Shown: positions 1-64,000 of the stretch, one piece after another
Position numbering within the stretch: the stretch's first letter is position 1
Layout of the letters: the number at the start of each line of letters is the position of its first letter
Notes under the pieces: generated by a model
The model's input: only the letters and a program-made list of their open reading frames with translations
Databases searched by the model: none
Told to the model about the DNA's origin: nothing
Source of the DNA: Geobacteraceae bacterium
GTDB lineage: Bacteria; Desulfobacterota; Desulfuromonadia; Geobacterales; Pseudopelobacteraceae
DNA: 64,000 nt
Assembly: GCA_013336525.1 (NCBI GenBank)
Contig: JAAXTM010000003.1
Coordinates: 305,553-369,552, forward strand
Direction of reading: 5' to 3'
Made by a program: the position numbers and the translations under genes

Positions 1-689
1 ACCACAACCATGCCGTTAAAAGTACCTCTGTTGTCAAACAGTGCTGCAGCAAAGCGGATAACCCCCTGATATGACTTGCCGTCAAGGGCGTTTTCCGGCT
101 CATCGGCGCCTTTCAGCTGATCCTGCTTCGAAATATGAAAGCCGGTGACATGCGAAACATATATTTTACCCGGTTGGGTGCGAACTCTTCTGAAATAATC
201 TTCCGTCAGAAATTCAGTGCGGGCGGGATCGGAAATGTTTTTCAGTTCTGATTCAGGGACGACAGCGCTATCCCTGATCACCAGCTTTTCCTGACCGGTT
301 TTGTCAATCAGGGCAATACTGCTATAGAGAGGCACCTGCTCGCGTATTTCAAGCGGAGCTGATTTACTCCCTGTCCGGTACCATATTTCGCCACGTCTGC
401 TTGCATAAAAGTTTAGCAGCGTTGCCTGATCCAGCTGTGAGCGGGAAAGAAAAATCAGGTCGTTCTCGCATTGCCGCAGAAAATCCGCCACGCTCTCAGC
501 TACTTGAGATGCCCGCATCTGAAGCGATTCCGATGCCTGAATATGTGCCCTTTCTCCGATTTCAGAAGTAAGCCGTGTGCTGGTTGACTCCAGGTTTAAA
601 AACAGGATCAATGAAGACGCTATCAATGGCAGCAGTGACAGGAGCAGCGTTATGACAAGGATTTTTTTAAAGAGTGTAAGGCGCGGCAT
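1..689 (-). CDS. Membrane sensor protein, N-terminal part (cut by window edge)
   Basis: An open frame reads leftward from an ATG at 689 to the window edge without a stop (about 229 codons). The first 33 residues hold a basic start and a hydrophobic segment (LVITLLLSLLPLIASSLILF), the usual signal anchor. The rest is an extracytoplasmic region with a helical stretch followed by a mixed alpha/beta part resembling a Cache-type ligand-binding domain. Such N-termini precede histidine kinase, GGDEF or chemoreceptor outputs; the output domain lies outside the window, so the class cannot be named. A GGAG lies just upstream of the start. It diverges from the UbiD-family gene, with about 140 bp shared between the two starts. 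The Cache reading is from overall pattern, not a diagnostic motif. Confidence 0.7.
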   Translation of the reverse strand, partial: MPRLTLFKKILVITLLLSLLPLIASSLILFLNLESTSTRLTSEIGERAHIQASESLQMRASQVAESVADFLRQCENDLIFLSRSQLDQATLLNFYASRRGEIWYRTGSKSAPLEIREQVPLYSSIALIDKTGQEKLVIRDSAVVPESELKNISDPARTEFLTEDYFRRVRTQPGKIYVSHVTGFHISKQDQLKGADEPENALDGKSYQGVIRFAAALFDNRGTFNGMVV

Positions 690-831
690 TCCAACTCCAA
701 TTGGTGCAATCCTAATTGTATTTCATTGCTTACAATGATACCTTGCACAGGGTCAAGACATCTTTTCAAGAGCGGTCTGGCGTTGTCAGGCTGAAATAAT
801 ATTTGCAATATTTACACGGCGGTAATTTTGT

Positions 832-2673
832 ATGGGCTATAAAAATTTGCAGGAATGTGTAGCTGATCTTCAGCAAAGAGATCAGCTTCTTAGGATTGAT
901 GTGCCGCTTGACCCGTATTTGGAGATCGGCGCATTGCAACGGCGTGTGTATCAGGCGGGAGGACCGGCGCTGCTTTTCACAAATGCGGTTGGCTGCCGTT
1001 TTCCACTTCTGGGCAACCTGTTTGGAACTCTTGAGCGCACCCGCTTCATTTTCCGCGATACGCTTGATGATATCCGCCGGCTTGTAGAGCTTAAAATAAA
1101 CCCTTTTTCACTGATCAAAAACCCGCTTGATATTATTAAAGCCCCTGTTGCTGCCTATCATCTTCTTCCAACTGTCAGGTCTGAAGCACCGGTTCTGGAA
1201 TGTTCAACTACCCTGTCCGATCTGCCACAGATCGTTTCATGGCCCATGGATGGCGGTGCTTTTCTGACACTGCCGCAGGTGTACAGTGAAAGCCCGGCAG
1301 CGCCAGGTTTTGCCAAGTCCAATCTCGGCATGTACCGGATACAGATATCAGGCAACAGCTATCAGCCAGACAAACAGGCCGGACTTCACTATCAGATTCA
1401 TCGCGGTATCGGCGCTCACCATGCCGAAGCAATTGCGCGTGGAGACCTGCTGAGAGTCAACATTTTTCTTGGTGGGGCGCCAGCCATGACCGTAGCTGCT
1501 GTAATGCCACTGCCGGAAGGGATGCCGGAGATATCGTTTGCCGGCCTGTTGGCCGGACATCGCGTTCCGATGACCAGGGTTCCGGGGCATCTGCCGGTTT
1601 ACTCTGAAGCTGATTTTTGCATCAGCGGCGTTGTCCATCCATCCAAAACCCTGCCTGAAGGTCCTTTCGGTGACCACTTAGGCTATTACAGCCTGACTCA
1701 CGAATTCCCTTTTATCGAGGTGGATGCGGTCTATCACCGGAGGGATGCCATTCTTCCTTTTACGACCGTTGGACGTCCGCCGCAGGAGGATACAAGTTTT
1801 GGAGCCTTCATACATGAACTGACCGGTCCGCTGATTCCGACCGTAGTGGCTGGTGTAAAGGAGGTGCATGCGGTAGACGCTGCCGGTGTTCACCCGCTCC
1901 TGCTGGCAATTGCCAGCGAACGTTATGTCCCGTATTCGGGCGTCCGCCAGCCGCAGGAACTGTTGACTGTTGCCAATGCCATACTAGGTCAGGGGCAACT
2001 ATCTCTTGCAAAATACCTGTTCATTGCTGCTCAAGAGGATGCGCCGTCCCTCCATACGCATGACATTGCCGCATTTATTGGTCATATCCTGGAGCGAGCC
2101 GACTGGCGAACAAATCTGCATTTTCAGACCTCAACAACAATAGACACCCTTGACTATAGCGGTTCCGCTCTTAACGAGGGCTCTAAAGTGGTGGTCGCTG
2201 TCGCCGGTCCTGCGCGACAGAAACTGGCAACGGAAACGCCTGCCGGTCTTGAGCTGCCGCCAGGGTTCGGACCTGCAGCACTCTGCCTTCCGGGCATTCT
2301 TGCGATAAGCGCCCCCCCATCAACGCAGGGGAGGGGAGAGTGTGATCCGCTGCTTGATGAGTTCTGCCGTTTCTATCGCGACCGTGAAGCCTTTAAAGGT
2401 TTTCCGCTGGTTGTTATCTGCGACGACAGCCGTTTTTCGGCAGCGACACTGAATAACTTCCTTTGGGTGACTTTTACCCGATCCAATCCGGCGACTGACA
2501 TCTACGGCATTCGTCCCGAAAATCATGGCAGACATTGGGGGTGTAGCGGGTCATTGGTGATCGATGCCAGGATCAAGCCGTTCCATGCCCCGCCGCTCGT
2601 TGATGATCCGGCTGTAGAACGGAAACTTGATGCACTGGCAGCCCCTGGTGCTCCACTCCACGGGATTATCTGA
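832..2673 (+). CDS. UbiD-family decarboxylase
   Basis: A 613-residue member of the UbiD family, which decarboxylates unsaturated or aromatic acids using prenylated FMN made by a UbiX partner. The family signature is clear: EGPFGDHLGYYS around residues 278-289 carries the catalytic acidic residues. In the third quarter, TTIDTLDYSGSALNEGSK is followed by a conserved C-terminal VVICDDSRFSA region. In organisms of this group a protein of this length usually serves menaquinone synthesis, but the substrate cannot be read here. The next gene starts 1 bp after its stop, so it is probably co-transcribed with the ABC exporter. No UbiX gene lies in the window. A Pro/Gly-rich patch (SAPPSTQGRGE, around residue 495) is encoded by very G/C-skewed DNA and may be a lineage-specific insertion. 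Confidence 0.88.
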   Translation: MGYKNLQECVADLQQRDQLLRIDVPLDPYLEIGALQRRVYQAGGPALLFTNAVGCRFPLLGNLFGTLERTRFIFRDTLDDIRRLVELKINPFSLIKNPLDIIKAPVAAYHLLPTVRSEAPVLECSTTLSDLPQIVSWPMDGGAFLTLPQVYSESPAAPGFAKSNLGMYRIQISGNSYQPDKQAGLHYQIHRGIGAHHAEAIARGDLLRVNIFLGGAPAMTVAAVMPLPEGMPEISFAGLLAGHRVPMTRVPGHLPVYSEADFCISGVVHPSKTLPEGPFGDHLGYYSLTHEFPFIEVDAVYHRRDAILPFTTVGRPPQEDTSFGAFIHELTGPLIPTVVAGVKEVHAVDAAGVHPLLLAIASERYVPYSGVRQPQELLTVANAILGQGQLSLAKYLFIAAQEDAPSLHTHDIAAFIGHILERADWRTNLHFQTSTTIDTLDYSGSALNEGSKVVVAVAGPARQKLATETPAGLELPPGFGPAALCLPGILAISAPPSTQGRGECDPLLDEFCRFYRDREAFKGFPLVVICDDSRFSAATLNNFLWVTFTRSNPATDIYGIRPENHGRHWGCSGSLVIDARIKPFHAPPLVDDPAVERKLDALAAPGAPLHGII

Positions 2674-2674
2674 T

Positions 2675-3607
2675 ATGGCGACCGCTGCAATAGTCACCCG
2701 CTCCCTTACTAAATCCTATGGTGAGCTTACCGCACTTGATTCTTTTGATCTGGAAGTTGAGCATGGCTCCATCTTCGGCCTGCTCGGCCCCAACGGCGCC
2801 GGAAAGACAACACTGATCCGCATCCTGACTACACTCATGCGTCAGAGCAGCGGCGATGCTTCAATCGAAGGGCTGGATATTCTTCGTTCGGGGCGTGAAA
2901 TCCGTTCGATGATCGGGGTGGTTTCTCAGGAGAACAGCCTCGATCGCTATCTGACCGCCCGTGAAAACCTGGAGTTGCACGCCCGTCTGCACGGCATGGA
3001 AAAGAAGCTTTACAAGAGGCGGATTGATGACCTGCTTGAGCTCATGGGATTGGCTGGCCGCCAGAAAGATTTCCCCGATACCTTTTCAGGCGGCATGCAG
3101 CGACGTCTGGTGATTGCCCGTGCACTGGTACATCAGCCTCAAGTACTGTTTCTTGACGAACCGACCACCGGACTCGATCCGCAATCGCGCCGCGCTGTGT
3201 GGGAATATGTCCGCTCCCTTGCCGGAAGCATGACAATTTTCCTGACGACACACTATCTGGAAGAAGCTGAACAGCTCTGTGACAGGATCGCCATCATGGA
3301 TCACGGGCGATTGATCGCAATCGGGAGTACTCAGGAGTTGAAAGATCGTTTGAGCGGTGCAACTGTCTACGAAATCGAGTTTGCCGGACAGGATGCTGAC
3401 CACTATGCCGCACTGCTTGGTGCGATGCCATGTGTTATTGATCTCAAACAGGTGGAAAACAAAATTGCGATAACACTGGAGTGTTGGGAGTGCCTATCTG
3501 AAATTGTCACAGCCCTGAATGGAGTCCCTGTGCGACGTATTTCACTCCAGGAACGAACCCTTGAAGACGTTTTTATCTCTTTAACCGGTCAGAAGGTGAG
3601 GGAATGA
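2675..3607 (+). CDS. ABC transporter ATP-binding protein (DrrA/CcmA type)
   Basis: A 310-residue ATPase of an ABC-2 type exporter. Walker A is GPNGAGKTT, the Q loop VVSQENSL, the signature SGGMQRR, Walker B VLFLDEPTTGLDP and the switch His TTHYLEEAE; a C-terminal extension of about 80 residues is typical of the drug/antibiotic exporter (DrrA-like) subfamily. The frame is open farther upstream, but the first ATG after the ubiD stop (2675) leaves almost no gap and is preferred to a TTG at 2627 inside ubiD. It overlaps the permease gene by 4 bp (ATGA), which indicates translational coupling and one transporter. The substrate is unknown. Confidence 0.92.
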   Translation: MATAAIVTRSLTKSYGELTALDSFDLEVEHGSIFGLLGPNGAGKTTLIRILTTLMRQSSGDASIEGLDILRSGREIRSMIGVVSQENSLDRYLTARENLELHARLHGMEKKLYKRRIDDLLELMGLAGRQKDFPDTFSGGMQRRLVIARALVHQPQVLFLDEPTTGLDPQSRRAVWEYVRSLAGSMTIFLTTHYLEEAEQLCDRIAIMDHGRLIAIGSTQELKDRLSGATVYEIEFAGQDADHYAALLGAMPCVIDLKQVENKIAITLECWECLSEIVTALNGVPVRRISLQERTLEDVFISLTGQKVRE

Positions 3608-4362
3608 TGTTACGAGGTTCTCTGGCCATCTGGCAGCGCGACATGCTGATTCTGCGCCGCAGCATTATTTCGGAACTTGTGGCGGTGGTTGCCTATCCGC
3701 TGACCATCTATCTGGCATTCGGTATCGGCATGCAGAGTTATATCGGTTTGGTGGATGGGGCGCCATACAGCATGTTTATTGCCCCAGGTCTTATCACTAT
3801 GACCGCTGTCAGCGCCGCCTATAATGAAAGTGTCTGGAGCCTCTGGTTTCATCGCCGGGTTCAGTTTACAATCGAATCGTATCGTGTGACCCCGATTTCG
3901 GTGTCTGAAATTGTAATTGCCAAAATATTCACCGGGTTTACCCATGGCATCATCAAGGGGTGTGCCGTCGGACTGGTAATCTTTACGATCACCCCTTTTC
4001 GTTTTCCGCTGGAGCATCTCCTGCAGTATCTGTTGTTTCTGATACCAGGTTCGGCGCTGTTCTCCTGTGCCGGGATCATCAGCGGTACGGTTATGGACAA
4101 ACCTGAAACAATCGGCAAAGTTGAGGCGGTGCTTGTTATGCCGCTCATCTTCATGTCCGGGCTTTTCTTTCCGCTCTCTTCCTATCCGCCCTCAGTTGTT
4201 TCCTGGGTGCGGGCATTGCCGACCACCGCGCTTTTTGAAGGTGCCCGCCGGGTGCTGGTTGCAGGGGATATGCAGTCACTGGCTGCGCTACAGGTTTCAT
4301 TGTCGGCAATAGTTGCTTTTGTTGCAGCGGTTTGTATATTCCGCTATAAGATGTCGGAATAA
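3604..4362 (+). CDS. ABC-2 type permease
   Basis: A 252-residue integral membrane protein with about six hydrophobic segments, the partner of the ATPase just upstream (4-bp ATGA overlap; ribosome site GGTGAGGGA). The sequence VTPISVSEIVIAKI, followed by a long membrane region and the MSGLFFPLSSYPP loop before the last two helices, is the ABC-2 permease pattern seen in NodJ/DrrB-like exporters. One ATPase and one permease would form a 2+2 exporter. The linkage to a ubiD-type gene recalls lipid or quinone metabolism, but no substrate can be stated. Confidence 0.9.
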   Translation: MMLRGSLAIWQRDMLILRRSIISELVAVVAYPLTIYLAFGIGMQSYIGLVDGAPYSMFIAPGLITMTAVSAAYNESVWSLWFHRRVQFTIESYRVTPISVSEIVIAKIFTGFTHGIIKGCAVGLVIFTITPFRFPLEHLLQYLLFLIPGSALFSCAGIISGTVMDKPETIGKVEAVLVMPLIFMSGLFFPLSSYPPSVVSWVRALPTTALFEGARRVLVAGDMQSLAALQVSLSAIVAFVAAVCIFRYKMSE

Positions 4363-4410
4363 TGCATTACCTTCTATTTGCACGGCGAAATAAATATTGG
4401 AGCGAATTTA

Positions 4411-5562
4411 ATGGCAATTCCAACAGATGATTCAACTGAAAAAACTTCAGTTTCAGCTGAAGTAACTATTGACGAAAATACTGAAACCCCTGTTCAGCCT
4501 GTTTCTGACGACGATCAGAAGGTGCCGGACGAAGGCACCGCTTCTGAGGATATTGCCATTGTATCCGGAGATACAGTCTCTTCCGATGATACAGAGCAGG
4601 TTCATGTCCGCAAAGAGGAAGTCATGGAACTTCTCGGCGGAACGGAGGCTCCGGAAAATGAAGAGCCTGAGATTGTGCCGGTTCAGGATACAGTGGGAGA
4701 AGACGACGTCACGGATTCTTTTAACAGTCTGCCGGATAATCCTGTAATCCCGGAAGCAGCTGTCGAGCCTGAGAATGCTGCTGCAGAACATCCTGACTAC
4801 GGTGTTGAATTGAAAATAATACAGGAATCTTTGCACGATTCATTGACCAATACTCAATCTATTTCATCGAAAATAGATGTCCTCTCCAGCAATACAGACG
4901 GGCTTTTAAAGCAGCTGAATGGTTTGTCGCTCAACTATGAGTTGCTGTCTGCAGAAATGGAAACGATCTCCTCTGACTCACATTCCAAAAGCGTACTTTC
5001 AAAAACTTTTCTGATTATCTCATCGGTAATTATTGCCCTGCTTGTTGTTTTTCAACTTTACATGTTTACCTCATTGATAAAAACTGAACGGCTGCAGAAT
5101 GTGGCCGGTTCGGCGGTTATGGAAAATATAACCAGTCTCAACAAGAAAATGGCTGAGTACGATAAGAATCTTACAAAGGCTTTGGAACATCCGCCTCAGC
5201 AGGAACATGTCCAGCCAAATCCGGCAGTTGCGGAAAATGGAGGCCATGAAATAGCTGCACATAAAGAGGCTGGCCCTGTAAGTGTCACGCCGGTGCTTGA
5301 AAAATTGAACAGGCTGAGAAATGGGCTTTCGGAGAAAAAGCTGATTAGAAAAGAGACCGGTGACTGGTTTGTTTACGGCAAGAAAAGTGAAGAATGCATA
5401 TCAGATGTTGAAGTTATAGAAACCTTGAATCAGGCATACAGAAAGATTGGCAGATCCACCTCGCCAGGCATTCCCATGCCGGCACATAATGCACTCTGCA
5501 TTTTGAAACCGGATGGAAAAGGGGGAACACAGGTTGTTATGACGAAGGACTTTTTACCTTAG
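4411..5562 (+). CDS. Unknown single-pass membrane protein with acidic N-terminus
   Basis: A 383-residue protein not recognised as a known family. The first 140 residues are highly acidic and Pro/Glu rich (low complexity, probably disordered). A predicted coiled coil at about 145-190 leads to one membrane helix near residues 197-220 (FLIISSVIIALLVVFQLYMF). The remainder is a second coiled coil plus a small mixed domain at the C-terminus. The ATG at 4411 has GGAG nine bases upstream and is preferred to the TTG at 4378. The layout (charged cytoplasmic tail, membrane helix, coiled coil) suggests a structural or anchoring role at the inner membrane. It converges on dbpA, whose stop is 28 bp away. 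Confidence 0.75.
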   Translation: MAIPTDDSTEKTSVSAEVTIDENTETPVQPVSDDDQKVPDEGTASEDIAIVSGDTVSSDDTEQVHVRKEEVMELLGGTEAPENEEPEIVPVQDTVGEDDVTDSFNSLPDNPVIPEAAVEPENAAAEHPDYGVELKIIQESLHDSLTNTQSISSKIDVLSSNTDGLLKQLNGLSLNYELLSAEMETISSDSHSKSVLSKTFLIISSVIIALLVVFQLYMFTSLIKTERLQNVAGSAVMENITSLNKKMAEYDKNLTKALEHPPQQEHVQPNPAVAENGGHEIAAHKEAGPVSVTPVLEKLNRLRNGLSEKKLIRKETGDWFVYGKKSEECISDVEVIETLNQAYRKIGRSTSPGIPMPAHNALCILKPDGKGGTQVVMTKDFLP

Positions 5563-5590
5563 GCTCGTTACACAAGTTCTACTGAGTCCC

Positions 5591-6982
5591 TTAGGCGCGA
5601 TACACAACTTTCCCCACCTTGTAGAAGCGACCCTTGATCTTGTTCCTGCCCAGGCAGGTCAGTGCCTGCTCTGCGCTTGACCGGACTATTGCTACATAAG
5701 CTTGGCAATCGAGCACATCGATCCTGCCGACTTCACTCCCCGCTATTCCTCCCTCACCGGTCAGTGCTCCAAGGATATCCCCCGGGCGCAGCTTGTTTTT
5801 GCGCCCGCCGTCGATGCAAAGTGATATCATCGGAGGTGTCAACGTCCCTCCTGCAGTCACCGTCAGCGATGCCAGTTCTCCGCGCACCATATTGCTGCCG
5901 GTACTGTTTTCGATCGCCTGTACCCGTCTGGCCTCATGCGCAGTCATCAGGCTCAATGCCAGTCCTTGTTCACCGGCTCTTCCGGTTCGGCCGATACGAT
6001 GGGTATGAATCTCCGGGTTACGTGGTAACTCATAGTTGATAACGGCTGAAAGTTCCTTTATGTCGAGTCCGCGTGCGGCCACGTCTGTTGCCACCAGCAC
6101 TGAAACGCTTTTGTTGGCAAAAAGCACCAGCACCTGATCGCGCTCCCGCTGCTCCAGATCACCATGGATAGCAAGCGCAGTGAAACCGCACTTGACCAGG
6201 GCAGCGACCACCTCCTGGCACTCCACTTTTGTGTTGCAGAAAACCAGGGTAGATTCCGGTCGATAATGTCCCAGGATTTTTACTACCGCCGCCGTTCTTT
6301 CGTTCGGGTCCACCTCGTAGAGAATCTGCTCAATAGCGTTTTCGTCATGGGCTTCATCCACACTGACTTCGATCGGTCCGTGCTGGAACGTAGCACTAAG
6401 ATCCATAATCGTGGCGGGGTAGGTGGCAGAAAAGAGCAGGGTCTGTTTTTTTTTCGGTGTGGCGGCGATGATAGTGCTGATCTCATCCTGAAAGCCCATG
6501 TCAAGCATGCGGTCGGCCTCATCGAGGACAAGCGTCTGCATGGAGGTGAGATTGAGACTCCCACGGCGCAGATGATCGAGGAGACGGCCCGGCGTGCCTA
6601 CCACAACGTGGGCTCCATGTTCCAGTGAGGAGAGCTGGGGGCCAAAGGGTACGCCGCCGCAGAGGGTCAGAATTTTGATGTTTTCGGTAAAACGGGCCAG
6701 TCGCCGCAGCTCTTTACCGACCTGGTCGGCCAGTTCGCGGGTGGGGCAGATCACCAGCGCCTGCACATGCGATGAGGATACATCCAGATGAGTTAACAGG
6801 CCGATGCCGAAGGCGGCGGTCTTGCCGCTGCCTGTCTTTGCCTTGGCGATTACGTCCTTGCCGGAAAGTATCAGTGGCAGTGTGTGGGCCTGAATGGGCG
6901 TCATCTCGGCATATCCAAGTGAAGCCAGGTTCTTGAGCATCGGGGTCTTAAGATGAAGTGTTGAAAATGATGCGGTTGTCAT
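5591..6982 (-). CDS. dbpA: ATP-dependent RNA helicase DbpA
   Basis: A 463-residue DEAD-box helicase. In order: Q motif (MTPIQAHTLPL), motif I AKTGSGKT, Ia PTRELADQ, Ib TPGR, II DEAD, III SAT, then the second RecA lobe with ATDVAARGLD and HRIGRTGRAG. The last 75 residues (from about 385, ISLCIDGGRKNKLRPGDI) form the DbpA-type RNA-recognition domain that in E. coli binds hairpin 92 of 23S rRNA, so a role in assembly of the large ribosomal subunit is expected. The start at 6982 has AGGAG seven bases upstream. A strong hairpin separates it from the response-regulator gene upstream on the same strand, so it has its own promoter or depends on readthrough. Confidence 0.95.
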   Translation of the reverse strand: MTTASFSTLHLKTPMLKNLASLGYAEMTPIQAHTLPLILSGKDVIAKAKTGSGKTAAFGIGLLTHLDVSSSHVQALVICPTRELADQVGKELRRLARFTENIKILTLCGGVPFGPQLSSLEHGAHVVVGTPGRLLDHLRRGSLNLTSMQTLVLDEADRMLDMGFQDEISTIIAATPKKKQTLLFSATYPATIMDLSATFQHGPIEVSVDEAHDENAIEQILYEVDPNERTAAVVKILGHYRPESTLVFCNTKVECQEVVAALVKCGFTALAIHGDLEQRERDQVLVLFANKSVSVLVATDVAARGLDIKELSAVINYELPRNPEIHTHRIGRTGRAGEQGLALSLMTAHEARRVQAIENSTGSNMVRGELASLTVTAGGTLTPPMISLCIDGGRKNKLRPGDILGALTGEGGIAGSEVGRIDVLDCQAYVAIVRSSAEQALTCLGRNKIKGRFYKVGKVVYRA

Positions 6983-7003
6983 TACGATCTCCTATGAACC
7001 AAC

Positions 7004-7060
7004 AACATAAAAACCCCGCTCTCTGTACAAATTTAGATGCAGAGAACGGGGTTTTATGTT
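7004..7060 (-). terminator. Rho-independent terminator between the receiver-GAF gene and dbpA
   Basis: A long inverted repeat: AACATAAAA-CCCCG-TCTCTG on the left and CAGAGA-CGGGG-TTTTATGTT on the right, with a loop of about 15 bases. The A/T flanks give a T-run on both strands, so it could work in both directions. It lies 15 bp after the stop of the minus-strand gene at 7076. Confidence 0.85.
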
Positions 7061-7075
7061 GAGGAAAAGTTTGAA

Positions 7076-8041
7076 TTATTGTTGTTTTTTAAGTTTATGC
7101 ACCACGCCGGCGTTCTCAACGGCAATTGAAGCATAACGGGAAAGCATTGAAAGAAATTCCAGATGGTCATCGGTAAAGGGTTTTCCATTGCAGCCGCCGG
7201 AAATAGTGAGGGCTCCGGCTACGCGCCCGTTCACCAGAAGCGGAACAGAGAGGATGCTAGGACTTGCGAGCATGACTCCTTCCGGATCTTCTTCTTTTAT
7301 ACCAGCCAGGAATATTTCATCGGAAGTGTCAGCAATAATTATCGGTTTGCCGCTGGACACTGCTCTTCCGGATATTCCAAGACCTGGAGCCAGTTTGAAA
7401 TTTGCAGTACTTTGTATGTCTATGCCGGTGCAAACTTTTACATTCAGATTAGAGCCGCTTTTGTCCAGCAAAAGTAGATATCCTCTTGTGGCCTGGAGAT
7501 GCTCTGTGGCGGTCTCAGTCAACTTTTGTAAAATGTTGGCAATATCGAACGTTGATGTAAGAAGAACGCAAATCTGGTTAACAATCTTCATCATCGCCAG
7601 GGATTCATTTAGCCCTTTGTTCTTTTCGGTTAATTCGTTGACATGAAGCTGTCTTATACGGCCACTCTCCTGCTTTTCCAGCACTTTTTCAACTACATTA
7701 TAGAGAACTGATTCATCATCAATCGGTTTTACAATAAAATCAAACGCTCCCTGGCGGAGTGCTTTCACTGTGTTAAAGCTTGAGGCATTTGATGAAACAA
7801 TTATGACTTCGGTCTCTGGAGACCGCTCCTTGATAATTTTCATCATGTTCAAACCACTCATTCCGGGAAGCATGAGTTCGCTTATAACTACGTCAAATTT
7901 ATTTGAATTGAAACGCTGGATGGCCTCTTCAGCTGAAGTTACAACAGAAACCAGATAACCTTGTGCTTCAAGTATCTCGGTAAGTTTATTACTGCTTGCA
8001 GTAGAATCATCAACGACTAGAATGTCTGCTGGACGCGCCAT
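7076..8041 (-). CDS. Receiver-GAF protein with Glu at the phosphoacceptor position
   Basis: A 321-residue two-domain protein. Residues 5-120 are a CheY-like receiver: the acidic pair D11-D12, Lys105 in IVKP, and Ser/Thr region VSSN are present. The residue that should be the phosphoacceptor Asp is Glu55 (VVISELMLPGMSG; codon GAA). Residues about 165-315 are a GAF domain of the kind that follows receivers in Geobacter regulators. There is no DNA-binding, kinase or GGDEF output. In other receivers Asp-to-Glu often mimics a constitutively phosphorylated state, so this may be a ligand-responsive protein locked or uncoupled from a kinase. No cognate kinase gene is adjacent. Confidence 0.88.
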   Translation of the reverse strand: MARPADILVVDDSTASSNKLTEILEAQGYLVSVVTSAEEAIQRFNSNKFDVVISELMLPGMSGLNMMKIIKERSPETEVIIVSSNASSFNTVKALRQGAFDFIVKPIDDESVLYNVVEKVLEKQESGRIRQLHVNELTEKNKGLNESLAMMKIVNQICVLLTSTFDIANILQKLTETATEHLQATRGYLLLLDKSGSNLNVKVCTGIDIQSTANFKLAPGLGISGRAVSSGKPIIIADTSDEIFLAGIKEEDPEGVMLASPSILSVPLLVNGRVAGALTISGGCNGKPFTDDHLEFLSMLSRYASIAVENAGVVHKLKKQQ

Positions 8042-8331
8042 ATATGAACTCCAAGAAACTAATGTAGATGAGTTCGGATACTAATGTATGATCACTTAAA
8101 AAACAACTGTTAATAAAGCGACTTCACCTATTGTCTCTGTACCGTTTTTTCTGCGAATTATAAGATCATTTAAAAAGCAGCTATCCTGACTACATTCTGT
8201 TTTTTAAGTAAAAAATACGTTGTGTGATTAGCGTTCAGGGTGGTATTTAAATATCTGAGTGTTCTGTACTTCTCTGTAAAGCAAAGCTTACAGCTGTTTT
8301 TATGTAGGCATTTCGTCCAAGGAGCCCCACA

Positions 8332-9183
8332 ATGATTCAATTGATAAGGGTATTTAGTATCTGTTTTGTTTTAGCAATAATGATTATTTCCAATACGGTA
8401 TGGGCCGCCCAGGAGACCACGCAAAGTGTGCCGGCCAAACGTAGTGAAATCCCGCTTTCAGGCAAGGTGCTGGAGACCATGGACGGAGGCGGATATACCT
8501 ATATTTTACTCAAAAGCGCCAGCGAGCAAATATGGGTGGCTTTGCCGCTGATGAAGGTGGCTGTTGGGCAGGAGCTAACTCTTGTTCCGGGTTTTGAAAT
8601 GAAGAACTTTACGAGCAAGGGACTGAATCGCAAATTCGATAAGGTTGTCTTTTCGGCCGGGCTGGCTTCGAATCAAGGTGTTGCTCTTAGTCCTCAGGCC
8701 TTGAAGATGGTTCATCAGGGGTCTTCGCCGGAAGGTTCGAAACAGGCTGACGTTAACCAATCAGCTGCCGTTTCTCCTAAAGTAGATGGCAAAATTGATA
8801 CAACGGTTTCAGTAAAAAAGGCCACTGTCGATATTAAGGCGGCATCCAGAAATGTCAAGGTTGCGCGAGCAAAGGGGCGTAACGCATATACAATTGCAGA
8901 ACTCTATGCCAAAAAGAGAGCTCTTGAGAAAAAAACGGTTGTTGTACGCGGCACGGTGGTGAAGGTAACGCCCAATATCATGAAGAGAACCTGGATACAT
9001 ATCCAGGATGGCAGCGGTTCAGCAAAGGCTAAAACCAGTGATTTAATACTTACCACAACCGACAAGAATCTACCTAACGCCGGTGACGTGGTGACGGTTA
9101 ACGGGACACTTTACAACAAAATCGATTTTGGTTCCGGATATCGTTACGACCTGATTATCCAGGGAGCACGTCTTTCACGCTAA
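8332..9183 (+). CDS. Secreted protein with two OB-type domains (NrfJ-like and tRNA_anti-like)
   Basis: A 283-residue exported protein: the signal peptide ends near VWA-AQE (residues 1-25). Residues about 35-110 (GKVLETMDGGGYTYILLKS, then IWVALP and VGQELTLV) match the small beta-barrel found in NrfJ-related periplasmic proteins. A linker follows. Residues 185-283 form a second OB fold (KKTVVVRGTVVKVTPNIM, WIHIQDGSG, DVVTVNGTLY), the form usually annotated as nucleic-acid-binding, though in secreted proteins this is only a fold label. AAGGAG lies 11 bases before the ATG. It stands alone, with about 290 bp of noncoding DNA upstream. Its function is unknown. Confidence 0.8.
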   Translation: MIQLIRVFSICFVLAIMIISNTVWAAQETTQSVPAKRSEIPLSGKVLETMDGGGYTYILLKSASEQIWVALPLMKVAVGQELTLVPGFEMKNFTSKGLNRKFDKVVFSAGLASNQGVALSPQALKMVHQGSSPEGSKQADVNQSAAVSPKVDGKIDTTVSVKKATVDIKAASRNVKVARAKGRNAYTIAELYAKKRALEKKTVVVRGTVVKVTPNIMKRTWIHIQDGSGSAKAKTSDLILTTTDKNLPNAGDVVTVNGTLYNKIDFGSGYRYDLIIQGARLSR

Positions 9184-9207
9184 GTATAGCCAATTTTTCA
9201 GGCAGTT

Positions 9208-9232
9208 TCTCTCCGGCATCTCTGCCGGATTC
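9208..9232 (+). terminator. Possible terminator hairpin
   Basis: TCCGGCA-tc-TGCCGGA forms a 7-bp GC-rich stem about 28 bp after the OB-fold gene, followed by a T-rich but interrupted tract. It fits a weak terminator. Confidence 0.4.
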
Positions 9233-9340
9233 CCCATTGATTTTATTTTAAGGTAAATAAACAGTTGCTCTGTCCTGTTATCATTGCTATAAGGATAAAC
9301 ATGATCATAATTGTCCTATTGCAAAAGTAACGGAGGTCTT

Positions 9341-10090
9341 ATGTCTCGCTCAGTTTTATTTATTTTTGTGACTCTTTTAGTTAGTGTTTTTACATTGCAA
9401 AATGCAGAGGCACAAACAGTGTTGATTGATTACGGTCACAACGAACGTTTTAAAATCGAGGAAAAAGGTCCTCTCCATCTTTCCGGTCTTGCTGAAATTC
9501 TACAGACCGCTGGTGCCAAAATCGAAGTTCTTGCTGAACCGATCAGTGACAAAAGTCTTGAAAGAGCTGACAGTCTGGTAATCTCCGGTGCGTTTGCTCC
9601 GCTTGAACCTGCTGAGGTAGAGGCCGTTGTACGATTTATGCAAAGAGGCGGGAAACTGGCAGTCATGCTTCACATCGCCCCTCCTCTGAAGTCTCTCCTT
9701 GATCGTCTTAACGTAAGTTACACTAACGGAGTTATTCTTGAAGAGGAAAGCGTTATTGATAGTGTTAACCTCAACTTCCGGGTTAACCGGCTCGGCAGTC
9801 ATCCGGTTCTTCAGGGAGTAAATTCATTCAGCCTTTATGGAGCCTGGGGACTTATTAATCAGGATAAAAACGCTCGAGTTATTGCGTCCACCAGCCCAAT
9901 TGCCTGGATTGATCTCGACAGAAGCAAGATCAAGAAGAAAGAAGCAACAGCATCGTTTGGAGTCGTGATAGCCGGAGACCTTGGAAATGGAGGTTTTCTG
10001 GTTTTCGGAGATGATGCAATCTTTCAGAACAAGTTCCTGGACGAAAACAATAAGAAGCTGGCAGCAAATCTGGCTAACTGGCTCAAATAA
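9341..10090 (+). CDS. Secreted DUF4350/GATase-like protein
   Basis: A 249-residue exported protein (signal peptide to about residue 24, NAEA-QT). The body has an alternating beta/alpha pattern like the flavodoxin/GATase-type fold seen in DUF4350 proteins: VLIDYGHNERF at the start, DSLVISGAFAPLEPAEVEAV, then GGKLAVMLHIAPP, and a C-terminal FLVFGDDAIFQN. No catalytic Cys is visible, so it is probably a binding rather than enzymatic domain. CGGAGG lies six bases before the ATG at 9341, preferred to the in-frame TTG at 9311. The next gene is a pentahaem cytochrome on the same strand 120 bp away, so a shared transcript is possible but not shown. The family assignment is tentative. Confidence 0.75.
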   Translation: MSRSVLFIFVTLLVSVFTLQNAEAQTVLIDYGHNERFKIEEKGPLHLSGLAEILQTAGAKIEVLAEPISDKSLERADSLVISGAFAPLEPAEVEAVVRFMQRGGKLAVMLHIAPPLKSLLDRLNVSYTNGVILEEESVIDSVNLNFRVNRLGSHPVLQGVNSFSLYGAWGLINQDKNARVIASTSPIAWIDLDRSKIKKKEATASFGVVIAGDLGNGGFLVFGDDAIFQNKFLDENNKKLAANLANWLK

Positions 10091-10210
10091 GCTGTTTACT
10101 GTTTCATCGCTTGTAAAATGATTTGGGAGGAATAAATCCGTTCTCCAAAGTCAACGTACCACTCTCCCCCCTAAAGATGCTTTGCTATTAAAACAAACGG
10201 AGGAACATCT

Positions 10211-11689
10211 ATGCAAAAACAGTTGAAACGGATTGTTGTCACCACTCTTCTGCTTCTTACAGTCTGTGCTGTCGCGTTTGCGGCATCCTCATCACCATCG
10301 CCTTCGTCGGTTTTCCCTGTTGATCGCGACCTGTTCAAGCTTTACCCATCCCTTATGGTATACGAAAAGACCAAAGCCGGTTTTACCGAACCGGAAACCT
10401 GTGCGGGATGCCATCAGGAAAAGTATGACGAATGGCAAGGTTCCATGCACAGCCTGGCCTTGGTCGATCCGGTCTATCAGGGGGAATATAACAAGGCTGT
10501 CAAAGCAACACATGGTGAAGTATCGCGCCATTGTGCCAGTTGTCACACTCCGGCCGGGGTGGTAACCGGTGAGGTTTCAGGTCCTGGTCTTGCAGGTCGT
10601 TCGGCTGTTGCCAAAGCCGGGGTGTCTTGCGATGTATGCCATTCAGTAAGCGGCCTGAACCATACCAAAACTCCCAGCAAGGAGCCGGAAAACGGTTCCC
10701 TCGTGCTGCGTCCTGGCGAAGACGGTAAGGATGGCCCGATTCTGGTGAAACGTGGCCCATTCAAGCCTGAGGAAGGTTGCGGTGGCGGTTTTCACGATTG
10801 CAAACAGACAGATTTCCATGACAAAGGGGACCTTTGTGCCTCCTGCCACCAGGTCTATCACTACGACAAGCATTATCCGTTGGAAGCAACCTATCTGGAG
10901 TGGAAACACAGCCCATATGCTCAGAAGGATATCCACTGCCAGGATTGCCACATGGTGGATCATGAGACTTTTACCAGAAGTGCCGATACCATGACCAAGC
11001 CTCAGCGCAAGGAATACCGTCACTACTTTAACGGTGCCAACTATCTGGTCTACTATCTGGCCTCTCAAGCAGCCCAGAAAAACGGGGACAACGAACAGGC
11101 CAAGCGATTGATGAACCAGTACGATATGGCGGTCAAGCGGCTGCAGAAGGCTGCAGAGCTGGAGGTGTCTCCAATTTATCGTGGGGGTAGTCTTGCTGAG
11201 GTCAAAGTCCGGGTCAAGAACATACGGGCCGGGCATAACCTTCCCACCTCATTGACTAATGTTCGTCAGATGTGGCTGGAGATCATTGCAAAAGACGAGA
11301 AAGGTAAAGTTGTGCTGGCCAGTGGTGCCGTTGGTGCTGACGGTGCGTTGCCAACGGATGTCCGTAAATTTAGTTCCGATGGAATGGGCAGTGACATGCA
11401 CTTTGCCATTGACCCCTGGGTTGTGACCGCCTTTTCAAGTCACGAAACTATTCCACCTAAGGGTTATAAAGATGCCTACTACGGTATAGCGGTGCCAAAA
11501 GGGAGTAAGAAAATAACGGTTGAAGTCAAGCTGCGCTACCGGCAGGCAGACCAACAGGTTGCGGAGAAACTCTTGCAAGCGGTACCGGAAGATATCAACC
11601 TGGCACGGGACTACGGAGTGACCAAGATTCCAACCCTGCCGGTTGTGGATATGGTATCCATAAAGAGCGTGCTTGCAGTTAAGAACTAG
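10211..11689 (+). CDS. Periplasmic pentahaem c-type cytochrome
   Basis: A 492-residue exported protein with a signal peptide (to AFA-AS, about residue 24) and five CXXCH haem sites: CAGCH (~64), CASCH (~107), CDVCH (~140), CASCH (~209) and CQDCH (~243). Extra His residues between sites (SMHS, HYDKHYP, HSPY) can give bis-His ligation as in cytochrome c554/NrfB-like modules. The C-terminal half (from about 320) has no haem and looks like a beta-sandwich (VSPIYRGGSLAEVKVRVKN). Such proteins carry electrons across the periplasm in metal- or nitrogen-respiring bacteria; the partner is unknown. GGAGG precedes the ATG and a terminator follows at once, so the gene ends its transcript. Confidence 0.93.
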   Translation: MQKQLKRIVVTTLLLLTVCAVAFAASSSPSPSSVFPVDRDLFKLYPSLMVYEKTKAGFTEPETCAGCHQEKYDEWQGSMHSLALVDPVYQGEYNKAVKATHGEVSRHCASCHTPAGVVTGEVSGPGLAGRSAVAKAGVSCDVCHSVSGLNHTKTPSKEPENGSLVLRPGEDGKDGPILVKRGPFKPEEGCGGGFHDCKQTDFHDKGDLCASCHQVYHYDKHYPLEATYLEWKHSPYAQKDIHCQDCHMVDHETFTRSADTMTKPQRKEYRHYFNGANYLVYYLASQAAQKNGDNEQAKRLMNQYDMAVKRLQKAAELEVSPIYRGGSLAEVKVRVKNIRAGHNLPTSLTNVRQMWLEIIAKDEKGKVVLASGAVGADGALPTDVRKFSSDGMGSDMHFAIDPWVVTAFSSHETIPPKGYKDAYYGIAVPKGSKKITVEVKLRYRQADQQVAEKLLQAVPEDINLARDYGVTKIPTLPVVDMVSIKSVLAVKN

Positions 11690-11712
11690 TTCTCCATTCA
11701 TCAGATCACCTC

Positions 11713-11748
11713 ATCCCTTCCCTGACCCCGGGGGAGGGATTTTTTTTT
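11713..11748 (+). terminator. Rho-independent terminator after the cytochrome gene
   Basis: ATCCCT…CCC/GGGGGAGGGAT hairpin followed by nine T, 24 bp after the cytochrome stop. Confidence 0.85.
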
Positions 11749-11915
11749 ATACGTTCATGAAATGAAGGCGAATAAAGAAAAGTGAAAGTGCAATAAAGAA
11801 TTTTGCTCCACTTCATCTGGAGTCGTATGATTATTGACGTTGCCCATGGTGCAGAATTAAGCTATTTTAGCCGCAGCGTTGCTCCCCCAATCGGTATTAT
11901 CTGAAAGCAACTTAA

Positions 11916-14900
11916 ATGAGCATTTTTAGGCGCAAAATACATATCAAGCGCATTCTCAAAATTGCTGCGCTTGCTTTTGTTGGCGGCTTTACGCTGTTGC
12001 TGATCTTGCTGGCCTTGCTTCCGGTTTTTGTCAGCAGTCACACTGCACAGATCAGGATTCAGCAAGCTCTCTCCTCCTCGCTTAAACGGCAGGTGGTCTG
12101 GTCCAGTCTTGCCATGACCTGGTCTGAAGGTCTGACACTCTCCGGCCTTAAACTCGGCAATGGTCCGGCGCCACTTCTGAAGACTGATATTGATCAGATA
12201 TTTATTGATCCGTCAGTCGGCCGCGGAACCGATGGCCGCATCGGCATAAACCTCGTGGTAAAAGTCCGCAATGTCAGGGCTGAACTAGCCCCCGGTCCTC
12301 AAAAACCGCCTCCACCACCACCGACTAAAGATCCTTTGACCATGCTGGCAGAGTTGATTCAAAAAATTCAGGGGCTGGATTTTCCGTTGCCGGTAAATGT
12401 CAGCGTCATGATCGAAGTGGCACCACTGCAGGTTGGCTACCTGGCTCCAGCACCGGCGAAACAATTGCGCCTGCACGATTCCTCCTTCAACCTTTCCATG
12501 CCTTCTCTTGCCGACAAACCTGTTACTGCTCAACTGACCGGCCTGATTTCAGCCGATGGACGCGATATGGGGAAGATCAGCTGCCGTGCCAGGGTGAGCG
12601 ATCTGGCGACAAGAGAGCGGCGGATTCATCTCGCCTCGGCGCTCTTTGATGTTGAAGCGTCGGCACCCGGTACAAGCATATCTCTGACCGGCGGACTCAG
12701 CCAAGCTGACGGTTTTACCTCGCGCTGGAAATTGAACCTGCCCGCTTTGCTGGTGGTGGCGCACCCTTTTGCACCTTCAAATCTCCCGAAGCTGGATGGG
12801 GGTGTTGAACTCCTGCTGCAGGCAAAAAGTGATGCTAATCGCGATCTGCATGCAACGCTGACGGTTGACGGAACCGGACTGGCTGCTAGTGGCGGTTCGC
12901 TGAAAGCAAAGAAGATCGGGCCGCTTGATGTCAGATTGAAACAGAATATTGCTACCGATCATAAAATCCAGCGGGTAGGATTTCCTGACGGTAAACTGGC
13001 TGTCACCGGCCTTCTGGATGCTTCCTGGAGTGCAGCAGTGGTCCGGCCGTCAGGTCGTGACCGCTCGCTGGAGCTTCAATTCGGGCCGCTGAGTCTTGAT
13101 CTTGCCCGGGCACTTTCAGTTGCTACACCGTTCCTGCCTCCAGGCGCACCAGTCAAGGATCTAGCGGGGGAAGCATCACTCCGTTCTTTGTCGTTAAAGC
13201 TGGCCGGCCCCGACAATAACGGTAATCTTGCGGCCGCAGGATTACGTGTAAAACTCCCGCGTCTCCGGCTTGCGCTTAAAAACGGAGAGTTGACGGCTGA
13301 AGATACCGATCTGCTTCTTGAAAAAGTGGAGTGTCCGCTGATTGCCAAACTGCCGATCAGTCTGAATGCTGATCTGCTCTGGAGTCTCCGGCGTGCTGTC
13401 ATCACCGGTGCCCAGCCTCTCACTATTCTTGGGGGGCGCGGAAAAGTCGGGGCCGCTGTTACGGACCTCAACCTGAAGAGTTCCTCACCGCGTAAAATAG
13501 CTGCTTCCGTCCAGTTGAATCAAAACATTGACCTTGATAGAATTTCGCTTGGAACCAGGCTCTCCATTATTAAACCGCACGAACAGCTCCGACTTCTGGT
13601 CCGTGCTTCTGAGAATGGTGATATTGAGGCAAACCTTCCGGAGTTTGCCGTTACGGTAGACTCTCTGAGCGGTGTTCAATCCGGTAAGCGATACGGGCCG
13701 GTTCCTCTTTCCGCCTCTCTGGTCGCGACCGGCATTCATCTCCCTGCGGTCAAAGGTACCAAGCCGGCTCTGCAGCGGGCTGCCGCGACGGTTTCGGTGG
13801 GGGAATTTCTGCAGCTGTCTACCGAGGCTTCTCTTTCCGGGAGCTCTCCTCAACGTGCCGCCAACAGCGGTACTGCCCGGCTTGATCTGCGGCGTGCTAT
13901 CCCTTTTGCCGCTCCATTTGTTCAGTCCGGATTAAAGGCTGACGGAGTCGTGAGTGCAGTATGGAATCTGGCCGCACCGCTGCCGGAGAAAGCTGTTGTG
14001 ACCGATAAACATCCGTTGCGCAATGCCAGAGCGGGATTGTCACAGTTTGACAAGCTTGAGTTTGGTGTCAAACTTGACAGTATCTCTGCGACGGTTCCGT
14101 CCGCCAAAGGGACTATCACGGTGACCGGCCTGCGCAGCAAGCCGGACCTGCGGGTTATTTCTGCAAACAGAGGTGAGTCCGTCAGGTTTGAAGGTGGGGT
14201 GCAGTTCTCCGCTCTGAACGGTCTTTCGGGGACTTCAGCGAAACTCCCATCGCAGCATGGTTCGTTTACCTTCAATGGCGAACTATCCGGCTGGCGCGAA
14301 TTTCGCCTGAGCGAAGAGTTGCGGCTTGACCCGATTGCCGTTTCGCAAGAGGGAGAGTTAAACGTCAGTCGCATTGACTCCCTGTTGGACGAAAAGGAGC
14401 CGTTCAACATGGCGACACTGATCAAAAGATTGGACGCCACCCTGATAACCGATTTCAGCGGGGCGCTATCTCATGAATTGAAACCGTTTTTACCAGGCAT
14501 CGATCTGGCCGGAAATATCAACAGTGGTGTTCGTGTTGACTTAAGCGCCGGACGTGAGCTTGCGCTGCGTTGCTTCTTCAAAACAAAAGATTTTGGTGTT
14601 CAAATGGCCAACGGGACAAAGGTGGAAGATCTCCGTTCCGATATCGAGATTAATCGCGTGTATGCTTTGGCCGCATCAAAGGGTGAAAGCTGGCTGCCTC
14701 TGTCGACCGCTCTTGTCCGACCGTCAGCCGTTGTTTCAGCCAATCCTGGTGCAACTGAAGTTGCCGGCCGCATCCATGATGATTTGCGCGGTAATATTTC
14801 CGGAACCCGCTCATTCTCGATCCGTCGCGTTACAACCAAGGTGGCTGGAGTGCCGCTGGTCCTTACCGCACTGGAGGGTGATCTGCTGTTTGCTCAGGAA

Positions 14901-15524
14901 AAGATCGGCCTCAGTTTCTTTCAGGCGGATCTGCTGGGGGGGACGCTCCTTGCGAGCGGAGTATTCGACCTGAGTCGGGATGTTCCACGGGTAGCCGTTG
15001 CCGGTTCGCTTTCAAATCTTGATATTACCTATCTGTTGCCGGCAGAGAACAGAAAGCGGAGTGGTGATCAGGATGCCGAGATCACCGGCGAAATAAGTTT
15101 TACCGCGCCACTGACAGCCGAACAGCGCGAACTGTTTGAGCAGCTGCGGCTTGCGGTAAATCTGCGCAAGATAGGGGCCAACACAATAGAGAGGGCGCTC
15201 TTCAGCCTCGATCCGTACGAGCGCAACGAACAGCTGGTTGCCCAGCGCAAAATGCTGCGGCTTGGCGGCCTGAAAGGGTTGCGTGCCAATGCCGTTGACG
15301 GCGCTTTCAGTATGGAGGGTGAAGCTCATATTAAAGGGGTGACGGTTGATCTGCCGAAGGTTGAGCGATTGCGTATTTCCGAACTGCCGCTTCGTCAGGA
15401 ATTGGCCAGAAACAGGAAGGGAATCATGGCATTACGGGGCATTTTAGACCTGGTGCGAGCCGATACTCTGGTAATCGGCCCAAAAGGGGAACTGTCATTA
15501 AAGCGGAGGATGTATGAACAGTAG
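11916..15524 (+). CDS. AsmA-like envelope protein, YdbH type
   Basis: A 1202-residue protein with one N-terminal membrane helix (residues about 16-42, ALAFVGGFTLLLILLALLPV) and a very long periplasmic body of repeating short beta strands, the AsmA/TamB/YdbH pattern of bridge-like proteins thought to carry phospholipid between inner and outer membranes. A proline run (PPPPPPT, ~128) follows the N-terminal AsmA-like segment. The C-terminus (residues 1000-1200: GGTLLASGVFDLSR, then the AFSMEGEAHIKG stretch) is typical of the YdbH branch. The decisive context is the next gene, a DUF1318 lipoprotein overlapping by 11 bp: E. coli ydbH is followed by ynbE (lipoprotein) and ydbL (DUF1318). The function is by analogy, the family assignment by pattern and context. 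Confidence 0.8.
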   Translation: MSIFRRKIHIKRILKIAALAFVGGFTLLLILLALLPVFVSSHTAQIRIQQALSSSLKRQVVWSSLAMTWSEGLTLSGLKLGNGPAPLLKTDIDQIFIDPSVGRGTDGRIGINLVVKVRNVRAELAPGPQKPPPPPPTKDPLTMLAELIQKIQGLDFPLPVNVSVMIEVAPLQVGYLAPAPAKQLRLHDSSFNLSMPSLADKPVTAQLTGLISADGRDMGKISCRARVSDLATRERRIHLASALFDVEASAPGTSISLTGGLSQADGFTSRWKLNLPALLVVAHPFAPSNLPKLDGGVELLLQAKSDANRDLHATLTVDGTGLAASGGSLKAKKIGPLDVRLKQNIATDHKIQRVGFPDGKLAVTGLLDASWSAAVVRPSGRDRSLELQFGPLSLDLARALSVATPFLPPGAPVKDLAGEASLRSLSLKLAGPDNNGNLAAAGLRVKLPRLRLALKNGELTAEDTDLLLEKVECPLIAKLPISLNADLLWSLRRAVITGAQPLTILGGRGKVGAAVTDLNLKSSSPRKIAASVQLNQNIDLDRISLGTRLSIIKPHEQLRLLVRASENGDIEANLPEFAVTVDSLSGVQSGKRYGPVPLSASLVATGIHLPAVKGTKPALQRAAATVSVGEFLQLSTEASLSGSSPQRAANSGTARLDLRRAIPFAAPFVQSGLKADGVVSAVWNLAAPLPEKAVVTDKHPLRNARAGLSQFDKLEFGVKLDSISATVPSAKGTITVTGLRSKPDLRVISANRGESVRFEGGVQFSALNGLSGTSAKLPSQHGSFTFNGELSGWREFRLSEELRLDPIAVSQEGELNVSRIDSLLDEKEPFNMATLIKRLDATLITDFSGALSHELKPFLPGIDLAGNINSGVRVDLSAGRELALRCFFKTKDFGVQMANGTKVEDLRSDIEINRVYALAASKGESWLPLSTALVRPSAVVSANPGATEVAGRIHDDLRGNISGTRSFSIRRVTTKVAGVPLVLTALEGDLLFAQEKIGLSFFQADLLGGTLLASGVFDLSRDVPRVAVAGSLSNLDITYLLPAENRKRSGDQDAEITGEISFTAPLTAEQRELFEQLRLAVNLRKIGANTIERALFSLDPYERNEQLVAQRKMLRLGGLKGLRANAVDGAFSMEGEAHIKGVTVDLPKVERLRISELPLRQELARNRKGIMALRGILDLVRADTLVIGPKGELSLKRRMYEQ

Positions 15525-16113
15525 ATCAAGGAATATATCACTGGCGGTTGGCCTTGCACTTATAATCTCAGGCTGCACGCTTGCCAAGGTTGATGTCAAT
15601 GTCGTCAGCGAGCGGACATCGCTTGAAAACCAGGTACTCGGAACCTACAACAGTCTGAGTGAGGATATGCTGCTGGTCGCATCGGTGCGTGGCGTATCTC
15701 CGACCGGCAAGATTGAAGCTCCACCCCGCCATACGCCGGAGCAGCTTGATGCTACCCGGGCTTTGGAGACGATCGCATTCCATGCCGACGATATTGAAAT
15801 CTTTAAACGATTTGGCTGGATCGGTGAGAATCAGGAGGGGCTGCTGACCCCTTTCAAGCGTGAGACCCCAAAAGTACCGTCTGAAGAATTGAAGTCGTTT
15901 GCCGCCAATTACAGTGAGGCAGAATTTCAGCAGGTAGTGAGTGAGGTCAACCAGGCTCGTGAAGTGTTGATGATGCGCGTTGTGCAGACCAATGAAAATT
16001 TTACTGTCAAGGATCTGCCTGCTATTCGCAAGGTGTTTACCCGGATGAATCATCAGAACAGTGCACCCGGCTCCAAAGTGCAGGAAGCTGACGGCCGGTG
16101 GCGCACACTATGA
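15514..16113 (+). CDS. DUF1318 (YdbL-type) lipoprotein
   Basis: A 199-residue lipoprotein: the signal peptide ends in the lipobox LIISGC (Cys21). The mature part begins KVDVNVVSERTSLENQVLG and continues as a helical DUF1318-type domain. In E. coli the lipoprotein YnbE and the DUF1318 protein YdbL are separate partners of YdbH; here a lipid anchor and a DUF1318-like domain are on one chain, which looks like a fusion of the two roles. It overlaps the AsmA-like gene by 11 bp (ribosome site GCGGAGGATGT inside that gene) and its stop overlaps an ATG of the CHAT gene (ATGA, 16110-16113), so all three are probably translated together. The fusion idea is inference. Confidence 0.8.
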   Translation: MNSRSRNISLAVGLALIISGCTLAKVDVNVVSERTSLENQVLGTYNSLSEDMLLVASVRGVSPTGKIEAPPRHTPEQLDATRALETIAFHADDIEIFKRFGWIGENQEGLLTPFKRETPKVPSEELKSFAANYSEAEFQQVVSEVNQAREVLMMRVVQTNENFTVKDLPAIRKVFTRMNHQNSAPGSKVQEADGRWRTL

Positions 16114-16135
16114 AAAGATTACTGCGATTATACAA

Positions 16136-16246
16136 TTCCCTCTCCCTGAGGGAGAGGGGCAGGGTGAGGGGGACAGAGTTGATAAACATGACACTGCTGC
16201 CCCCTCATCCGGCCTGCGACCACCTTCTCCCTCATGGAGAAGGAAT
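16136..16246. repeat. 111-bp dispersed palindromic repeat, copy 1
   Basis: A GC-rich element beginning TTCCCTCTCCCTGAGGGAG and ending CTTCTCCCTCATGGAGAAGG, with hairpin-forming ends (CCCTCTCCCTGAGGGAGAGGG; TTCTCCCTCATGGAGAA). The second copy at 50610-50720 matches closely over both ends and differs in the middle. This is the kind of short non-autonomous palindromic repeat scattered in many proteobacterial genomes. It lies inside the 5' end of the CHAT gene frame and contains no in-frame stop. Confidence 0.85.
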
Positions 16247-16271
16247 TATCGGGAGATGGGTTGCAGGGTGC

Positions 16272-19200
16272 ATGAGAGTAACTCTAGTTGCGTCGCTTTT
16301 GCTGATTTGCACGGTCGTTTCGCATGCTCTGCCGCTTGGCGATGATCTGCTGGCACCGGCAGCGCCGAGACCGGCACCACGTTCCCGTCCGGAGATTTCC
16401 CCTCAGCCCGCCATATTCAGCTCACGGCAGGTTCTGTATGTTGCCCGTGCTGCTGACGGCACGCGTATGGTCACCGTCGAACGGGGGGATAAAGGCGATG
16501 AACTCTGGTTTTATTCATTCACCTCCATTCCGGAACTCCCCAGACTGCTCCATTCAAGCCCGGTTCGCCTGGCTGCACCGACCCTCAATTTAAACGGGAC
16601 TCTCGTTGCTTTTGTTGATACCCAGGATGATGTCAAAGGTGATGTCTGGCTTATTGATTTGACAAAATCTGATGCGGTTCCCCGGAGGTTGACCGGCAGG
16701 GAATCAGCCGATGATGCCCCGGTGTTTACGGGTGGCGAATCAGCGCTGGTATATCAGCGTCAGCAGCCAGGATCTGTGACCCGTGAACTGGTGAGGATTC
16801 ATCTTAAGGATAACCGGAGCGAACCGCTGCAGATCGGAATTGATGCGGCTTTTGCTGCCGCTTCGCCGGACGGGAGCAGATGGCTGTTCGTATCTCGGAA
16901 ATCAGATCCGAACGGTGATCTCTGGTTATGGAACGAAAAAGGTGGCCAGCTTACCCAGCTTACAGGTGGTGCCGAACGTGATCTATACCCTGCCTGGGAG
17001 GGTGCGGATACAATCCTTTTTACCCGTCAGACTGCCGTCGGAGGAAATGCTGCGACCGGCCGGGAATCTGGACAGATCTATCGCCTGCATCTCAAGCGGG
17101 CCGGCAATGACAGCTTCCCGTTTGTGTCACCACTCACATCTGCCGCATTGATGGCGGTGGCGCCGATTCCGGCGGGTGATCGTTTTTACTTTGTTGCCGG
17201 ACTGGCCGGCGGCGGTCAGGTGATGTCCCTCCCCGCATCCGGTGAAATTCCGGATCGCCCGACTGTTGCCGAACAGTGGGCGCTGGCGCAGATACTTCTG
17301 GAACGTCAGCCGCCGGATCCGGCCCATGCCCGTTTGGCTTCCGCCCGTGTCCTGGCACGGGAAGAGTCACCGACCTATGAAGGTGCACTTGCCGGATTAG
17401 CGTTGGCCGGACTGATGGAACAAGCTGGTGAAACTGCCCAGGCAGAAGAACAGTACGCTGCGGTAGCTAACCGTTACAGCCATTTGCCGCGTGAATCGTC
17501 ACTGGCTCAAATTGCGCGGATTAGAGTCCGGACGGCTCAGCGCTGCAGCGATGTTGTCCTGCTGCAGCGGCGTCAGGAGATAATACGTGAGGCTGAACAG
17601 ACCATGAAAGCCGCTGCAGAGGGGAAAGGTGCCGATGCAGCGGCCCGCTATCTGATCGATTCAGCTCGCCTTCTGGCTGATTTCGGCGGCGGTGCGGCCG
17701 ATCTGGTCGCCGCTGTCAGGCTGACCGAGAAGGTGCTGCCGCTGAAGGACGCCTCCCGCCCGCTCAAAGCGGAGGCTTCCCTGCGTCGCGCCGTGCTGCT
17801 GGCAAAACTTGAAGGTGGTCCGGGGGCGCTCGCATCGCTGGTAGAGGTGGCTTTGGATTACGCTGATCAAGAGGAGTGGGCTGATGCGGCAATTGTCGCC
17901 ATTCTTGATCAGGTCTCTCCACGTGATCGTTCAGATCAGGCGGCACTGTCAGCGCTGGCTGAAAAGTATCAGACGGCTCTTCCACGTCTGGCGATGGGTG
18001 CCTGGAACCGCCAGGGGGACGTTGCCTATCGGGCTAATGAGTGGGCCAAAGCCAAGGATGCCTATCGTACGGTACTTGAAAAATTCTCTCCGATCCCGAC
18101 TCCGACAGCAGCGGCGCGTTTTGCCCTCGCGGAAGTGCTTTATCGCGAGGAACGTTATGCGGAGGCCAAAGCGCTGTATGAAACGGAGATGAACCAGCAG
18201 CCGGAAGATACGCCGCTCTACCAGCTGGCCCGCGCCGCCTATATCCGTAAAACGGTTGCAGCTGGTGAAAGCCTCTACCGACTCGGAGAAACTGCAGCCG
18301 CACGTTCCACCTTTTTAGATCTTATTCGCTATGACGGGCGGAGTGTCGAAGCTCATCGCGGTTATATCAAGTCGGTTGCCGCCATGGGGCAGGCGGCTGA
18401 ACTGCTCGACCTGTACCGGAAGATGCTGAACTCCTATCCCGATGATCCGGTGCTGTTGTACGCAACCGGGCTGACGCTGACCTATCTGCCGGGGAGGGAG
18501 CGTCTGGAGGAAGCTGATCGTCTTATCTCACGTGCGGCGGACCGGATGCCGTCATCGGAGTATCCTCCCCAGACAAGAGGTTATATTGCCGAAGTAACTG
18601 AGACGGTTTATGGAGAGAGGGGCGGTCTGGAACGGGCGCTTGCACACTACCGCCGTGCCTGGCTGCTTAACCGGCCGCTGGAGCAGCCGGAAAACCGCGC
18701 CAACCTCGATCTTAACGTCGGCAACATTGCTTTTCTGCTCGGCAGTAAAGCAACAGCATGGAAGTTTTACAGCCAGCGTTTGGCCTCAAAGATCCCGTTT
18801 GACAATCCTGATACGGAGCTGATCTTTCAACAGCGCTATGCCGCTGTTGCCTTTCAGATGCATGAAAAAGAGGCTCCTGTCAGCGGTTATCTCAGGGCGC
18901 TCCAGCTGACAGAAGATCGCCTGAACCCGACCAGGCCGCTCGATCTGTTTGGCCGCCTGTCAAGGCGGGTCGTGGAGCGTCTCTTCTCCGGGACCGGGCG
19001 TGATCGGTCTGCCGATGCCGCACTGAACGAACAGCAATCGATAACCGCCGAACTTGAACTGTTGGGTGCGACACCTCCGGAAGCACCCCCTGCGGCGGCG
19101 TGGATCGTTTTTGATAAGACAATGCGCTCTTTGCTCTGGCGGCAACGGGCGCTGGTTTCCTCCGCATCTTCCTGGAACAGGGACGCCGCTAAAAGTGCCG

Positions 19201-22200
19201 CTGAATTGAACGGCATGGCAACCGCTGTGGAAAAAGAGCTGGATGCCGTGCCGCGCCTGGTTGAAACAGCGGCGGAGGTCCATGATCGACTTGGTCTGGC
19301 ATATCTTGAAGCGGATCGCCACGCTGCTGCCCGCGAGCAGTTTGATGCAGCATTCAAGCTGAACCAGGGGCTTGGCTTCACCGGAAACCTTGCCTCCAAC
19401 CGGCGTTCCGCCAGCATCGCTGCCTATCTGGAGGCACATACCGCTTCCGGTGAGGAACAGCAGCGCCTGCTGCGCCTGAGCCGTGACGGTTTCACCCAGC
19501 TGCTGGAGCTGATCGCCACTAACCCTCCCAAGTCAAAAGCTCCGGCAAAACGGAGTGGTGGACTGGTAGAGCTTTCCGCCAATGTCGCCCTTGACAAGGC
19601 CGGTTCTACTGATGCTGCCTTTGGATTCTCTGCCGAGCAGGAAAAACGATTGGCCGAAATTTATCTGGCACGCATTCAATCCGAGCTCGGTGATCCGGCA
19701 GCAGCTGCAACTCTGCTGAGAAACCAGCTTAAGAGGTATCCGTCTGACAATAAACAGATTGCAGTCCGCGATTTGTATGGTGTTACGCTGCTTGTCCATC
19801 GCACCGCTCATGTCGATTTTGCACTGGGTGACCTGAAAAACTCGGCGGCGGGTTTTAAACGTTCAACGCTTCTTTCGTTGCAGGGGGGGAACCCGATCAG
19901 CTCTATGCTCAATCTGGTCAACTGGGGTCAGTTGCTGGCAGTCGATGAAACCCCGGGCGACATCGACGCGTATCTGAACGCCGAAGCGCAGGTTTCCAGG
20001 CTGGCACACGGTTCCCGTACCGCGCTCCCGCCGCTGGTTTATGCACGCTATCAAATTGACAGCGGCGCGCTTTTTGCCCGTTTAGCCCCGAGCATTGCCG
20101 ATGACGGAGGCCGTCAGGCGCTGTTATACAAAGCTCTGGAAAAGTGGGACAGAGCTTTGTTCATGCCTGCGGACAGTAATGATACAGAACTGCTTCACCA
20201 GCAGCGCCGTCAGCGTGCTTCTGCCCAGCTTAACCGCGCTGCTGTTCTTGCGGCGCTTGGCCTGGGCGATGGCGCGAAAGCCGCCCTCAGCTCTGCTCTG
20301 GACGAAGCCCGCAGAGCGGCGGCGTATTCGCTTGAATGGCGCGCCCTTGCTGCGCTTGGCCTGTATGATCAGTCACTTGGAGTGCTCGAACGTCTGCCGC
20401 TTACCGAGTATGATCTTCAGCGCGGGGAGCTCATGGAACGCTTTGCACCGTATCTTGAGGCGCTCGCCGCCAAAAATCCGGAACAGTCATTTGCCATGCT
20501 GGAAAAGCTGAGTGAGCTGGAACGGGTCCAGCTGCTTGGGCGTGGTGCTCTCGGGCTCGATGTTCCGGCTACTGTTGGCCAGTTTCGTACTGCCGCACCT
20601 CATCTTGTTGAGATCGACCGTCTTCGCAGCGCTGTTGCCAAAGCGGCTGCTGCCGACAAGGAATACCTGCAGCTCCGCCTCCAGCAGGAACAGTTGATTG
20701 TTGATGATCTTTTTGGAGCGAAGCTCGAACGCATTCCAGCTTTTTATGCCCAGGGAGGAGAGGGGGCGTTGCGCTTGGCAGCCGCATCGGTCGATTTAAG
20801 CAGGCTTTCTCTCTCCGGCAAGACGGTTCTGCAACCAGAGGCTGATGCCTTCAAGGATACAGAGTCTCGCTTCAAAAGTGTACAGCTGGCGTTTAACAAG
20901 GAGTGTGCCGCCGGCAAAGGCGGCAGGCTCTGCCGATTTATTTCACCGCAACCGGTTGAACTCATCGATGTCCAGGAGCTACTGCCGGGCAAAACGCTGC
21001 TCCGTTTTACGCCTCTGGATAGCAGTCGCTGGCTGCTGTTTACTGTTGGCGGCAAAGCGGGAATCGTTGCTGAAACGGTTGACAGATTGACGCTTGATGT
21101 CCGGCTTGCCGCTACTCCGCCGGTTCTGGCCGCATACGAGGAACCTTCCTGGTTCACTACCGCTCCGGTTATCAGCTGGGGTTTGAGCGCCAGTCACCTT
21201 GTGCAGTCGGTTTCCGCGCGCAAACCGTTCCGTCGCCAGGTTCTCGATCCAAGCGGCTGGTGGCCGGTTGCTGATCCGTTCTCGAAACTTGCGTCAGCAA
21301 CAATGACTGAAAGACTGTCTGATGCTCATACCATGGTACTCCCCAACCGGGCAGGGCTGTTGTCTGAAGTGCCGTCACGCCCCGGGGGGAGCGGCTATTC
21401 GCTGCCGTTGTGGGAGGATGAAAAGGGTCAGCGTCAGCCGTTCTTTGATCTGGCCGCCGCAGAGAACCTTTCGCTCGTAGTCGCCCCGCACGCCGGTTTA
21501 CGTCAGGCCTATAATCTCGGACATCTGGCTGCTCTGCAGGGGGTGCCGTCGCTGCTTCTGGCCGACACTGCAGCAGTTGATGGTGCAGCAGTTGATTCCA
21601 GGGCTTTTGTCGCAGCCTATGCGAATCAATCGGTCGGCGATGCCGGTAAGCAGCTCAAACCGCGTTGGCTTCTGCTTGGTGATTGGGGGCCGGATGCGGC
21701 CGAGGCGGCAAAGCTCGGAAAAAGCCGTTTCACCGAATACGGCAAAGCCGGTGTGCTGGCGCACAACGCCGGATCGTACCCGAAAGCGCTCTCACTGTTT
21801 GAAAATGCCCTGACGATTGTCGCAGAAAATCCTTCCCTGGCAAAACATCGCACCCAGCTGCATCGCTATGCCCGTGAGAGTGCTTTTGCCGCCGGTTTTA
21901 CAGATCGCGCAATTATCCATGCAGATGCGCTGGTCAATGGACTTGCCAAAGAGAAACCTTATTCGGCCGACCATGCCGATGCCCTGCTGCGGCTCGGTCT
22001 TCTCCAGGGGAATGCCGAACGCTTTACCGAAGCTGCTGTTTCACTGAAAGAGGGGGTCGGCATCTTTGCCGATCTCGGTATGGCAAAGGAGCAGGCAGCC
22101 GCGCTGGCAGACTTCGGCGTGGTGATGGAGAATGCGGTTAATTTCAGCGCCGCGCGGACGTTCTTCGAGGAGTCGGCCGGGCTTCGTCGCACTCTGAAGG

Positions 22201-24560
22201 ATGATGTCTCGCTGGCCGAGCAGTACCGCAATCTTGGCCGCATCTATGACCTGCGCCTCAATCAGTATGCCGTTGCTGAACAATATTACGCCCAGGCCGG
22301 AGCCATTTACGCACAAGCCGCCAATGCCCCGCTTGAAGCAGAAACGCTACTTGAACGGGGTCGCTGCCAGCGTCTGCTCGGCAACTTTCCGGCTGCAGAC
22401 AAGTTGTATGCCGATGCATTGGCAAAAGTCGGCGGGAAGGATCTGCGCACGAAGATGCGTATTGTGCTGGAACAGGCAAACAATGCCTGGTTCCAGGGGC
22501 GCTATCAGGAAGCATTTGACCTGCGCGAACAGGTTGAAAAGAGTGCTTTGGCTGAAAAATGGCCGCTCGAACAGGTTATGGCCAAGAACACCGGCGGACT
22601 GATCTGGTGGACTTTGGGTGATAACAAACGGGCGCTTCTGGAACTGCGTGGCGCGTTGGAACGTGCCGAAAAACTTGCGGTCCGTCGTGATGAAGTGGCG
22701 ACGACGCTAAACAACATCGGTCTCGTGCAGCGTGAGTCGGGGGAATATGCCAAGGCGCTGGAAACGCTTGAAAAAGCGCTTGCCATCGATCGCAAGCTGG
22801 GTTCCCGCTGGGCGATGGCCTATGACCTGCGCAATCTCGGTCAGACCCGCCTGAAAATGGGAGAAGCCGCCGCTGCACTGCAGCAGTTCACCGAGGCTGC
22901 CGGCATGGCTCTGGAAATCGGTGACAAGGTCAACCTTGCCAAAATCTATCTCGCCAGAGGTGATGCCGAAGCGGAATTGAAACAACCGGCTGCCGCCGAA
23001 GCGAGTTACCGCAAATCCCTTGAAATCGCTGATGCCCTGCTGCTGCGTGAAGTACGCTGGCGGGCTCTGTTTGGCCTTGCCAGGCTGCAGAAAAATGCCG
23101 GTGATTCGGCCAAAGCCGTCGCCTCATACCAGCAGGCGCTGGAAACGGTGGAAGGTCTGCGGGCCGAGATAAAACTTGATCAGTTGAAAGATGGTTTTCT
23201 GGCTGACAAGATGGATGTCTATTCCGGCCTTGTCGGTCTGCTGGTTGATCTGCAGCGAAGTGACGAAGCGTTTGCCGTGGCGGAGCGTTCCCGCTCCCGC
23301 AACCTGATCGATATTCTCGGCCGTCAGCGGCTGTCGCTCTCCGGATCTGCGGACCAGGAACTGTATGATCGTCAGAACCGGCTTAAAGAGCAGATGCTTG
23401 AACAGGAATCATTGTCAGTTAAAGCGGTGAATCCGAAAGAGCGGGCACGCTATGCCCAGGCGCTGGAAAGACTGCGTGGCGACTATCAGGATCTGCTGAT
23501 CGACATCGAGCGGAAGCGCCCGGAGCTGCTTGCCCTTGTGAAGGTGAACCCGACGACGCTTGATGATGTCCGTAAGCTCCTCGAACCGGGAGTTGTCCTC
23601 CTTTCCTATTATCAACTGCCGGACCGGCTCCTCTGCTGGAAGATCGACCGGGAGCGGGCAACACTGACCATTCAGAATATCGCGGCAAAGGAACTGGCGG
23701 CGAAGATCTCTTCGTACCGCCGGATGCTGCAGAATCTGGAGCCGCTTGAAAAGCAGTCGCGAGAATTGTATGATCTGCTGGTAGCGCGGCCTATAGAGGG
23801 GAGCGGGCAGCTCCGTTCCGTCGGCATCATCCCGCATGGAAGCCTTCACTATCTGGCATTTGCGACTTTGAGTGACGGACGGGATTACCTTGTTGACCGG
23901 CAGAAGCTGTTTTATCTGCCTGCCGCATCTGTTTTGAAATACACGCTGGCGAGACGGAATCCGGAGAAAAAACTCCATATACTGGCTATCGGAAACCCGG
24001 ATCTTGGCAATTCGTCGCTTGATTTGCCATTCGCCGAGCGTGAAGCGGGCACACTGCGGTGGAATTACCCGGATGTGACGACCCTGACCCGCGAACGTGC
24101 AACCGAGAGTTGGATCCGCCAGCATATCAGCGAATTCGGTATCATTCACATCGCCTCTCATGGGGAATTCGATCCGGTCAATCCGCTTTTTTCGGCGATC
24201 AGGCTGGCGAAAGATGGCAAAGCTGACGGGAAGCTCCAGGCAGATGAAATTTTCGGTCTCGATATCAGGGCTGATCTGGTTGTGTTGAGTGCCTGCCAGA
24301 CCGGGCTCGGGGATATTCGCAGCGGCGATGATGTTGTCGGGATGAACCGGGCGTTTATCTTTGCCGGCACTCATTCGCTGATGTCGAGTCTCTGGCGGGT
24401 GAGTGATGTTTCGACGGCGATCATGATGAAGCAGTTTTACCGCAGTTACATGACCTATGGCAAAGCCGAGAGTCTGACCCGCGCCATGCAGCATGTGAAA
24501 AACCGTTACCCGCATCCCGGTTATTGGGGTGCGTTCGTACTGACTGGGGATTATCAGTAA
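16272..24560 (+). CDS. Giant secreted beta-propeller/TPR/CHAT protein
   Basis: A 2762-residue protein from the ATG at 16272, which begins a clean signal peptide (RVTLVASLLLICTVVSHA). An in-frame ATG at 16110 overlaps the upstream stop, but between the two lies a repeat element, so the start is uncertain. Residues about 60-350 are TolB/PD40-like propeller blades (SPDGSRWLFVSRKSDPNGDL). Long TPR arrays follow (about 380-1500 and 1810-2330). The C-terminus is a CHAT domain, a caspase-like peptidase fold: His2630 in HIASHGEF and Cys2675 in LSACQTG make the expected dyad. Residues about 1560-1800 look like a second, degenerate CHAT segment without His/Cys. CHAT proteins are mostly cytoplasmic; a secreted one within an envelope operon suggests processing or scaffolding at the envelope. 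Targets are unknown. Confidence 0.88.
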   Translation: MRVTLVASLLLICTVVSHALPLGDDLLAPAAPRPAPRSRPEISPQPAIFSSRQVLYVARAADGTRMVTVERGDKGDELWFYSFTSIPELPRLLHSSPVRLAAPTLNLNGTLVAFVDTQDDVKGDVWLIDLTKSDAVPRRLTGRESADDAPVFTGGESALVYQRQQPGSVTRELVRIHLKDNRSEPLQIGIDAAFAAASPDGSRWLFVSRKSDPNGDLWLWNEKGGQLTQLTGGAERDLYPAWEGADTILFTRQTAVGGNAATGRESGQIYRLHLKRAGNDSFPFVSPLTSAALMAVAPIPAGDRFYFVAGLAGGGQVMSLPASGEIPDRPTVAEQWALAQILLERQPPDPAHARLASARVLAREESPTYEGALAGLALAGLMEQAGETAQAEEQYAAVANRYSHLPRESSLAQIARIRVRTAQRCSDVVLLQRRQEIIREAEQTMKAAAEGKGADAAARYLIDSARLLADFGGGAADLVAAVRLTEKVLPLKDASRPLKAEASLRRAVLLAKLEGGPGALASLVEVALDYADQEEWADAAIVAILDQVSPRDRSDQAALSALAEKYQTALPRLAMGAWNRQGDVAYRANEWAKAKDAYRTVLEKFSPIPTPTAAARFALAEVLYREERYAEAKALYETEMNQQPEDTPLYQLARAAYIRKTVAAGESLYRLGETAAARSTFLDLIRYDGRSVEAHRGYIKSVAAMGQAAELLDLYRKMLNSYPDDPVLLYATGLTLTYLPGRERLEEADRLISRAADRMPSSEYPPQTRGYIAEVTETVYGERGGLERALAHYRRAWLLNRPLEQPENRANLDLNVGNIAFLLGSKATAWKFYSQRLASKIPFDNPDTELIFQQRYAAVAFQMHEKEAPVSGYLRALQLTEDRLNPTRPLDLFGRLSRRVVERLFSGTGRDRSADAALNEQQSITAELELLGATPPEAPPAAAWIVFDKTMRSLLWRQRALVSSASSWNRDAAKSAAELNGMATAVEKELDAVPRLVETAAEVHDRLGLAYLEADRHAAAREQFDAAFKLNQGLGFTGNLASNRRSASIAAYLEAHTASGEEQQRLLRLSRDGFTQLLELIATNPPKSKAPAKRSGGLVELSANVALDKAGSTDAAFGFSAEQEKRLAEIYLARIQSELGDPAAAATLLRNQLKRYPSDNKQIAVRDLYGVTLLVHRTAHVDFALGDLKNSAAGFKRSTLLSLQGGNPISSMLNLVNWGQLLAVDETPGDIDAYLNAEAQVSRLAHGSRTALPPLVYARYQIDSGALFARLAPSIADDGGRQALLYKALEKWDRALFMPADSNDTELLHQQRRQRASAQLNRAAVLAALGLGDGAKAALSSALDEARRAAAYSLEWRALAALGLYDQSLGVLERLPLTEYDLQRGELMERFAPYLEALAAKNPEQSFAMLEKLSELERVQLLGRGALGLDVPATVGQFRTAAPHLVEIDRLRSAVAKAAAADKEYLQLRLQQEQLIVDDLFGAKLERIPAFYAQGGEGALRLAAASVDLSRLSLSGKTVLQPEADAFKDTESRFKSVQLAFNKECAAGKGGRLCRFISPQPVELIDVQELLPGKTLLRFTPLDSSRWLLFTVGGKAGIVAETVDRLTLDVRLAATPPVLAAYEEPSWFTTAPVISWGLSASHLVQSVSARKPFRRQVLDPSGWWPVADPFSKLASATMTERLSDAHTMVLPNRAGLLSEVPSRPGGSGYSLPLWEDEKGQRQPFFDLAAAENLSLVVAPHAGLRQAYNLGHLAALQGVPSLLLADTAAVDGAAVDSRAFVAAYANQSVGDAGKQLKPRWLLLGDWGPDAAEAAKLGKSRFTEYGKAGVLAHNAGSYPKALSLFENALTIVAENPSLAKHRTQLHRYARESAFAAGFTDRAIIHADALVNGLAKEKPYSADHADALLRLGLLQGNAERFTEAAVSLKEGVGIFADLGMAKEQAAALADFGVVMENAVNFSAARTFFEESAGLRRTLKDDVSLAEQYRNLGRIYDLRLNQYAVAEQYYAQAGAIYAQAANAPLEAETLLERGRCQRLLGNFPAADKLYADALAKVGGKDLRTKMRIVLEQANNAWFQGRYQEAFDLREQVEKSALAEKWPLEQVMAKNTGGLIWWTLGDNKRALLELRGALERAEKLAVRRDEVATTLNNIGLVQRESGEYAKALETLEKALAIDRKLGSRWAMAYDLRNLGQTRLKMGEAAAALQQFTEAAGMALEIGDKVNLAKIYLARGDAEAELKQPAAAEASYRKSLEIADALLLREVRWRALFGLARLQKNAGDSAKAVASYQQALETVEGLRAEIKLDQLKDGFLADKMDVYSGLVGLLVDLQRSDEAFAVAERSRSRNLIDILGRQRLSLSGSADQELYDRQNRLKEQMLEQESLSVKAVNPKERARYAQALERLRGDYQDLLIDIERKRPELLALVKVNPTTLDDVRKLLEPGVVLLSYYQLPDRLLCWKIDRERATLTIQNIAAKELAAKISSYRRMLQNLEPLEKQSRELYDLLVARPIEGSGQLRSVGIIPHGSLHYLAFATLSDGRDYLVDRQKLFYLPAASVLKYTLARRNPEKKLHILAIGNPDLGNSSLDLPFAEREAGTLRWNYPDVTTLTRERATESWIRQHISEFGIIHIASHGEFDPVNPLFSAIRLAKDGKADGKLQADEIFGLDIRADLVVLSACQTGLGDIRSGDDVVGMNRAFIFAGTHSLMSSLWRVSDVSTAIMMKQFYRSYMTYGKAESLTRAMQHVKNRYPHPGYWGAFVLTGDYQ

Positions 24561-24592
24561 GAAATAGTTAAAAAACAGTGTATAAAATCGTA

Positions 24593-24632
24593 TATAAGAT
24601 GCTATATTAGTCATCAAATAAAGCATCTTTAT
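24593..24632. promoter_or_regulatory. Inverted repeat before the toxin-antitoxin pair (probable operator)
   Basis: TATAAGATGCT and AGCATCTTTATA form a near-perfect dyad separated by about 17 bp, ending 16 bp before the antitoxin ATG. There is no T-run, so an autoregulatory operator/promoter region is more likely than a terminator, as is usual for RelE-type modules. Confidence 0.5.
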
Positions 24633-24648
24633 AGTGGTGGAGGAATTT

Positions 24649-24894
24649 ATGAACGCGATGTATGCCACAATGACTACCAGCGTTACCGAGCTGAAGCGCA
24701 ATTTTGCCGGGATACTCAAACAAGCGGATGATTGTCCGGTGGCCGTGTTGAATCACAATCGACCGGAAGCCTATCTGTTGCCAGCAGCGTATTACGAGCG
24801 TATGTTGAACTATATGGAGGACCTTGAGGATGCAAAAATAATATGGGAACGAGCAAATGGCCCTTATGTTGAGGTGAAGCTTGATGACCTATAA
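24649..24894 (+). CDS. Antitoxin of a RelE-type module (Phd/YefM/RelB-like)
   Basis: An 81-residue protein: the N-terminal MTTSVTELKRNFAGILKQA is the DNA-binding strand-helix of Phd/YefM-type antitoxins, followed by PVAVLNHNRPEAYLLP and an acidic C-terminal helix that would wrap the toxin. GGAGG lies five bases before the ATG at 24649, which is preferred to an upstream GTG. It overlaps the toxin gene by 11 bp in the standard antitoxin-first order. It is expected to bind the dyad just upstream and repress its own operon. Confidence 0.85.
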   Translation: MNAMYATMTTSVTELKRNFAGILKQADDCPVAVLNHNRPEAYLLPAAYYERMLNYMEDLEDAKIIWERANGPYVEVKLDDL

Positions 24895-25168
24895 GCTTCG
24901 TTTCCATGAGCTTGCTTTAGCGGAGTGGAACAAGCTTGATGAGAGTGTTCGCAAGCCCCTGAAGAAAAGGCTCGCCGAACGACTCAATAATCCCAGGGTG
25001 GCATCTGCAGCACTATCCGGTATGAAAGATTGCTTTAAAATTAAATTGAAGAGCGCTGGATATCGAATCGTTTATCGGGTTGATGATGATATTGTTTATG
25101 TGACGGTGATAGCTGTCGGTAAACGAGAGAAAAACCGTGTTTATGAAACTGCACACGAGCGAATTTGA
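24884..25168 (+). CDS. relE: RelE-family mRNA interferase toxin
   Basis: A 94-residue basic protein with the RelE fold pattern: YKLRFHELALAEWNKLD, then LKKRLAERLNNP, LSGMKDCFKIKL, SAGYRIVYRV and VYVTVIAVGKREKNRVYE. In this family Arg and Lys/Tyr residues in the C-terminal strands cut mRNA in the ribosomal A site; the Arg of YRIVYRV and the GKRE tail are present, so the toxin looks intact. The ATG at 24884 is used; it overlaps the antitoxin end. The pair sits between the CHAT gene and the SH3b gene, interrupting an otherwise envelope-type run. Confidence 0.9.
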   Translation: MTYKLRFHELALAEWNKLDESVRKPLKKRLAERLNNPRVASAALSGMKDCFKIKLKSAGYRIVYRVDDDIVYVTVIAVGKREKNRVYETAHERI

Positions 25169-25202
25169 AATTTAACAAATCCAATCATAAAGGAGATTCG
25201 AG

Positions 25203-25733
25203 ATGAAATTTATACGAAATATTCTTGCGCTGCTGGCTTTATTGCTTGTTGCATCAACAGCAATGGCGGAAGAAAAACGCTGGGTTTCCAGTGAAGGGAC
25301 GGCGCTGAAAGCCGAGGCGTCAGCCACATCAGAGAACGTTATCGATCTGATGGTCGGTACGGAAGTTACCGTCGTCGAGTCCGGTGGACGCTGGCTCAAA
25401 GTAAAGACAGCAGCCGGAAAAGAGGGGTGGCTGTACGCCGGTCGTGTGTCCGATACACCTCCCGCTTCTGAGGTATCAGGCGGTGACGGCGGCATTTTTG
25501 GCGGCAGCATGCAAAAGAGCCAGATCAATACAGCAAAGGCGGACAGTGCCCGCAGTATCCGTGGCCTTTCGCCGGAGGCGGCCAAGTACGCCAAAGATCG
25601 AGGCACTCCTGAAGTGTACAAGAAATCTCTTGATGTCGTGCTGGCGCGAAAAGTCAGCGCCAAGGAGCTGAAGGCATTTTTGAAAGAGGGAAAAATTGGC
25701 GAATACGCCCAGGTTCAAGGGGGTGCAAAATGA
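25203..25733 (+). CDS. Secreted SH3b-domain protein
   Basis: A 176-residue exported protein (signal peptide to AMA-EE, residue 22). Residues about 26-82 are a bacterial SH3 domain (ALKAEASATSENVIDLMVG, RWLKVKTAAGKEGWLYAGRV), which usually binds cell-wall peptides. A Gly-rich linker leads to a helical C-terminal part (LSPEAAKYAKDRGTPEVYKK) not recognised. AAGGAG lies nine bases before the ATG. Its end overlaps the M48 protease start (ATGA), so the two are coupled and probably act together at the envelope. Confidence 0.87.
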   Translation: MKFIRNILALLALLLVASTAMAEEKRWVSSEGTALKAEASATSENVIDLMVGTEVTVVESGGRWLKVKTAAGKEGWLYAGRVSDTPPASEVSGGDGGIFGGSMQKSQINTAKADSARSIRGLSPEAAKYAKDRGTPEVYKKSLDVVLARKVSAKELKAFLKEGKIGEYAQVQGGAK

Positions 25734-26599
25734 GATATCTTCTGTTATGTGCATTCCTGATTGCGTCCGTGTCAAATTCATCTGCGGCAAGTTTTTTTGA
25801 TAAAGTACAGAAATTTGCCAACCCTGAATCAAAAGAGGGCAAAATATTATCAGGAGCAACCCAGGTTTTATCTAGCTCGAAGGAAATAGACTACAAGACC
25901 GAACGCGTTATAGGTGAAAGTCTGGCGCTTGAAAGTTTACAGCGCTTCGGAAATCCGGTGAAAAACGAAACGCTGCAGCAGTATGTCAATAAGGTAGGAA
26001 ATGCAGTTTCTGTAAACAGCAAGCGAGCGACAATCCCATATCAGTTTGCGATTCTGGACAGCCCGGTGCAGAACGCCTTTGCCGTTCCGGGAGGGGTGAT
26101 TTTCGTCAGCCGCGCTCTGTTTTCCATTTTATCCGATGAGTCTGAGCTGGCGGCGGTACTCGCTCACGAAGTGGGGCACGTGTCGGCGAAGCATGCATTG
26201 AAGAGCACTCAGCGCGCCCAGTTTTTTCAGGGGGTCGGGACGATTACCGCAGCAAGTGTCGGTGGCGAAAAAGGGAAGAAGTTTGCCTCTGCCATAGGCG
26301 ACATGCAGGCGGTGCTGTTTGACAAGGGTCTTGATAAGGAGATGGAGTTCGAGGCGGATCTTGCCGCAATGGAGACAACCTATCGCACCGGTTATGATCC
26401 ATCCGCCATGATCAGGGTGCTTGAGAAACTGCAAAAACTCGAGGCGACCAGTACGGATAAGAAGGGGTCATGGTTCTCGACGCATCCTCCACTGGATGAG
26501 CGGATTGCGAGGCTTCAGGGACAGCTGCAGAAATATCCAGATTATTCATCGCTCGCAAGTGTGCGGGACCGGTTTACGAAATATGCCAAATTGAAATAG
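25730..26599 (+). CDS. Periplasmic M48-family metalloprotease
   Basis: A 289-residue exported zinc protease (signal peptide to about residue 20). The zinc motif is HEVGH in LAHEVGHVSAKH, with the third ligand Glu in EMEFEADLAAMETT and the C-terminal STHPPLDERI typical of the group. It resembles E. coli BepA/LoiP/YcaL, which act on outer-membrane protein assembly, but lacks the long TPR tail of BepA; the TPRs are instead in the large CHAT protein two genes upstream. Translationally coupled to the SH3b gene (ATGA) and closed by a strong terminator. Confidence 0.92.
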   Translation: MRYLLLCAFLIASVSNSSAASFFDKVQKFANPESKEGKILSGATQVLSSSKEIDYKTERVIGESLALESLQRFGNPVKNETLQQYVNKVGNAVSVNSKRATIPYQFAILDSPVQNAFAVPGGVIFVSRALFSILSDESELAAVLAHEVGHVSAKHALKSTQRAQFFQGVGTITAASVGGEKGKKFASAIGDMQAVLFDKGLDKEMEFEADLAAMETTYRTGYDPSAMIRVLEKLQKLEATSTDKKGSWFSTHPPLDERIARLQGQLQKYPDYSSLASVRDRFTKYAKLK

Positions 26600-26635
26600 C
26601 AGTCAGGTGCCGTCAGATCAGTCTGCATTAGATTC

Positions 26636-26678
26636 AAAACAGCCCTCCGAAATGTTAGAATTCGGAGGGCTGTTTGAT
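26636..26678 (+). terminator. Strong Rho-independent terminator after the M48 gene
   Basis: AACAGCCCTCCGAA and TTCGGAGGGCTGTTT form a 14-bp perfect stem with an eight-base loop and A/T flanks, 37 bp past the M48 stop. It probably ends the long envelope transcript. Confidence 0.9.
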
Positions 26679-26773
26679 TTAACGCATAGATTGCAGCATG
26701 GTGGCATTTTATGTAAATATCAATTATAGTCCCTTAAATTTTGATCCAGTTTTTAGTAAACAAAAGGAATGTC

Positions 26774-27120
26774 ATGCTTAAGGACATGAAAGCATATGCC
26801 CACCTGAAACCGGGTCAGAAAGGGACAATGCGGTTACAGGAGAAGTATGGCGATTCGCTTCTTTGTGTGCGTATCGTTTCGATGAAATCCGTCAGGTGAA
26901 GTTGAAGACGGTGGAAATTATCGTGGAGGAAAGAGCGTTACATTCTCCCCGTTATAAGGATCATGAAGTGGTGCAGGTAACGGTAGCCTTTGAAGAGGAT
27001 GAGTTACGTCAACAGCTTCGAAAGATGCACGCAAGGTGGGATCCACAGGTTAAATCATGGTTTGTGTCGTATGGATTGATTCGCGGCACACCTCTTGAAC
27101 CCAGAATAATTGCAGGATAG
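26774..27120 (+). pseudogene. Frameshifted small gene of unknown function
   Basis: A frame from the ATG at 26774 (AAAGGA upstream) encodes MLKDMKAYAHLKPGQKGTM and continues to LLCVR, after which it runs into a stop. The continuation YRFDEIRQVKLKTVEIIVEE is in another frame and runs to 27120. One extra base after the CG at about 26870 would join them into one protein of about 115 residues. The joined pattern (LKPGQ-GT…LLCVRYR-DE…LKTVE-I) resembles small proteins often found beside transposon or recombinase genes in related genomes; this is from memory. It is either a decayed gene or a sequencing error. It opens the accessory patch and is followed by the palindrome array. Confidence 0.6.
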
Positions 27121-27133
27121 CAACCTGACAAAA

Positions 27134-27216
27134 GCATCTTATATAGGCAACCATTGAGGTTACTTATATAAGCAACATGTTTCTTATATGAGTAACAAGT
27201 TACCTATATACTGAAA
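27134..27216. repeat. Array of four 18-bp palindromic sites (GTT-N12-AAC)
   Basis: Four related sites start at 27134, 27159, 27179 and 27199: GCATCTTATATAGGCAAC, GTTACTTATATAAGCAAC, GTTTCTTATATGAGTAAC and GTTACCTATATACTGAAA. The two middle ones are near-perfect dyads. Starts are 25, 20 and 20 bp apart, so neighbouring sites fall on about the same face of the helix. The array ends 106 bp before the unknown gene at 27323 and is probably a multimeric regulator site. Confidence 0.7.
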
Positions 27217-27322
27217 CCGATGATCAACGAGTTATCCCCAAAAAAGAGAAATAAACCAAAGAACAATAATTCCATCTATAAAGCCAGCAAGAAGCGGGTG
27301 TTCGTCATCATAAGGGACTCTT

Positions 27323-27667
27323 ATGCCAGCTCGTAAAAAAGAAATAATCGAAACTTTAAAATTGATACAAGAAAACGAGCCTTTGGATTCTGATGATTTC
27401 ATGGGCAAAATCGACCTTTCTGTAGTTTTGAAATTATATGCTGCTGAATATATCGTCGGTGACATACTCGGAGATGGAGCAACTAAAAATAAATTTACAA
27501 ATTTAAGAATCAGAATTAACGGAATAATGTTACTCGACGATTTAGAGGTTGAAGCAATAACTAGGTCGCTTAAAGGCAAAATATTGCCAGTCCTTAGTAA
27601 ATTCCTGTGGATAGTAGTTGGGGCATCATTAGCTTTTATATTCCAGATATTACTAAAAATGGGATAA
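27323..27667 (+). CDS. Unknown protein with C-terminal membrane anchor
   Basis: A 114-residue protein, not recognised. The first 85 residues look cytoplasmic and mostly helical (KKEIIETLKLIQENEPLDSD); the last 25 (FLWIVVGASLAFIFQILLK) form one membrane helix, so it is probably tail-anchored in the inner membrane. AAGGGA lies seven bases before the ATG. Base composition is more A/T-rich than the flanking housekeeping genes, suggesting acquisition. It lies directly downstream of the palindrome array, which may control it. Confidence 0.65.
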   Translation: MPARKKEIIETLKLIQENEPLDSDDFMGKIDLSVVLKLYAAEYIVGDILGDGATKNKFTNLRIRINGIMLLDDLEVEAITRSLKGKILPVLSKFLWIVVGASLAFIFQILLKMG

Positions 27668-27717
27668 CTAGCGCCTTGCACTTACCCCTAAATTACCGCA
27701 ATAAGGAGAAAACAATC

Positions 27718-27906
27718 ATGAGTGTACGAAACCCTAGAACAATCAATAACTGCGTAGTTGAAATCAGTGATGCATTTAGTGGCCTTTCTGACCATCAAAC
27801 CAGAAAGACCATAGAACCCATTATTGAAGCACTGTCTATTGCATACAAAGAGATTGAATCTCTCAAATCTCAATTGAATCAATTACAGCAGCCAAAGGCT
27901 GATTAA
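27718..27906 (+). CDS. Small unknown protein, helical
   Basis: A 62-residue protein: MSVRNPRTINNCVVEISDAF followed by a helix ending in a short coiled coil (AYKEIESLKSQLNQLQ). AAGGAG lies eight bases before the ATG at 27718, much better than any upstream start in the frame. It follows the tail-anchored gene by 50 bp on the same strand, so the two may be one transcript. Its 3' end overlaps the convergent small gene at 27863. Confidence 0.6.
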   Translation: MSVRNPRTINNCVVEISDAFSGLSDHQTRKTIEPIIEALSIAYKEIESLKSQLNQLQQPKAD

Positions 27907-28084
27907 GGGCATCGCTAACAGGCTTATAAGCGGGAGCCTCTATTATATGTATAATCCCCCGCAAAAAGTCGGCCGACTCTTTGACCGTTTTACCTTGCGT
28001 CAATATCATGTTTATTATCGCTTTTTCAGGACTTATGAAGTCAAGCGGACTTACAATCTTCTTGCCGGTGTATTCGTCTATCAT
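27863..28084 (-). CDS. Small unknown protein, convergent
   Basis: A 73-residue protein on the minus strand (MIDEYTGKKIVSPLDFISPE at the start), with AGGGGG six bases before the ATG at 28084. The frame is open farther upstream into rsgA, but only this start has a ribosome site. It overlaps the last 44 bp of the convergent gene at 27718-27906. There are no recognisable domains. Reality is moderately supported by the ribosome site and the hydrophilic helical composition. Confidence 0.45.
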   Translation of the reverse strand: MIDEYTGKKIVSPLDFISPEKAIINMILTQGKTVKESADFLRGIIHIIEAPAYKPVSDALNQPLAAVIDSIEI

Positions 28085-28116
28085 CTGTTGCCCCCTATAA
28101 GTTAGAGCGGAAGGTA

Positions 28117-28176
28117 TAACTAACGGCAGCACCTGTCTCCGCTTCGCTACACAGGTGTGCCTACAAGCGTTGAACG
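28117..28176. other. attC-like hairpin
   Basis: CTAAC, then GGCAGCACCTGT, a nine-base AT/GC loop region and ACAGGTGTGCC, then CAAGCGTTGAAC. The imperfect hairpin with one unpaired base, bracketed by AAC and the GTTRRRY-type box GTTGAAC, resembles integron cassette recombination sites. No integrase is in the window, so it is tentative. Confidence 0.3.
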
Positions 28177-28221
28177 CTAAAAAAATGAGAAAATATATTT
28201 TTACATTTTGAGGCATTTCAA

Positions 28222-29304
28222 ATGAGCTCTGTTTCTGAACAACTGAATCGATTTGGATGGGATGAATGGTTTGATGCCAAGGTACAAGAAAAGGGCTTGG
28301 AAGGACACGGTATTGCACGTGTTGTTGCTGTAGACCGTGACCAGCTTCTTGTAATAAATGAGTCTGGTGAATTTCGCGCAAAGCTTGCCGGACGTTTCCT
28401 CTATACAGTTGATAAACCAAGTGATTTGCCTTGTGTTGGAGATTGGGTATACATTCAATACAGTGGCTCTGACGATTTTGGAATAATTCATGATGTCGTT
28501 CCGAGAAAGTCGTTTCTTCGTCGTAAAACTGCAGGAGATGCCATTGAATACCAGATGATTGCGTCGAATATTGACGTAGCCTTGATAGTCCAATCCTGTC
28601 AGTTCGATTTCAATGTAAACAGGCTTGAACGTTACTTGGTAATGGTCAGAAACGGGCATGTACATCCTGTCGTTTTACTCACAAAAACTGACCTGGTCAG
28701 CCCGAATACTCTCCAGCAACTTATAGTCGAAATCAGAAGTGCCGGAATAACTACGGATGTAATTGCGCTTAGTAATATCTCCGGAGAAGGGGTCAACAGC
28801 GTACGCGATCTTCTTCAGTCCGGGAAAACCTACTGTCTTTTAGGTTCATCAGGGGTTGGCAAGAGCACATTGATAAACCAGCTGATTGGTCGTCAGGTAC
28901 TTGAGACTAAAATGGTGAGTGGTACTGGAGAGGGACGGCATACAACGGTGCGGCGCGAACTCATCGTATTGAATAACGGTGCAATGCTGATAGATAACCC
29001 GGGCATGCGTGAGTTTGGTATTTTGGGAGCTGAAGAAGGAATTGGCAGCAGTTTTGCTGATATCTACGAGTTAGCATCGAAATGCAAATATGCTGATTGC
29101 TCTCACTCTAACGAACCAGGTTGTGCAGTTCTGAATGCCCTTGAGGAAGGAAGCCTCCATCGGGCACATTATCAGAATTTTGTCAAACTCAAGAGTGAAT
29201 CAGAGTTTCATGATCTGTCGTATCTTGAAAAGCGAAATAAGGATAAGGCATTTGGCCGCTACATTAAGTCTGTGAAGAAAGATTTGGGAATAAAGCGTAA
29301 ATAA
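28222..29304 (+). CDS. rsgA: Ribosome small subunit-dependent GTPase A
   Basis: A 360-residue RsgA (YjeQ): an N-terminal OB fold, then the circularly permuted GTPase with G4 (LLTKTD) before G1 (GSSGVGKST) and G3 (DNPGM), then a zinc-binding tail with the Cys/His cluster CKYADCSHSNEPGC. It matures the 30S subunit late in assembly and checks the decoding centre. The first ATG at 28222 has GAGGC 12 bases upstream, a weak site. It is a housekeeping gene set between two accessory patches. No downstream partner is coupled. Confidence 0.95.
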   Translation: MSSVSEQLNRFGWDEWFDAKVQEKGLEGHGIARVVAVDRDQLLVINESGEFRAKLAGRFLYTVDKPSDLPCVGDWVYIQYSGSDDFGIIHDVVPRKSFLRRKTAGDAIEYQMIASNIDVALIVQSCQFDFNVNRLERYLVMVRNGHVHPVVLLTKTDLVSPNTLQQLIVEIRSAGITTDVIALSNISGEGVNSVRDLLQSGKTYCLLGSSGVGKSTLINQLIGRQVLETKMVSGTGEGRHTTVRRELIVLNNGAMLIDNPGMREFGILGAEEGIGSSFADIYELASKCKYADCSHSNEPGCAVLNALEEGSLHRAHYQNFVKLKSESEFHDLSYLEKRNKDKAFGRYIKSVKKDLGIKRK

Positions 29305-29588
29305 TGAGGAAGATGAAGCGGTAACTTTCCATTTCCCCTTATGAAAGAAAATTTACAGCAAGACAGAAGCAGCGGTCTAAAACCGTCGGTACTCTCCCGG
29401 ACCGTTAGGTGATAAGGAGGCTAAATTTAAATATATTGTTTGAAAGCAGGATGCTGAACTAAAGTGTTCTGCAACCGAAATAGTTGTGATATAAAGCTTT
29501 TATACGAAAATCAATGATATCTCTGATAAACACTGTTTTCCGAACCGAACCTGTTTTTCATCAATTCAACTGCCCTGTTGGAGGTTTC

Positions 29589-32500
29589 ATGAAGCGGATT
29601 CTGCTATTATTAGTAATTACCATCATGCTGGCAACAGCATCGCTTGTCTGCGCTGATACTCCGACTCCTCAAAAAATCCGTATTGCAGCATTCAACTTCT
29701 ATCCCACCCTTTTTCAGACCAAGAATGGATCAGTCCAGGGCTTTTATGTCGACTTCCTTAGCGAGATAGCCAAACGTGAAGGCTGGGCCATCGAATACGT
29801 GTATGGCAACTGGGCAGAAGGTCTCTCGCGGATAAAGTCCGGTGAAGTTGATGTCCTCACTAATGTCGCCTTGACCACTGAACGCAAAGAGTTCATGGAC
29901 TATGGCAAAGTTCCACTGCTTACTGTCTGGGCCGAACTATACGCTCCCAATGGTTCACCCATAGACAATATCAGGGATGTACAGAACAAAAAGATTGCTC
30001 TTATGAAAGGCGATTTCAACGCCGCCAACTTCAAGGACCTGATGGAGAAATTCGGCATACCATGTACCTATGTCGAATACGGCAATTTTGAAGAGGTTTT
30101 CAAGGCAATATCAGCCCGACAGGTGGATGCCGGTGTCGTCAACAACACCTTCGGCACGGCAAAGCAATCCGAATACGACCTCAAGTCGACCGGCGTCATC
30201 TTCAACCCGTTTGACATCTTTTTTACTGTGGCAAAAGGCAAGAACAGCGCTGTCCTGGCAACGCTTGACCGCTACCTTGAGGAATGGCGGAAAAACGAAC
30301 GATCACCTTACCATCAAGCCCGCGAAAGATGGTCGCACAAATCAGCCTCTACCATCCGGGTCGTACACCCCTGGCTGAAAAAGGCCGCTGTCATATCTGG
30401 GGTTCTACTGTGCATCGCGGTCGGCTTTGTGGTTCTGCTCCGTATTCAGGTGCGCCGCAAAACCATGGTGATACAGAAATATACCGATGAACTCCACTTG
30501 GCAACCCGCCAGCTCGAAGAAGAACTTGCAGAGCGTCAGGTGGCTCAAGAAGCCCTGCTGAAGCTTAAAGCCAAACTTCAGGAACAGAATGAAGAGTTGC
30601 AGGTGGATGAAGAAAAACTGCGTACCCAAAATGACCATCTTTTGGCTACTGAAGAGATACTTCGGCTACAGATCAATGAATTTGAGACCGCTCAGAAGCT
30701 GCTGCTGGAGAGTGAAATTCAGTACCGTAACCTTGCAGACGCAGGATTGGCTCTGATCTGGAGATCTGGTACCGATAAATTATGTTATTATTTTAATAAG
30801 ACATGGCTTGATTTTACAGGGCGAACGTTAGAACAGGAGACTGGTAACGGCTGGACAGAAGGAGTTTATCCTGAAGATTTTGATCAGTGCCTTAAAACTT
30901 ATGTGTCAGCATTTGATAAACGCGAAAAATTTGAAATGGAATACCGGTTACGGCATGTAAGTGGTGAGTATAGATGGATTTTGGATATGGGGACACCCAA
31001 TTATAATGTAAAGAATGAGTTTGTCGGGTATATAGGGCATTGTATTGATATCACCGAGCGCAAGCGGATCGAAGAAGTTCAATCGTATCTGCTTCAGATC
31101 AACTTACTCAACACCGGCGAGGATTTTTTTGAATCACTGGCCCGCTATCTTGCGACCATCCTCGGTATGGACTACGTCTGTATTGACACCCTTCATGGAG
31201 ATTGTCTCACAGCCCGCACACTCGCAATTTACTGCGATGGCAAATTCGAGGATAACGTCGAGTATACCCTGAAGGACACCCCCTGCGGCGACGTGGCCGG
31301 CAAAGAGATCTGTGTCTTTCCTCGTGAAGTGCGCAATCTGTTCCCGCAGGATGAGGCTTTGCAGGATCTTCAGGCCGAGAGTTATGTCGGAACCACACTC
31401 TGGAGTTACGATATGAAACCGATCGGCCTGATTGCCGTTATCGGGCGAAAAGAGTTGAACAGCTCCCATTTTGCAGAAAGCGTGTTGAAGCTGGTCTCTA
31501 TCCGGGCGGCAGGCGAGTTGGAACGCAGACAGGCCGAGGAAGAGAAGCTTCTGGTCGAACAACAATTCCAACAAACTCAGAAACTGGAGAGCCTCGGCGT
31601 ATTGGCCGGCGGTATTGCCCACGATTTCAACAACATCCTGGCGATTATCATGGGATACTGCTCCTTGACAAAAATGGATTATGAAAACGCCGATAAACAT
31701 ATTCCGGAAATAGAAAAAGCCGCTGAACGTGCCGCAGCACTCAGCCGCCAGATGCTGGCCTACGCCGGGAAAGCCTCACTCAGCCAAGCGCAGGTCAATA
31801 CCTGGATGCTGGTGGATGAGATGGTCACCATGCTGAAAACCACCATCCAAAAAAATGTCGTGATCAAAGCCGAACTCGGCACTGATATCCCCTTCATAAT
31901 GGGAGATGCCAGCCAGATCAGGCAGGTTGTCATGAATTTGGTCATCAATGCAGCAGAAGCTATTGGTGATGCAGAGGGTGCGATAGATGTCAGGTTGGTA
32001 AAGGCAGAGCTCAAGGCGAAGCATACAGAGAAAGACCATCTTGGCTTAATCATACCGCCGGGACGTTATATCCTCTTTGAAGTAACTGACAACGGCTGCG
32101 GCATGGATGAAGAAACCAGCCGCAAAATATTTGAGCCGTTCTACACCACGAAATTTACCGGGCGTGGCCTCGGGATGTCGGCGGTACTTGGCATCATCAA
32201 GGCACATAACGGGGCAATGCAACTTGAAAGCCACCCGGGACAGGGTACAACCTTCAAAGTCTATCTGCCTGTTCAGTTCAGTAAATCTGAATCAGAGGAA
32301 GCACAACAGAAAGCCGCTTCAGCACCGTGGCATGGCAGCGGCACTATCCTGCTGGCAGAGGATGAAGAACAGGTCAAATCTATTGCAATAATACTGTTAC
32401 AGGAACTTGGGTTCACAGTACTTGATGCCGAAAACGGCAAAGAGGCGTTGGAGCTGTACCAGCAGAACACTGCTGACATCAACCTGGTAATCACCGACAT

Positions 32501-32708
32501 GGGTATGCCGGTCATGAACGGCTATGAACTGTTCTACAAACTGAAACAGCTCGACCCGCATCTACCGATCATTATCTCCAGCGGTTTTGGTGAAGGTGAT
32601 ATTGACTCTAAAATTCCCCGTGAGGAGATAGCCGGATTGATCAACAAGCCATATAACTTTGATCAGTTGCGGGAAGTTCTGAGGGGTGTTGTGGAGGGAG
32701 CGAAGTAA
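29589..32708 (+). CDS. Hybrid sensor histidine kinase with periplasmic solute-binding domain
   Basis: A 1039-residue kinase. The order is: signal peptide (to about 24), a bacterial extracellular solute-binding family 3 domain (about 27-255, periplasmic), membrane helix (266-288), a coiled coil (295-375), PAS (about 378-500, YRWILDMGTP), GAF-like (about 510-655), HisKA with His678 (GGIAHDFNN), HATPase with N box MNLVINAAEAI, DNGCGM and GRGLGM, and a receiver with Asp970 (ITDMGMP) and KP. The BvgS/EvgS-like sensor part binds a small solute. No separate regulator is nearby, so output probably passes from the receiver to a distant phosphotransfer protein. GGAGG precedes the ATG at 29589, preferred to an upstream in-frame start at 29514. 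Confidence 0.93.
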   Translation: MKRILLLLVITIMLATASLVCADTPTPQKIRIAAFNFYPTLFQTKNGSVQGFYVDFLSEIAKREGWAIEYVYGNWAEGLSRIKSGEVDVLTNVALTTERKEFMDYGKVPLLTVWAELYAPNGSPIDNIRDVQNKKIALMKGDFNAANFKDLMEKFGIPCTYVEYGNFEEVFKAISARQVDAGVVNNTFGTAKQSEYDLKSTGVIFNPFDIFFTVAKGKNSAVLATLDRYLEEWRKNERSPYHQARERWSHKSASTIRVVHPWLKKAAVISGVLLCIAVGFVVLLRIQVRRKTMVIQKYTDELHLATRQLEEELAERQVAQEALLKLKAKLQEQNEELQVDEEKLRTQNDHLLATEEILRLQINEFETAQKLLLESEIQYRNLADAGLALIWRSGTDKLCYYFNKTWLDFTGRTLEQETGNGWTEGVYPEDFDQCLKTYVSAFDKREKFEMEYRLRHVSGEYRWILDMGTPNYNVKNEFVGYIGHCIDITERKRIEEVQSYLLQINLLNTGEDFFESLARYLATILGMDYVCIDTLHGDCLTARTLAIYCDGKFEDNVEYTLKDTPCGDVAGKEICVFPREVRNLFPQDEALQDLQAESYVGTTLWSYDMKPIGLIAVIGRKELNSSHFAESVLKLVSIRAAGELERRQAEEEKLLVEQQFQQTQKLESLGVLAGGIAHDFNNILAIIMGYCSLTKMDYENADKHIPEIEKAAERAAALSRQMLAYAGKASLSQAQVNTWMLVDEMVTMLKTTIQKNVVIKAELGTDIPFIMGDASQIRQVVMNLVINAAEAIGDAEGAIDVRLVKAELKAKHTEKDHLGLIIPPGRYILFEVTDNGCGMDEETSRKIFEPFYTTKFTGRGLGMSAVLGIIKAHNGAMQLESHPGQGTTFKVYLPVQFSKSESEEAQQKAASAPWHGSGTILLAEDEEQVKSIAIILLQELGFTVLDAENGKEALELYQQNTADINLVITDMGMPVMNGYELFYKLKQLDPHLPIIISSGFGEGDIDSKIPREEIAGLINKPYNFDQLREVLRGVVEGAK

Positions 32709-33275
32709 ACTTATGCCCGAGGGGAAATTCTAAAATTTCAGAATATCGCACTCTTATAAAAAATCCGAATTTCTATTTACACAATCTGGTTGACAGGCCC
32801 GGCGCAGACAGCCAAACCAGTCAAGCGATGTTTTTAGAGAGTCATGCTTAGTTTATATTGCAACTTCATGCTGTTGCAAAATGCTATTGCGTCTAAAAGG
32901 CTTATAAACATGGGCTTGCTTCCGTCCGGCATATTTACTTGAAACTGCCAGTTAGCTGAGTGATGTATGATTGCCATTGTAATTCACCTCCTTCTTGATA
33001 GCTGTTTTACCACAAGATGACTGTTGCTAAAGGCCTTTGCAATAAAGTGGCCAATTCGTAACTTACTGATATTAAATGATGTATTTATTGCAATAATGCG
33101 CTATGTAAAATATTCCGACATGGTGGGATTGGTTGTAAGTCTGTTTGGAATGATTATGGTAAACTGAATGTACCCGGATTCCTCTCGTTAAAAGCTATCC
33201 TGATTTTCCTGGAAAGGAGAATCAACATAACGTCATGGGCCGACCATCACTTCTGCAAATGCGGACTGGATATAC
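32709..33275. other. 567-bp intergenic region
   Basis: A/T-rich stretch between the hybrid kinase and the PilZ gene. It holds one small minus-strand gene (32834-32977). A 14-codon frame from the ATG at 33235 ends in an ATGA overlap with the PilZ gene start at 33276; a leader peptide coupling translation is possible, but its AAGGAG lies 15 bases upstream of the ATG, which is long. No hairpin terminator is clear after the kinase. Confidence 0.5.
32834..32977 (-). CDS. Small unknown protein (47 residues) with strong ribosome site
   Basis: A 47-codon gene below the length usually called: MAIIHHSANWQFQVNMPDGS begins the product, which continues as a short helix (FISLLDAIAFCNSM) and a basic tail. 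AAGGAGGTGAATTACA directly precedes the ATG, one of the best Shine-Dalgarno sites in the window. There are no transmembrane segments and no domain is recognised. It is isolated and antisense to no known gene. The perfect ribosome site makes expression likely. Confidence 0.6.
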   Translation of the reverse strand: MAIIHHSANWQFQVNMPDGSKPMFISLLDAIAFCNSMKLQYKLSMTL

Positions 33276-34415
33276 ATGAGTACTACTGGACATCACACAA
33301 GTCGATATTTCACCGGTATGAAGGTTGAAGTAGAGATCCCTATGCCGAACACCAAGGTGTTTCGTGATTGGGCAATTATCAACGAAATTGATGAAGACCT
33401 TGTTTCTCTGCAGCTCTCTCGTGACATATTACCGGAAGGAGTCAGTCTACGTATCGGGCAGGTCCTTAAAATAACCAGCCAAACTGACAACAATACTTAT
33501 GACTGCCGGGCATTTATTGTCAGCAAAGGATATGAGCAGGATTTACTACTCCGCTTTACCAGCGAGACAATTTCCAATGAATCGCGCGAGTTCTACAGAG
33601 TCGATGCTTTTCTCCCCATAAAATTTCATATCCTGTATGACCAGAATCCAGCCAATGTAAGGGAAGAGTGGGAAGCCCGGCGTAAATTGCGGCGCGATGA
33701 AGAGGCTGCCAGAAAACGGAGCCGACTGGAAGAAAAGCGAATAAAACTTCTCTCTGATGAACGTACAAGAGCACTGAAAACCCAGTGGGAGGATATTGTC
33801 GGTGAACCGGTCTCATTGCCGCAAGACAAGGCTCAAGAAGAGCAGCAGGATAATCCGTACTATGAATCATGGGGTGCTGTCACAACATATGCTGTCAATA
33901 TCAGCGGCGGCGGTCTGAGGATATTTACTGATCATAAATTTAACATGGACGAGTTGATTCTGCTGGAGGCATACGTGCCTTCATCGCGAATTATTGTGGA
34001 TATTATTGCACGCGTAGTCTTCACCGACTACAAAAGCGGTGCCGAAGATGATAAGTCCAACAACAGTACCGCAATGCAGTTCGTGTTTATTAACGAATCC
34101 GCCAGTTCTGCCATCAACACATATATCAGCAGTATTCAGCTGAGGAGGATCCGTCAGTTTAAAGGGTTTACCGATGTCGATCCAGCTACTGCCAATAATT
34201 TATCTTCGCCGAATAAACATTATGCCTATATTGATAGCATTGGTGTCGTCGGTGAAAATACGGATCATAAAAAACAGGTTAAAATCAAACAGGTATTTCT
34301 GGTTATATTCCTTGTTTGCATTACCAGTATGATGTTTGTCTATTTTTACAGGTATAGCGTCAAACATTCCAAAAACGAAATTCAAGAGATTTTTGAAAAT
34401 GGTATCAAAAAATAG
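33276..34415 (+). CDS. PilZ-domain protein with C-terminal membrane helix
   Basis: A 379-residue protein. An N-terminal flagellar-brake-like domain (about 10-105, FTGMKVEVEIPMPNTK) precedes the PilZ entry motif RxxxR (REFYR, about 108-112), which should bind cyclic di-GMP. A charged helical insertion (about 130-200) splits the PilZ barrel, which resumes at NISGGGLRI (about 210), the D/NxSxxG motif. One membrane helix near 340-362 (VFLVIFLVCITSMMFVYFY) anchors the C-terminus, an unusual place for a YcgR-like protein. No flagellar or pilus genes are nearby. The split barrel and tail anchor set it apart from YcgR. Confidence 0.82.
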   Translation: MSTTGHHTSRYFTGMKVEVEIPMPNTKVFRDWAIINEIDEDLVSLQLSRDILPEGVSLRIGQVLKITSQTDNNTYDCRAFIVSKGYEQDLLLRFTSETISNESREFYRVDAFLPIKFHILYDQNPANVREEWEARRKLRRDEEAARKRSRLEEKRIKLLSDERTRALKTQWEDIVGEPVSLPQDKAQEEQQDNPYYESWGAVTTYAVNISGGGLRIFTDHKFNMDELILLEAYVPSSRIIVDIIARVVFTDYKSGAEDDKSNNSTAMQFVFINESASSAINTYISSIQLRRIRQFKGFTDVDPATANNLSSPNKHYAYIDSIGVVGENTDHKKQVKIKQVFLVIFLVCITSMMFVYFYRYSVKHSKNEIQEIFENGIKK

Positions 34416-34442
34416 AGGGGGCTTGATGCTGGAGAGATACTC

Positions 34443-34805
34443 CTATTTAAGCTTAAGAGTATTCAATATTTTACCTGTTACCTTATTGATGACGTGTTTG
34501 CGAGGCAAAGATTCAAAAGGTAGTGAACTACGACAGCCAAGCAGATTGAGCTCTTCAATTATTCTGGGGTCCTTACGGATTTTGAGCCCTTTTCTAAAGA
34601 TCTTGATAGCAAGATCTTTTTTTTTCGCAAGCAGATAAATACGTCCCAAAAGCAAGTAATGATCACTGTTTAGTGGGTTCAGGGAAATAGCCCTGGTACA
34701 CAACTCAATCCCTTTACGAAACTGACCCGTTTCGCTGGCAAGGCTGTACCCCATCAGAGAAAGCATTTCCGGCGATTCTTCATGCTGATGGTCATCTTGA
34801 ATCAT
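34443..34805 (-). CDS. Small TPR-repeat protein
   Basis: A 120-residue protein with two tetratricopeptide-like units: PEMLSLMGYSLASETGQFRK and SDHYLLLGRIYLLAKKKDLA, followed by a basic tail. There is no signal peptide or membrane segment, so it is cytoplasmic and binds a protein partner. GGGGG precedes the ATG at 34805. It lies on the same strand as the FHA gene 80 bp upstream and may be co-transcribed if the hairpin at 34824-34841 is read through. It converges on the PilZ gene, whose stop is 27 bp away. Confidence 0.75.
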   Translation of the reverse strand: MIQDDHQHEESPEMLSLMGYSLASETGQFRKGIELCTRAISLNPLNSDHYLLLGRIYLLAKKKDLAIKIFRKGLKIRKDPRIIEELNLLGCRSSLPFESLPRKHVINKVTGKILNTLKLK

Positions 34806-34823
34806 GCTGCCCCCGGAATTAAT

Positions 34824-34841
34824 TGACTGCCTTTGCAGTCA
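34824..34841 (-). terminator. Possible terminator hairpin after the FHA gene
   Basis: TGACTGC-cttt-GCAGTCA, a perfect 7-bp stem between the FHA and TPR genes on the minus strand, followed by an A/T-rich but not pure T tract. It could attenuate rather than stop transcription into the TPR gene. Confidence 0.4.
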
Positions 34842-34885
34842 TTGGATGGAGAACGGCTGTGGTTGGATGTGTTGAGTTCTGCATG

Positions 34886-36025
34886 TCATTGTGGAATACG
34901 GTTGTCGTCCGGTATAAAATCACCGGCTCTACGTCCGTAGGCAGGAGAAATTCTGAGGTTGATCGGACCAATAGATATCAGGTCGTTTGGGATAAGACTC
35001 TTCTTGGTAATCGTTTCGCCATTAACCTTGGTGATGTTTGAGCCCGCCATGTTTTCAATTTCCAGTTTATTCCCAACCATTTTGAGCTCTGCATGTAGTT
35101 GTGAAATTCGATGGTAGTCTAGTGTCAGATCACAGCCTCTACGTCCGATTGTACAAGGAATCGTTACAGTAAAGCGTTTTCCTCTCAGAGGCCCTGATTC
35201 TACAGAGAGCACAAAACAGGGGAGTTTAGTTTGATAACTTAGGGCCTTGACAAGAACCTTTGCGCCATTCATAGCAGGCTTTGACGATACCTCTGTGTCT
35301 TTGCTTTTAAGACTTCGTTCAGTAAGAAGTTTATAAAGCGAATCTTTGTCAAGCAGGCTTGAATCACCTGACTGTGTTGTAAGCATCTCACGGAAAACAA
35401 ATGCCTGCACCTTGTCACCAGGTTGAAATGAATATAGCAGCATCTCTTCGTCGATAGTCATTCCATCAGGGCGCTCAAACGTCGGATCGGCATAATAAGC
35501 AATGGCCCCTTTTCCATCTTTGAAAAAGAAAAAATTGAACTGTTTATTCCGGCAAAGAGCGATCATGGCATTGGTGCCAACCTCACCAATCTCACGGACG
35601 ATGTGTTCAATGTCAATCAGAGAGGTAGGAGCTTTGACGTCAGGTTCTTCCTGAAGAAAGAGGAGCATGCATTTCAACAGAACCGGGTCTGTTTCGCAGA
35701 GGGTAGCTGACATGGCTTCTTCAGTTGATGACGCCAGACGCTCTCCGAATTCCTGGATAGAGTAACTGATAGGCTTGCCGTCTGCATATCTGCCGGCAGC
35801 ATAGGGTGCGCCATTAAAGAAAAAAAGAAAATGAAGGGAAGATTCATCTCCCGCAATTTTCAGGTATCCGGTAAAAGGTGGGGAAGCTGCGTAGACCATA
35901 TCCAGCAAACTGTGCAACAGTTCACGGGAAAAGGGATTTTCATCGCAGAGTACTTTCTGTCGGGGAAATTGGTGGCTATTCATGTTTCTGTGTATAGCAG
36001 GCTGGTGCATAGTTGTCAATTGCAT
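34886..36025 (-). CDS. FHA-domain protein with N-terminal DUF4388/Roadblock-like region
   Basis: A 379-residue protein. The C-terminal 100 residues form an FHA domain (IGRRGCDLTLDYHRISQLHAEL, then NGE and SLIPNDLISIG) that binds phosphothreonine peptides. The N-terminal part has two alpha/beta repeats (LHFLFFFNGAPYAAGRYADG; NFFFFKDGKGAIAYY), a style seen in DUF4388 signalling proteins. No kinase or phosphatase gene is adjacent. The first start has no good ribosome site; an ATG 14 codons later (35983) is an equal choice. Confidence 0.8.
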   Translation of the reverse strand: MQLTTMHQPAIHRNMNSHQFPRQKVLCDENPFSRELLHSLLDMVYAASPPFTGYLKIAGDESSLHFLFFFNGAPYAAGRYADGKPISYSIQEFGERLASSTEEAMSATLCETDPVLLKCMLLFLQEEPDVKAPTSLIDIEHIVREIGEVGTNAMIALCRNKQFNFFFFKDGKGAIAYYADPTFERPDGMTIDEEMLLYSFQPGDKVQAFVFREMLTTQSGDSSLLDKDSLYKLLTERSLKSKDTEVSSKPAMNGAKVLVKALSYQTKLPCFVLSVESGPLRGKRFTVTIPCTIGRRGCDLTLDYHRISQLHAELKMVGNKLEIENMAGSNITKVNGETITKKSLIPNDLISIGPINLRISPAYGRRAGDFIPDDNRIPQ

Positions 36026-36103
36026 GAGAGGTGTGCGACAGATTTATGGTCTAACAGTCAAACAGCAGCCCGTTAAGAGTTGTATCGGATGCACCCGCTA
36101 CAG

Positions 36104-38107
36104 CTATATTTTTGCAGATGGTGAGTCGAACAGTGTTGATGCAACTGAAAGCTGCTGCGGGTTTCCAAGCAGCAGTACAATATCATCCGAACGTAGCTCC
36201 CATACGGGATCCGGATTGGATATAACCTCATCGTCACGCTTTATTACGAGTATTGTCGCCCCTGACTTTCCACGTACGAGACCATCGCGGAGAACAGAAC
36301 CATCGGCGGCTGAGTCTTTTTGAACCCTGCAGGTCATCAATTCGGAACCGGCAAGGTAGCTTGAAATTCCGGTTGCATGGCTGTTACGGCGGCTCATGGA
36401 ACGGAACATCTGGTAGGAATCCTTACGTATTTCACCAATACACATCTCTATCTGATCATGCGGGACCAGATAGTTTCTGAGTACCCGTGAGAACATCTCG
36501 ATTGATGTTTCAAACTCCTCGGGAATGACTTCATTTGCTCCAAGTGCATACAGCGGCTCCATTTCGGCTATATAGCGGGTTCTCACGATAAGGTGGACAT
36601 TGCTGTTCATGCTGCGCGCCTGAGCGACAAGGCGTCTCGTCGTTGCTGCATCAGAAATAGCCACAACCATAATGCGCGCCTTGCCGATATGGGCATGCTC
36701 CAGGGTTTCCGGCCGGGAGGCATCGCCGAATATTATTTTCACCCCTTTTTTCCGCTCGCTCTTTACGGTCAGGTGATTCGCCTCTATGGCAAGATACGGT
36801 ATCCCGTTGCCGGTAAGAACCTTCGCCACATTTTTTCCATTTACTCCGTAACCGACAATTATAACATGCCCTTCCATCGGGAAACGGGCATGGCTGACTC
36901 CGGTCGTACGCGATCCCTTAAGCAGAAATGCCGGAAGCAGCCAGGTGAGAAGTGCGGATATTTTATCTGCCACGGGGAATGCAAACTTGAGGTAGAGCGG
37001 TGTCAGGGCCATCGTAGCGACCGATGAGGCAAGAAACACCTGATAGGTTCTGTCTGTGAGAAGACCGTATTTCATGCCGGAATGGGAAAGAACAAAGGCA
37101 AATTCTCCGACCTGCGCCAGAATAAGTCCGCTTGTAAGGGCCACTCGTACCGGGAACTTCAATACAAGAGCAGCTCCTGCAGCTACTGCAAATTTTACGA
37201 CCACAATAAGCGCAACTACCGCGAAAATTATGAGCGAGTTGGAAAAAATGAATTCAGGATTAAGGAGCATTCCGACGGAGATGAAGAAGAGGCTTAAAAA
37301 TGCATCCCTGAAGGGGATGATGTCACCCATAACCTGGTGGCTGTATTCCGATTCTGAAATTGCCAGACCTGCAATGAAGGCACCGAGGGCAAGTGAGAGT
37401 CCGGCTTGAGCGGTAAGCCAGGCGGTACCGAAGCCGATGAAGATGATGGTGAGGATAAAGAGTTCCCTGCTTCTGGTACGCACAACCTGACTGAATATCC
37501 ACGGCACGGCGTAACGTGCCCCGAAGTGGGCAACTACGACAACAACCAGTGCTTTGGCCGATACAATTACAATATCGGCAATGCCGTCGCCTGACCCTCC
37601 AAGGAACGGTACAAAGAGCATCAGCGGGACGACACACAGATCCTGGAATATGAGTATACCCAGAGCCGCTTTTCCGTGTGGTGTGTCCATTTCGCCGGCA
37701 TCCATGAGGAGCTTCATGAGTATGGCGGTACTTGAGAGAGATACCAGAAAACCGAAAAAAACCGACTGTGCCGGAGTGAAACCGGCAAGAACAGATACCA
37801 GAGCGACGAGAGCAATGGTAAGACCTACCTGAATTCCCCCACCCCAAAGCACCAGATGGCGGATTCTGAGCAATTCTTTCAGAGAAAATTCGATACCGAT
37901 AGTAAACAGCAGCAGTACGACGCCGATTTCTGCCATCTGCTCAACTTCGTGGGTATTGTTTACAAAGCCTAACGCATGCGGGCCGGCAATGATTCCGGTG
38001 GCAAGAAAGCCGATGATCGAGGGGATTTTGAACTGGCGGAACAGTACCAGGGTAAACAGCGCCAAGCCGAGCAGCAGTACGATGTCTTTTAGAAGTCCAA
38101 ATTCCAT
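36104..38107 (-). CDS. Kef-type (CPA2) cation/proton antiporter with TrkA-N and TrkA-C
   Basis: A 667-residue membrane antiporter: about 12 helices over residues 1-385 (GFLATGIIAGPHALG is the first conserved CPA2 loop), then a RCK/TrkA-N Rossmann domain (HVIIVGYGVNG, about 414; nucleotide-binding Gly motif intact) and a TrkA-C domain near the C-terminus. This layout matches KefB/KefC and GerN-like exchangers, which release K+ or Na+ for H+ under electrophile or salt stress. There is no KefF/KefG ancillary gene beside it. AAGGG precedes the ATG. Ion selectivity cannot be read here. Confidence 0.92.
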   Translation of the reverse strand: MEFGLLKDIVLLLGLALFTLVLFRQFKIPSIIGFLATGIIAGPHALGFVNNTHEVEQMAEIGVVLLLFTIGIEFSLKELLRIRHLVLWGGGIQVGLTIALVALVSVLAGFTPAQSVFFGFLVSLSSTAILMKLLMDAGEMDTPHGKAALGILIFQDLCVVPLMLFVPFLGGSGDGIADIVIVSAKALVVVVVAHFGARYAVPWIFSQVVRTRSRELFILTIIFIGFGTAWLTAQAGLSLALGAFIAGLAISESEYSHQVMGDIIPFRDAFLSLFFISVGMLLNPEFIFSNSLIIFAVVALIVVVKFAVAAGAALVLKFPVRVALTSGLILAQVGEFAFVLSHSGMKYGLLTDRTYQVFLASSVATMALTPLYLKFAFPVADKISALLTWLLPAFLLKGSRTTGVSHARFPMEGHVIIVGYGVNGKNVAKVLTGNGIPYLAIEANHLTVKSERKKGVKIIFGDASRPETLEHAHIGKARIMVVAISDAATTRRLVAQARSMNSNVHLIVRTRYIAEMEPLYALGANEVIPEEFETSIEMFSRVLRNYLVPHDQIEMCIGEIRKDSYQMFRSMSRRNSHATGISSYLAGSELMTCRVQKDSAADGSVLRDGLVRGKSGATILVIKRDDEVISNPDPVWELRSDDIVLLLGNPQQLSVASTLFDSPSAKI

Positions 38108-38132
38108 TTAGTGCCCTTTGCTTGTATTCAAT

Positions 38133-38633
38133 CTAATCCCTGATTTCCCGGCCGGGGCTGACAAATGATATCCCCTGACCGCCGGTGGCGCCAATCATGA
38201 CGCACTCAATAATCGGGGCGTTGATGACGCTGTCGGCTTGCCACCTTACAATAAAGTTGGCACCGAATCCTCCGGCCGTATCTTTTTCCTCAATATGGAC
38301 GTACATGGTCGCCAGGGGACCAATTGCAGTTGGGCGTTCAAGGTAACGCCGCACCATCTTGCCATTGGTATCAAAATAGTCGATGGCAGTAACCCTGAAA
38401 GACGCCGACTTGTCGGTATTTCTGATGCTCAGCGTGGCAGCAAGTTGAAGTGGGCGCTTTCGTGGGCCGGAAAAGACATTTGAGTAGACCGGTACATAAA
38501 TAGTCTGCCCTTTTGAAAGCCTGATTTCAGCCGATTGTGACCACCCTGTTTGGGGGATGCCCAATGCAAGAATCAACGTCAACATCATCAAAAATACTGG
38601 TAAGAATACGTTTCCAGAAGATCTGCGCTTCAT
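38133..38633 (-). CDS. Secreted DUF3124 protein
   Basis: A 166-residue exported protein with a signal peptide (residues 1-33, ending WSQS-AE). The mature domain (LSKGQTIYVPVYSNVFSG, ATLSIRNTD, IDYFDTNGKMV, FIVRWQAD, CVMIGATGGQG) matches the DUF3124 family of periplasmic beta-sandwich proteins with no known activity. AAGGA precedes the ATG. It lies 25 bp upstream of the Kef-type gene on the same strand and is likely its operon partner. Function unknown. Confidence 0.85.
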   Translation of the reverse strand: MKRRSSGNVFLPVFLMMLTLILALGIPQTGWSQSAEIRLSKGQTIYVPVYSNVFSGPRKRPLQLAATLSIRNTDKSASFRVTAIDYFDTNGKMVRRYLERPTAIGPLATMYVHIEEKDTAGGFGANFIVRWQADSVINAPIIECVMIGATGGQGISFVSPGREIRD

Positions 38634-38694
38634 ATGAGATCCTTTCTAAAAGTAATATGTCAGGCTCTGTTGTACCTGATTATGGGTGATAAGA

Positions 38695-39999
38695 CTATCC
38701 CTTCACAATCACCCTGACCTTGACGATAGACGTTGGAGTAATCTCTTCACAGATCAGCACGAGGTCATGGCATTCAATTTTTTCACCTTTTTTAGGGAAC
38801 CTGCCAAGTTCACTCAGTATCATTCCGGCCAGAGTATCGAAGGGTAGACCATCTTCGAACTTTACGTCGATAATCTCTTCCAGATCATTGAGAGAAAGAA
38901 TCCCATCAACCAGATAAGTGCCATCCGGGAGCCGTTCAAACCGGGGCAACTCGCCCACGTCGTGTTCATCTTCTATCTCGCCAACCAGTTCCTCCAGAAG
39001 ATCTTCAGTCGTGACCAAACCGATGATGTCACCATACTCGTCCACAACCAGTGCCATTTGCATCCTTTTTTGCTGCATCTCACGGAGTAAATCGCTGGCC
39101 CGCTTGTTTTCCGGAACATACAGAGGGGGCCTCAATATCTCATCAAGAGTGAAATCAGGCATTTCGATGCGATGGTGCAAAAACAGGTCTTTGCAGTGAA
39201 TGAAGCCAACGATGTTCTCCCGGTCATTCTGGTACACCGGATAGCGGGTGTACATGTTCTCCCGGACGATCTGCATAAGCGTTTCTTTTGGTGAATCTTT
39301 ATCCAGGGCGATCATTCTGTTGCGCGGCACCATAACCTGGCTGACCTGAGTCCGGCTGAAGTCCAGCATGTTTTCGATCACTTTATGTTCGTGTTCGGTC
39401 AGAGCTCCCGTCTCTCCACCTTCTGACAGGGTATGCAGTACCTCTTCTCTGGTGATGAACTCCTGACCACTGGTCGGCTTAACTCCGAGTAGCGTCAGCA
39501 CCGCCCGGTTCGACAGGGTCAGGAACTTTACCGCCACTCCGCCAATTGTCGCCAGAGCGTTAATTGGTTTCGCAACTACCAGTGACATATTATCCGCGAA
39601 CTGAAGGCCGATGGTTTTTGGAGCAAGTTCACCAAGGATTAAAGAAAAGTATGAAACCAGGGCGACGACAAGACCAATAGAAATGGGTTCGGATGTCTCA
39701 CGCACCAACGCATAAGGAGCGGAATCAAGCAGCGGCTTCAAATACGCAACCGCCGTTGCCCCGCCAACTGCCGAGGCAAGCGAACCGACCACGGTAACGC
39801 CGATCTGTACCGTTGCCAGAAAACGGTGCGGGTCGTTCTGGAGCTTTTCCACGACCATTGCCCTGCTGTTACCTTCTGCAACCAGACGAGCAATGGTGCT
39901 TTTTCGTGCCGAGATAATAGCGAGTTCAGATCCGGAAAAAAAACCGTTTGCCAGGATCAGAAAAAATATGACGACAAGTTCAACTGCAATGGTTTCCAA
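38695..39999 (-). CDS. CorC/HlyC-type transporter (DUF21-CBS-CBS-CorC)
   Basis: A 434-residue protein of the CNNM/CorC family: a DUF21 membrane domain (residues 1-190, four helices), two CBS domains (about 215-335; VSQVMVPRNRMIALD, LVVDEYGDIIGLVTTEDLLEE) and a C-terminal CorC-HlyC domain (LPDGTYLVDGILSLNDLEE). Homologues export Mg2+ or Co2+, or affect haemolysis; the substrate here is unproved. The start is a TTG at 39999 supported by AGGAG nine bases upstream. It follows the AI-2E gene by 39 bp on the same strand, consistent with one transcript. Confidence 0.9.
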   Translation of the reverse strand: METIAVELVVIFFLILANGFFSGSELAIISARKSTIARLVAEGNSRAMVVEKLQNDPHRFLATVQIGVTVVGSLASAVGGATAVAYLKPLLDSAPYALVRETSEPISIGLVVALVSYFSLILGELAPKTIGLQFADNMSLVVAKPINALATIGGVAVKFLTLSNRAVLTLLGVKPTSGQEFITREEVLHTLSEGGETGALTEHEHKVIENMLDFSRTQVSQVMVPRNRMIALDKDSPKETLMQIVRENMYTRYPVYQNDRENIVGFIHCKDLFLHHRIEMPDFTLDEILRPPLYVPENKRASDLLREMQQKRMQMALVVDEYGDIIGLVTTEDLLEELVGEIEDEHDVGELPRFERLPDGTYLVDGILSLNDLEEIIDVKFEDGLPFDTLAGMILSELGRFPKKGEKIECHDLVLICEEITPTSIVKVRVIVKG

Positions 40000-40038
40000 T
40001 CTCTATCTCCTGCTAATGATATATTCTGGTTTAAGCTC

Positions 40039-41112
40039 TTAAGTGTCGTTTCCTTCCGGAAGCATTTCGTCCTGACGCGACTCCTCGAAAAAGACGAGAA
40101 AGAGCGCCAGAATCACCGGTCCCGCCACCACCCCGGTAATGCCAAACGCAAGTATTCCGCCGAGCACACCGAGCACAATGACGAGAATGTGGAGTTTGGC
40201 GATGCCGCTGATAAACAGGGGACGAATGATGTTGTCAATACCACTGACAACCACGACCCCCCAGGCAACAAGCAGCAGCGCATGAATTGTCTGGCCATGC
40301 ATCAGCAGATACAGTGCACCGGGAAGCCAGATGAGAGCGGTACCTATGAGTGGTATAAGAGCGCAGATCGCCATCAACGTGCCAAACAGAATCGGCGAAG
40401 GCAGCCCGGCGGCCCAGAAACCAAGACCGCCAAGTGTCCCCTGCACCAGGCAGGTCAGGACGATTCCGTACATGACCGCACCCAACACCCTTTTAATCGT
40501 TTCGATTATCGTCTTTTTTAATCCATCCCTGATGGTAACAACCAACAAAAAACGCTCCAGAAACCTGGCTCCATCTTTGTAAAAGAAAAAGAGTGTAATT
40601 ACCATCAGCACCAGTTTGAACAGAAAGCCAAAAAAATCCTTCAGGATTCCTGTCGAAAAATTCAACATGGCTGCAAGCCCTTTTTTAACAGCCGGCAATA
40701 GCATGGCATCCAGATCCAGACTGAGTGTGCTGGTCAACTGTCTGATCCTTTCCAGCCAGGGAATAACAGCAGGATGGTTCAGAATATTACTCAAAGCAAG
40801 ATTGGAACCGGAATCGGTCACACTTTCAAGATATTGATATGCAAGAGCGGCCTCCCGTGAAAGGGTGAAAATCAGGCCGATCAGCGGAAGAATAACCGCC
40901 AGGACAACGATTCCTGTCATCAACGCAGCAGCAGTGATCTCCCTGCCATTGCAACGGGTGAGGAGTCTGCTGTAAATCGGAAAGGTAATAACGCCGATTG
41001 CGCCTGCCCAGACCATTGTCCCCAGAAAAGGGGAAAGAATCGAATAAAGCAGATATAAAAGTAACAGGGCGAAGGTGTATGCCATCAGTGTTGTAAATAA
41101 TGAGCGATCCAT
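40039..41112 (-). CDS. AI-2E family (DUF20) permease
   Basis: A 357-residue membrane protein with eight predicted helices, the length and pattern of the AI-2E/DUF20 family (LPLIGLIFTLSREAALAYQY, TSGIDNIIRPLFISG, VLGGILAFGITGVVAGPVIL). Characterised relatives include TqsA (AI-2 exporter) and Na+/H+ antiporters of halophiles; which applies here cannot be told, but the sodium setting of the window makes the second worth testing. GGAGG precedes the ATG. It is first of a pair with the CorC-type gene. Confidence 0.9.
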   Translation of the reverse strand: MDRSLFTTLMAYTFALLLLYLLYSILSPFLGTMVWAGAIGVITFPIYSRLLTRCNGREITAAALMTGIVVLAVILPLIGLIFTLSREAALAYQYLESVTDSGSNLALSNILNHPAVIPWLERIRQLTSTLSLDLDAMLLPAVKKGLAAMLNFSTGILKDFFGFLFKLVLMVITLFFFYKDGARFLERFLLVVTIRDGLKKTIIETIKRVLGAVMYGIVLTCLVQGTLGGLGFWAAGLPSPILFGTLMAICALIPLIGTALIWLPGALYLLMHGQTIHALLLVAWGVVVVSGIDNIIRPLFISGIAKLHILVIVLGVLGGILAFGITGVVAGPVILALFLVFFEESRQDEMLPEGNDT

Positions 41113-41169
41113 CAGTACGTAGCCCTCCGTGGTGTAATGTGAGTTACATCAATTATCCTGTTCAGTAAA

Positions 41170-41586
41170 TCACTTCATCCTGTCGCAGATCGTCGCGAAC
41201 TGTTCAAGATCGATAATTTCGGCGCTGGACAATTGCACATCCAGCGTTTTAGGCGGTTCATCGGCCGAGTTCAGAAAACCAACCAGCATCTGGCCCCGTT
41301 TTGGCTTTTCTTCAATCTTGACGACATACCGGAATCCGCCACGTTGATGTGCCAAATCACTTAGGCTGCAGAGTATAAAAAAGGAGGAGCCTACAGATGA
41401 GCCGACTTTATTTACCTTTATATCCAGCACTGAAGTCCTCGCGGTTCGTTCGACCTCAGTAATGACAATATCCATCTTTGAGTCGCCGAAGCGTTTTGAA
41501 TCGGATTGGAAGCTGCCGGCAGCGCAAGGCTTCGCAAGAGAGGAAATTGCCAGGATAACCAATGTGTTAAGTAGAAATATTTTCAT
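41170..41586 (-). CDS. Small secreted protein of unknown family
   Basis: A 138-residue exported protein (signal peptide to CAAG, about residue 24) with a beta-rich body (MDIVITEVERTARTSVLDIK, RYVVKIEEKPKRGQMLVGFL) and two Cys (in ILCSL and TICDRM) that could bond. It is not recognised. GGGAG precedes the ATG. It sits 57 bp upstream of the AI-2E gene on the same strand; an operon is possible. The body resembles short periplasmic lipocalin-like or DUF proteins, but no family can be named. Confidence 0.7.
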   Translation of the reverse strand: MKIFLLNTLVILAISSLAKPCAAGSFQSDSKRFGDSKMDIVITEVERTARTSVLDIKVNKVGSSVGSSFFILCSLSDLAHQRGGFRYVVKIEEKPKRGQMLVGFLNSADEPPKTLDVQLSSAEIIDLEQFATICDRMK

Positions 41587-41600
41587 GGTTATTTCTCCCT

Positions 41601-41653
41601 GCCAACGGTGCTGAGGCTGACCAGCCCTCGGCGGGTCGTGCCGATGGTTAGGT
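41601..41653. other. Weak attC-like hairpin
   Basis: CCAAC at the left, an imperfect GC-rich hairpin (GGCTGACC/GGTCGTGCC) and GTTAGGT at the right. It fits the AAC…GTTRRRY outline of cassette sites but pairs poorly. It lies between the RhuM-Fic gene and the small secreted protein gene. Confidence 0.2.
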
Positions 41654-41676
41654 GTCTCTCCGGATTTCGCTTCTCA

Positions 41677-42699
41677 TCAATCATTCAGCCGGTTAATCAA
41701 ATTCACAATTACTTTGACGATTGTGTCCTTTTCATCGGGCTTACTCTCAGCAATCAGGAGAGTTAATGCTACCAGAGCGTTGTCTGCCAAACGTTTGCTG
41801 CCGTCGGAGCGATAGAGGATGCCATTCATGCCCAGGAAGTAAATGAAGATGGCCGCGGCAATCCGTTTGTTGCCGTCACTGAAAGCGTGGTTTTTAACAA
41901 CGAAGTACAGGAGGTTTGCTCCCTTCTCTTCTATGCTCGGGTAGAGCTCTTTTCCGTCAAAGGTCTGGTAAATTGTTCCCAAGGCGCTCTTGAATCCTTG
42001 GTCCTTCTCAACACCGAAGAGACCGTCGAACTCATGCTTCATGGAGGTGACGATTTCCATTGCCTCGTTGTAGGTTATGACATGCAGCGTCTTCCGGGTG
42101 GTTTCCTCAATGGTTAGAGTACCGTGGTCATAACGGTCGAGAAGAGTCAGGGCATAGGCATAATCGGTGATAACCCTGAGAACGTCTTTGCCGGTTTCGC
42201 TGACCAGTTCCTGATTGGCAAGGGTGCGTGCCAATAGATCCACAGTCTGGCGCATATCCGCCAGCTTTTCGGCCTGTTCACGAAGACGCTGCTCGTTAAG
42301 CGTGTAGCCTTTGACGATGTGGTCTCGCAGAACTCGCGAGGCCCATTGGCGGAACTGGGTCCCTTGTCTGGATTTGACCCGATAACCTACGGAGATAATG
42401 ACGTCGAGATTATAAAAACGGATCTTTCTGCGAACCTTGCGGGCACCTTCGTTTTGAACTACCGAGGAATCCTCGGCAGTTCCATCTGGTTGCAACTCCC
42501 CCTCTTTGTATGCATTACGGATATGCAAGCCGATAGTATCGCTGTCCTTATCAAACAGATCCGCCATCTGCTTTTGAGTCAGCCAGACGGTTTCATGGTC
42601 AAGGCGAACGTCGAGCGAGGTGGTGCCATCGGGACTCTGATAGATAATGATGTTGTTAGTGTTGTCGGCAGTCATGGGATTCCCAGTGGATGTTTGCAT
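41677..42699 (-). CDS. RhuM-Fic/Doc fusion protein
   Basis: A 340-residue protein. Residues about 15-150 are the RhuM (virulence protein) domain: DVRLDHETVWLTQKQMADLF, FYNLDVIISVGYRVKS, TQFRQWASRVLRDH. The C-terminal part is a Fic/Doc domain with HAFSDGNKRIAAA, the Doc-type form of the Fic motif (HxFxxGNK rather than GNGR). Doc proteins phosphorylate EF-Tu; Fic proteins AMPylate. No antitoxin gene of the Phd type is adjacent. Such fusions are scattered in genomic islands and may serve defence or toxin-antitoxin roles. An in-frame ATG eight codons downstream (42675) is also possible. Confidence 0.88.
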   Translation of the reverse strand: MQTSTGNPMTADNTNNIIIYQSPDGTTSLDVRLDHETVWLTQKQMADLFDKDSDTIGLHIRNAYKEGELQPDGTAEDSSVVQNEGARKVRRKIRFYNLDVIISVGYRVKSRQGTQFRQWASRVLRDHIVKGYTLNEQRLREQAEKLADMRQTVDLLARTLANQELVSETGKDVLRVITDYAYALTLLDRYDHGTLTIEETTRKTLHVITYNEAMEIVTSMKHEFDGLFGVEKDQGFKSALGTIYQTFDGKELYPSIEEKGANLLYFVVKNHAFSDGNKRIAAAIFIYFLGMNGILYRSDGSKRLADNALVALTLLIAESKPDEKDTIVKVIVNLINRLND

Positions 42700-42709
42700 T
42701 ACGTTATTT

Positions 42710-43012
42710 CTATTTGAACCACAGTGAAAGCCAGCCTATCACCATAAAAAGCGGTGGAAGACCAATCGCAATTTGGGAATGGGTTTCCTTAAAACATTTA
42801 CCAGAAACGGCCAGAATAATAGAAGCTACCCACATAGGCAAAGCGAGGTAAAAAGCGATTCCCGCATATGAGTTGTAATGCCGCCACAACTCTAAATTTC
42901 CAACTCCGGTTTTGTCTATAGCTTGATCGGCTTGCCATGCACAATAAAGAAAAACAATAATCAGTGCAATTTGAACAAGCAATATGATGGTTATGGTGGT
43001 TTTATATTTCAT
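42710..43012 (-). CDS. Small membrane protein, unknown
   Basis: A 100-residue protein with three hydrophobic segments (TIILLVQIALIIVFLYCAW; FYLALPMWVASIILAVSG; LPPLFMVIGWLSLWF). No domain is recognised. It lies 10 bp upstream of the RhuM-Fic gene on the same strand and directly beside an attC-like hairpin, which fits a cassette-borne gene. The ribosome site is weak. Confidence 0.65.
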   Translation of the reverse strand: MKYKTTITIILLVQIALIIVFLYCAWQADQAIDKTGVGNLELWRHYNSYAGIAFYLALPMWVASIILAVSGKCFKETHSQIAIGLPPLFMVIGWLSLWFK

Positions 43013-43016
43013 GTTT

Positions 43017-43076
43017 GCCTAACGTGGTGAGCCTTCACCTGCCGGTTTTAGGGCAGGTGCAAGGCGTTGGTTGGAC
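43017..43076. other. attC-like hairpin
   Basis: GCCTAAC at the left (RYYYAAC box), then GCCTTCACCTGCC and GGCAGGTGCAAGGC, which pair over 13 bp with one unpaired G, and GTTGGTTGGAC at the right (contains GTTRRRY). The single bulged base in one arm is a feature of integron attC sites. It immediately precedes the small membrane protein gene. No integron integrase is visible. Confidence 0.4.
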
Positions 43077-43127
43077 TTGTCTACTCTCGTGTTTAGTTGC
43101 GATCACTCCTCCAAATTACTCCAGCAG

Positions 43128-43976
43128 CTAAAACCAATTAGCTTCTGAATATGGCTCTACATTTCGACATTCGGGGAATTTGATACATACCCAATATTTC
43201 TTTCCAGCATCATCCCCAGACTTCTTCTCTCTTATTTTCATTTCGCTACCGCATGCCTTGCAGGCGTTAACGTCTATAATTGAATTATCAGTTTTATGCT
43301 TGGGTGTTGCGGACATGTCTTTAGTAATATTCTGTTTCTCGCTTATAATGGTCTTTACATGCTTTATATGTTCTCTATTGGTTTTAAATGAAGGAGTCAA
43401 TCTGCCTATCTCAATCTTGCTAACGATTTCTCTCACATCTTCAACAGTCAAAACAGGCTTAGTCTTCGATTTTATAAATCTAATATAACCGATACCATGA
43501 GTAACATTTGCAGGCATTTCAGTTTTAAACGTACTTTCACCAACAAAAACAATTAGTGAATGTATTTGCTGGTCACTTAAGCCTAGGAGTGATTCCAAGG
43601 TTTTCACATGCTTGTAATTCTGACGCAGTGGATTTTGAAACTTACTCTTATGTTTGAAAATTTGTTGTGTCCATGTACTCTGGTTTGCGTCACCAAAAAT
43701 CCACCCCTTTATGTTTTTGGTTTCAACTACAAAAATGCCGTATTTTGAAACAATGACATGATCAATTTGAGTAGTTCCGTCCTCTGTTGGCATCGTGACG
43801 TTCTTTATTAGATGATACTCGTTTTTATCAAGCATCAATTTTGCTGCAACATTTACAATAAACTCACCCATCACTCCCTTAAACCAGGAAGACTTAATTA
43901 AGGCTGCTAAAATCAAGAGTGGTAACAAATACCAAAGCGTGCCTACAATTTGCTTTATCAGTGGTGCAAGAATCAT
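43128..43976 (-). CDS. NERD-domain nuclease-like protein with zinc ribbon
   Basis: A 282-residue protein: an N-terminal membrane segment (about 10-27), then a NERD domain (about 33-150) of the PD-(D/E)xK fold with the acidic TQIDHVIVS and the VVETKNIKGW (ExK) motifs, then a linker and a C-terminal zinc ribbon of the topoisomerase type (CKACGSEMK, WVCIKFPEC). NERD proteins are presumed nucleases linked to DNA processing and often lie in islands. AGAGG precedes the ATG. The palindrome array begins 60 bp upstream and runs for 170 bp, so this gene is its likely target. It is A/T-rich relative to its neighbours. Confidence 0.85.
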   Translation of the reverse strand: MILAPLIKQIVGTLWYLLPLLILAALIKSSWFKGVMGEFIVNVAAKLMLDKNEYHLIKNVTMPTEDGTTQIDHVIVSKYGIFVVETKNIKGWIFGDANQSTWTQQIFKHKSKFQNPLRQNYKHVKTLESLLGLSDQQIHSLIVFVGESTFKTEMPANVTHGIGYIRFIKSKTKPVLTVEDVREIVSKIEIGRLTPSFKTNREHIKHVKTIISEKQNITKDMSATPKHKTDNSIIDVNACKACGSEMKIREKKSGDDAGKKYWVCIKFPECRNVEPYSEANWF

Positions 43977-44035
43977 TTAATAGCCTCTCGTAATTACTTT
44001 AATTGTTCAACTCGTTAATCACCGGTTAGAGCCGG

Positions 44036-44205
44036 GTTTCTATATGTAGAAATAAGTTTATAAATGTATAAACAAGTTTCTATATCTATAAACAGAATTA
44101 GTTTCTATATGTATAAACATATTGTGATTTTCTGAATTATCAGGTTTCTATATGTATAAACATAATAGCTTTCAGATATTTTGTGCAGTTTCTACATGTA
44201 TAAAC
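44036..44205. repeat. Array of six 18-bp palindromic sites (GTTTCTATATGTATAAAC)
   Basis: Sites start at 44036, 44056, 44076, 44101, 44144 and 44188; two copies (44101, 44144) match the 18-mer exactly and the rest have one to four changes. Each is a near-palindrome. Spacings are 20, 20, 25, 43 and 44 bp. Read toward the NERD gene the nearest gaps are 25-20-20, identical to the array at 27134-27216 read toward its downstream gene. Confidence 0.85.
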
Positions 44206-44659
44206 TTTCCCGGTTTTGTGCCGGCAATGAGCCCATAGGCCACATACAAAGCTTTTCAGTAAGCCGCTTCGTTCCCTTCTCCCCCGGTTTCCGAATCAAT
44301 CGAGTTTTCATGTATTCCCCGACAATCTTCCGATGATTGAGAGAATTTCATATCACAGTATTCATAAACAATAAACGTATTTAATCCTCTCCGATTGACC
44401 AGCCTGATTATGCGCTTCCGAACACACAAAACCAGAGCGCCTCTGTCATACTTGACGCGCCTTTGCGTGATGTATGACGCCTTTCCCCGCCTCAAGCGAA
44501 TATGACGCCGCTGTAACGGAACAGAACACAACGGCGTGAAGTGTGCTATGAAGTATCGCTCTCGTAGGTATAGGAATATTTTAGATATATCGTCTATACC
44601 CTATGGCGTACGCTTAAATGATGGGGGATTTTGTCAAATTCTATTGGACAACAGCACAA

Positions 44660-44690
44660 ACAGAAAAACCCGCTATTTCTAGCAGGTTCC
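44660..44690 (-). terminator. Rho-independent terminator after the VOC gene
   Basis: On the minus strand AACCTGCTA-gaaa-TAGCGGGTT followed by TTTTC: a 9-bp stem with one wobble and a short T-run, 46 bp past the stop. Confidence 0.8.
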
Positions 44691-44735
44691 TGTATCTCTT
44701 CCGACAGAGTCGGAGCCCTCGGCTTGTTCGTCTCC

Positions 44736-45134
44736 TCAGTCCTTGACGTATTGCTTGAATTCCTCCGCCGGTTCACGCGGAGAGAAGATGTACAACATAA
44801 CTCCGTTCGGGTCGAGAATCGCGAAGCCACGATCTCCCCACGGATGGTCTTCCATCGGCATGATCGGGGTGAGGCCGGCAGCCGTAAGGTGGGCGTGTTC
44901 TGCATCCACGTCATCGACCGAGAAGTTGTAAATCAGCCCGGCCGGGTTGCACGCCGGAGGGCCGGGCTGCCGCGGGGCCATAAACTGCAGTTCTGATGTT
45001 TCCTTTCCGAACTGGAGGTTCACGTACCATCCGCAGTCGAATGTGACCTTGGCTCCGAAGTGATTGACGTAGAAATCACGTGACTCTTCTACCTTCTCGG
45101 TCGCGATGCACGCTGACAGTGTGTTTGCAATCAT
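44736..45134 (-). CDS. VOC-family (glyoxalase-like) protein
   Basis: A 132-residue single-domain protein of the vicinal oxygen chelate superfamily: two beta-alpha-beta-beta-beta modules (ESRDFYVNHFGAKVTFD; LIYNFSVDDVDAEHAHLTAAG; DRGFAILDPNGVMLYIF). Members act as glyoxalases, dioxygenases or antibiotic-resistance binders; no metal ligand set is clear enough to choose. Its start overlaps the stop of the decayed GyrI-like gene upstream (ATGA), the relic of a former operon. Confidence 0.88.
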   Translation of the reverse strand: MIANTLSACIATEKVEESRDFYVNHFGAKVTFDCGWYVNLQFGKETSELQFMAPRQPGPPACNPAGLIYNFSVDDVDAEHAHLTAAGLTPIMPMEDHPWGDRGFAILDPNGVMLYIFSPREPAEEFKQYVKD

Positions 45135-45340
45135 CTCGTCTCCTCTTGGGTATTCTTCTTCATTGGCTGTCTGATGACTGTCTTCCAGTTCTCGGGCGCT
45201 GCTCTTCTGATGTTGTTCAGGTAGATTTCGTGATGCTTTCCAGTATTGGTGTAGCCACAGTCTCGAATGAACGTTCGATAGTTGGCCCTGGGACGAGCAG
45301 AAATCTGTGCAGAATCATGTCATTCTCCGCGCCGCCAGGT
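45131..45340 (-). pseudogene. C-terminal remnant of a GyrI-like domain protein
   Basis: One frame carries FIRDCGYTNTGKHHEIYL and NIRRAAPENWKTVIRQPM, the C-terminal signature of GyrI-like (SbmC) small-molecule-binding proteins. The part just before it (GPTIER) is in another frame of the same strand, and the N-terminal two thirds are missing. So the gene is truncated and frameshifted. Its stop overlaps the VOC start by ATGA, which suggests it was once the first gene of the pair. The left boundary is approximate. Confidence 0.6.
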
Positions 45341-45419
45341 ATGGAAGCGTGCCACCCATGCCAGCAGACCCTCGGGCGCATGCGCCTTCTTCCAGACACC
45401 GCCGCCGATCACCACGAGG

Positions 45420-45635
45420 TCATTCCATGTCTTTTTTCTGTTGGGACCTTGTTTCACCAGGGATCAGCCCCAGCCCCAAGCCGATAATACCGCCATAGAG
45501 TGCCCCCGTCCAGGGGGAACCAAGCATCATTCAGCCGCCGCCGGTGCAGCTGCCCAGCCAGCCGAACAGCGCACCTGCTACGGCACCAATAGTTATGAAA
45601 ACAACGATCTTAAGCAGGGATACCATAATGCTCAT
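45420..45635 (-). CDS. Candidate selenoprotein: DUF6132-like small membrane protein with in-frame UGA
   Basis: Reading through one UGA at 45533-45531 gives a 71-residue protein: membrane helix (LLKIVVFITIGAVAGALFGW), then CTGGG-U-MMLGSPWTGALYG, a second helix (GGIIGLGLGLIP) and a charged tail. The motif matches small membrane proteins annotated DUF6132, which have C-x-x-G-x-C-P…P…YG; the UGA falls on the second Cys. A hairpin (CCCCC-UGGAC-GGGGG) begins 13 bases past the UGA, with G in the second loop position, as required for bacterial SECIS. Starts at 45635 or 45626 (AGGA upstream of either). Downstream of htpX on the same strand. The alternative is a recent nonsense mutation. Confidence 0.55.
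45503..45533 (-). promoter_or_regulatory. SECIS-like hairpin after the in-frame UGA
   Basis: UGA, 13 bases, CCCCC, loop UGGAC, GGGGG; the outer pairs U-A and G-C extend the stem past one mismatch. The loop lies 19-23 bases after the UGA, within the distance known for bacterial selenocysteine insertion elements, and carries a G at position 2. Confidence 0.5.
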
Positions 45636-45697
45636 TCCTGTTTCTTCGGCGGTAGTGTGAGTAGACAAAATGTGGTTCAGTCATGCAATACTGATAT

Positions 45698-46579
45698 TTA
45701 CCCCATGCGTCTGAGCGCTTCGATCCGCTCCTCCAGCGGCGGATGGGTCATAAACAGCCGTTTCAAGCCGCCGCCAACCGTTCCGGAGATGCCGAAGGCG
45801 GCCATCTGGTCCGGCAGGTGCGGCTGACCGGCGGTCATGCGCAGCCTTTCAAGGGCTGCCACCATCTTGTCCCGTCCCGCCAGGGCGGCGGAGCCGGCAT
45901 CCGCCCTGAACTCACGCTGGCGGCTGAACCAGCATACGATAATACTGGCGAGGAGGCCGAATACCATCTGGGCGATCATCGAGGTGATAAAAAAGCCGGG
46001 ACCATGCTCCCGCTCGCTTTTGAGTATCACCCGGTCAACAAAATATCCGACCAGACGCGAAGCAACGATGACAAAGGTGTTCACCACCCCCTGAATCAGT
46101 GCCAGGGTAATCATGTCGCCGTTGGCCACATGGCTGACCTCATGGGCCAGAACCGCCTCCGCCTCGCCCTTGTCCATTGCACGGAGCAGGCCGGTGCTGA
46201 CCGCCACCAGGGCGTTGTTACGGTTCATCCCGGTGGCAAAGGCGTTGACATCCGGTGCGTCATAGATTGCTACTTCAGGCATGTTGATGCCGGCCTTCAA
46301 CGCCTGACGGCGGACAACTTCCACCAGCCAGGCCTCCACTTCGCTGGACGGAGAAACTATCACCCGGGCCCCGGTCATCCGCTTGGCGGACCATTTGGAG
46401 ATGGCCAGCGAAATCAGCGAGCCACCGAAGCCGAAGACAGCGGCAAAGACGATAAGACTCGTCATGTCGATCCCCTGCTGATTCAGCTTAGGGCCGACAC
46501 CAAGCAGATTCACTACAGCACTGAGGACAAAAACAATCGCCAGGTTGGTGATAATAAAAAGTGTGATTCGTTTAAACAT
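45698..46579 (-). CDS. htpX: Membrane zinc protease HtpX
   Basis: A 293-residue M48 protease: two N-terminal helices (residues 7-28 and 38-58), then HEVSH ([14 protein letters not shown], about residue 144) and the third zinc ligand in [13 protein letters not shown], two more helices between them, and the C-terminal [14 protein letters not shown]. HtpX cleaves misfolded inner-membrane proteins together with FtsH. GGAGG precedes the ATG. It follows the YeeE-type pair by 46 bp on the same strand, and the UGA-containing gene follows it. Confidence 0.95.
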
Positions 46580-46625
46580 GATCTGCCTCCATCTCTATCT
46601 GCCGTGGCTGTGAAACGACAGACTC

Positions 46626-47153
46626 CTAGAGCCCTTTTTTTTCAATCCAGCGAAACAGGAACAGGGCTCCGGCTACAATTGGTATGATGATAATCCAATG
46701 GTTGATTCCAAGCAGTTGCGGGACGGTAATCTTGCCGAAGTTACCCCAGGTCAGTACCGTTGCCTTCATGGTGGGAAATGCTTCTGCGTAGAGTCCCGCG
46801 CCAACCAGCATACCGGCAATTCCCCATATTGAATCCCAGCGCCCTTCACCCAAAGCTCCGGCGGAGGTGCCGGGACAGTAGCCCAAAAGCCCCCACCCAA
46901 GGCCGAACAGTATGCCTCCGATGATATTCGCCCCCAGGATGGTGGTCTTTATCGAGAGTTTGGCCAGCTCAAGGTCAACCAGCAGGTAGGTCCCCACCAT
47001 GGCGACGACGACGCTGGTGAGCATGAATTTTATGATGGTCATATCCTTGAGGAGAAGGGCACCCAGCTGTTTGTCGTAGCGTAAGACCCGTCCTTTCTGC
47101 AGCAGAAAGCCGAATAAGAGGCCGGTGATAAGTCCATAGAACAGTTCATTCAT
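46626..47153 (-). CDS. YeeE/YedE-type half transporter (second gene)
   Basis: A 175-residue membrane protein with four or five helices and the GYCPGTSAGALGEG motif, whose Cys is conserved in YeeE/YedE (sulphur transport) proteins. This is the two-gene form, in which each polypeptide is one half of the usual single-chain transporter. Full-length YeeE imports thiosulphate, and related YedE proteins are linked to selenium metabolism. GGGAGGTGA precedes the ATG, inside the 3' end of the other half (4-bp overlap). The transport substrate here is inferred only from family. Confidence 0.87.
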   Translation of the reverse strand: MNELFYGLITGLLFGFLLQKGRVLRYDKQLGALLLKDMTIIKFMLTSVVVAMVGTYLLVDLELAKLSIKTTILGANIIGGILFGLGWGLLGYCPGTSAGALGEGRWDSIWGIAGMLVGAGLYAEAFPTMKATVLTWGNFGKITVPQLLGINHWIIIIPIVAGALFLFRWIEKKGL

Positions 47154-47668
47154 CGGTCACCTCCCGCATACACAAGCCGCGCCATTATTATGCCGCCGAT
47201 AAAGAAGCAGGCCAGTGAAATGTAGCCGCTTACCGCCAGTTGGAGTGAGCCGCTCAGCCCATGCCCGCTCGGACAGCCGTCAGCCAGGCGGGCGCCGAAC
47301 ATGGCGATTATTCCCCCCAGGAAGGCTGTAATTCCCCGTTTTATTTTACTCGGACCAAAGCGCTGTTCCCAGAGCGTGGGAACTCCCTGGAGGCGGAAAG
47401 AAGAATCTCCGGTGGCAGAAATCAGGGCACCGAGAAATATGCCGACTATAAACATGCTCTGCCAGTCGATTTTGGGAACCTCCTTGATGAAGTATTCCAT
47501 CTGTGACACCCGCTCGGGACTAACGAGCTTTTCCAGCATGCCGGTCGTACGTACAAAAGTGGTTGAAGCACCAAAATACTTGCCAGTGAACCATACCGAG
47601 CCGATACTGACCAGTCCTGCAAGTGCCCCGGCCATGTATGGACTCCATGCTTTTCCGTTGTTTGCCAT
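47150..47668 (-). CDS. YeeE/YedE-type half transporter (first gene)
   Basis: A 172-residue membrane protein with about four helices and the signature GARLADGCPSGHGLSG, including the Cys that handles sulphur in YeeE. It is first of the pair (AAGGAGAG upstream; 4-bp ATGA overlap with the next). Together the two halves supply both Cys motifs of the transporter, so the unit looks complete. The pair commonly sits near rhodanese or TusA genes; none is seen here. Thiosulphate, sulphur or selenium species are all possible substrates. Confidence 0.88.
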   Translation of the reverse strand: MANNGKAWSPYMAGALAGLVSIGSVWFTGKYFGASTTFVRTTGMLEKLVSPERVSQMEYFIKEVPKIDWQSMFIVGIFLGALISATGDSSFRLQGVPTLWEQRFGPSKIKRGITAFLGGIIAMFGARLADGCPSGHGLSGSLQLAVSGYISLACFFIGGIIMARLVYAGGDR

Positions 47669-47768
47669 GTTAATACTCTCCTTTCTTGAAGATGATTTAC
47701 AGTAATGTTGCAGACTTACCTACTAACCATACTACAAAAACATCAGCTTTCAAGAGCCTGTTGCTGTT

Positions 47769-50474
47769 TCAGGCAGACCGCCGGTGCCGCAGCCATTTTT
47801 CACACTCGATAACGATATACACGATCAGGGAGGCAGAGATAATCAGCCCCCATTGCAGCCAGCCGATCGGCTGGCTGCCGAAGGCGGTATTCATGACCGG
47901 CAGGTAGGTGAAGAGCAGCTGCAGCAGCAGCATAAGGCTGACCCCAGCTAGAACCCAGCGGTTGCTGAACAGGCCGATCCGGAACATGGTGTGACGCAGC
48001 GAACGGCAGTTGAACAGGTAGAACATCTCACCGAACACAAATATATTGGTCGCACAGGTTCGCGCTGCCTCCAGGCTGCTGCCTCTCCGCAGTTCCCATT
48101 CGAATATCCCGAAAGAGCCAACCAGCAGCAGAAAGCCGACCAGACAGATTCTTGTCACCAGCTCTCTGGTTAACAGCGGCTGGCGCGGGTCAAGCGGAGG
48201 ACGGCTCATGATCCCCGGTTCCTTTGGCTCAAACGCCAGCATCAACCCGAGCAGCACCGCTGTCGTCATGTTTATCCAGAGAATCTGTACCGGGGTAATC
48301 GGCAACGGAACTCCGGCAAAGACAGCCGCCAGAATTACCAACCCTTCGCCAAGGTTGGTGGGGAGGGTCCAGGTGATGAATTTGACCAGGTTGTCATAGA
48401 CACCACGTCCTTCTTCGACGGCAGCTTCGATGGAGGAGAAATTGTCATCGGTCAGCAGCATGTCGGCCGCCTCCTTGGCAACCTCGGTGCCGGTGATCCC
48501 CATGGCCACGCCGATGTCGGCCTGCCGCAGCGCCGGTGCGTCATTGACCCCGTCGCCGGTCATGGCGACAACATTGCCGGTCGCCTGCAGCGCCACCACC
48601 AGCCGCAGTTTCTGCTCCGGGGCAACCCGGGCAAATACGGCATTCTGCCGGACAACGGTAATCAGTTCCTCGTCGCTCAGGGCTTCGATATCCCGGCCAT
48701 TCAGTGCCAGGAGCTGGCCTGCGTCGCCGGTCCCGCCAATCAGGCCGATCTGCCGGGCAATGGCTGTGGCGGTAATGACATGATCGCCGGTAATCATCTT
48801 TACCTCGATGCCGGCACCCTGGCAGACCCGCACCGCCGCAACAGCTTCGGGACGGGGGGGGTCAATCATCCCCTGCAGTCCGAGAAAGGTCATTCCTTCG
48901 GTTACGTCGTCGTGACTAAGATCTGCGGTTGGATTTATCCGCTCCTTCCGGGCAAAAGCCAGGACCCGCAACCCCTTGCCCGCAATCTCTGCGGCGGCCC
49001 GGTGGCAATCGTCAGGTTCGAGGGGCATCAATTCCCCTGCCCGGGAGAGGGCGTGACTGCTCCGTTCAAGAACGCTTTCAACCGACCCCTTCAGATAGAT
49101 AATACGCCGCTCGGCACTTCCGTGCTCGGTTGCCATGTATTGATGCTGGGATTCAAAGGGTATGGCGTTGAGGCGGGGCAGCGCTGCGGACAGCTGCTCG
49201 CGCTCAAGCCCCCCCTTCCGGGCAGCGACAACAAGCGCGGCTTCGGTCGGATCCCCCTCGACCCGCCATTCGCCGTCAACCTCCAACAGCACGGAGTCAT
49301 TGCAGAGCATACCGGCGGTCAGGCATTCATGCAGCGCATGATGCTGCGTCGGTTCTACCGCTTCATTGCCAGTCGTTATCTCCCCTACAGGTTCATAGCC
49401 GATACCGGAAACCAGAAATGAGTCGCCACCGGCATACAGCTCCTGCACAGTCATCTGGTTCTGAGTGAGGGTGCCGGTCTTGTCGGAGCAGATAATCGTC
49501 GTGCTCCCGAGTGTTTCTACCGCCGGAAGTTTGCGGATAATCGCGTTGCGCCTGGCCATCTTGGAAACACCGATTGCCAGGGTTATTGTTACTGCCGCCG
49601 GCAGTCCCTCGGGGATGGCCCCCACTGCCAGGGCTACTACCGCCATGAACATGTTGATCAGCGATTCGCCCCTCAGGACACCGACTACAAAGGTGATGGC
49701 TGCCAGACCGAGAATCACGTAGAGGAGCAAACCGCTGAACCTGGCAATCTTTTTGGTGAGCGGAGTCGCCAGAATGTCAGCGGACGCGATCATTTCGTTA
49801 ATGCGGCCGATTTCGGTACTGTTGCCGGTCGCCACCACAACACCGGTGGCGATGCCGTAGGTGACCAGTGTCGATGAGTACGCCATATTCAGGCGGTCGG
49901 CCAGCAGCGTATCCCGGGGCTGCGTTCCGCTCTGCTTCTGCACCGGCACCGATTCACCGGTCAGGGTTGATTCATCTATCTGCAATTCACGGCTGCTCAG
50001 CAGGCGCAGATCGGCCGGGACCTTGTCGCCGGACTGCAGCAGGACAATATCCCCCGGAACCAGTTCCGCCGCCGGAATCTGCCGCCGTTCGCCACCCCGC
50101 ATGACGGTTGCCGTCGTGGTAAGCGATTGCGCCAGGGCTTCGATGGCTTTGACCGCTTTTGCTTCCTGAACGAAACCGATAACAGCATTGACCAGCACCA
50201 CACCGTAAATAACCCCGGCATCGACCCACTCCTTAAGAAAACTGGTAACAAAGGCGGCGGCGAGCAGGATGTAGACGAGCGGCTGATGGAACTGCAGCAG
50301 AAACAGGGTCAGGGCACTTTTACCTTTTTTCTGGGTGATCGCATTCGGGCCGAACTGCTCGGAGCGATGTCCAACTTCAGTTGCGTCCAGCCCTGACTCC
50401 AAGGTTGTTGCAAGCGCCTCGATCACCTCCGCTTCCGGTCGGTGATGCCACTGTTGTTCTAAAATCTCTTTCAT
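47769..50474 (-). CDS. P-type cation-transporting ATPase (P2A-like)
   Basis: A protein of about 901 residues from the ATG at 50474. It has the cation ATPase N-terminal domain, actuator motif TGES (DESTLTGESVPV), the membrane motif PEGLPAAVT with the ion-site Glu, phosphorylation site DKTGTLT, hinge GDGVNDAPAL and the C-terminal cation ATPase helices (PVQILWINMTTAVLLG). This is the SERCA/PMR1-like group, which moves Ca2+, Mn2+ or Na+. The frame is open to a TTG at 50564; ATGs at 50510 and 50474 are better, and 50474 has GGGA upstream. It stands alone, 100 bp past the YeeE-type pair on the same strand. Confidence 0.9.
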   Translation of the reverse strand: MKEILEQQWHHRPEAEVIEALATTLESGLDATEVGHRSEQFGPNAITQKKGKSALTLFLLQFHQPLVYILLAAAFVTSFLKEWVDAGVIYGVVLVNAVIGFVQEAKAVKAIEALAQSLTTTATVMRGGERRQIPAAELVPGDIVLLQSGDKVPADLRLLSSRELQIDESTLTGESVPVQKQSGTQPRDTLLADRLNMAYSSTLVTYGIATGVVVATGNSTEIGRINEMIASADILATPLTKKIARFSGLLLYVILGLAAITFVVGVLRGESLINMFMAVVALAVGAIPEGLPAAVTITLAIGVSKMARRNAIIRKLPAVETLGSTTIICSDKTGTLTQNQMTVQELYAGGDSFLVSGIGYEPVGEITTGNEAVEPTQHHALHECLTAGMLCNDSVLLEVDGEWRVEGDPTEAALVVAARKGGLEREQLSAALPRLNAIPFESQHQYMATEHGSAERRIIYLKGSVESVLERSSHALSRAGELMPLEPDDCHRAAAEIAGKGLRVLAFARKERINPTADLSHDDVTEGMTFLGLQGMIDPPRPEAVAAVRVCQGAGIEVKMITGDHVITATAIARQIGLIGGTGDAGQLLALNGRDIEALSDEELITVVRQNAVFARVAPEQKLRLVVALQATGNVVAMTGDGVNDAPALRQADIGVAMGITGTEVAKEAADMLLTDDNFSSIEAAVEEGRGVYDNLVKFITWTLPTNLGEGLVILAAVFAGVPLPITPVQILWINMTTAVLLGLMLAFEPKEPGIMSRPPLDPRQPLLTRELVTRICLVGFLLLVGSFGIFEWELRRGSSLEAARTCATNIFVFGEMFYLFNCRSLRHTMFRIGLFSNRWVLAGVSLMLLLQLLFTYLPVMNTAFGSQPIGWLQWGLIISASLIVYIVIECEKWLRHRRSA

Positions 50475-50609
50475 ACTATTGTCCCATACCGGCACTTCAG
50501 TAATAGTCATACAAGGTTTAACTTTAGCAAAAACTAAGGATTTCACAAGGTCTGGCTTTGCCAAAAATCAATGTGATCCGTTATAATTCGCCGCTAAAAT
50601 GGTTCTTAG

Positions 50610-50720
50610 TTCCCTCTCCTTGAGGGAGAGGGCTAGGGTGAGGGGGAACTGTCTGATATTATTTGCCCCGCTGCCCCCCTCATCCGGCCTTCGGCCACCT
50701 TCTCCCTCAGGGAGAAGGGA
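50610..50720. repeat. 111-bp dispersed palindromic repeat, copy 2
   Basis: It begins TTCCCTCTCCTTGAGGGAG and ends CTTCTCCCTCAGGGAGAAGG, with the same two terminal hairpins as copy 1 (16136-16246). Here it lies in noncoding DNA between the small coiled-coil gene and the P-type ATPase gene. Confidence 0.85.
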
Positions 50721-50834
50721 CTAGCGGAAAATTTGAACGAATCAAAAAAATCAATGTGAAATCGGCAACTGTTCTTTATTTCCCCTGCATGGTGATGACA
50801 TTGCAGCCGATTGTTAGCTCCTCGGATTGAAGAC

Positions 50835-51122
50835 TTATTTGAAGCGTGACTTGGCCGAGTCCACGGCTTCACCGATAGCGCTCCAGGCCAACTCGATTCC
50901 TGCTTTCAGGTCTTTCCAGGCGCTTTCACCTGATTTTTGCATTTCATCAATTTTCTGACTGGCTGCAGCCTGCTTTACCTTCAGCGCGGCAATCTGTTCA
51001 TTATATTCACTCCTGACATCTGCCGAAACTTCACTCGCCTTGGCCGACAGGTTGTCGATATCGGTGTTCCATTCTTCCAGTTTTTCCTGCATCCTGCGGA
51101 CATACTCTTCACGTGTGCTCAT
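50835..51122 (-). CDS. Small coiled-coil protein
   Basis: A 95-residue, almost wholly helical and charged protein (YVRRMQEKLEEWNTDIDNLS; QIAALKVKQAAASQKIDEMQ), ending with an amphipathic helix. There is no signal peptide. Short coiled-coil proteins of this type are common in Geobacter but their role is unknown. AGGAGG precedes the ATG. A GC-rich inverted repeat (GCCGC/GCGGC, 51150-51168) lies upstream. Sits 217 bp downstream of nqrM on the same strand. Confidence 0.8.
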   Translation of the reverse strand: MSTREEYVRRMQEKLEEWNTDIDNLSAKASEVSADVRSEYNEQIAALKVKQAAASQKIDEMQKSGESAWKDLKAGIELAWSAIGEAVDSAKSRFK

Positions 51123-51338
51123 GATCTGCCTCCTTATGTGGGGATGTGCTATGCCGCACTTTTGGCGGCACGCCGTGCTTCAGTGTAATGGGGTTGTGTA
51201 GTTTTTTTCAAATCTGATCCAGGAGCTGGAACAGATCTGTTGAAAACAGCATTCAATAAAAGTGAAATACCACTTGACCTAACCACAGTAAATGTTCTTG
51301 CTCAACCATCAGGTAGTTGAGCAAGGGGGATGGTCTGC

Positions 51339-51509
51339 TCAGGTATTAGATTTGCCAGTAGAACACTGGCATTCATCGCTCTTGCAGTCGCTTTTTTTGT
51401 GGCCGCTTCCGCAACCTCCTCTCAAACTTCTGCGTCCCATAACTACACCGGCCGCCAAGCCCAGAAAAGCGAGCAGGAACAGCAGCAGTACCATCAGGAG
51501 TGTTGTCAT
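51339..51509 (-). CDS. nqrM: Na+-NQR maturation protein NqrM
   Basis: A 56-residue gene, short enough to be missed: one membrane helix (LMVLLLFLLAFLGLAAGVVM), then GRRSLRGGCGSGHKKSDC and a Cys-rich tail. The helix-GRR-G-C pattern with four or five Cys is that of NqrM (DUF539), needed to insert the Fe centre of Na+-NQR between NqrD and NqrE. AAGGAG lies six bases upstream and the start overlaps the apbE stop (ATGA). It is last gene of the nqr operon, where it sits in Vibrio as well. Its presence indicates the NQR complex is assembled. Confidence 0.88.
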   Translation of the reverse strand: MTTLLMVLLLFLLAFLGLAAGVVMGRRSLRGGCGSGHKKSDCKSDECQCSTGKSNT

Positions 51510-52558
51510 GGCGCACTCCTTGCCGTCCTGACACTGAAGGCTTCGGTTGCGACTGGTTGAAAACCGTCTCCCTGATGGACGAGCAGGTAGGCGGCAATTT
51601 TTTCACGGCGACAGAGTGCCTGGGCACGCTCATCCCCCATTGCCATCAGGGCCGTTGCCAGGGCATCTGCCTCTGCGGAGGTTGGGGCGAGTACGGTAAC
51701 CGATGCGAGACGATGACGGACCGGTCTGCCGGTGGCAGGATCAATGGTATGGCTGTAACGCTGCCCTTCTTCGGTAAAAAAGTTGCGATAATCCCCTGAC
51801 GTCGCCATTCCGGTATCGGTCAACAAAAATACCCGTTCCACCGCCCGCTGACCCGGCAGCGGTTTTTCAACCGCAATCCGCCACAGATTCCCGTTTGGAT
51901 TACGCCCCTTGATCAGCATCTCACCGCCTATCTCTACGACCATATCTGTAAACCCCTTGGCAATCAGAGCATTCGCCAGCTGGTCAACGGCATATCCCTT
52001 GGCAATGGCAGAAAGATCAACCCGCAGTCCGGGAATGTCCTTGCGTAGAGCGGCAGGGGAGGGGCGCACGTTGAGATGTTGGTATCCGACCTGTTTCCGG
52101 GCCGCTTCTATGAGGCTGTCAGTGGGACGCCGGTCAGTACGCGGTTTCGGTCCGAACCCCCACAAATCCACCAGCGGTCCGACCGTAACATCAAATGCTC
52201 CATTGCTCAGGGTGCTGATTTTCCGGGCCAGTTCCACTACCTGGGCTGTCTCAGGAGAAACGGGAAACCAGTCGGTTGTGCTGCTGTCATTGAAACGAGA
52301 AATTTCCGAGGTTTGATCGTAGGTAGACATACACTTGTTGATCCGGTCAAGCTGCTGCTGCAGGTGCAGCTGTAAATCAGCCGGGTCAGCACCGGCAGGG
52401 CGTTTCCCCAGCAGCACCGACCAGGTGGTTCCCATGGTGCTTCCCTCAAGCCTCAGTACGCTGACGGCACTATCCCGCCGGACGTAGCAGAAGGTGGCTA
52501 TCAGGCAGGCAGCGGCAAGCAGAACAATCCATGTCCTTCTATGAGTAAAAACGGACAT
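51506..52558 (-). CDS. apbE: FAD:protein FMN transferase ApbE
   Basis: A 350-residue protein with an N-terminal signal anchor (TWIVLLAAACLIATFCYV) and the ApbE fold: GSTMGTTWSV, SEISRFND, GAFDVTVGPLVDLWGFG, DLSAIAKGYAVDQLA, TSGDYRNFF and the metal-binding SHTIDPATGRPV, then ADALATALMAMG. ApbE attaches FMN to Thr in NqrB and NqrC; both acceptor motifs are present in this operon. It is downstream of the helical accessory gene with a 3-bp gap and overlaps nqrM. Confidence 0.95.
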   Translation of the reverse strand: MSVFTHRRTWIVLLAAACLIATFCYVRRDSAVSVLRLEGSTMGTTWSVLLGKRPAGADPADLQLHLQQQLDRINKCMSTYDQTSEISRFNDSSTTDWFPVSPETAQVVELARKISTLSNGAFDVTVGPLVDLWGFGPKPRTDRRPTDSLIEAARKQVGYQHLNVRPSPAALRKDIPGLRVDLSAIAKGYAVDQLANALIAKGFTDMVVEIGGEMLIKGRNPNGNLWRIAVEKPLPGQRAVERVFLLTDTGMATSGDYRNFFTEEGQRYSHTIDPATGRPVRHRLASVTVLAPTSAEADALATALMAMGDERAQALCRREKIAAYLLVHQGDGFQPVATEAFSVRTARSAP

Positions 52559-52561
52559 GAT

Positions 52562-53020
52562 TCAGAGATCCTCCAGACCCTGCGACTGGCGGATAAACCG
52601 CTTCATTCCCTTCTCCTCCTGATTCTTGAGGGTCTGGAACAGATTGGTCGTTTCCGACTCGTCACACTGCTGCACAAGGTGGTCATAAAAAGCGATCAGG
52701 GATTTTTTATACTGGATTGCCGCCCCTACCAACTGGTCGAGATCGGTGCGGCAGGCATCGGTAAGGATGTTTCCGTCAGGGACGGGAAAGGGGATTTCAA
52801 TACGCTTGAACCAGTAGTCAAGCGCTTTTGCAGTGGTGTCCGCCATGAAATCGTGGATTGCCAGCGCCAGTCGCCGTTCGTGATCTATCAGATAGTCGAG
52901 CATCAGGCGGTTGCGTGCGCCCAGCTCCTCTGCCGCAAATTCCTCATATATCTGCCCGACCTTGTGATGGTATTCGATTACCTGATGCTGAAGAATATCG
53001 CGGGTCTGTTCAAAGCGCAT
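52562..53020 (-). CDS. Helical accessory protein of the nqr operon (ferritin/haemerythrin-like)
   Basis: A 152-residue all-helical protein (MRFEQTRDILQHQVIEYHHK; AARNR-like middle, DYLIDHERRLALAIHDFMAD). The Glu/His spacing in several helices (EYHHKVG, YEEFAAEE, DHERRLALAIHDF) resembles a four-helix bundle that could bind metal, but no complete ferritin or haemerythrin motif set is present. GGAGG lies six bases before the ATG at 53020, preferred to an upstream start at 53104 inside nqrF. It sits between nqrF and apbE, a position not occupied in the Vibrio operon. A metal-delivery or redox role is possible but inferred only from position. Confidence 0.75.
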   Translation of the reverse strand: MRFEQTRDILQHQVIEYHHKVGQIYEEFAAEELGARNRLMLDYLIDHERRLALAIHDFMADTTAKALDYWFKRIEIPFPVPDGNILTDACRTDLDQLVGAAIQYKKSLIAFYDHLVQQCDESETTNLFQTLKNQEEKGMKRFIRQSQGLEDL

Positions 53021-53039
53021 GTGAACCTCCGGTTGCCGG

Positions 53040-54266
53040 TCAAAGACCGAAATCGTCAAAGAGAATGTTTTCCCGCTCCACTCCCAGGTTGTTGAGCATT
53101 TCAACGATAGCCCTCGTCATCATCGGGGGGCCGCACATGTAGTACTCGCAATCTTCCGGACTTCGGTGTCCTTGCAGATAGGCGGTGAAAAGATAGCTAT
53201 GGACAAATCCGGTCGCTCCGGACCAGTTGTCTTCCGGCTGCGGGTCGGACAGGACCAGATGCCAGGTAAAGTTGGGATGCTCACGGGCCAATGTGTCGAA
53301 ATCATCAACGTAAAATGCTTCACGCAGACTGCGGGCACCGTACCAGAACGAGATCTTGCGAGTTGAACCGAGGCGTCTCAATTGATCGAAAATATGGGAG
53401 CGCAACGGCGCCATACCGGCACCGCCACCGACAAAGATCATTTCGGCGTCGGTCTCCCTGGCGAAAAACTCTCCATAAGGGCCGGAAATAATCACCTGAT
53501 CGCCAGGCTTGAGATTGAAAATATAGGAAGACATCTGGCCGGGAGGCGCATCAGGAACGGTCGGCGGCGGCGGACTGACCCGCACGTTAAGCATGACGAT
53601 CCCCTTTTCTTCCGGGTAGTTCGCCATCGAATACGCACGCATGATCGGCTCTTTAACCTCGGAGCGGTATTTCCACAGGTCGAGACGGTCCCAGTCGGCG
53701 CGATAGATCTCATCAATATCCATCGACCGGTATTCCACGACATGCGGCGGCGCCTGAATCTGGATATAGCCGCCGGCGCGGAAATCTAGCTCTTCGTTTT
53801 GGGGAAGTTCCAGCACCAATTCCTTGATGAAGGTGGCACAGTTGTTGTTGGAGCGCACTCTGCAGTGCCATTGGCGAATGGAGAATATTTCCGCAGGGAG
53901 TTCCAGCTGCATATCCTGTTTGACATTGACCTGACAGGAAAGGCGGTACATTTCCTTCGCCATCCTCCGGTTGATGTGAGCCGTCTCAGTCGGCAGGATA
54001 TCGCCGCCGCCGGAGTGAATCTTTACCCGGCACTGGCCGCAGGTGCCCCCGCCGCCGCAGGCAGAGGGTATGAATATCTGCCTGTCTGCCAGCACCGTCA
54101 GTAATTTGCCGCCGGGATGCACGATCAGCCGCTTGTCCGGGTCATTGTTGATTTCCAGGGTAATGTCCCCCTTGGGAATCAATCGTGAACGGGCTATCAG
54201 GATCAGCACCACCAGAGCCATGATGATGGTGGTGAACATCGCTACGCCAAAAAATATCGCCGTCAT
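53040..54266 (-). CDS. nqrF: Na+-NQR subunit F (NADH:quinone oxidoreductase)
   Basis: A 408-residue protein: one N-terminal membrane helix, a [2Fe-2S] ferredoxin domain ([14 protein letters not shown], with the last Cys in RLSCQVN), then FAD- and NADH-binding domains (RAYSMANYP for [20 protein letters not shown] for [13 protein letters not shown] near the end). It is the electron entry of the complex, oxidising NADH. Last structural subunit gene, 37 bp after nqrE. GGAA precedes the ATG. Confidence 0.97.
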
Positions 54267-54303
54267 GATTTACACATTCCGTTATTCATCGCTGCGCACC
54301 TCT

Positions 54304-54912
54304 TCATAACCTGATCCCGGAGAAAGACATGAAGGCCAGTGACATCAATCCCACAATCATGAAGGTGATGCCCAATCCTTTCAGCCCGTCAGGTACGTCG
54401 CTGTATTTCAATTTTTCCCGGATACCGGCAAGGAGGACGATGGCCAGTGCCCAGCCAAAGCCGCTCCCCAGGCCAAAGACAGCGCTTTCGCCGAATGTAT
54501 AGTCACGCTCCACCATAAAGAGTGTGCCCCCCAGGATTGCGCAGTTGACCGTAATCAGCGGCAGAAAAATGCCGAGGGCGTTGTAAAGCGCCGGGAAAAA
54601 GCGGTCGAGGATCATCTCCAGGATCTGCACAATGGCGGCAATCACGCCGATATAGCAGATCAGTCCGATGAAGGTCAGATCGAGATCGCCGAAACCGAGC
54701 CAGGAGAGTGCGCCGGCTTTGAGAATGTGCTGATAGATCAGGTTGTTGGCCGGAACGGTAAGGGTCTGGACAACTACAACCGCGATGCCGAGGCCCATGG
54801 CGGTTTCAAGCTTTTTGGAGACCGCCAGCAGCGTGCACATGCCGAGAAAAAAAGACAGCCCCATATTTTCTAAAAATACGGCCTTTACAAACAGGCTTAG
54901 ATAATGTTCCAC
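54304..54912 (-). CDS. nqrE: Na+-NQR subunit E
   Basis: A 202-residue integral membrane protein with six helices, first of the inverted NqrD/E pair ([32 protein letters not shown]). The Cys in FFLGMC and in VNCAILG coordinate the iron centre with NqrD. It starts at GTG 54912 with GGAGGGG upstream. It is the third-last gene of the structural set and is transcribed from nqrA. NqrD and NqrE share the fold and sit antiparallel in the membrane. Confidence 0.96.
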
Positions 54913-54915
54913 GGC

Positions 54916-55539
54916 TTACCCCTCCTTTTCTGCCTGGCTAGGTTTCCAGGTACGCAGCGCCCAGATTATCAGGCCGATCAGGAAAAAGGCGCTGGGCGGC
55001 AGCAGCAGCAGGCCGTTCGGGACATACCACCCCCCGTCACTGACCAGCGACAACAAGGTGATGCCGAACAGCTTGCCGGCGCCGAACAGCTCACGAAAAA
55101 AGCCCACAATAAAGAGAACCAGGCTGTAGCCCAGGCCGTTGCCGATTCCATCGAGAAAACTCAGGATGGGAGGATTTTTCATGGCAAAGGCTTCCGCTCT
55201 GCCCATGACGATGCAGTTGGTGATAATCAGGCCGACAAAAACCGAGAGCTGTTTGCTGATTGAAAATGCATATGCCTTGAGAAACTGATCGACGATAATA
55301 ACGAGGGTCGCGATGATGGTCATTTGCACGATAATGCGGATACTGCCCGGAATCTGACGGCGTATAAGGCTGATGGAAAAGCTGGAAAAAGCCGTGACGA
55401 GGGAGACCGCCAGAGCCATGACCGTAACGGTCTCAAGCTTTGAAGTAACTGCCAGGGCGGAGCAGATACCAAGAATCTGCATGGCAATGGGGTTCTTGTG
55501 AAAAAGCGGATCCAGCAGGACTTCTCTCGGCGTACTCAT
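54916..55539 (-). CDS. nqrD: Na+-NQR subunit D
   Basis: A 207-residue membrane protein with six helices; [20 protein letters not shown] near the N-terminus and [19 protein letters not shown] hold the conserved Cys of the Fe site shared with NqrE. It overlaps the nqrC end by 4 bp and stops 3 bp before nqrE, so the two subunits are co-translated. Length and order match the Vibrio complex. Confidence 0.96.
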
Positions 55540-56306
55540 GGTGCGACCTCCCCGGATTTACGCAGGTTATGCAGAAACGGCTGGTAGCCGTTTTCACCCA
55601 GCCAGTAGCTGAGCAGGTTGCTGACCCCCCTCGCGGTCAGGGTTGCGCCGGAAATTCCGTCAATCTTGTGCCTGGCGTCAGGAGTTTTGGCATCCACGGC
55701 CCCCTTGACAACCTCAATGCGCAGATTCCCGGCCTGGTCGTACACCAATTTGCCCGGCCATTTGCCACGCCAGGCAGGGTTGTCAATCTCGCCGCCAAGG
55801 CCCGGGGTTTCCCCATGCTCATAAAAACCGAAACCGCTGACCGTTGACAAATCGGGGCCAAGGGCGATGAATCCGTACATGGTTGACCAGAGCCCCTTGC
55901 CGTAAACCGGCAGGATGATCTGCTGCAGGCGTCCCTTCTCTGTCACCAGATAGGCCTCCACAAAGCGTGAACGGCTCTGGATGCCGGCGCTGTCCTTGTC
56001 TGCAGGAATGCTGTAACGGCCCATGCCACTCTTTTCAACGGCATTGACATCGGATATCGAGGGATCGGTAAACCGCCCCTTTTCAAGGTCAATAATACGA
56101 GTCTGGACCTTTTTGAACTGCTCTTCCACGGATGTGCCCGGTTCGTACAGGTTGGCTATCTGCAGGATGTTGCGCCTTTTTTCGCTCTTTTTGTTGCTTT
56201 CCTGCCTATCATTCAACCCCACCGCAGCAACAGATACGAGGACCGAACAGACCAGGCAGAGGCAGAAGGCGACGCCCAGCAGCCTGAGGGTGCTATCTTT
56301 GGACAT
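55536..56306 (-). CDS. nqrC: Na+-NQR subunit C
   Basis: A 256-residue protein with one N-terminal membrane helix and a periplasmic FMN-binding domain. The covalent FMN site is the Thr of [14 protein letters not shown] (about residue 225), which ApbE would modify. Other family parts: [15 protein letters not shown] and [18 protein letters not shown]. It overlaps nqrB by 14 bp and nqrD by 4 bp. FMN here passes electrons from NqrF to NqrB. Confidence 0.96.
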
Positions 56307-57504
56307 GGCGCAGCCCCCTTTTCCTGATATGCAGTTTCAGGATTATCAGGTCGATCAGCGGCGCGCAGACGTTGCCGAAGAGAATAGCGAGCATCATCCC
56401 CTCGGGGAACGCCGGGTTGACGACCCGGATCAGGATGCAGATGGAGCCGATTAACAGGCCGTAGATCCATTGCCCTTCCGGCGTCATCGAGCCGGAAACC
56501 GGATCGGTAGCCATAAAAACGGTGCCGAAAGCAAATCCTCCCAGTACCAGGTGCCAGTAAAATGGGATGGCAAACATCGGATTGGTGGCGCTGCCGGTGA
56601 GGTTGAAAAGTGTCGCTGTCAGGGCTGCGCCGACAGCCACCGACAGCATGATCCGCCAGGAGCCGATGCCGGTGGCGACAAGCACAACCGCGCCGATCAG
56701 GCAGGCCAGGGTGGATGTCTCACCCAGGGAGCCGGGGATGGTTCCCCAAAAGGCATTCATCCAGGTTATTGTACCGGTGACCGCCTCCAATCCCCCTTCC
56801 GCAGCGCGGCCCAGCGCCGTGGCGCCGCTGTATCCGTCAACAGCGGTCCAGACCTGTTCCCCTGACATCTGCGCCGGGTAGGCAAAAAAGAGAAAGGCCC
56901 GACCGGTCAGAGCCGGATTGAGAAAGTTTTTACCGGTGCCGCCGAAGATCTCCTTGCCGATCACCACACCGAAACTTATGCCGAGGGCGACCTGCCACAA
57001 TGGAATTGTCGGGGGACAGATCAGCGGAAAAAGCGAGCCGGTGACGAGAAACCCCTCGTTCAGTTCGTGTTTGCGCACGATGCAGAACAGTGCCTCCCAG
57101 AAACCGCCGACGATATTTGCCACCAGATAAACAGGCACGAACCAGACCGCGCCCATCAGCATGTTGTCACTGAAGCTGGCAGGGTTGCCGCTATAGCCCA
57201 TAGCCTCCAGAAGCACCCCCCGCCACCCTTCCGGAGAGAGACCGGCACTCTGCATGACGCTGTTGGCTTGCAGGCCGGTGTTCCAGAAAGCCATGAAGAA
57301 ACAGGGAATAAGCGCAATCACCACCGTGATCATCACCCGTTTAAGATCAATGGCATCCCGCACATGGGGGGCGGCTGCCGTAACGGTTCCGGGCGTAAAA
57401 AGAAAGCTGTCCAGTGCTTCGTACAGCGGATACAGCCGGGCATATTTCCCGCCGGGACGTACATGGTGATGGATGCCGTCGAGGAAAGAACGTAACATTT
57501 TCAT
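56293..57504 (-). CDS. nqrB: Na+-NQR subunit B
   Basis: A 403-residue membrane protein with about ten helices, the core Na+ pump. The covalent FMN site is the Thr of [16 protein letters not shown] (about residue 228). Other family parts: [17 protein letters not shown] and [15 protein letters not shown]. The ATG at 57504 has GAGGAGGGG upstream and overlaps nqrA by 4 bp; the longer frame to 57585 lies inside nqrA. Quinone reduction is thought to happen on this subunit with riboflavin bound. Confidence 0.96.
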
Positions 57505-58862
57505 ATCCCCTCCTCCTCGATTCTGTTCAGAACTTGACGCAGGTGATAACCATAATCGATCTTGCCGGGGCAGACATAGCTGCACAAGGCGAGATCCTCT
57601 TCATCCAGTTCGAGGCAGCCAAGTTTCTGCGCCATTTCGACATCCCCTGCCAACAGGGAACGCAGCAGCCAGGTGATCTTCAAATCAAGCGGCATGACCT
57701 TTTCATAGGCGCCGATCGGGACCATGGCGCGCAGGCTGCCATGGGTGCTGGTGGAAAACGGTAATTTTCGGCCTGGAAGCAAAGTGGCTGCAAAGACCGG
57801 CTTGACGGAGTGCTTGCTGAAACCGGGCATCAGCCAGTCCAGAAGCTTTCGCTGCCTCTCTTCCGTCAGCACGGAAACCTGGGTGTGATAGCGCCCGAGG
57901 TAGGCGTTGTCGCCGACAGCTTCGTGGCCGGAGAGAACAGAGCCGGAAACGGTGCGGTTTTCGCCGGCGCGGAGTTCTCCCTTCGTCAGATCATCAATGG
58001 ATGCCCCGAGACGGGTGCGCAGCAGACGGGGATGCTTTACCTGAGACCCTCCCAGTGCCACAATCCGTTCGGTCATGATCCTCCCGGTCAGGAATAGCGC
58101 CCCGATGGCAATCACATCCTGATACCCCAGATGCCAGGCCTGATGCTGGATGTCGGCCTGGTGAAGAAAATGGATGTGGGTGCCGGGCAGTCCGGCGGGA
58201 TGGCATCCGGAAAATGCGGCACTGGTAACACCTGCAATGGTGGGGATTTCCGCTCCGGAAGCGTGGCAGAGGTACAGGTTGTGAGAGGTTAACGAGCGGA
58301 GCGCCTGAAGGCCGGCCAGAAAGAAATCCTGGCGATCTGCAATGATCTGCGCCGGGTCTGCTGACAGCGGATCGGTGGCGATAGCGGTTACGAAGATAGC
58401 ATCCGGCCTGCTGCCGGGAACGGGAACCTTGCTGAAGGGGCGGGTGCGCAGGGCCGTCCAGAGACCGGACTCAAGGAGCCGCTCTTCTACCGCTGCACCG
58501 GACAGCCCGGCAATATCTCCTGTTTCTATAGCCGGAAAAGAGACCGCTTCATCCCCCGCCAGTTCAATTACCAGAGAGGTAAAGAGGCGCCGTTCACCGC
58601 GGTTGATTGACGCTATCCTGCCGCAGGCGGGTGCAGTAAAGCGTATTTCAGGGTTTTTTTTGTCAACAAACAGGGGTTGGCCAAGTTTGACGAGATCACC
58701 TTCCTGAACAAGCATCGAAGGCTTCATGCCGATGTAATCCCGCCCCAGCAGTGCCACATGGGTGACAGACGCTGCGGTGTCTATACGGATATCCGGTATT
58801 CCGCTCAGGGGAAGATCAAGACCCTTGATTATTCTCACTATGTTTGTTTGAGAAAGTGCCAT
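57501..58862 (-). CDS. nqrA: Na+-NQR subunit A
   Basis: A 453-residue peripheral subunit, first of the operon. It has the NqrA N-terminal barrel ([40 protein letters not shown]), the Rossmann-like middle, and the C-terminal SLBB-like part ([15 protein letters not shown] is in the middle; [17 protein letters not shown] near the end). It helps bind quinone on the cytoplasmic side. The region upstream (58863-59281) holds no gene and should carry the operon promoter. No regulator gene is beside it. Confidence 0.96.
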
Positions 58863-59007
58863 TCACTCCCCTTTCGGATATTGAAATTCGGTTTCACGAT
58901 TACTACTTCCGAAAACACTTAACATTTTATCATGCAAAATAGACATTGTCCGATAAATACAGCCTCAGAGAATAATTAACATTAAAAAAGCTGTTATCCG
59001 CAGATTA

Positions 59008-59072
59008 ACGCAGCCAGAAGTAGGCGCTTCTAAGCGATATACGCAGCCAAAAGTAGGCGCTTCTAAGCGATA
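59008..59072. repeat. Tandem pair of a 33-bp unit
   Basis: ACGCAGCCAGAAGTAGGCGC… and ACGCAGCCAAAAGTAGGCGC… repeat over 32-33 bases with one or two changes, each unit containing a short dyad (TAGGCGCTTCTAAGCG). The pair lies inside a 16-bp inverted repeat (58998-59013 and 59154-59169). Confidence 0.75.
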
Positions 59073-59218
59073 AATCAAAGGCTTGAAGCAAATACTGGTT
59101 TAACCAAAAAGGAGATCCTGTTTTTTAACTAACTATTGGTTTTATCTGCGTTAATCTGCGGTATCTGCGGACCAAAAGCCGTTTATAGGTTTAAACCTTC
59201 CAGAATCCTCTCTTCAAA

Positions 59219-59250
59219 CATAAATCGGGAGTAATCCTCCCGATTTATCT
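59219..59250 (-). terminator. Hairpin after the first NhaD gene
   Basis: ATAAATCGGGAG and CTCCCGATTTAT pair perfectly over 12 bp with a five-base loop, 33 bp past the NhaD stop. A/T at the base gives a short T-tract on both strands. Confidence 0.7.
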
Positions 59251-59281
59251 GATAAAGTCCGCCGTTTTCCAGGCTATAAAC

Positions 59282-60691
59282 TCAATGAAAATATTTCCCG
59301 TTGAGCAGAAGGTGTGCGGTTATACTGGCAGCGTACCCCAGGGCAATGGCCCAGGTCCACCTGAGGTGAGCACCAAAGGTGTAAACTCCCCGGGCCGAGC
59401 CCATCAGGGCAACACCGGCAGCCGAACCGATCGAAAGCAGACTTCCACCTACACCGGCGGTCAAGGTTACCAGCAGCCACTGGCCGTGCGACATCATCGG
59501 GTCCATGGTCAATACGGCAAACATGACCGGAATATTGTCGATGATTGCCGAAAGGATACCGACCAGCACGTTGGCGGTCGTGTGCCCCAGGCCATCGTAC
59601 ATAAAAGACGATACTCCGGCAAGATAGCCAAACTGCCCCAAGCCGCCCACGCAGAGAATTACCCCGTAAAAGAACAACAGCGTATCCCATTCAGCCTTGG
59701 CAATCTTGCGAAACAGGTCGAAGGTGACATGACTATGTCCTGTGACGTCCAGCGGATTGTCTCCGCTCAACAGGCGACCTTCAGCCATCTTCAGGTAGTA
59801 TGAAAAGAAGGAGAGATACCCAAGGCCGAGCATCATTCCAACCGCCGGCGGCAGATGCAGAAAGTTGTGGAATGAAACTGCGGTGATGATCGTCAGCAAA
59901 AACAGCGCCATGATACGGCGAGCTCCGAGCTTCATGGAAACAGCTGCATCACCCGCTGCAGGCCGTTCTTTTGAAACGGTGAGGCTCATGCAGACAGCAG
60001 GAATAATCCAGTTGATAACCGATGGGATGAAGATGGCAAAAAACTCAAAGAAGCTTACCTTTCCTTTCTGCCAGACCATCAGGGTCGTTATATCTCCAAA
60101 TGGTGAGAAAGCGCCGCCGGCGTTAGCGGCAACCACGATGTTTATGCAGGCAACCACCACAAATTTTTTGTTTGTGCCACCAACCGCCATAGCGACCGCT
60201 CCCATAAGCAGGGCGGTGGTCAGGTTGTCCGCTATCGGCGAGATGACGAAGGCCAGCAGGCCGGTCATCCAGAAAACCGTGCGCAGGGTGAACCCCTTGT
60301 TAACCATCCAGGAACGCAGGGTGCTGAACACGTTACGTTCCTCAAGGGCATTGATATAGGTCATGGCCGCGAGCAGAAACAGGAACAGCTCGGCATATTC
60401 GGTCAGGTTGCCAAGGATGGCGGCGTGGGCATGATCCGGTTTGCCGAGCGCCTGATAAGAAAGTGCCACCAGGATCCAGATAATACCTGCGGCAACAATC
60501 ACCGGCTTGCTTTTGCGCAGGTGGAGCTTCTCCTCCACAATCACCACGGCGTACGCCACCACAAAAAGGATCAAGGCGAAAATCCCCATGCCGGTGCGGG
60601 TCAGGTCTACAATCTCTCCGCCACCGCCCGATGCCAAAACTGTTTGAGCTGTACAGAGAGCTGCCATCGTCATCAAGAATATTTTAAACAT
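59282..60691 (-). CDS. nhaD: NhaD-type Na+/H+ antiporter (first copy)
   Basis: A 469-residue membrane protein with about 12 helices and a signal-like start (MFKIFLMTMAALCTAQTVLA). Family sequences include NLTEYAELFLFLLAAMTYIN, PIADNLTTALLMGAVAMAVG and NAGGAFSPFGDITTLMVW, plus a second mirror set (LSAIIDNIPVMFAVLTMD) with Asp-Asn-x-P. NhaD expels Na+ and Li+ at alkaline pH. AAGGA precedes the ATG at 60691. It lies between the nqr operon and a second NhaD, on the same strand. Confidence 0.93.
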   Translation of the reverse strand: MFKIFLMTMAALCTAQTVLASGGGGEIVDLTRTGMGIFALILFVVAYAVVIVEEKLHLRKSKPVIVAAGIIWILVALSYQALGKPDHAHAAILGNLTEYAELFLFLLAAMTYINALEERNVFSTLRSWMVNKGFTLRTVFWMTGLLAFVISPIADNLTTALLMGAVAMAVGGTNKKFVVVACINIVVAANAGGAFSPFGDITTLMVWQKGKVSFFEFFAIFIPSVINWIIPAVCMSLTVSKERPAAGDAAVSMKLGARRIMALFLLTIITAVSFHNFLHLPPAVGMMLGLGYLSFFSYYLKMAEGRLLSGDNPLDVTGHSHVTFDLFRKIAKAEWDTLLFFYGVILCVGGLGQFGYLAGVSSFMYDGLGHTTANVLVGILSAIIDNIPVMFAVLTMDPMMSHGQWLLVTLTAGVGGSLLSIGSAAGVALMGSARGVYTFGAHLRWTWAIALGYAASITAHLLLNGKYFH

Positions 60692-60712
60692 GTATTTTCC
60701 TTTTAATATCAA

Positions 60713-61264
60713 ATAGATCCGATATTTTTATGCTGGTTGAAGTTGTCATGTACAGTTCAGTTTAAAAACACGTGTTCAGGCGTAGCCTGCCGTGTATAAG
60801 AGTCGGATAGACACTACAGATAATGCATTATGAACTGACAGATGTACGTTTTTAGATGTAGTTAACTAATGGTGAAAGTGCTGAGAAAAACCGGGGTAGG
60901 GGGGGCGCGTGATGCAACGGGAAGAGAAAAAAGCTCAATAACAGGTACAACCGGAACAGAAGAGATAAAGCAGATGGCAGGTGATGAGGTGTTATTCTTT
61001 GTTTTTGATAAAGAGGGACTACGTATAACGGCGACAGGTGAAGCCTTTGTGCTCTTCTGAATTGAAGTTGTTTCGCAGTCAGGTTTGAAATTGGGGATTT
61101 TATCCGTGGAAAAAGAGATGGCGGATAACAGCAGCAGGGTGATAACAAGCAGGTATGATAAATCCCTGCGCAGCAGATGACCGATAAGATTATAGTGTCC
61201 CGCTTGTGGCAGCGGGACACTATGACCAGAAATGTTGGTGTGAGGTGTAAGCATAGTTAAAAAC
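60713..61264. other. 552-bp region between the two NhaD genes
   Basis: It holds a promoter region for the first NhaD gene and one possible small gene on the minus strand (60862-61254). A plus-strand frame (60869-61060) overlaps it and has a poorer ribosome site. The duplicated GTGTCCCGCT/AGCGGGACAC dyad (61195-61220) is a strong inverted repeat and could terminate the second NhaD transcript or act as an operator. Confidence 0.4.
60862..61254 (-). CDS. Possible small membrane-anchored protein
   Basis: A 130-residue frame downstream of the second NhaD gene. It has one hydrophobic segment (LSYLLVITLLLLSAISFS, about 29-47) and a Ser/Thr/Pro-rich tail of low complexity. No domain is recognised. 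The start at 61254 has only a weak AGG upstream. The hydrophobic segment would be unusual by chance, but the tail composition is poor evidence of coding. Confidence 0.35.
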   Translation of the reverse strand: MLTPHTNISGHSVPLPQAGHYNLIGHLLRRDLSYLLVITLLLLSAISFSTDKIPNFKPDCETTSIQKSTKASPVAVIRSPSLSKTKNNTSSPAICFISSVPVVPVIELFSLPVASRAPPTPVFLSTFTIS

Positions 61265-62557
61265 CTAATGAAACATCCTGTACTGAACAATATAGACGGT
61301 AATTCCAGCAAAATAACCAATCAAAGCCAGTCCGCTGATCCGCTTGACATACCAGAAGAAGTGGATCTTCTCTAGCCCCATCGCCGCAACTCCCGCTGCC
61401 GAGCCGATGATGAGAATCGAGCCGCCGGTACCGGCGCAGTAGGCCATAAACTCCCACAGGAAACTGTCCGGCGGGTACTGGGCCAGGCTGTACATTCCCA
61501 TGGAGGCTGCCACCAGCGGTACGTTGTCCACTATGGCGCTGACCAGGCCGATAATGGTGACGATCACATCCTCACGCCCGACGGTGGCGGTTAACCATTT
61601 GGCAAGATTGGTCAAAATATGAGTGTGTTCAAGTGTTGCGACCGCCAGAAGGATGCCGATGAAGAAGACGATCGAACTCATGTCGATCTGTTTGAGAGCA
61701 CTCACCAGGGTCAGGTGTTCCTTGGCTTCGTCCTCTTTTTTGCTGTGGAGTAGTTCACCGGCCATCCAAAGGATACCGAGGCCGAACAGGATTCCCATGA
61801 ACGGCGGCAGATGGGTGACAGTCTTGAAAACCGGTACGGAAACCAGGATGCCAATCCCCATGGTAAACATGAAATTCTGCTCGAAGGGGGTGGTTTTGGC
61901 TCGGTGGCTGTAATTTTCATCTTCGATTTTAACCGGACTGACAACTTCCTGCCCCCTAAGGATATAGCTGGTGATGGCCAGCGGCACGATCATGTTGACC
62001 ATGGAAGCGATAAAAACTCCTTTCATGATTGCCAATGTGGTGATCTGGCCGCCGATCCAGAGCATGGTTGTGGTGACGTCGCCGATTGGTGTCCAGGCGC
62101 CACCGGCATTGGCGGAAATGACGATGATACCGGCAAAGAAGAGGCGGTCGTCATGCTTGTCGAGCAGTTTCTTCATCAGAGAAATCATGACGATGGTGGT
62201 GGTAAGGTTGTCGAGAATAGAGCTGAGGAAGAAGGTGACAAAGCCGACCATCCACATCAGCGTCGATAGTTTAGTGGTCTTGATGCGTGAAGTGACCACC
62301 TCGAAGCCGTTGTGGGCATCGACCACCTCGACGATCGTCATCGCGCCCATCAGGAAGAAGACAATCTGGGCGGTACCCATCAGTGATTCATTCAGTTGAT
62401 GTCCAACCAGAGTATGGTCACCGGTTGAAAGTGCGTAGATCGTCCAGAGCAGACCCGCGCCGATCAGGGCAGATGCTGATTTGTTGACCTTGAGCGGGTG
62501 CTCAAGCGCGATGGCGGCGTAGGCGATAACAAAGATGACAACGAGCATGGTCAACAT
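61265..62557 (-). CDS. nhaD: NhaD-type Na+/H+ antiporter (second copy)
   Basis: A 430-residue membrane protein with about 11-12 helices: NESLMGTAQIVFFLMGAMTI, SSILDNLTTTIVMISLMKKL, NAGGAWTPIGDVTTTMLW and VSAIVDNVPLVAASMGMYSL. It shares the paired DN-T/P and NAGGA-P-GD motifs with the first copy but differs widely elsewhere and lacks the signal-like start, so the two are old paralogues, perhaps with different pH or ion ranges. GAGG lies 13 bases before the start. It follows actP after a terminator. Confidence 0.93.
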   Translation of the reverse strand: MLTMLVVIFVIAYAAIALEHPLKVNKSASALIGAGLLWTIYALSTGDHTLVGHQLNESLMGTAQIVFFLMGAMTIVEVVDAHNGFEVVTSRIKTTKLSTLMWMVGFVTFFLSSILDNLTTTIVMISLMKKLLDKHDDRLFFAGIIVISANAGGAWTPIGDVTTTMLWIGGQITTLAIMKGVFIASMVNMIVPLAITSYILRGQEVVSPVKIEDENYSHRAKTTPFEQNFMFTMGIGILVSVPVFKTVTHLPPFMGILFGLGILWMAGELLHSKKEDEAKEHLTLVSALKQIDMSSIVFFIGILLAVATLEHTHILTNLAKWLTATVGREDVIVTIIGLVSAIVDNVPLVAASMGMYSLAQYPPDSFLWEFMAYCAGTGGSILIIGSAAGVAAMGLEKIHFFWYVKRISGLALIGYFAGITVYIVQYRMFH

Positions 62558-62601
62558 CAGGGGGAACCTCGAAATTATGTATATTTTGAATATCTCGACA
62601 T

Positions 62602-62630
62602 AAAAAAGGGGGATGGCCTAAGCCATCCCC
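62602..62630 (-). terminator. Rho-independent terminator after actP
   Basis: On the minus strand GGGGATGGC-ttag-GCCATCCCC followed by CTTTTTT: a perfect 9-bp stem with a T-run, 46 bp past the actP stop. Confidence 0.93.
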
Positions 62631-62675
62631 ACTATACACACAATTAACTGTAATTCAAAACATCATTCAACTTAA

Positions 62676-64000
62676 TCAGTGATCGATAGCCTTGGCCATG
62701 CCGAGGCCGGTATTCTGACGGACATAAATCTCATCAAACATCTCTTCAGCACGACGGTTAGGGAACATCAGCGTACCCAGAATAGCAGCGATGAAGCCGA
62801 GCGGGATTGAAAGGATACCCGGGTTTTTCAGCTTGAAGATCGGCTCACTCAGACCCATCATGGATTTGCCGTCTTTGCCAAGTACGTCTTTCTGTGCCTT
62901 GGCAAGAGCTTTGGTGTCTTTCTCTGTCAGTGCCTGACCAGATGCCTGCTTCTTCTCCATAGCAACGATGATCTTCTCGGCGCCTTTGGCAACAATCTTC
63001 GGATAAGTCATGTTAGGGGAAACCATAACGAGACCGATAGAAGCAATTGTACCAACAACCAGACCGGAGATAACACCGGCGGTGTTGAACTTGCGCCAGA
63101 ACAGTGACAATACAACAACCGGCAGGTTGCCTGAAGACGCAACAGCGAAGGCCAGAGCAACCAGATGGGCAACGTTGGCTTTTTCAGCCATCAGGCCGAT
63201 TACAATACCGACAACACCAACTACCAGTGAAGTGATACGGGCAGCCATTACCTGCTCATGCTGGTCGGCATGGCCGTCCTTGACGACGTTAACCCAGATA
63301 TCGTGAGCGATAGCGGCGGATGCAGCCAGAACCAGACCGGAAACAACAGCCAGGATGGTGGCAAAGGCAACTGAACAGAGGAACGCCAGGAAAATATCAC
63401 CAAGGATCGGTGCGATATCAGCACCCAGCTGCTGAGCCAGCATCAGGGTAGCCATGTTGCCGCCCGGGTCAACCGAGATGATCCCCTGTGGTGTCAGGTT
63501 AATGGCAGCGCCGAAACCGAGCAGGGTTGTCAGGACATAGAAACCGCCGATGATGAACATGGCGATGATAACTGATTTACGTGCAGCCTGTGCGGTAGGA
63601 ACGGTGAAGAAACGCATCAGGATGTGCGGCATACCGGCAGTACCCAAAACAAGGGCCATACCGAGGGAGATCTGGTCGAGCGGTGATTTCATGAACAGAC
63701 CAGGCTCAAGGAAACGCTGACCGGCATCGATGCCGTTGAGGGTGATACCATCTTTGAGCACCATTTTGGAAACGTGGTCCTGAATGTCAGGGCTGTTGAC
63801 GATGGTGTCAAAGAAGTAGATCGGATTGAAACCGGCTTTGGCCAGAACAAGGAACGACAGCAGGAAAGCACCGGACATAAGGAGGCCGGCCTTGATGATC
63901 TGTACCCAGGTTGTGGCGGTCATGCCGCCAAAGACGACGTAACCTACCATCAGGATACCAACGCCGATGATGGCGGTTTTGTAAGGTACACCAACGAGGA
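62676..64000 (-). CDS. actP: Cation/acetate symporter ActP (cut by window edge)
   Basis: A solute:sodium symporter family protein, open across the right edge (at least 441 residues, N-terminus missing). YVVFGGMTATTWVQIIKA and LGTAGMPHILMRFFTVPTAQ are typical of ActP, as are SVAFATILAVVSGLVLAASA and FAVASSGNLPVVVLSLFWRK. It takes up acetate with Na+ or H+; acetate is the main electron donor of Geobacter-type bacteria. A charged insertion near residue 350 (EKKQASGQALTEKDTKALAK) is larger than in the E. coli protein. It ends at a strong terminator. Confidence 0.95.
   Translation of the reverse strand, partial: LVGVPYKTAIIGVGILMVGYVVFGGMTATTWVQIIKAGLLMSGAFLLSFLVLAKAGFNPIYFFDTIVNSPDIQDHVSKMVLKDGITLNGIDAGQRFLEPGLFMKSPLDQISLGMALVLGTAGMPHILMRFFTVPTAQAARKSVIIAMFIIGGFYVLTTLLGFGAAINLTPQGIISVDPGGNMATLMLAQQLGADIAPILGDIFLAFLCSVAFATILAVVSGLVLAASAAIAHDIWVNVVKDGHADQHEQVMAARITSLVVGVVGIVIGLMAEKANVAHLVALAFAVASSGNLPVVVLSLFWRKFNTAGVISGLVVGTIASIGLVMVSPNMTYPKIVAKGAEKIIVAMEKKQASGQALTEKDTKALAKAQKDVLGKDGKSMMGLSEPIFKLKNPGILSIPLGFIAAILGTLMFPNRRAEEMFDEIYVRQNTGLGMAKAIDH

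What the first reader, a model, noticed from the sequence alone, without database searches (positions are those of the whole stretch)
45420..45635. Possible new selenoprotein: small membrane protein with in-frame UGA and SECIS-like hairpin
A 71-codon frame is interrupted only by one UGA. Both sides keep coherent coding: two membrane helices and a motif (C-T-G-G-G-U…GSPWTGALYG) that matches a small membrane family (DUF6132, recalled) in which the UGA position is normally Cys. Starting 13 bases past the UGA there is a CCCCC/GGGGG hairpin with loop UGGAC (G at loop position 2), which fits bacterial SECIS rules. A Cys position replaced by UGA is the classic mark of a selenoprotein. I know of no described selenoprotein of this family. 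The other reading is a recent nonsense mutation.
Basis: partly seen in the sequence, partly recalled or inferred. Interest (0 to 1): 0.85.

Follow-up and report, generated by a model that had tools for sequence, protein, structure and literature searches.

The report
New membrane selenoprotein family, DUF6132
The gene of a tiny bacterial membrane protein carries an in-frame UGA 'stop' codon, followed by a hairpin, where relatives without the selenium-insertion gene selA have cysteine, so it is predicted to insert selenocysteine there and would be an uncatalogued selenoprotein family, likely one that handles sulfur or thiol electrons.

Summary
A 68-codon frame (likely start 45626) has one internal UGA (45533-45531). 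Read through, it matches Pfam DUF6132 (39.9 bits; cut-off 23.2), and the UGA falls on the family's second invariant Cys. It is not a private mutation: genome searches that ignore stops gave 25 homologous loci, 24 in the window's phylum and 1 in Chloroflexota, all with one in-frame UGA at that site. A downstream hairpin keeps loop GGUC (22) or GGAC (3). All 24 UGA-form genomes tested have selA; none of 30 Cys-form Bacteroidota genomes tested does. The window's genome has selA, selB, selD, tRNA-Sec and a formate dehydrogenase with in-frame UGA. The 2026 catalogue of 119 prokaryotic selenoprotein families does not list DUF6132. I call it a new selenoprotein family (about 0.95); Sec insertion is untested. 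Function is weaker: a two-helix membrane protein with a CX4U pair, likely a thiol or persulfide relay. Cys forms often sit beside thioredoxin-like and rhodanese genes, and the same-genus copy is followed by a rhodanese fusion, YeeE and SulP; but the other UGA-form neighbourhoods examined lack such genes.

The parts
45420..45626 (-). DUF6132 selenoprotein gene, 68 residues plus terminator: ATG 45626-45624, terminal UGA 45422-45420; C27-x4-U32 motif
   Evidence: alignments A1, A2, A4
45531..45533 (-). in-frame UGA predicted to encode selenocysteine; column of the second invariant Cys of DUF6132
   Evidence: UGA at this column in 25 of 25 loci found without regard to stops
45503..45517 (-). SECIS-like hairpin CCCCC UGGAC GGGGG, 18 nt from UGA to loop; the relatives' register (one base on) is also possible and gives loop GGAC closed by a U-G pair
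45627..45640 (-). probable ribosome-binding region (CAGGAATGAGCATT) before the likely start
   Evidence: Sequence; by eye
45698..46579 (-). htpX membrane protease (M48), next gene upstream
   Evidence: NF003965, 422.9 bits
46626..47153 (-). YeeE/YedE-family half protein (Sulf_transp), no in-frame UGA
   Evidence: PF04143, 52.6 bits
47150..47668 (-). YeeE/YedE-family half protein (Sulf_transp), no in-frame UGA
   Evidence: PF04143, 75.3 bits
47769..50564 (-). P-type cation ATPase; a shorter homologue lies just upstream of the UGA-form gene in same-genus genome G011

Best explanation
This is a DUF6132-family gene whose in-frame UGA is predicted to be read as selenocysteine, making a 68-residue protein, likely of the membrane, that would carry a Cys-x4-Sec pair. 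Predicted steps: SelB brings Sec-tRNA to the UGA by binding the GGUC/GGAC-loop hairpin that starts 13 nt downstream. The product would fold as two glycine-rich helices joined by a short loop, with Cys27 at the end of helix 1 and Sec32 in the loop. The Cys-Sec pair would cycle between reduced and selenenyl-sulfide (or persulfide/perselenide) states, passing electrons or sulfane sulfur between thioredoxin-like or rhodanese partners and membrane sulfur carriers such as YeeE. Shown here: family match, conservation of UGA and hairpin, co-occurrence with the Sec machinery. Inferred: Sec insertion (about 0.95), redox use of the pair (about 0.7), sulfur relay as the task (about 0.35). The side of the membrane was not tested. 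The confidence below is for the selenoprotein claim.
For: Family: PF19628 39.9 bits; C27 and the UGA column are two of five invariant columns in 57 homologues. Recurrence: 14 of 147 relatives and 12 of 395 genomes of the phylum have a match; every match (14 and 14, four shared) has exactly one stop, TGA. In Chloroflexota 7 of 400 have a match; the 2 with the full motif both have TGA, one of them (L196) being the search's own centre, found earlier by a SECIS pattern. In Bacteroidota 64 of 296 have matches and 0 of 68 matches contain TGA. SECIS, on the 25 loci found without a SECIS pattern: loop GGUC 22, GGAC 3; pair 21-28 C-G 19, A-U 3, U-G 1, C.U 2; pair 18-31 C-G 17, U-G 4, U-A 2, U.U 2; Gly codon GGG in 20 of 20 against 249 of 1370 in window ORFs. 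At least 5 of 7 in-register pairs can form in 26 of 26 UGA forms against 1 of 29 Cys forms. The window hairpin meets the published bacterial SECIS rules (PMC13188914 section 5). Machinery: selA above cut-off in 24 of 24 UGA-form and 0 of 30 Cys-form genomes; own selA, selB, selD, tRNA-Sec; own formate dehydrogenase with one TGA and a hairpin loop GGUCU. Function: a thioredoxin-like BLAST cluster within 1.5 kb in 20 of 30 Cys-form loci, Pfam names; in same-genus G011 the UGA-form gene is followed by an MBL-rhodanese fusion, a YeeE-family protein and SulP; the window has YeeE halves nearby.
Against: No direct evidence of selenium. Rfam SECIS_1 finds nothing in the genome, though it rang in none of 14 control genomes either; Rfam found nothing over 45300-45800. 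Folding energy past the UGA is ordinary against shuffles. Against synonymous recodings, pairing in the family register is rare (0.05 or less) for 8 of 12 loci tested but not for L018, L036, L038, L040, and energy is low for only 4 of 12. The minimum-energy fold of the 39 nt holds the family-register pairs in 16 of 26 loci; the window and G011 fold one base off, and eight others (L027, L033, L035, L036, L038, L039, L040, L041) fold otherwise. L035 and L036 have a C.U mismatch in the stem. The Cys-form control is poorer in G+C (0.42 against 0.63), so part of its lack of pairing is composition. Window against G011: differences at codon positions 1, 2, 3 are 3, 3, 4 before the UGA and 6, 3, 5 after it, so these two alone show no clear purifying selection. 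A clear tRNA-Sec (over 65 bits) was found in 16 of the 22 UGA-form genomes of the window's phylum; G309 has a candidate at a contig end, and G071, G073, G074, G255, G487 have none clear. Function: of 16 longer UGA-form neighbourhoods only G011 had a rhodanese or YeeE homologue, none had a homologue of the two thioredoxin-like queries, and the window has no homologue of that rhodanese fusion. No background rate of thioredoxin neighbours was computed. Both AlphaFold models are poor (pLDDT 63.9 and 62.7, pTM 0.33).
Confidence: 0.93

Rival explanations
1. The UGA is a recent nonsense mutation and the gene is decaying.
For: G011 is the only other same-genus genome with a match, so the gene is often absent; the window/G011 differences are not concentrated at third codon positions.
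Against: UGA is at the same column in 25 of 25 loci found without regard to stops; their matches hold no other stop; sequence past the UGA is conserved.
Confidence: 0.01
2. Two separate small proteins: translation stops at the UGA and restarts at the ATGATG right after it.
For: The window has UGA-AUG-AUG; a public protein entry (P0036) begins at the matching place and another (P0039) ends at the UGA.
Against: Several homologues have no start codon right after the UGA (for example UGA then GGG CCT, AGA CTC, CCG ACA). Cys homologues are one continuous protein. The Cys/UGA split follows selA.
Confidence: 0.02
3. The UGA is read as tryptophan or another residue, not selenocysteine.
For: Five of 41 public predicted proteins show W at this column (P0002, P0003, P0008, P0009, P0018), probably because a pipeline used a code with UGA = Trp; their DNA was not seen.
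Against: The gene itself ends with UGA in 16 of 26 UGA forms, the window included; the column is Cys in the Cys forms; UGA forms co-occur with selA; a SECIS-like hairpin is conserved.
Confidence: 0.02
4. It is a selenoprotein, but its role is not sulfur relay: it is a membrane thiol/selenol antioxidant or metal-binding protein, or a helper of membrane protease HtpX.
For: In the window the nearest upstream gene is htpX, 71 nt away on the same strand. Most UGA forms have other neighbours, by eye and recalled names a DUF454-like, an ion-antiporter-like or a pseudouridine-synthase-like gene.
Against: No htpX homologue was found by BLAST among ORFs of 36 pattern-selected loci or of 16 longer neighbourhoods, partly the same loci; thioredoxin and sulfur neighbours recur in Cys forms.
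Confidence: 0.4

Closest known systems
DUF6132 (Pfam PF19628), Cys form, e.g. Bacteroidota and Candidatus Omnitrophota
   Same: Same family, two hydrophobic segments, Cys-x4-Cys at the same place, P after five residues in most.
   Different: The second Cys is UGA here. The Cys motif is usually C-x-[ST]-G-x-C, the UGA motif usually C-x-G-x-x-U, so a Gly has moved. Cys forms mostly cannot form the hairpin, and the 30 tested genomes have no selA.
YeeE/YedE thiosulfate transporter selenoprotein (PF04143, GUxSG), in the 2026 catalogue PMC13188914
   Same: Membrane protein of sulfur transport with Sec in place of a conserved Cys (recalled); a YeeE pair without UGA lies near this gene.
   Different: Different Pfam family and motif; larger; the window's YeeE halves have no in-frame UGA.
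Putative mercuric transport selenoprotein (PF02411, C/SxxU), same catalogue
   Same: Small membrane protein (recalled) with a Cys-Sec pair.
   Different: This protein has no match to PF02411 at E 1 or better; its spacing is x4, or x5 in some relatives, not xx.
DUF1858 selenoprotein (PF08984, CxxU), same catalogue
   Same: DUF1858-like genes are frequent neighbours of Cys-form DUF6132 (9 of 80 neighbour proteins at E 0.001; the one shown is below Pfam's cut-off), so two families of one module may both have Sec forms in other bacteria.
   Different: Unrelated sequence; no such gene was seen among the window gene's nearest neighbours scanned.

Membership tests
DUF6132 (PF19628) | score over Pfam gathering cut-off when read through | tested here: met
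   39.9 bits against 23.2; 34.1 bits in the genome search
DUF6132 (PF19628) | two glycine-rich hydrophobic segments around a conserved Cys-x4-Cys loop and Pro | tested here: met
   Invariant G18, C27, C/U32, P38, G49 in 57 sequences; low-confidence models give helices 2-28 and 38-54
Bacterial selenoprotein | in-frame UGA at a position that is Cys in homologues | tested here: met
Bacterial selenoprotein | SECIS: loop 3-9 nt, stem 4-16 bp, G in first two loop positions, 16-37 nt from UGA, energy at most -7.5 kcal/mol (rules as in PMC13188914) | tested here: met
   Loop UGGAC, 5 bp, 18 nt, -12.3 (39 nt) and -13.8 kcal/mol (44 nt); geometry. bSECISearch itself was not available
Bacterial selenoprotein | Rfam SECIS_1 (RF00031) match | tested here: inconclusive
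   0 matches in the genome, but also none in 14 controls
Bacterial selenoprotein | selA, selB, selC and selD in the genome | tested here: met
   605.9, 368.1 (with the neighbouring match in its frame), 71.9 and 381.1 bits
Bacterial selenoprotein | recurrence of UGA/Cys pairs across species | tested here: met
   26 UGA-form loci (25 without pattern bias); 29 of 30 Cys-form loci extracted with a pattern that requires Cys
Bacterial selenoprotein | selenium in the purified protein | not testable with these tools
   needs 75Se labelling or mass spectrometry
A selenoprotein family already in print (2026 catalogue, 119 families) | listed by Pfam/NCBIfam id or motif | tested here: not met
   Table 1 read in full: no PF19628 or DUF6132; no NCBIfam 20.0 model above cut-off

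The most novel reading that the evidence does not exclude
DUF6132 is a membrane-embedded Cys-x4-Sec relay of only 50-70 residues that carries sulfane sulfur or electrons across or along the membrane for a rhodanese/YeeE/thioredoxin module; Sec stands in for Cys where the host keeps the Sec machinery.
Probability: 0.33. Interest if true: 0.82.

Novelty: new member of a known kind. Interest (0 to 1): 0.72.

Why it matters
It adds a recurring family to the bacterial selenoproteome that gene callers cut in two, and gives an unannotated membrane family (DUF6132) a likely redox-active pair. UGA and Cys forms split with selA (24 of 24 against 0 of 30 genomes tested), so one short gene makes the Cys-to-Sec exchange, with SECIS evolution inside a coding motif, directly testable. 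It also points to selenium in membrane sulfur handling next to YeeE, itself a catalogued selenoprotein family.

Tried and rejected
Rejected readings: nonsense mutation, stop-and-restart, UGA as Trp (see rivals). Rfam SECIS_1 and a local Rfam scan gave nothing and were not informative. A protein search with the single window sequence found nothing; the alignment search found 41 proteins. A scan of named genomes with alignment A1 found nothing, as its pattern needed a Cys codon. The same pattern in viral contigs gave 6 hits, none of the family. BLAST of the window's neighbours against the 36 loci gave no hits. The tree (24 UGA and 33 Cys rows, 63 columns) puts the 15 same-class UGA forms in one supported set but does not settle how often Sec arose (2 label changes on the best tree, 1 not ruled out); the U column, stored as Cys, was left in it. 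AlphaFold models were too weak for fold searches, so none was run. Papers: 'DUF6132' in full text gave one unrelated paper; further searches. Seen of papers: PMC13188914 abstract, section 5, section 7 parts 1 and 2 of 3, and found passages; PMC12013277, PMC1794560, PMC1242214, PMC1914089, PMC11073785 found passages only; others listing only.

Selections made: of the 41 proteins, 33 went into A4 (dropped: the five with W at the UGA column, the two halves P0036 and P0039, and P0029). 80 of 149 neighbour ORFs of at least 60 aa from the 30 Cys-form loci went into the Pfam tally, chosen by me as the nearest ones. Loci were returned for 30 of the 68 Bacteroidota matches, and selA was sought in those 30 genomes of 64. 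L178 was not extracted by the motif, whose patterns require Cys (Cys set) or TGA plus CCNTGG (UGA set); all 26 UGA-form loci passed. 16 UGA-form neighbourhoods were fetched at length. Synonymous recoding was run on 12 of 26 loci.

Full report
1. The observation. On the minus strand, window 45626 to 45420 holds ATG, 30 further sense codons, UGA (45533-45531), 36 sense codons and a terminal UGA. The upstream ATG at 45635 is less likely as start: the AGGA touches it, but lies 9 nt before the ATG at 45626 (by eye). Thirteen nt past the internal UGA lies CCCCC-UGGAC-GGGGG, with 18 nt from UGA to loop.

2. Family. Read through, the protein scores 39.9 bits with Pfam DUF6132 (PF19628; cut-off 23.2) over residues 6-57 of the 72 read, on both sides of the UGA. 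NCBIfam has no model for it above cut-off. In an alignment of 57 homologues (24 UGA forms, 33 Cys forms) the invariant columns are G18, C27, C/U32, P38 and G49: the UGA stands at the second invariant Cys.

3. The UGA is shared. DUF6132 was sought in whole genomes without regard to stops. Relatives: 14 of 147 genomes, 14 matches, each with one TGA. Phylum: 12 of 395 genomes, 14 matches, each with one TGA, 10 of them new. Chloroflexota (phylum): 7 of 400 genomes; two matches have the full motif and one TGA each, the other five are weak partial matches without a stop and without the motif. One of the two, L196, is the centre genome, which a SECIS pattern had found (L090), so it is not independent. 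Together 25 loci in 23 genomes free of pattern bias, and 26 in 24 with L196. Bacteroidota: 64 of 296 genomes, 68 matches, none with TGA, one with a TAA; 29 of the 30 loci returned gave the motif with a Cys codon at this column (the pattern required Cys). The five codons between UGA and the Pro codon are constant (the pattern required that spacing, and no UGA-form locus was lost to it).

4. The hairpin. In the register used for relatives the stem pairs columns 16-22 with 27-33 and the loop is columns 23-26 (column 1 is the U of UGA). On the 25 unbiased loci: loop GGUC 22, GGAC 3 (the window, its same-genus relative, and L195 of Chloroflexota). Pair 21-28 is C-G 19, A-U 3, U-G 1, C.U 2: where Gly (GGG) became Trp (TGG), three of five loci have CCA instead of CCC for Pro, which keeps a pair, and two have the mismatch. 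Pair 18-31 is C-G 17, U-G 4, U-A 2, U.U 2. The Gly codon is GGG in 20 of 20, against 249 of 1370 Gly codons in 39 window ORFs; Pro is CCC in 21 of 25, against 125 of 761. At least five of seven pairs can form in 26 of 26 UGA forms and in 1 of 29 Cys forms, though the Cys set is poorer in G+C, 0.42 against 0.63. These loci are related, so counts are not independent events. Against synonymous recodings the pairing count is reached by 5% or less for 8 of 12 loci (window 0.0185 of 2000), the energy for 4 of 12 (window 0.13). Against dinucleotide shuffles the window's energy is ordinary. The window hairpin meets the bacterial SECIS rules quoted in PMC13188914. The formate dehydrogenase of the same genome has one in-frame TGA, followed by a hairpin with loop GGUCU.

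5. The machinery. The genome has selA (605.9 bits), selB (338.9; 368.1 with its neighbour), selD (381.1) and tRNA-Sec (71.9). selA is above cut-off in 24 of 24 UGA-form genomes and in 0 of 30 Cys-form genomes, five of which have weak matches far below it. A clear tRNA-Sec (over 65 bits) was found in 16 of the 22 UGA-form genomes of the window's phylum; one more lies at a contig end, and five lack a clear one, three of them only 73-85% complete.

6. How it likely works. Shown: sections 2 to 5. Inferred: SelB-dependent Sec insertion. The product has two hydrophobic glycine-rich segments; two low-confidence models make them helices with the Cys at the end of the first and the Sec in the link. The side of the membrane was not tested. 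Neighbours of Cys forms: a BLAST cluster of thioredoxin-like genes within 1.5 kb in 20 of 30 loci and a cluster with rhodanese members in 10; by Pfam, of 80 nearest neighbour proteins chosen from 149, 21 match Thioredoxin, 9 DUF1858, 8 Rhodanese, 3 YgaP-like_TM. In same-genus genome G011 the UGA-form gene is followed by an MBL-rhodanese fusion, a YeeE-family protein and a SulP permease. In the window two YeeE halves lie upstream beyond htpX. Against: of 16 longer UGA-form neighbourhoods only G011 showed a rhodanese or YeeE homologue and none a homologue of the two thioredoxin-like queries; the window has no homologue of the rhodanese fusion. I therefore commit to a thiol/selenol relay in sulfur or thioredoxin metabolism at about 0.35. 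YeeE transports thiosulfate by way of conserved cysteines and hands it to the cytosolic YeeD (PMC11073785, passages); a small Cys-Sec membrane partner would suit such a path, but that is conjecture.

7. Known or new. The 2026 catalogue lists 119 prokaryotic selenoprotein families and subfamilies; I read its whole table: DUF6132 is absent, YeeE/YedE (PF04143) and DUF1858 are present. 'DUF6132' occurs in one unrelated paper in the library. The passages seen of deep-Sep 2025, of the 2006 survey and of two earlier screens name no such family. Supplementary files were not read, and RefSeq annotation could not be searched. Public protein sets hold halves (P0036, P0039) and five entries with W at the UGA column.

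8. Taxa. Named UGA-form records include Trichlorobacter thiogenes ATCC BAA-34 (L043), a T. lovleyi MAG (L063), Pelovirga terrestris (L113), Desulfuromusa MAGs, and Dehalococcoidaceae and Dehalococcoidia MAGs. This list came from a SECIS pattern and shows reach, not frequency. G047, of the window's family, has a contig of the same length as that of L043, so the window's genome is probably a relative of Trichlorobacter (Desulfuromonadia).

Noticed in passing
L205:4284-5702, 3184-4050, 1500-3173 (genome G011): Same-genus UGA-form gene is followed by an MBL-rhodanese fusion, a YeeE-family protein and a SulP permease: a likely sulfur operon.
   Followed up: partly
window 46626-47668: YeeE/YedE is split into two half proteins that overlap by 4 nt, each with its own Cys motif (GYCPG, DGCPSG).
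   Followed up: no
G226 (L034, L040) and G255 (L032, L041): Two UGA-form DUF6132 paralogues per genome, one with SPWSG and one with PWSW; the PWSW copies have CCA for Pro, which keeps a stem pair possible.
   Followed up: partly
P0002, P0003, P0008, P0009, P0018: Public predicted proteins with Trp at the UGA column, probably called with a code that reads UGA as Trp; such entries could hide further selenoproteins.
   Followed up: no
G000:C28:286219-289227 (L221): Formate dehydrogenase with one in-frame TGA; its hairpin loop contains GGUC like most of the DUF6132 family's.
   Followed up: partly
L165-L194: Cys-form DUF6132 in Bacteroidota often lies with a DUF1858-like gene and a TlpA-like gene; DUF1858 also has a catalogued Sec form.
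   Followed up: partly
L179: Two Cys-form DUF6132 genes close together.
   Followed up: no
window 45135-45420: The spacer between the glyoxalase-family gene and the UGA gene holds frames broken by stops that may be remains of a gene (by eye).
   Followed up: no
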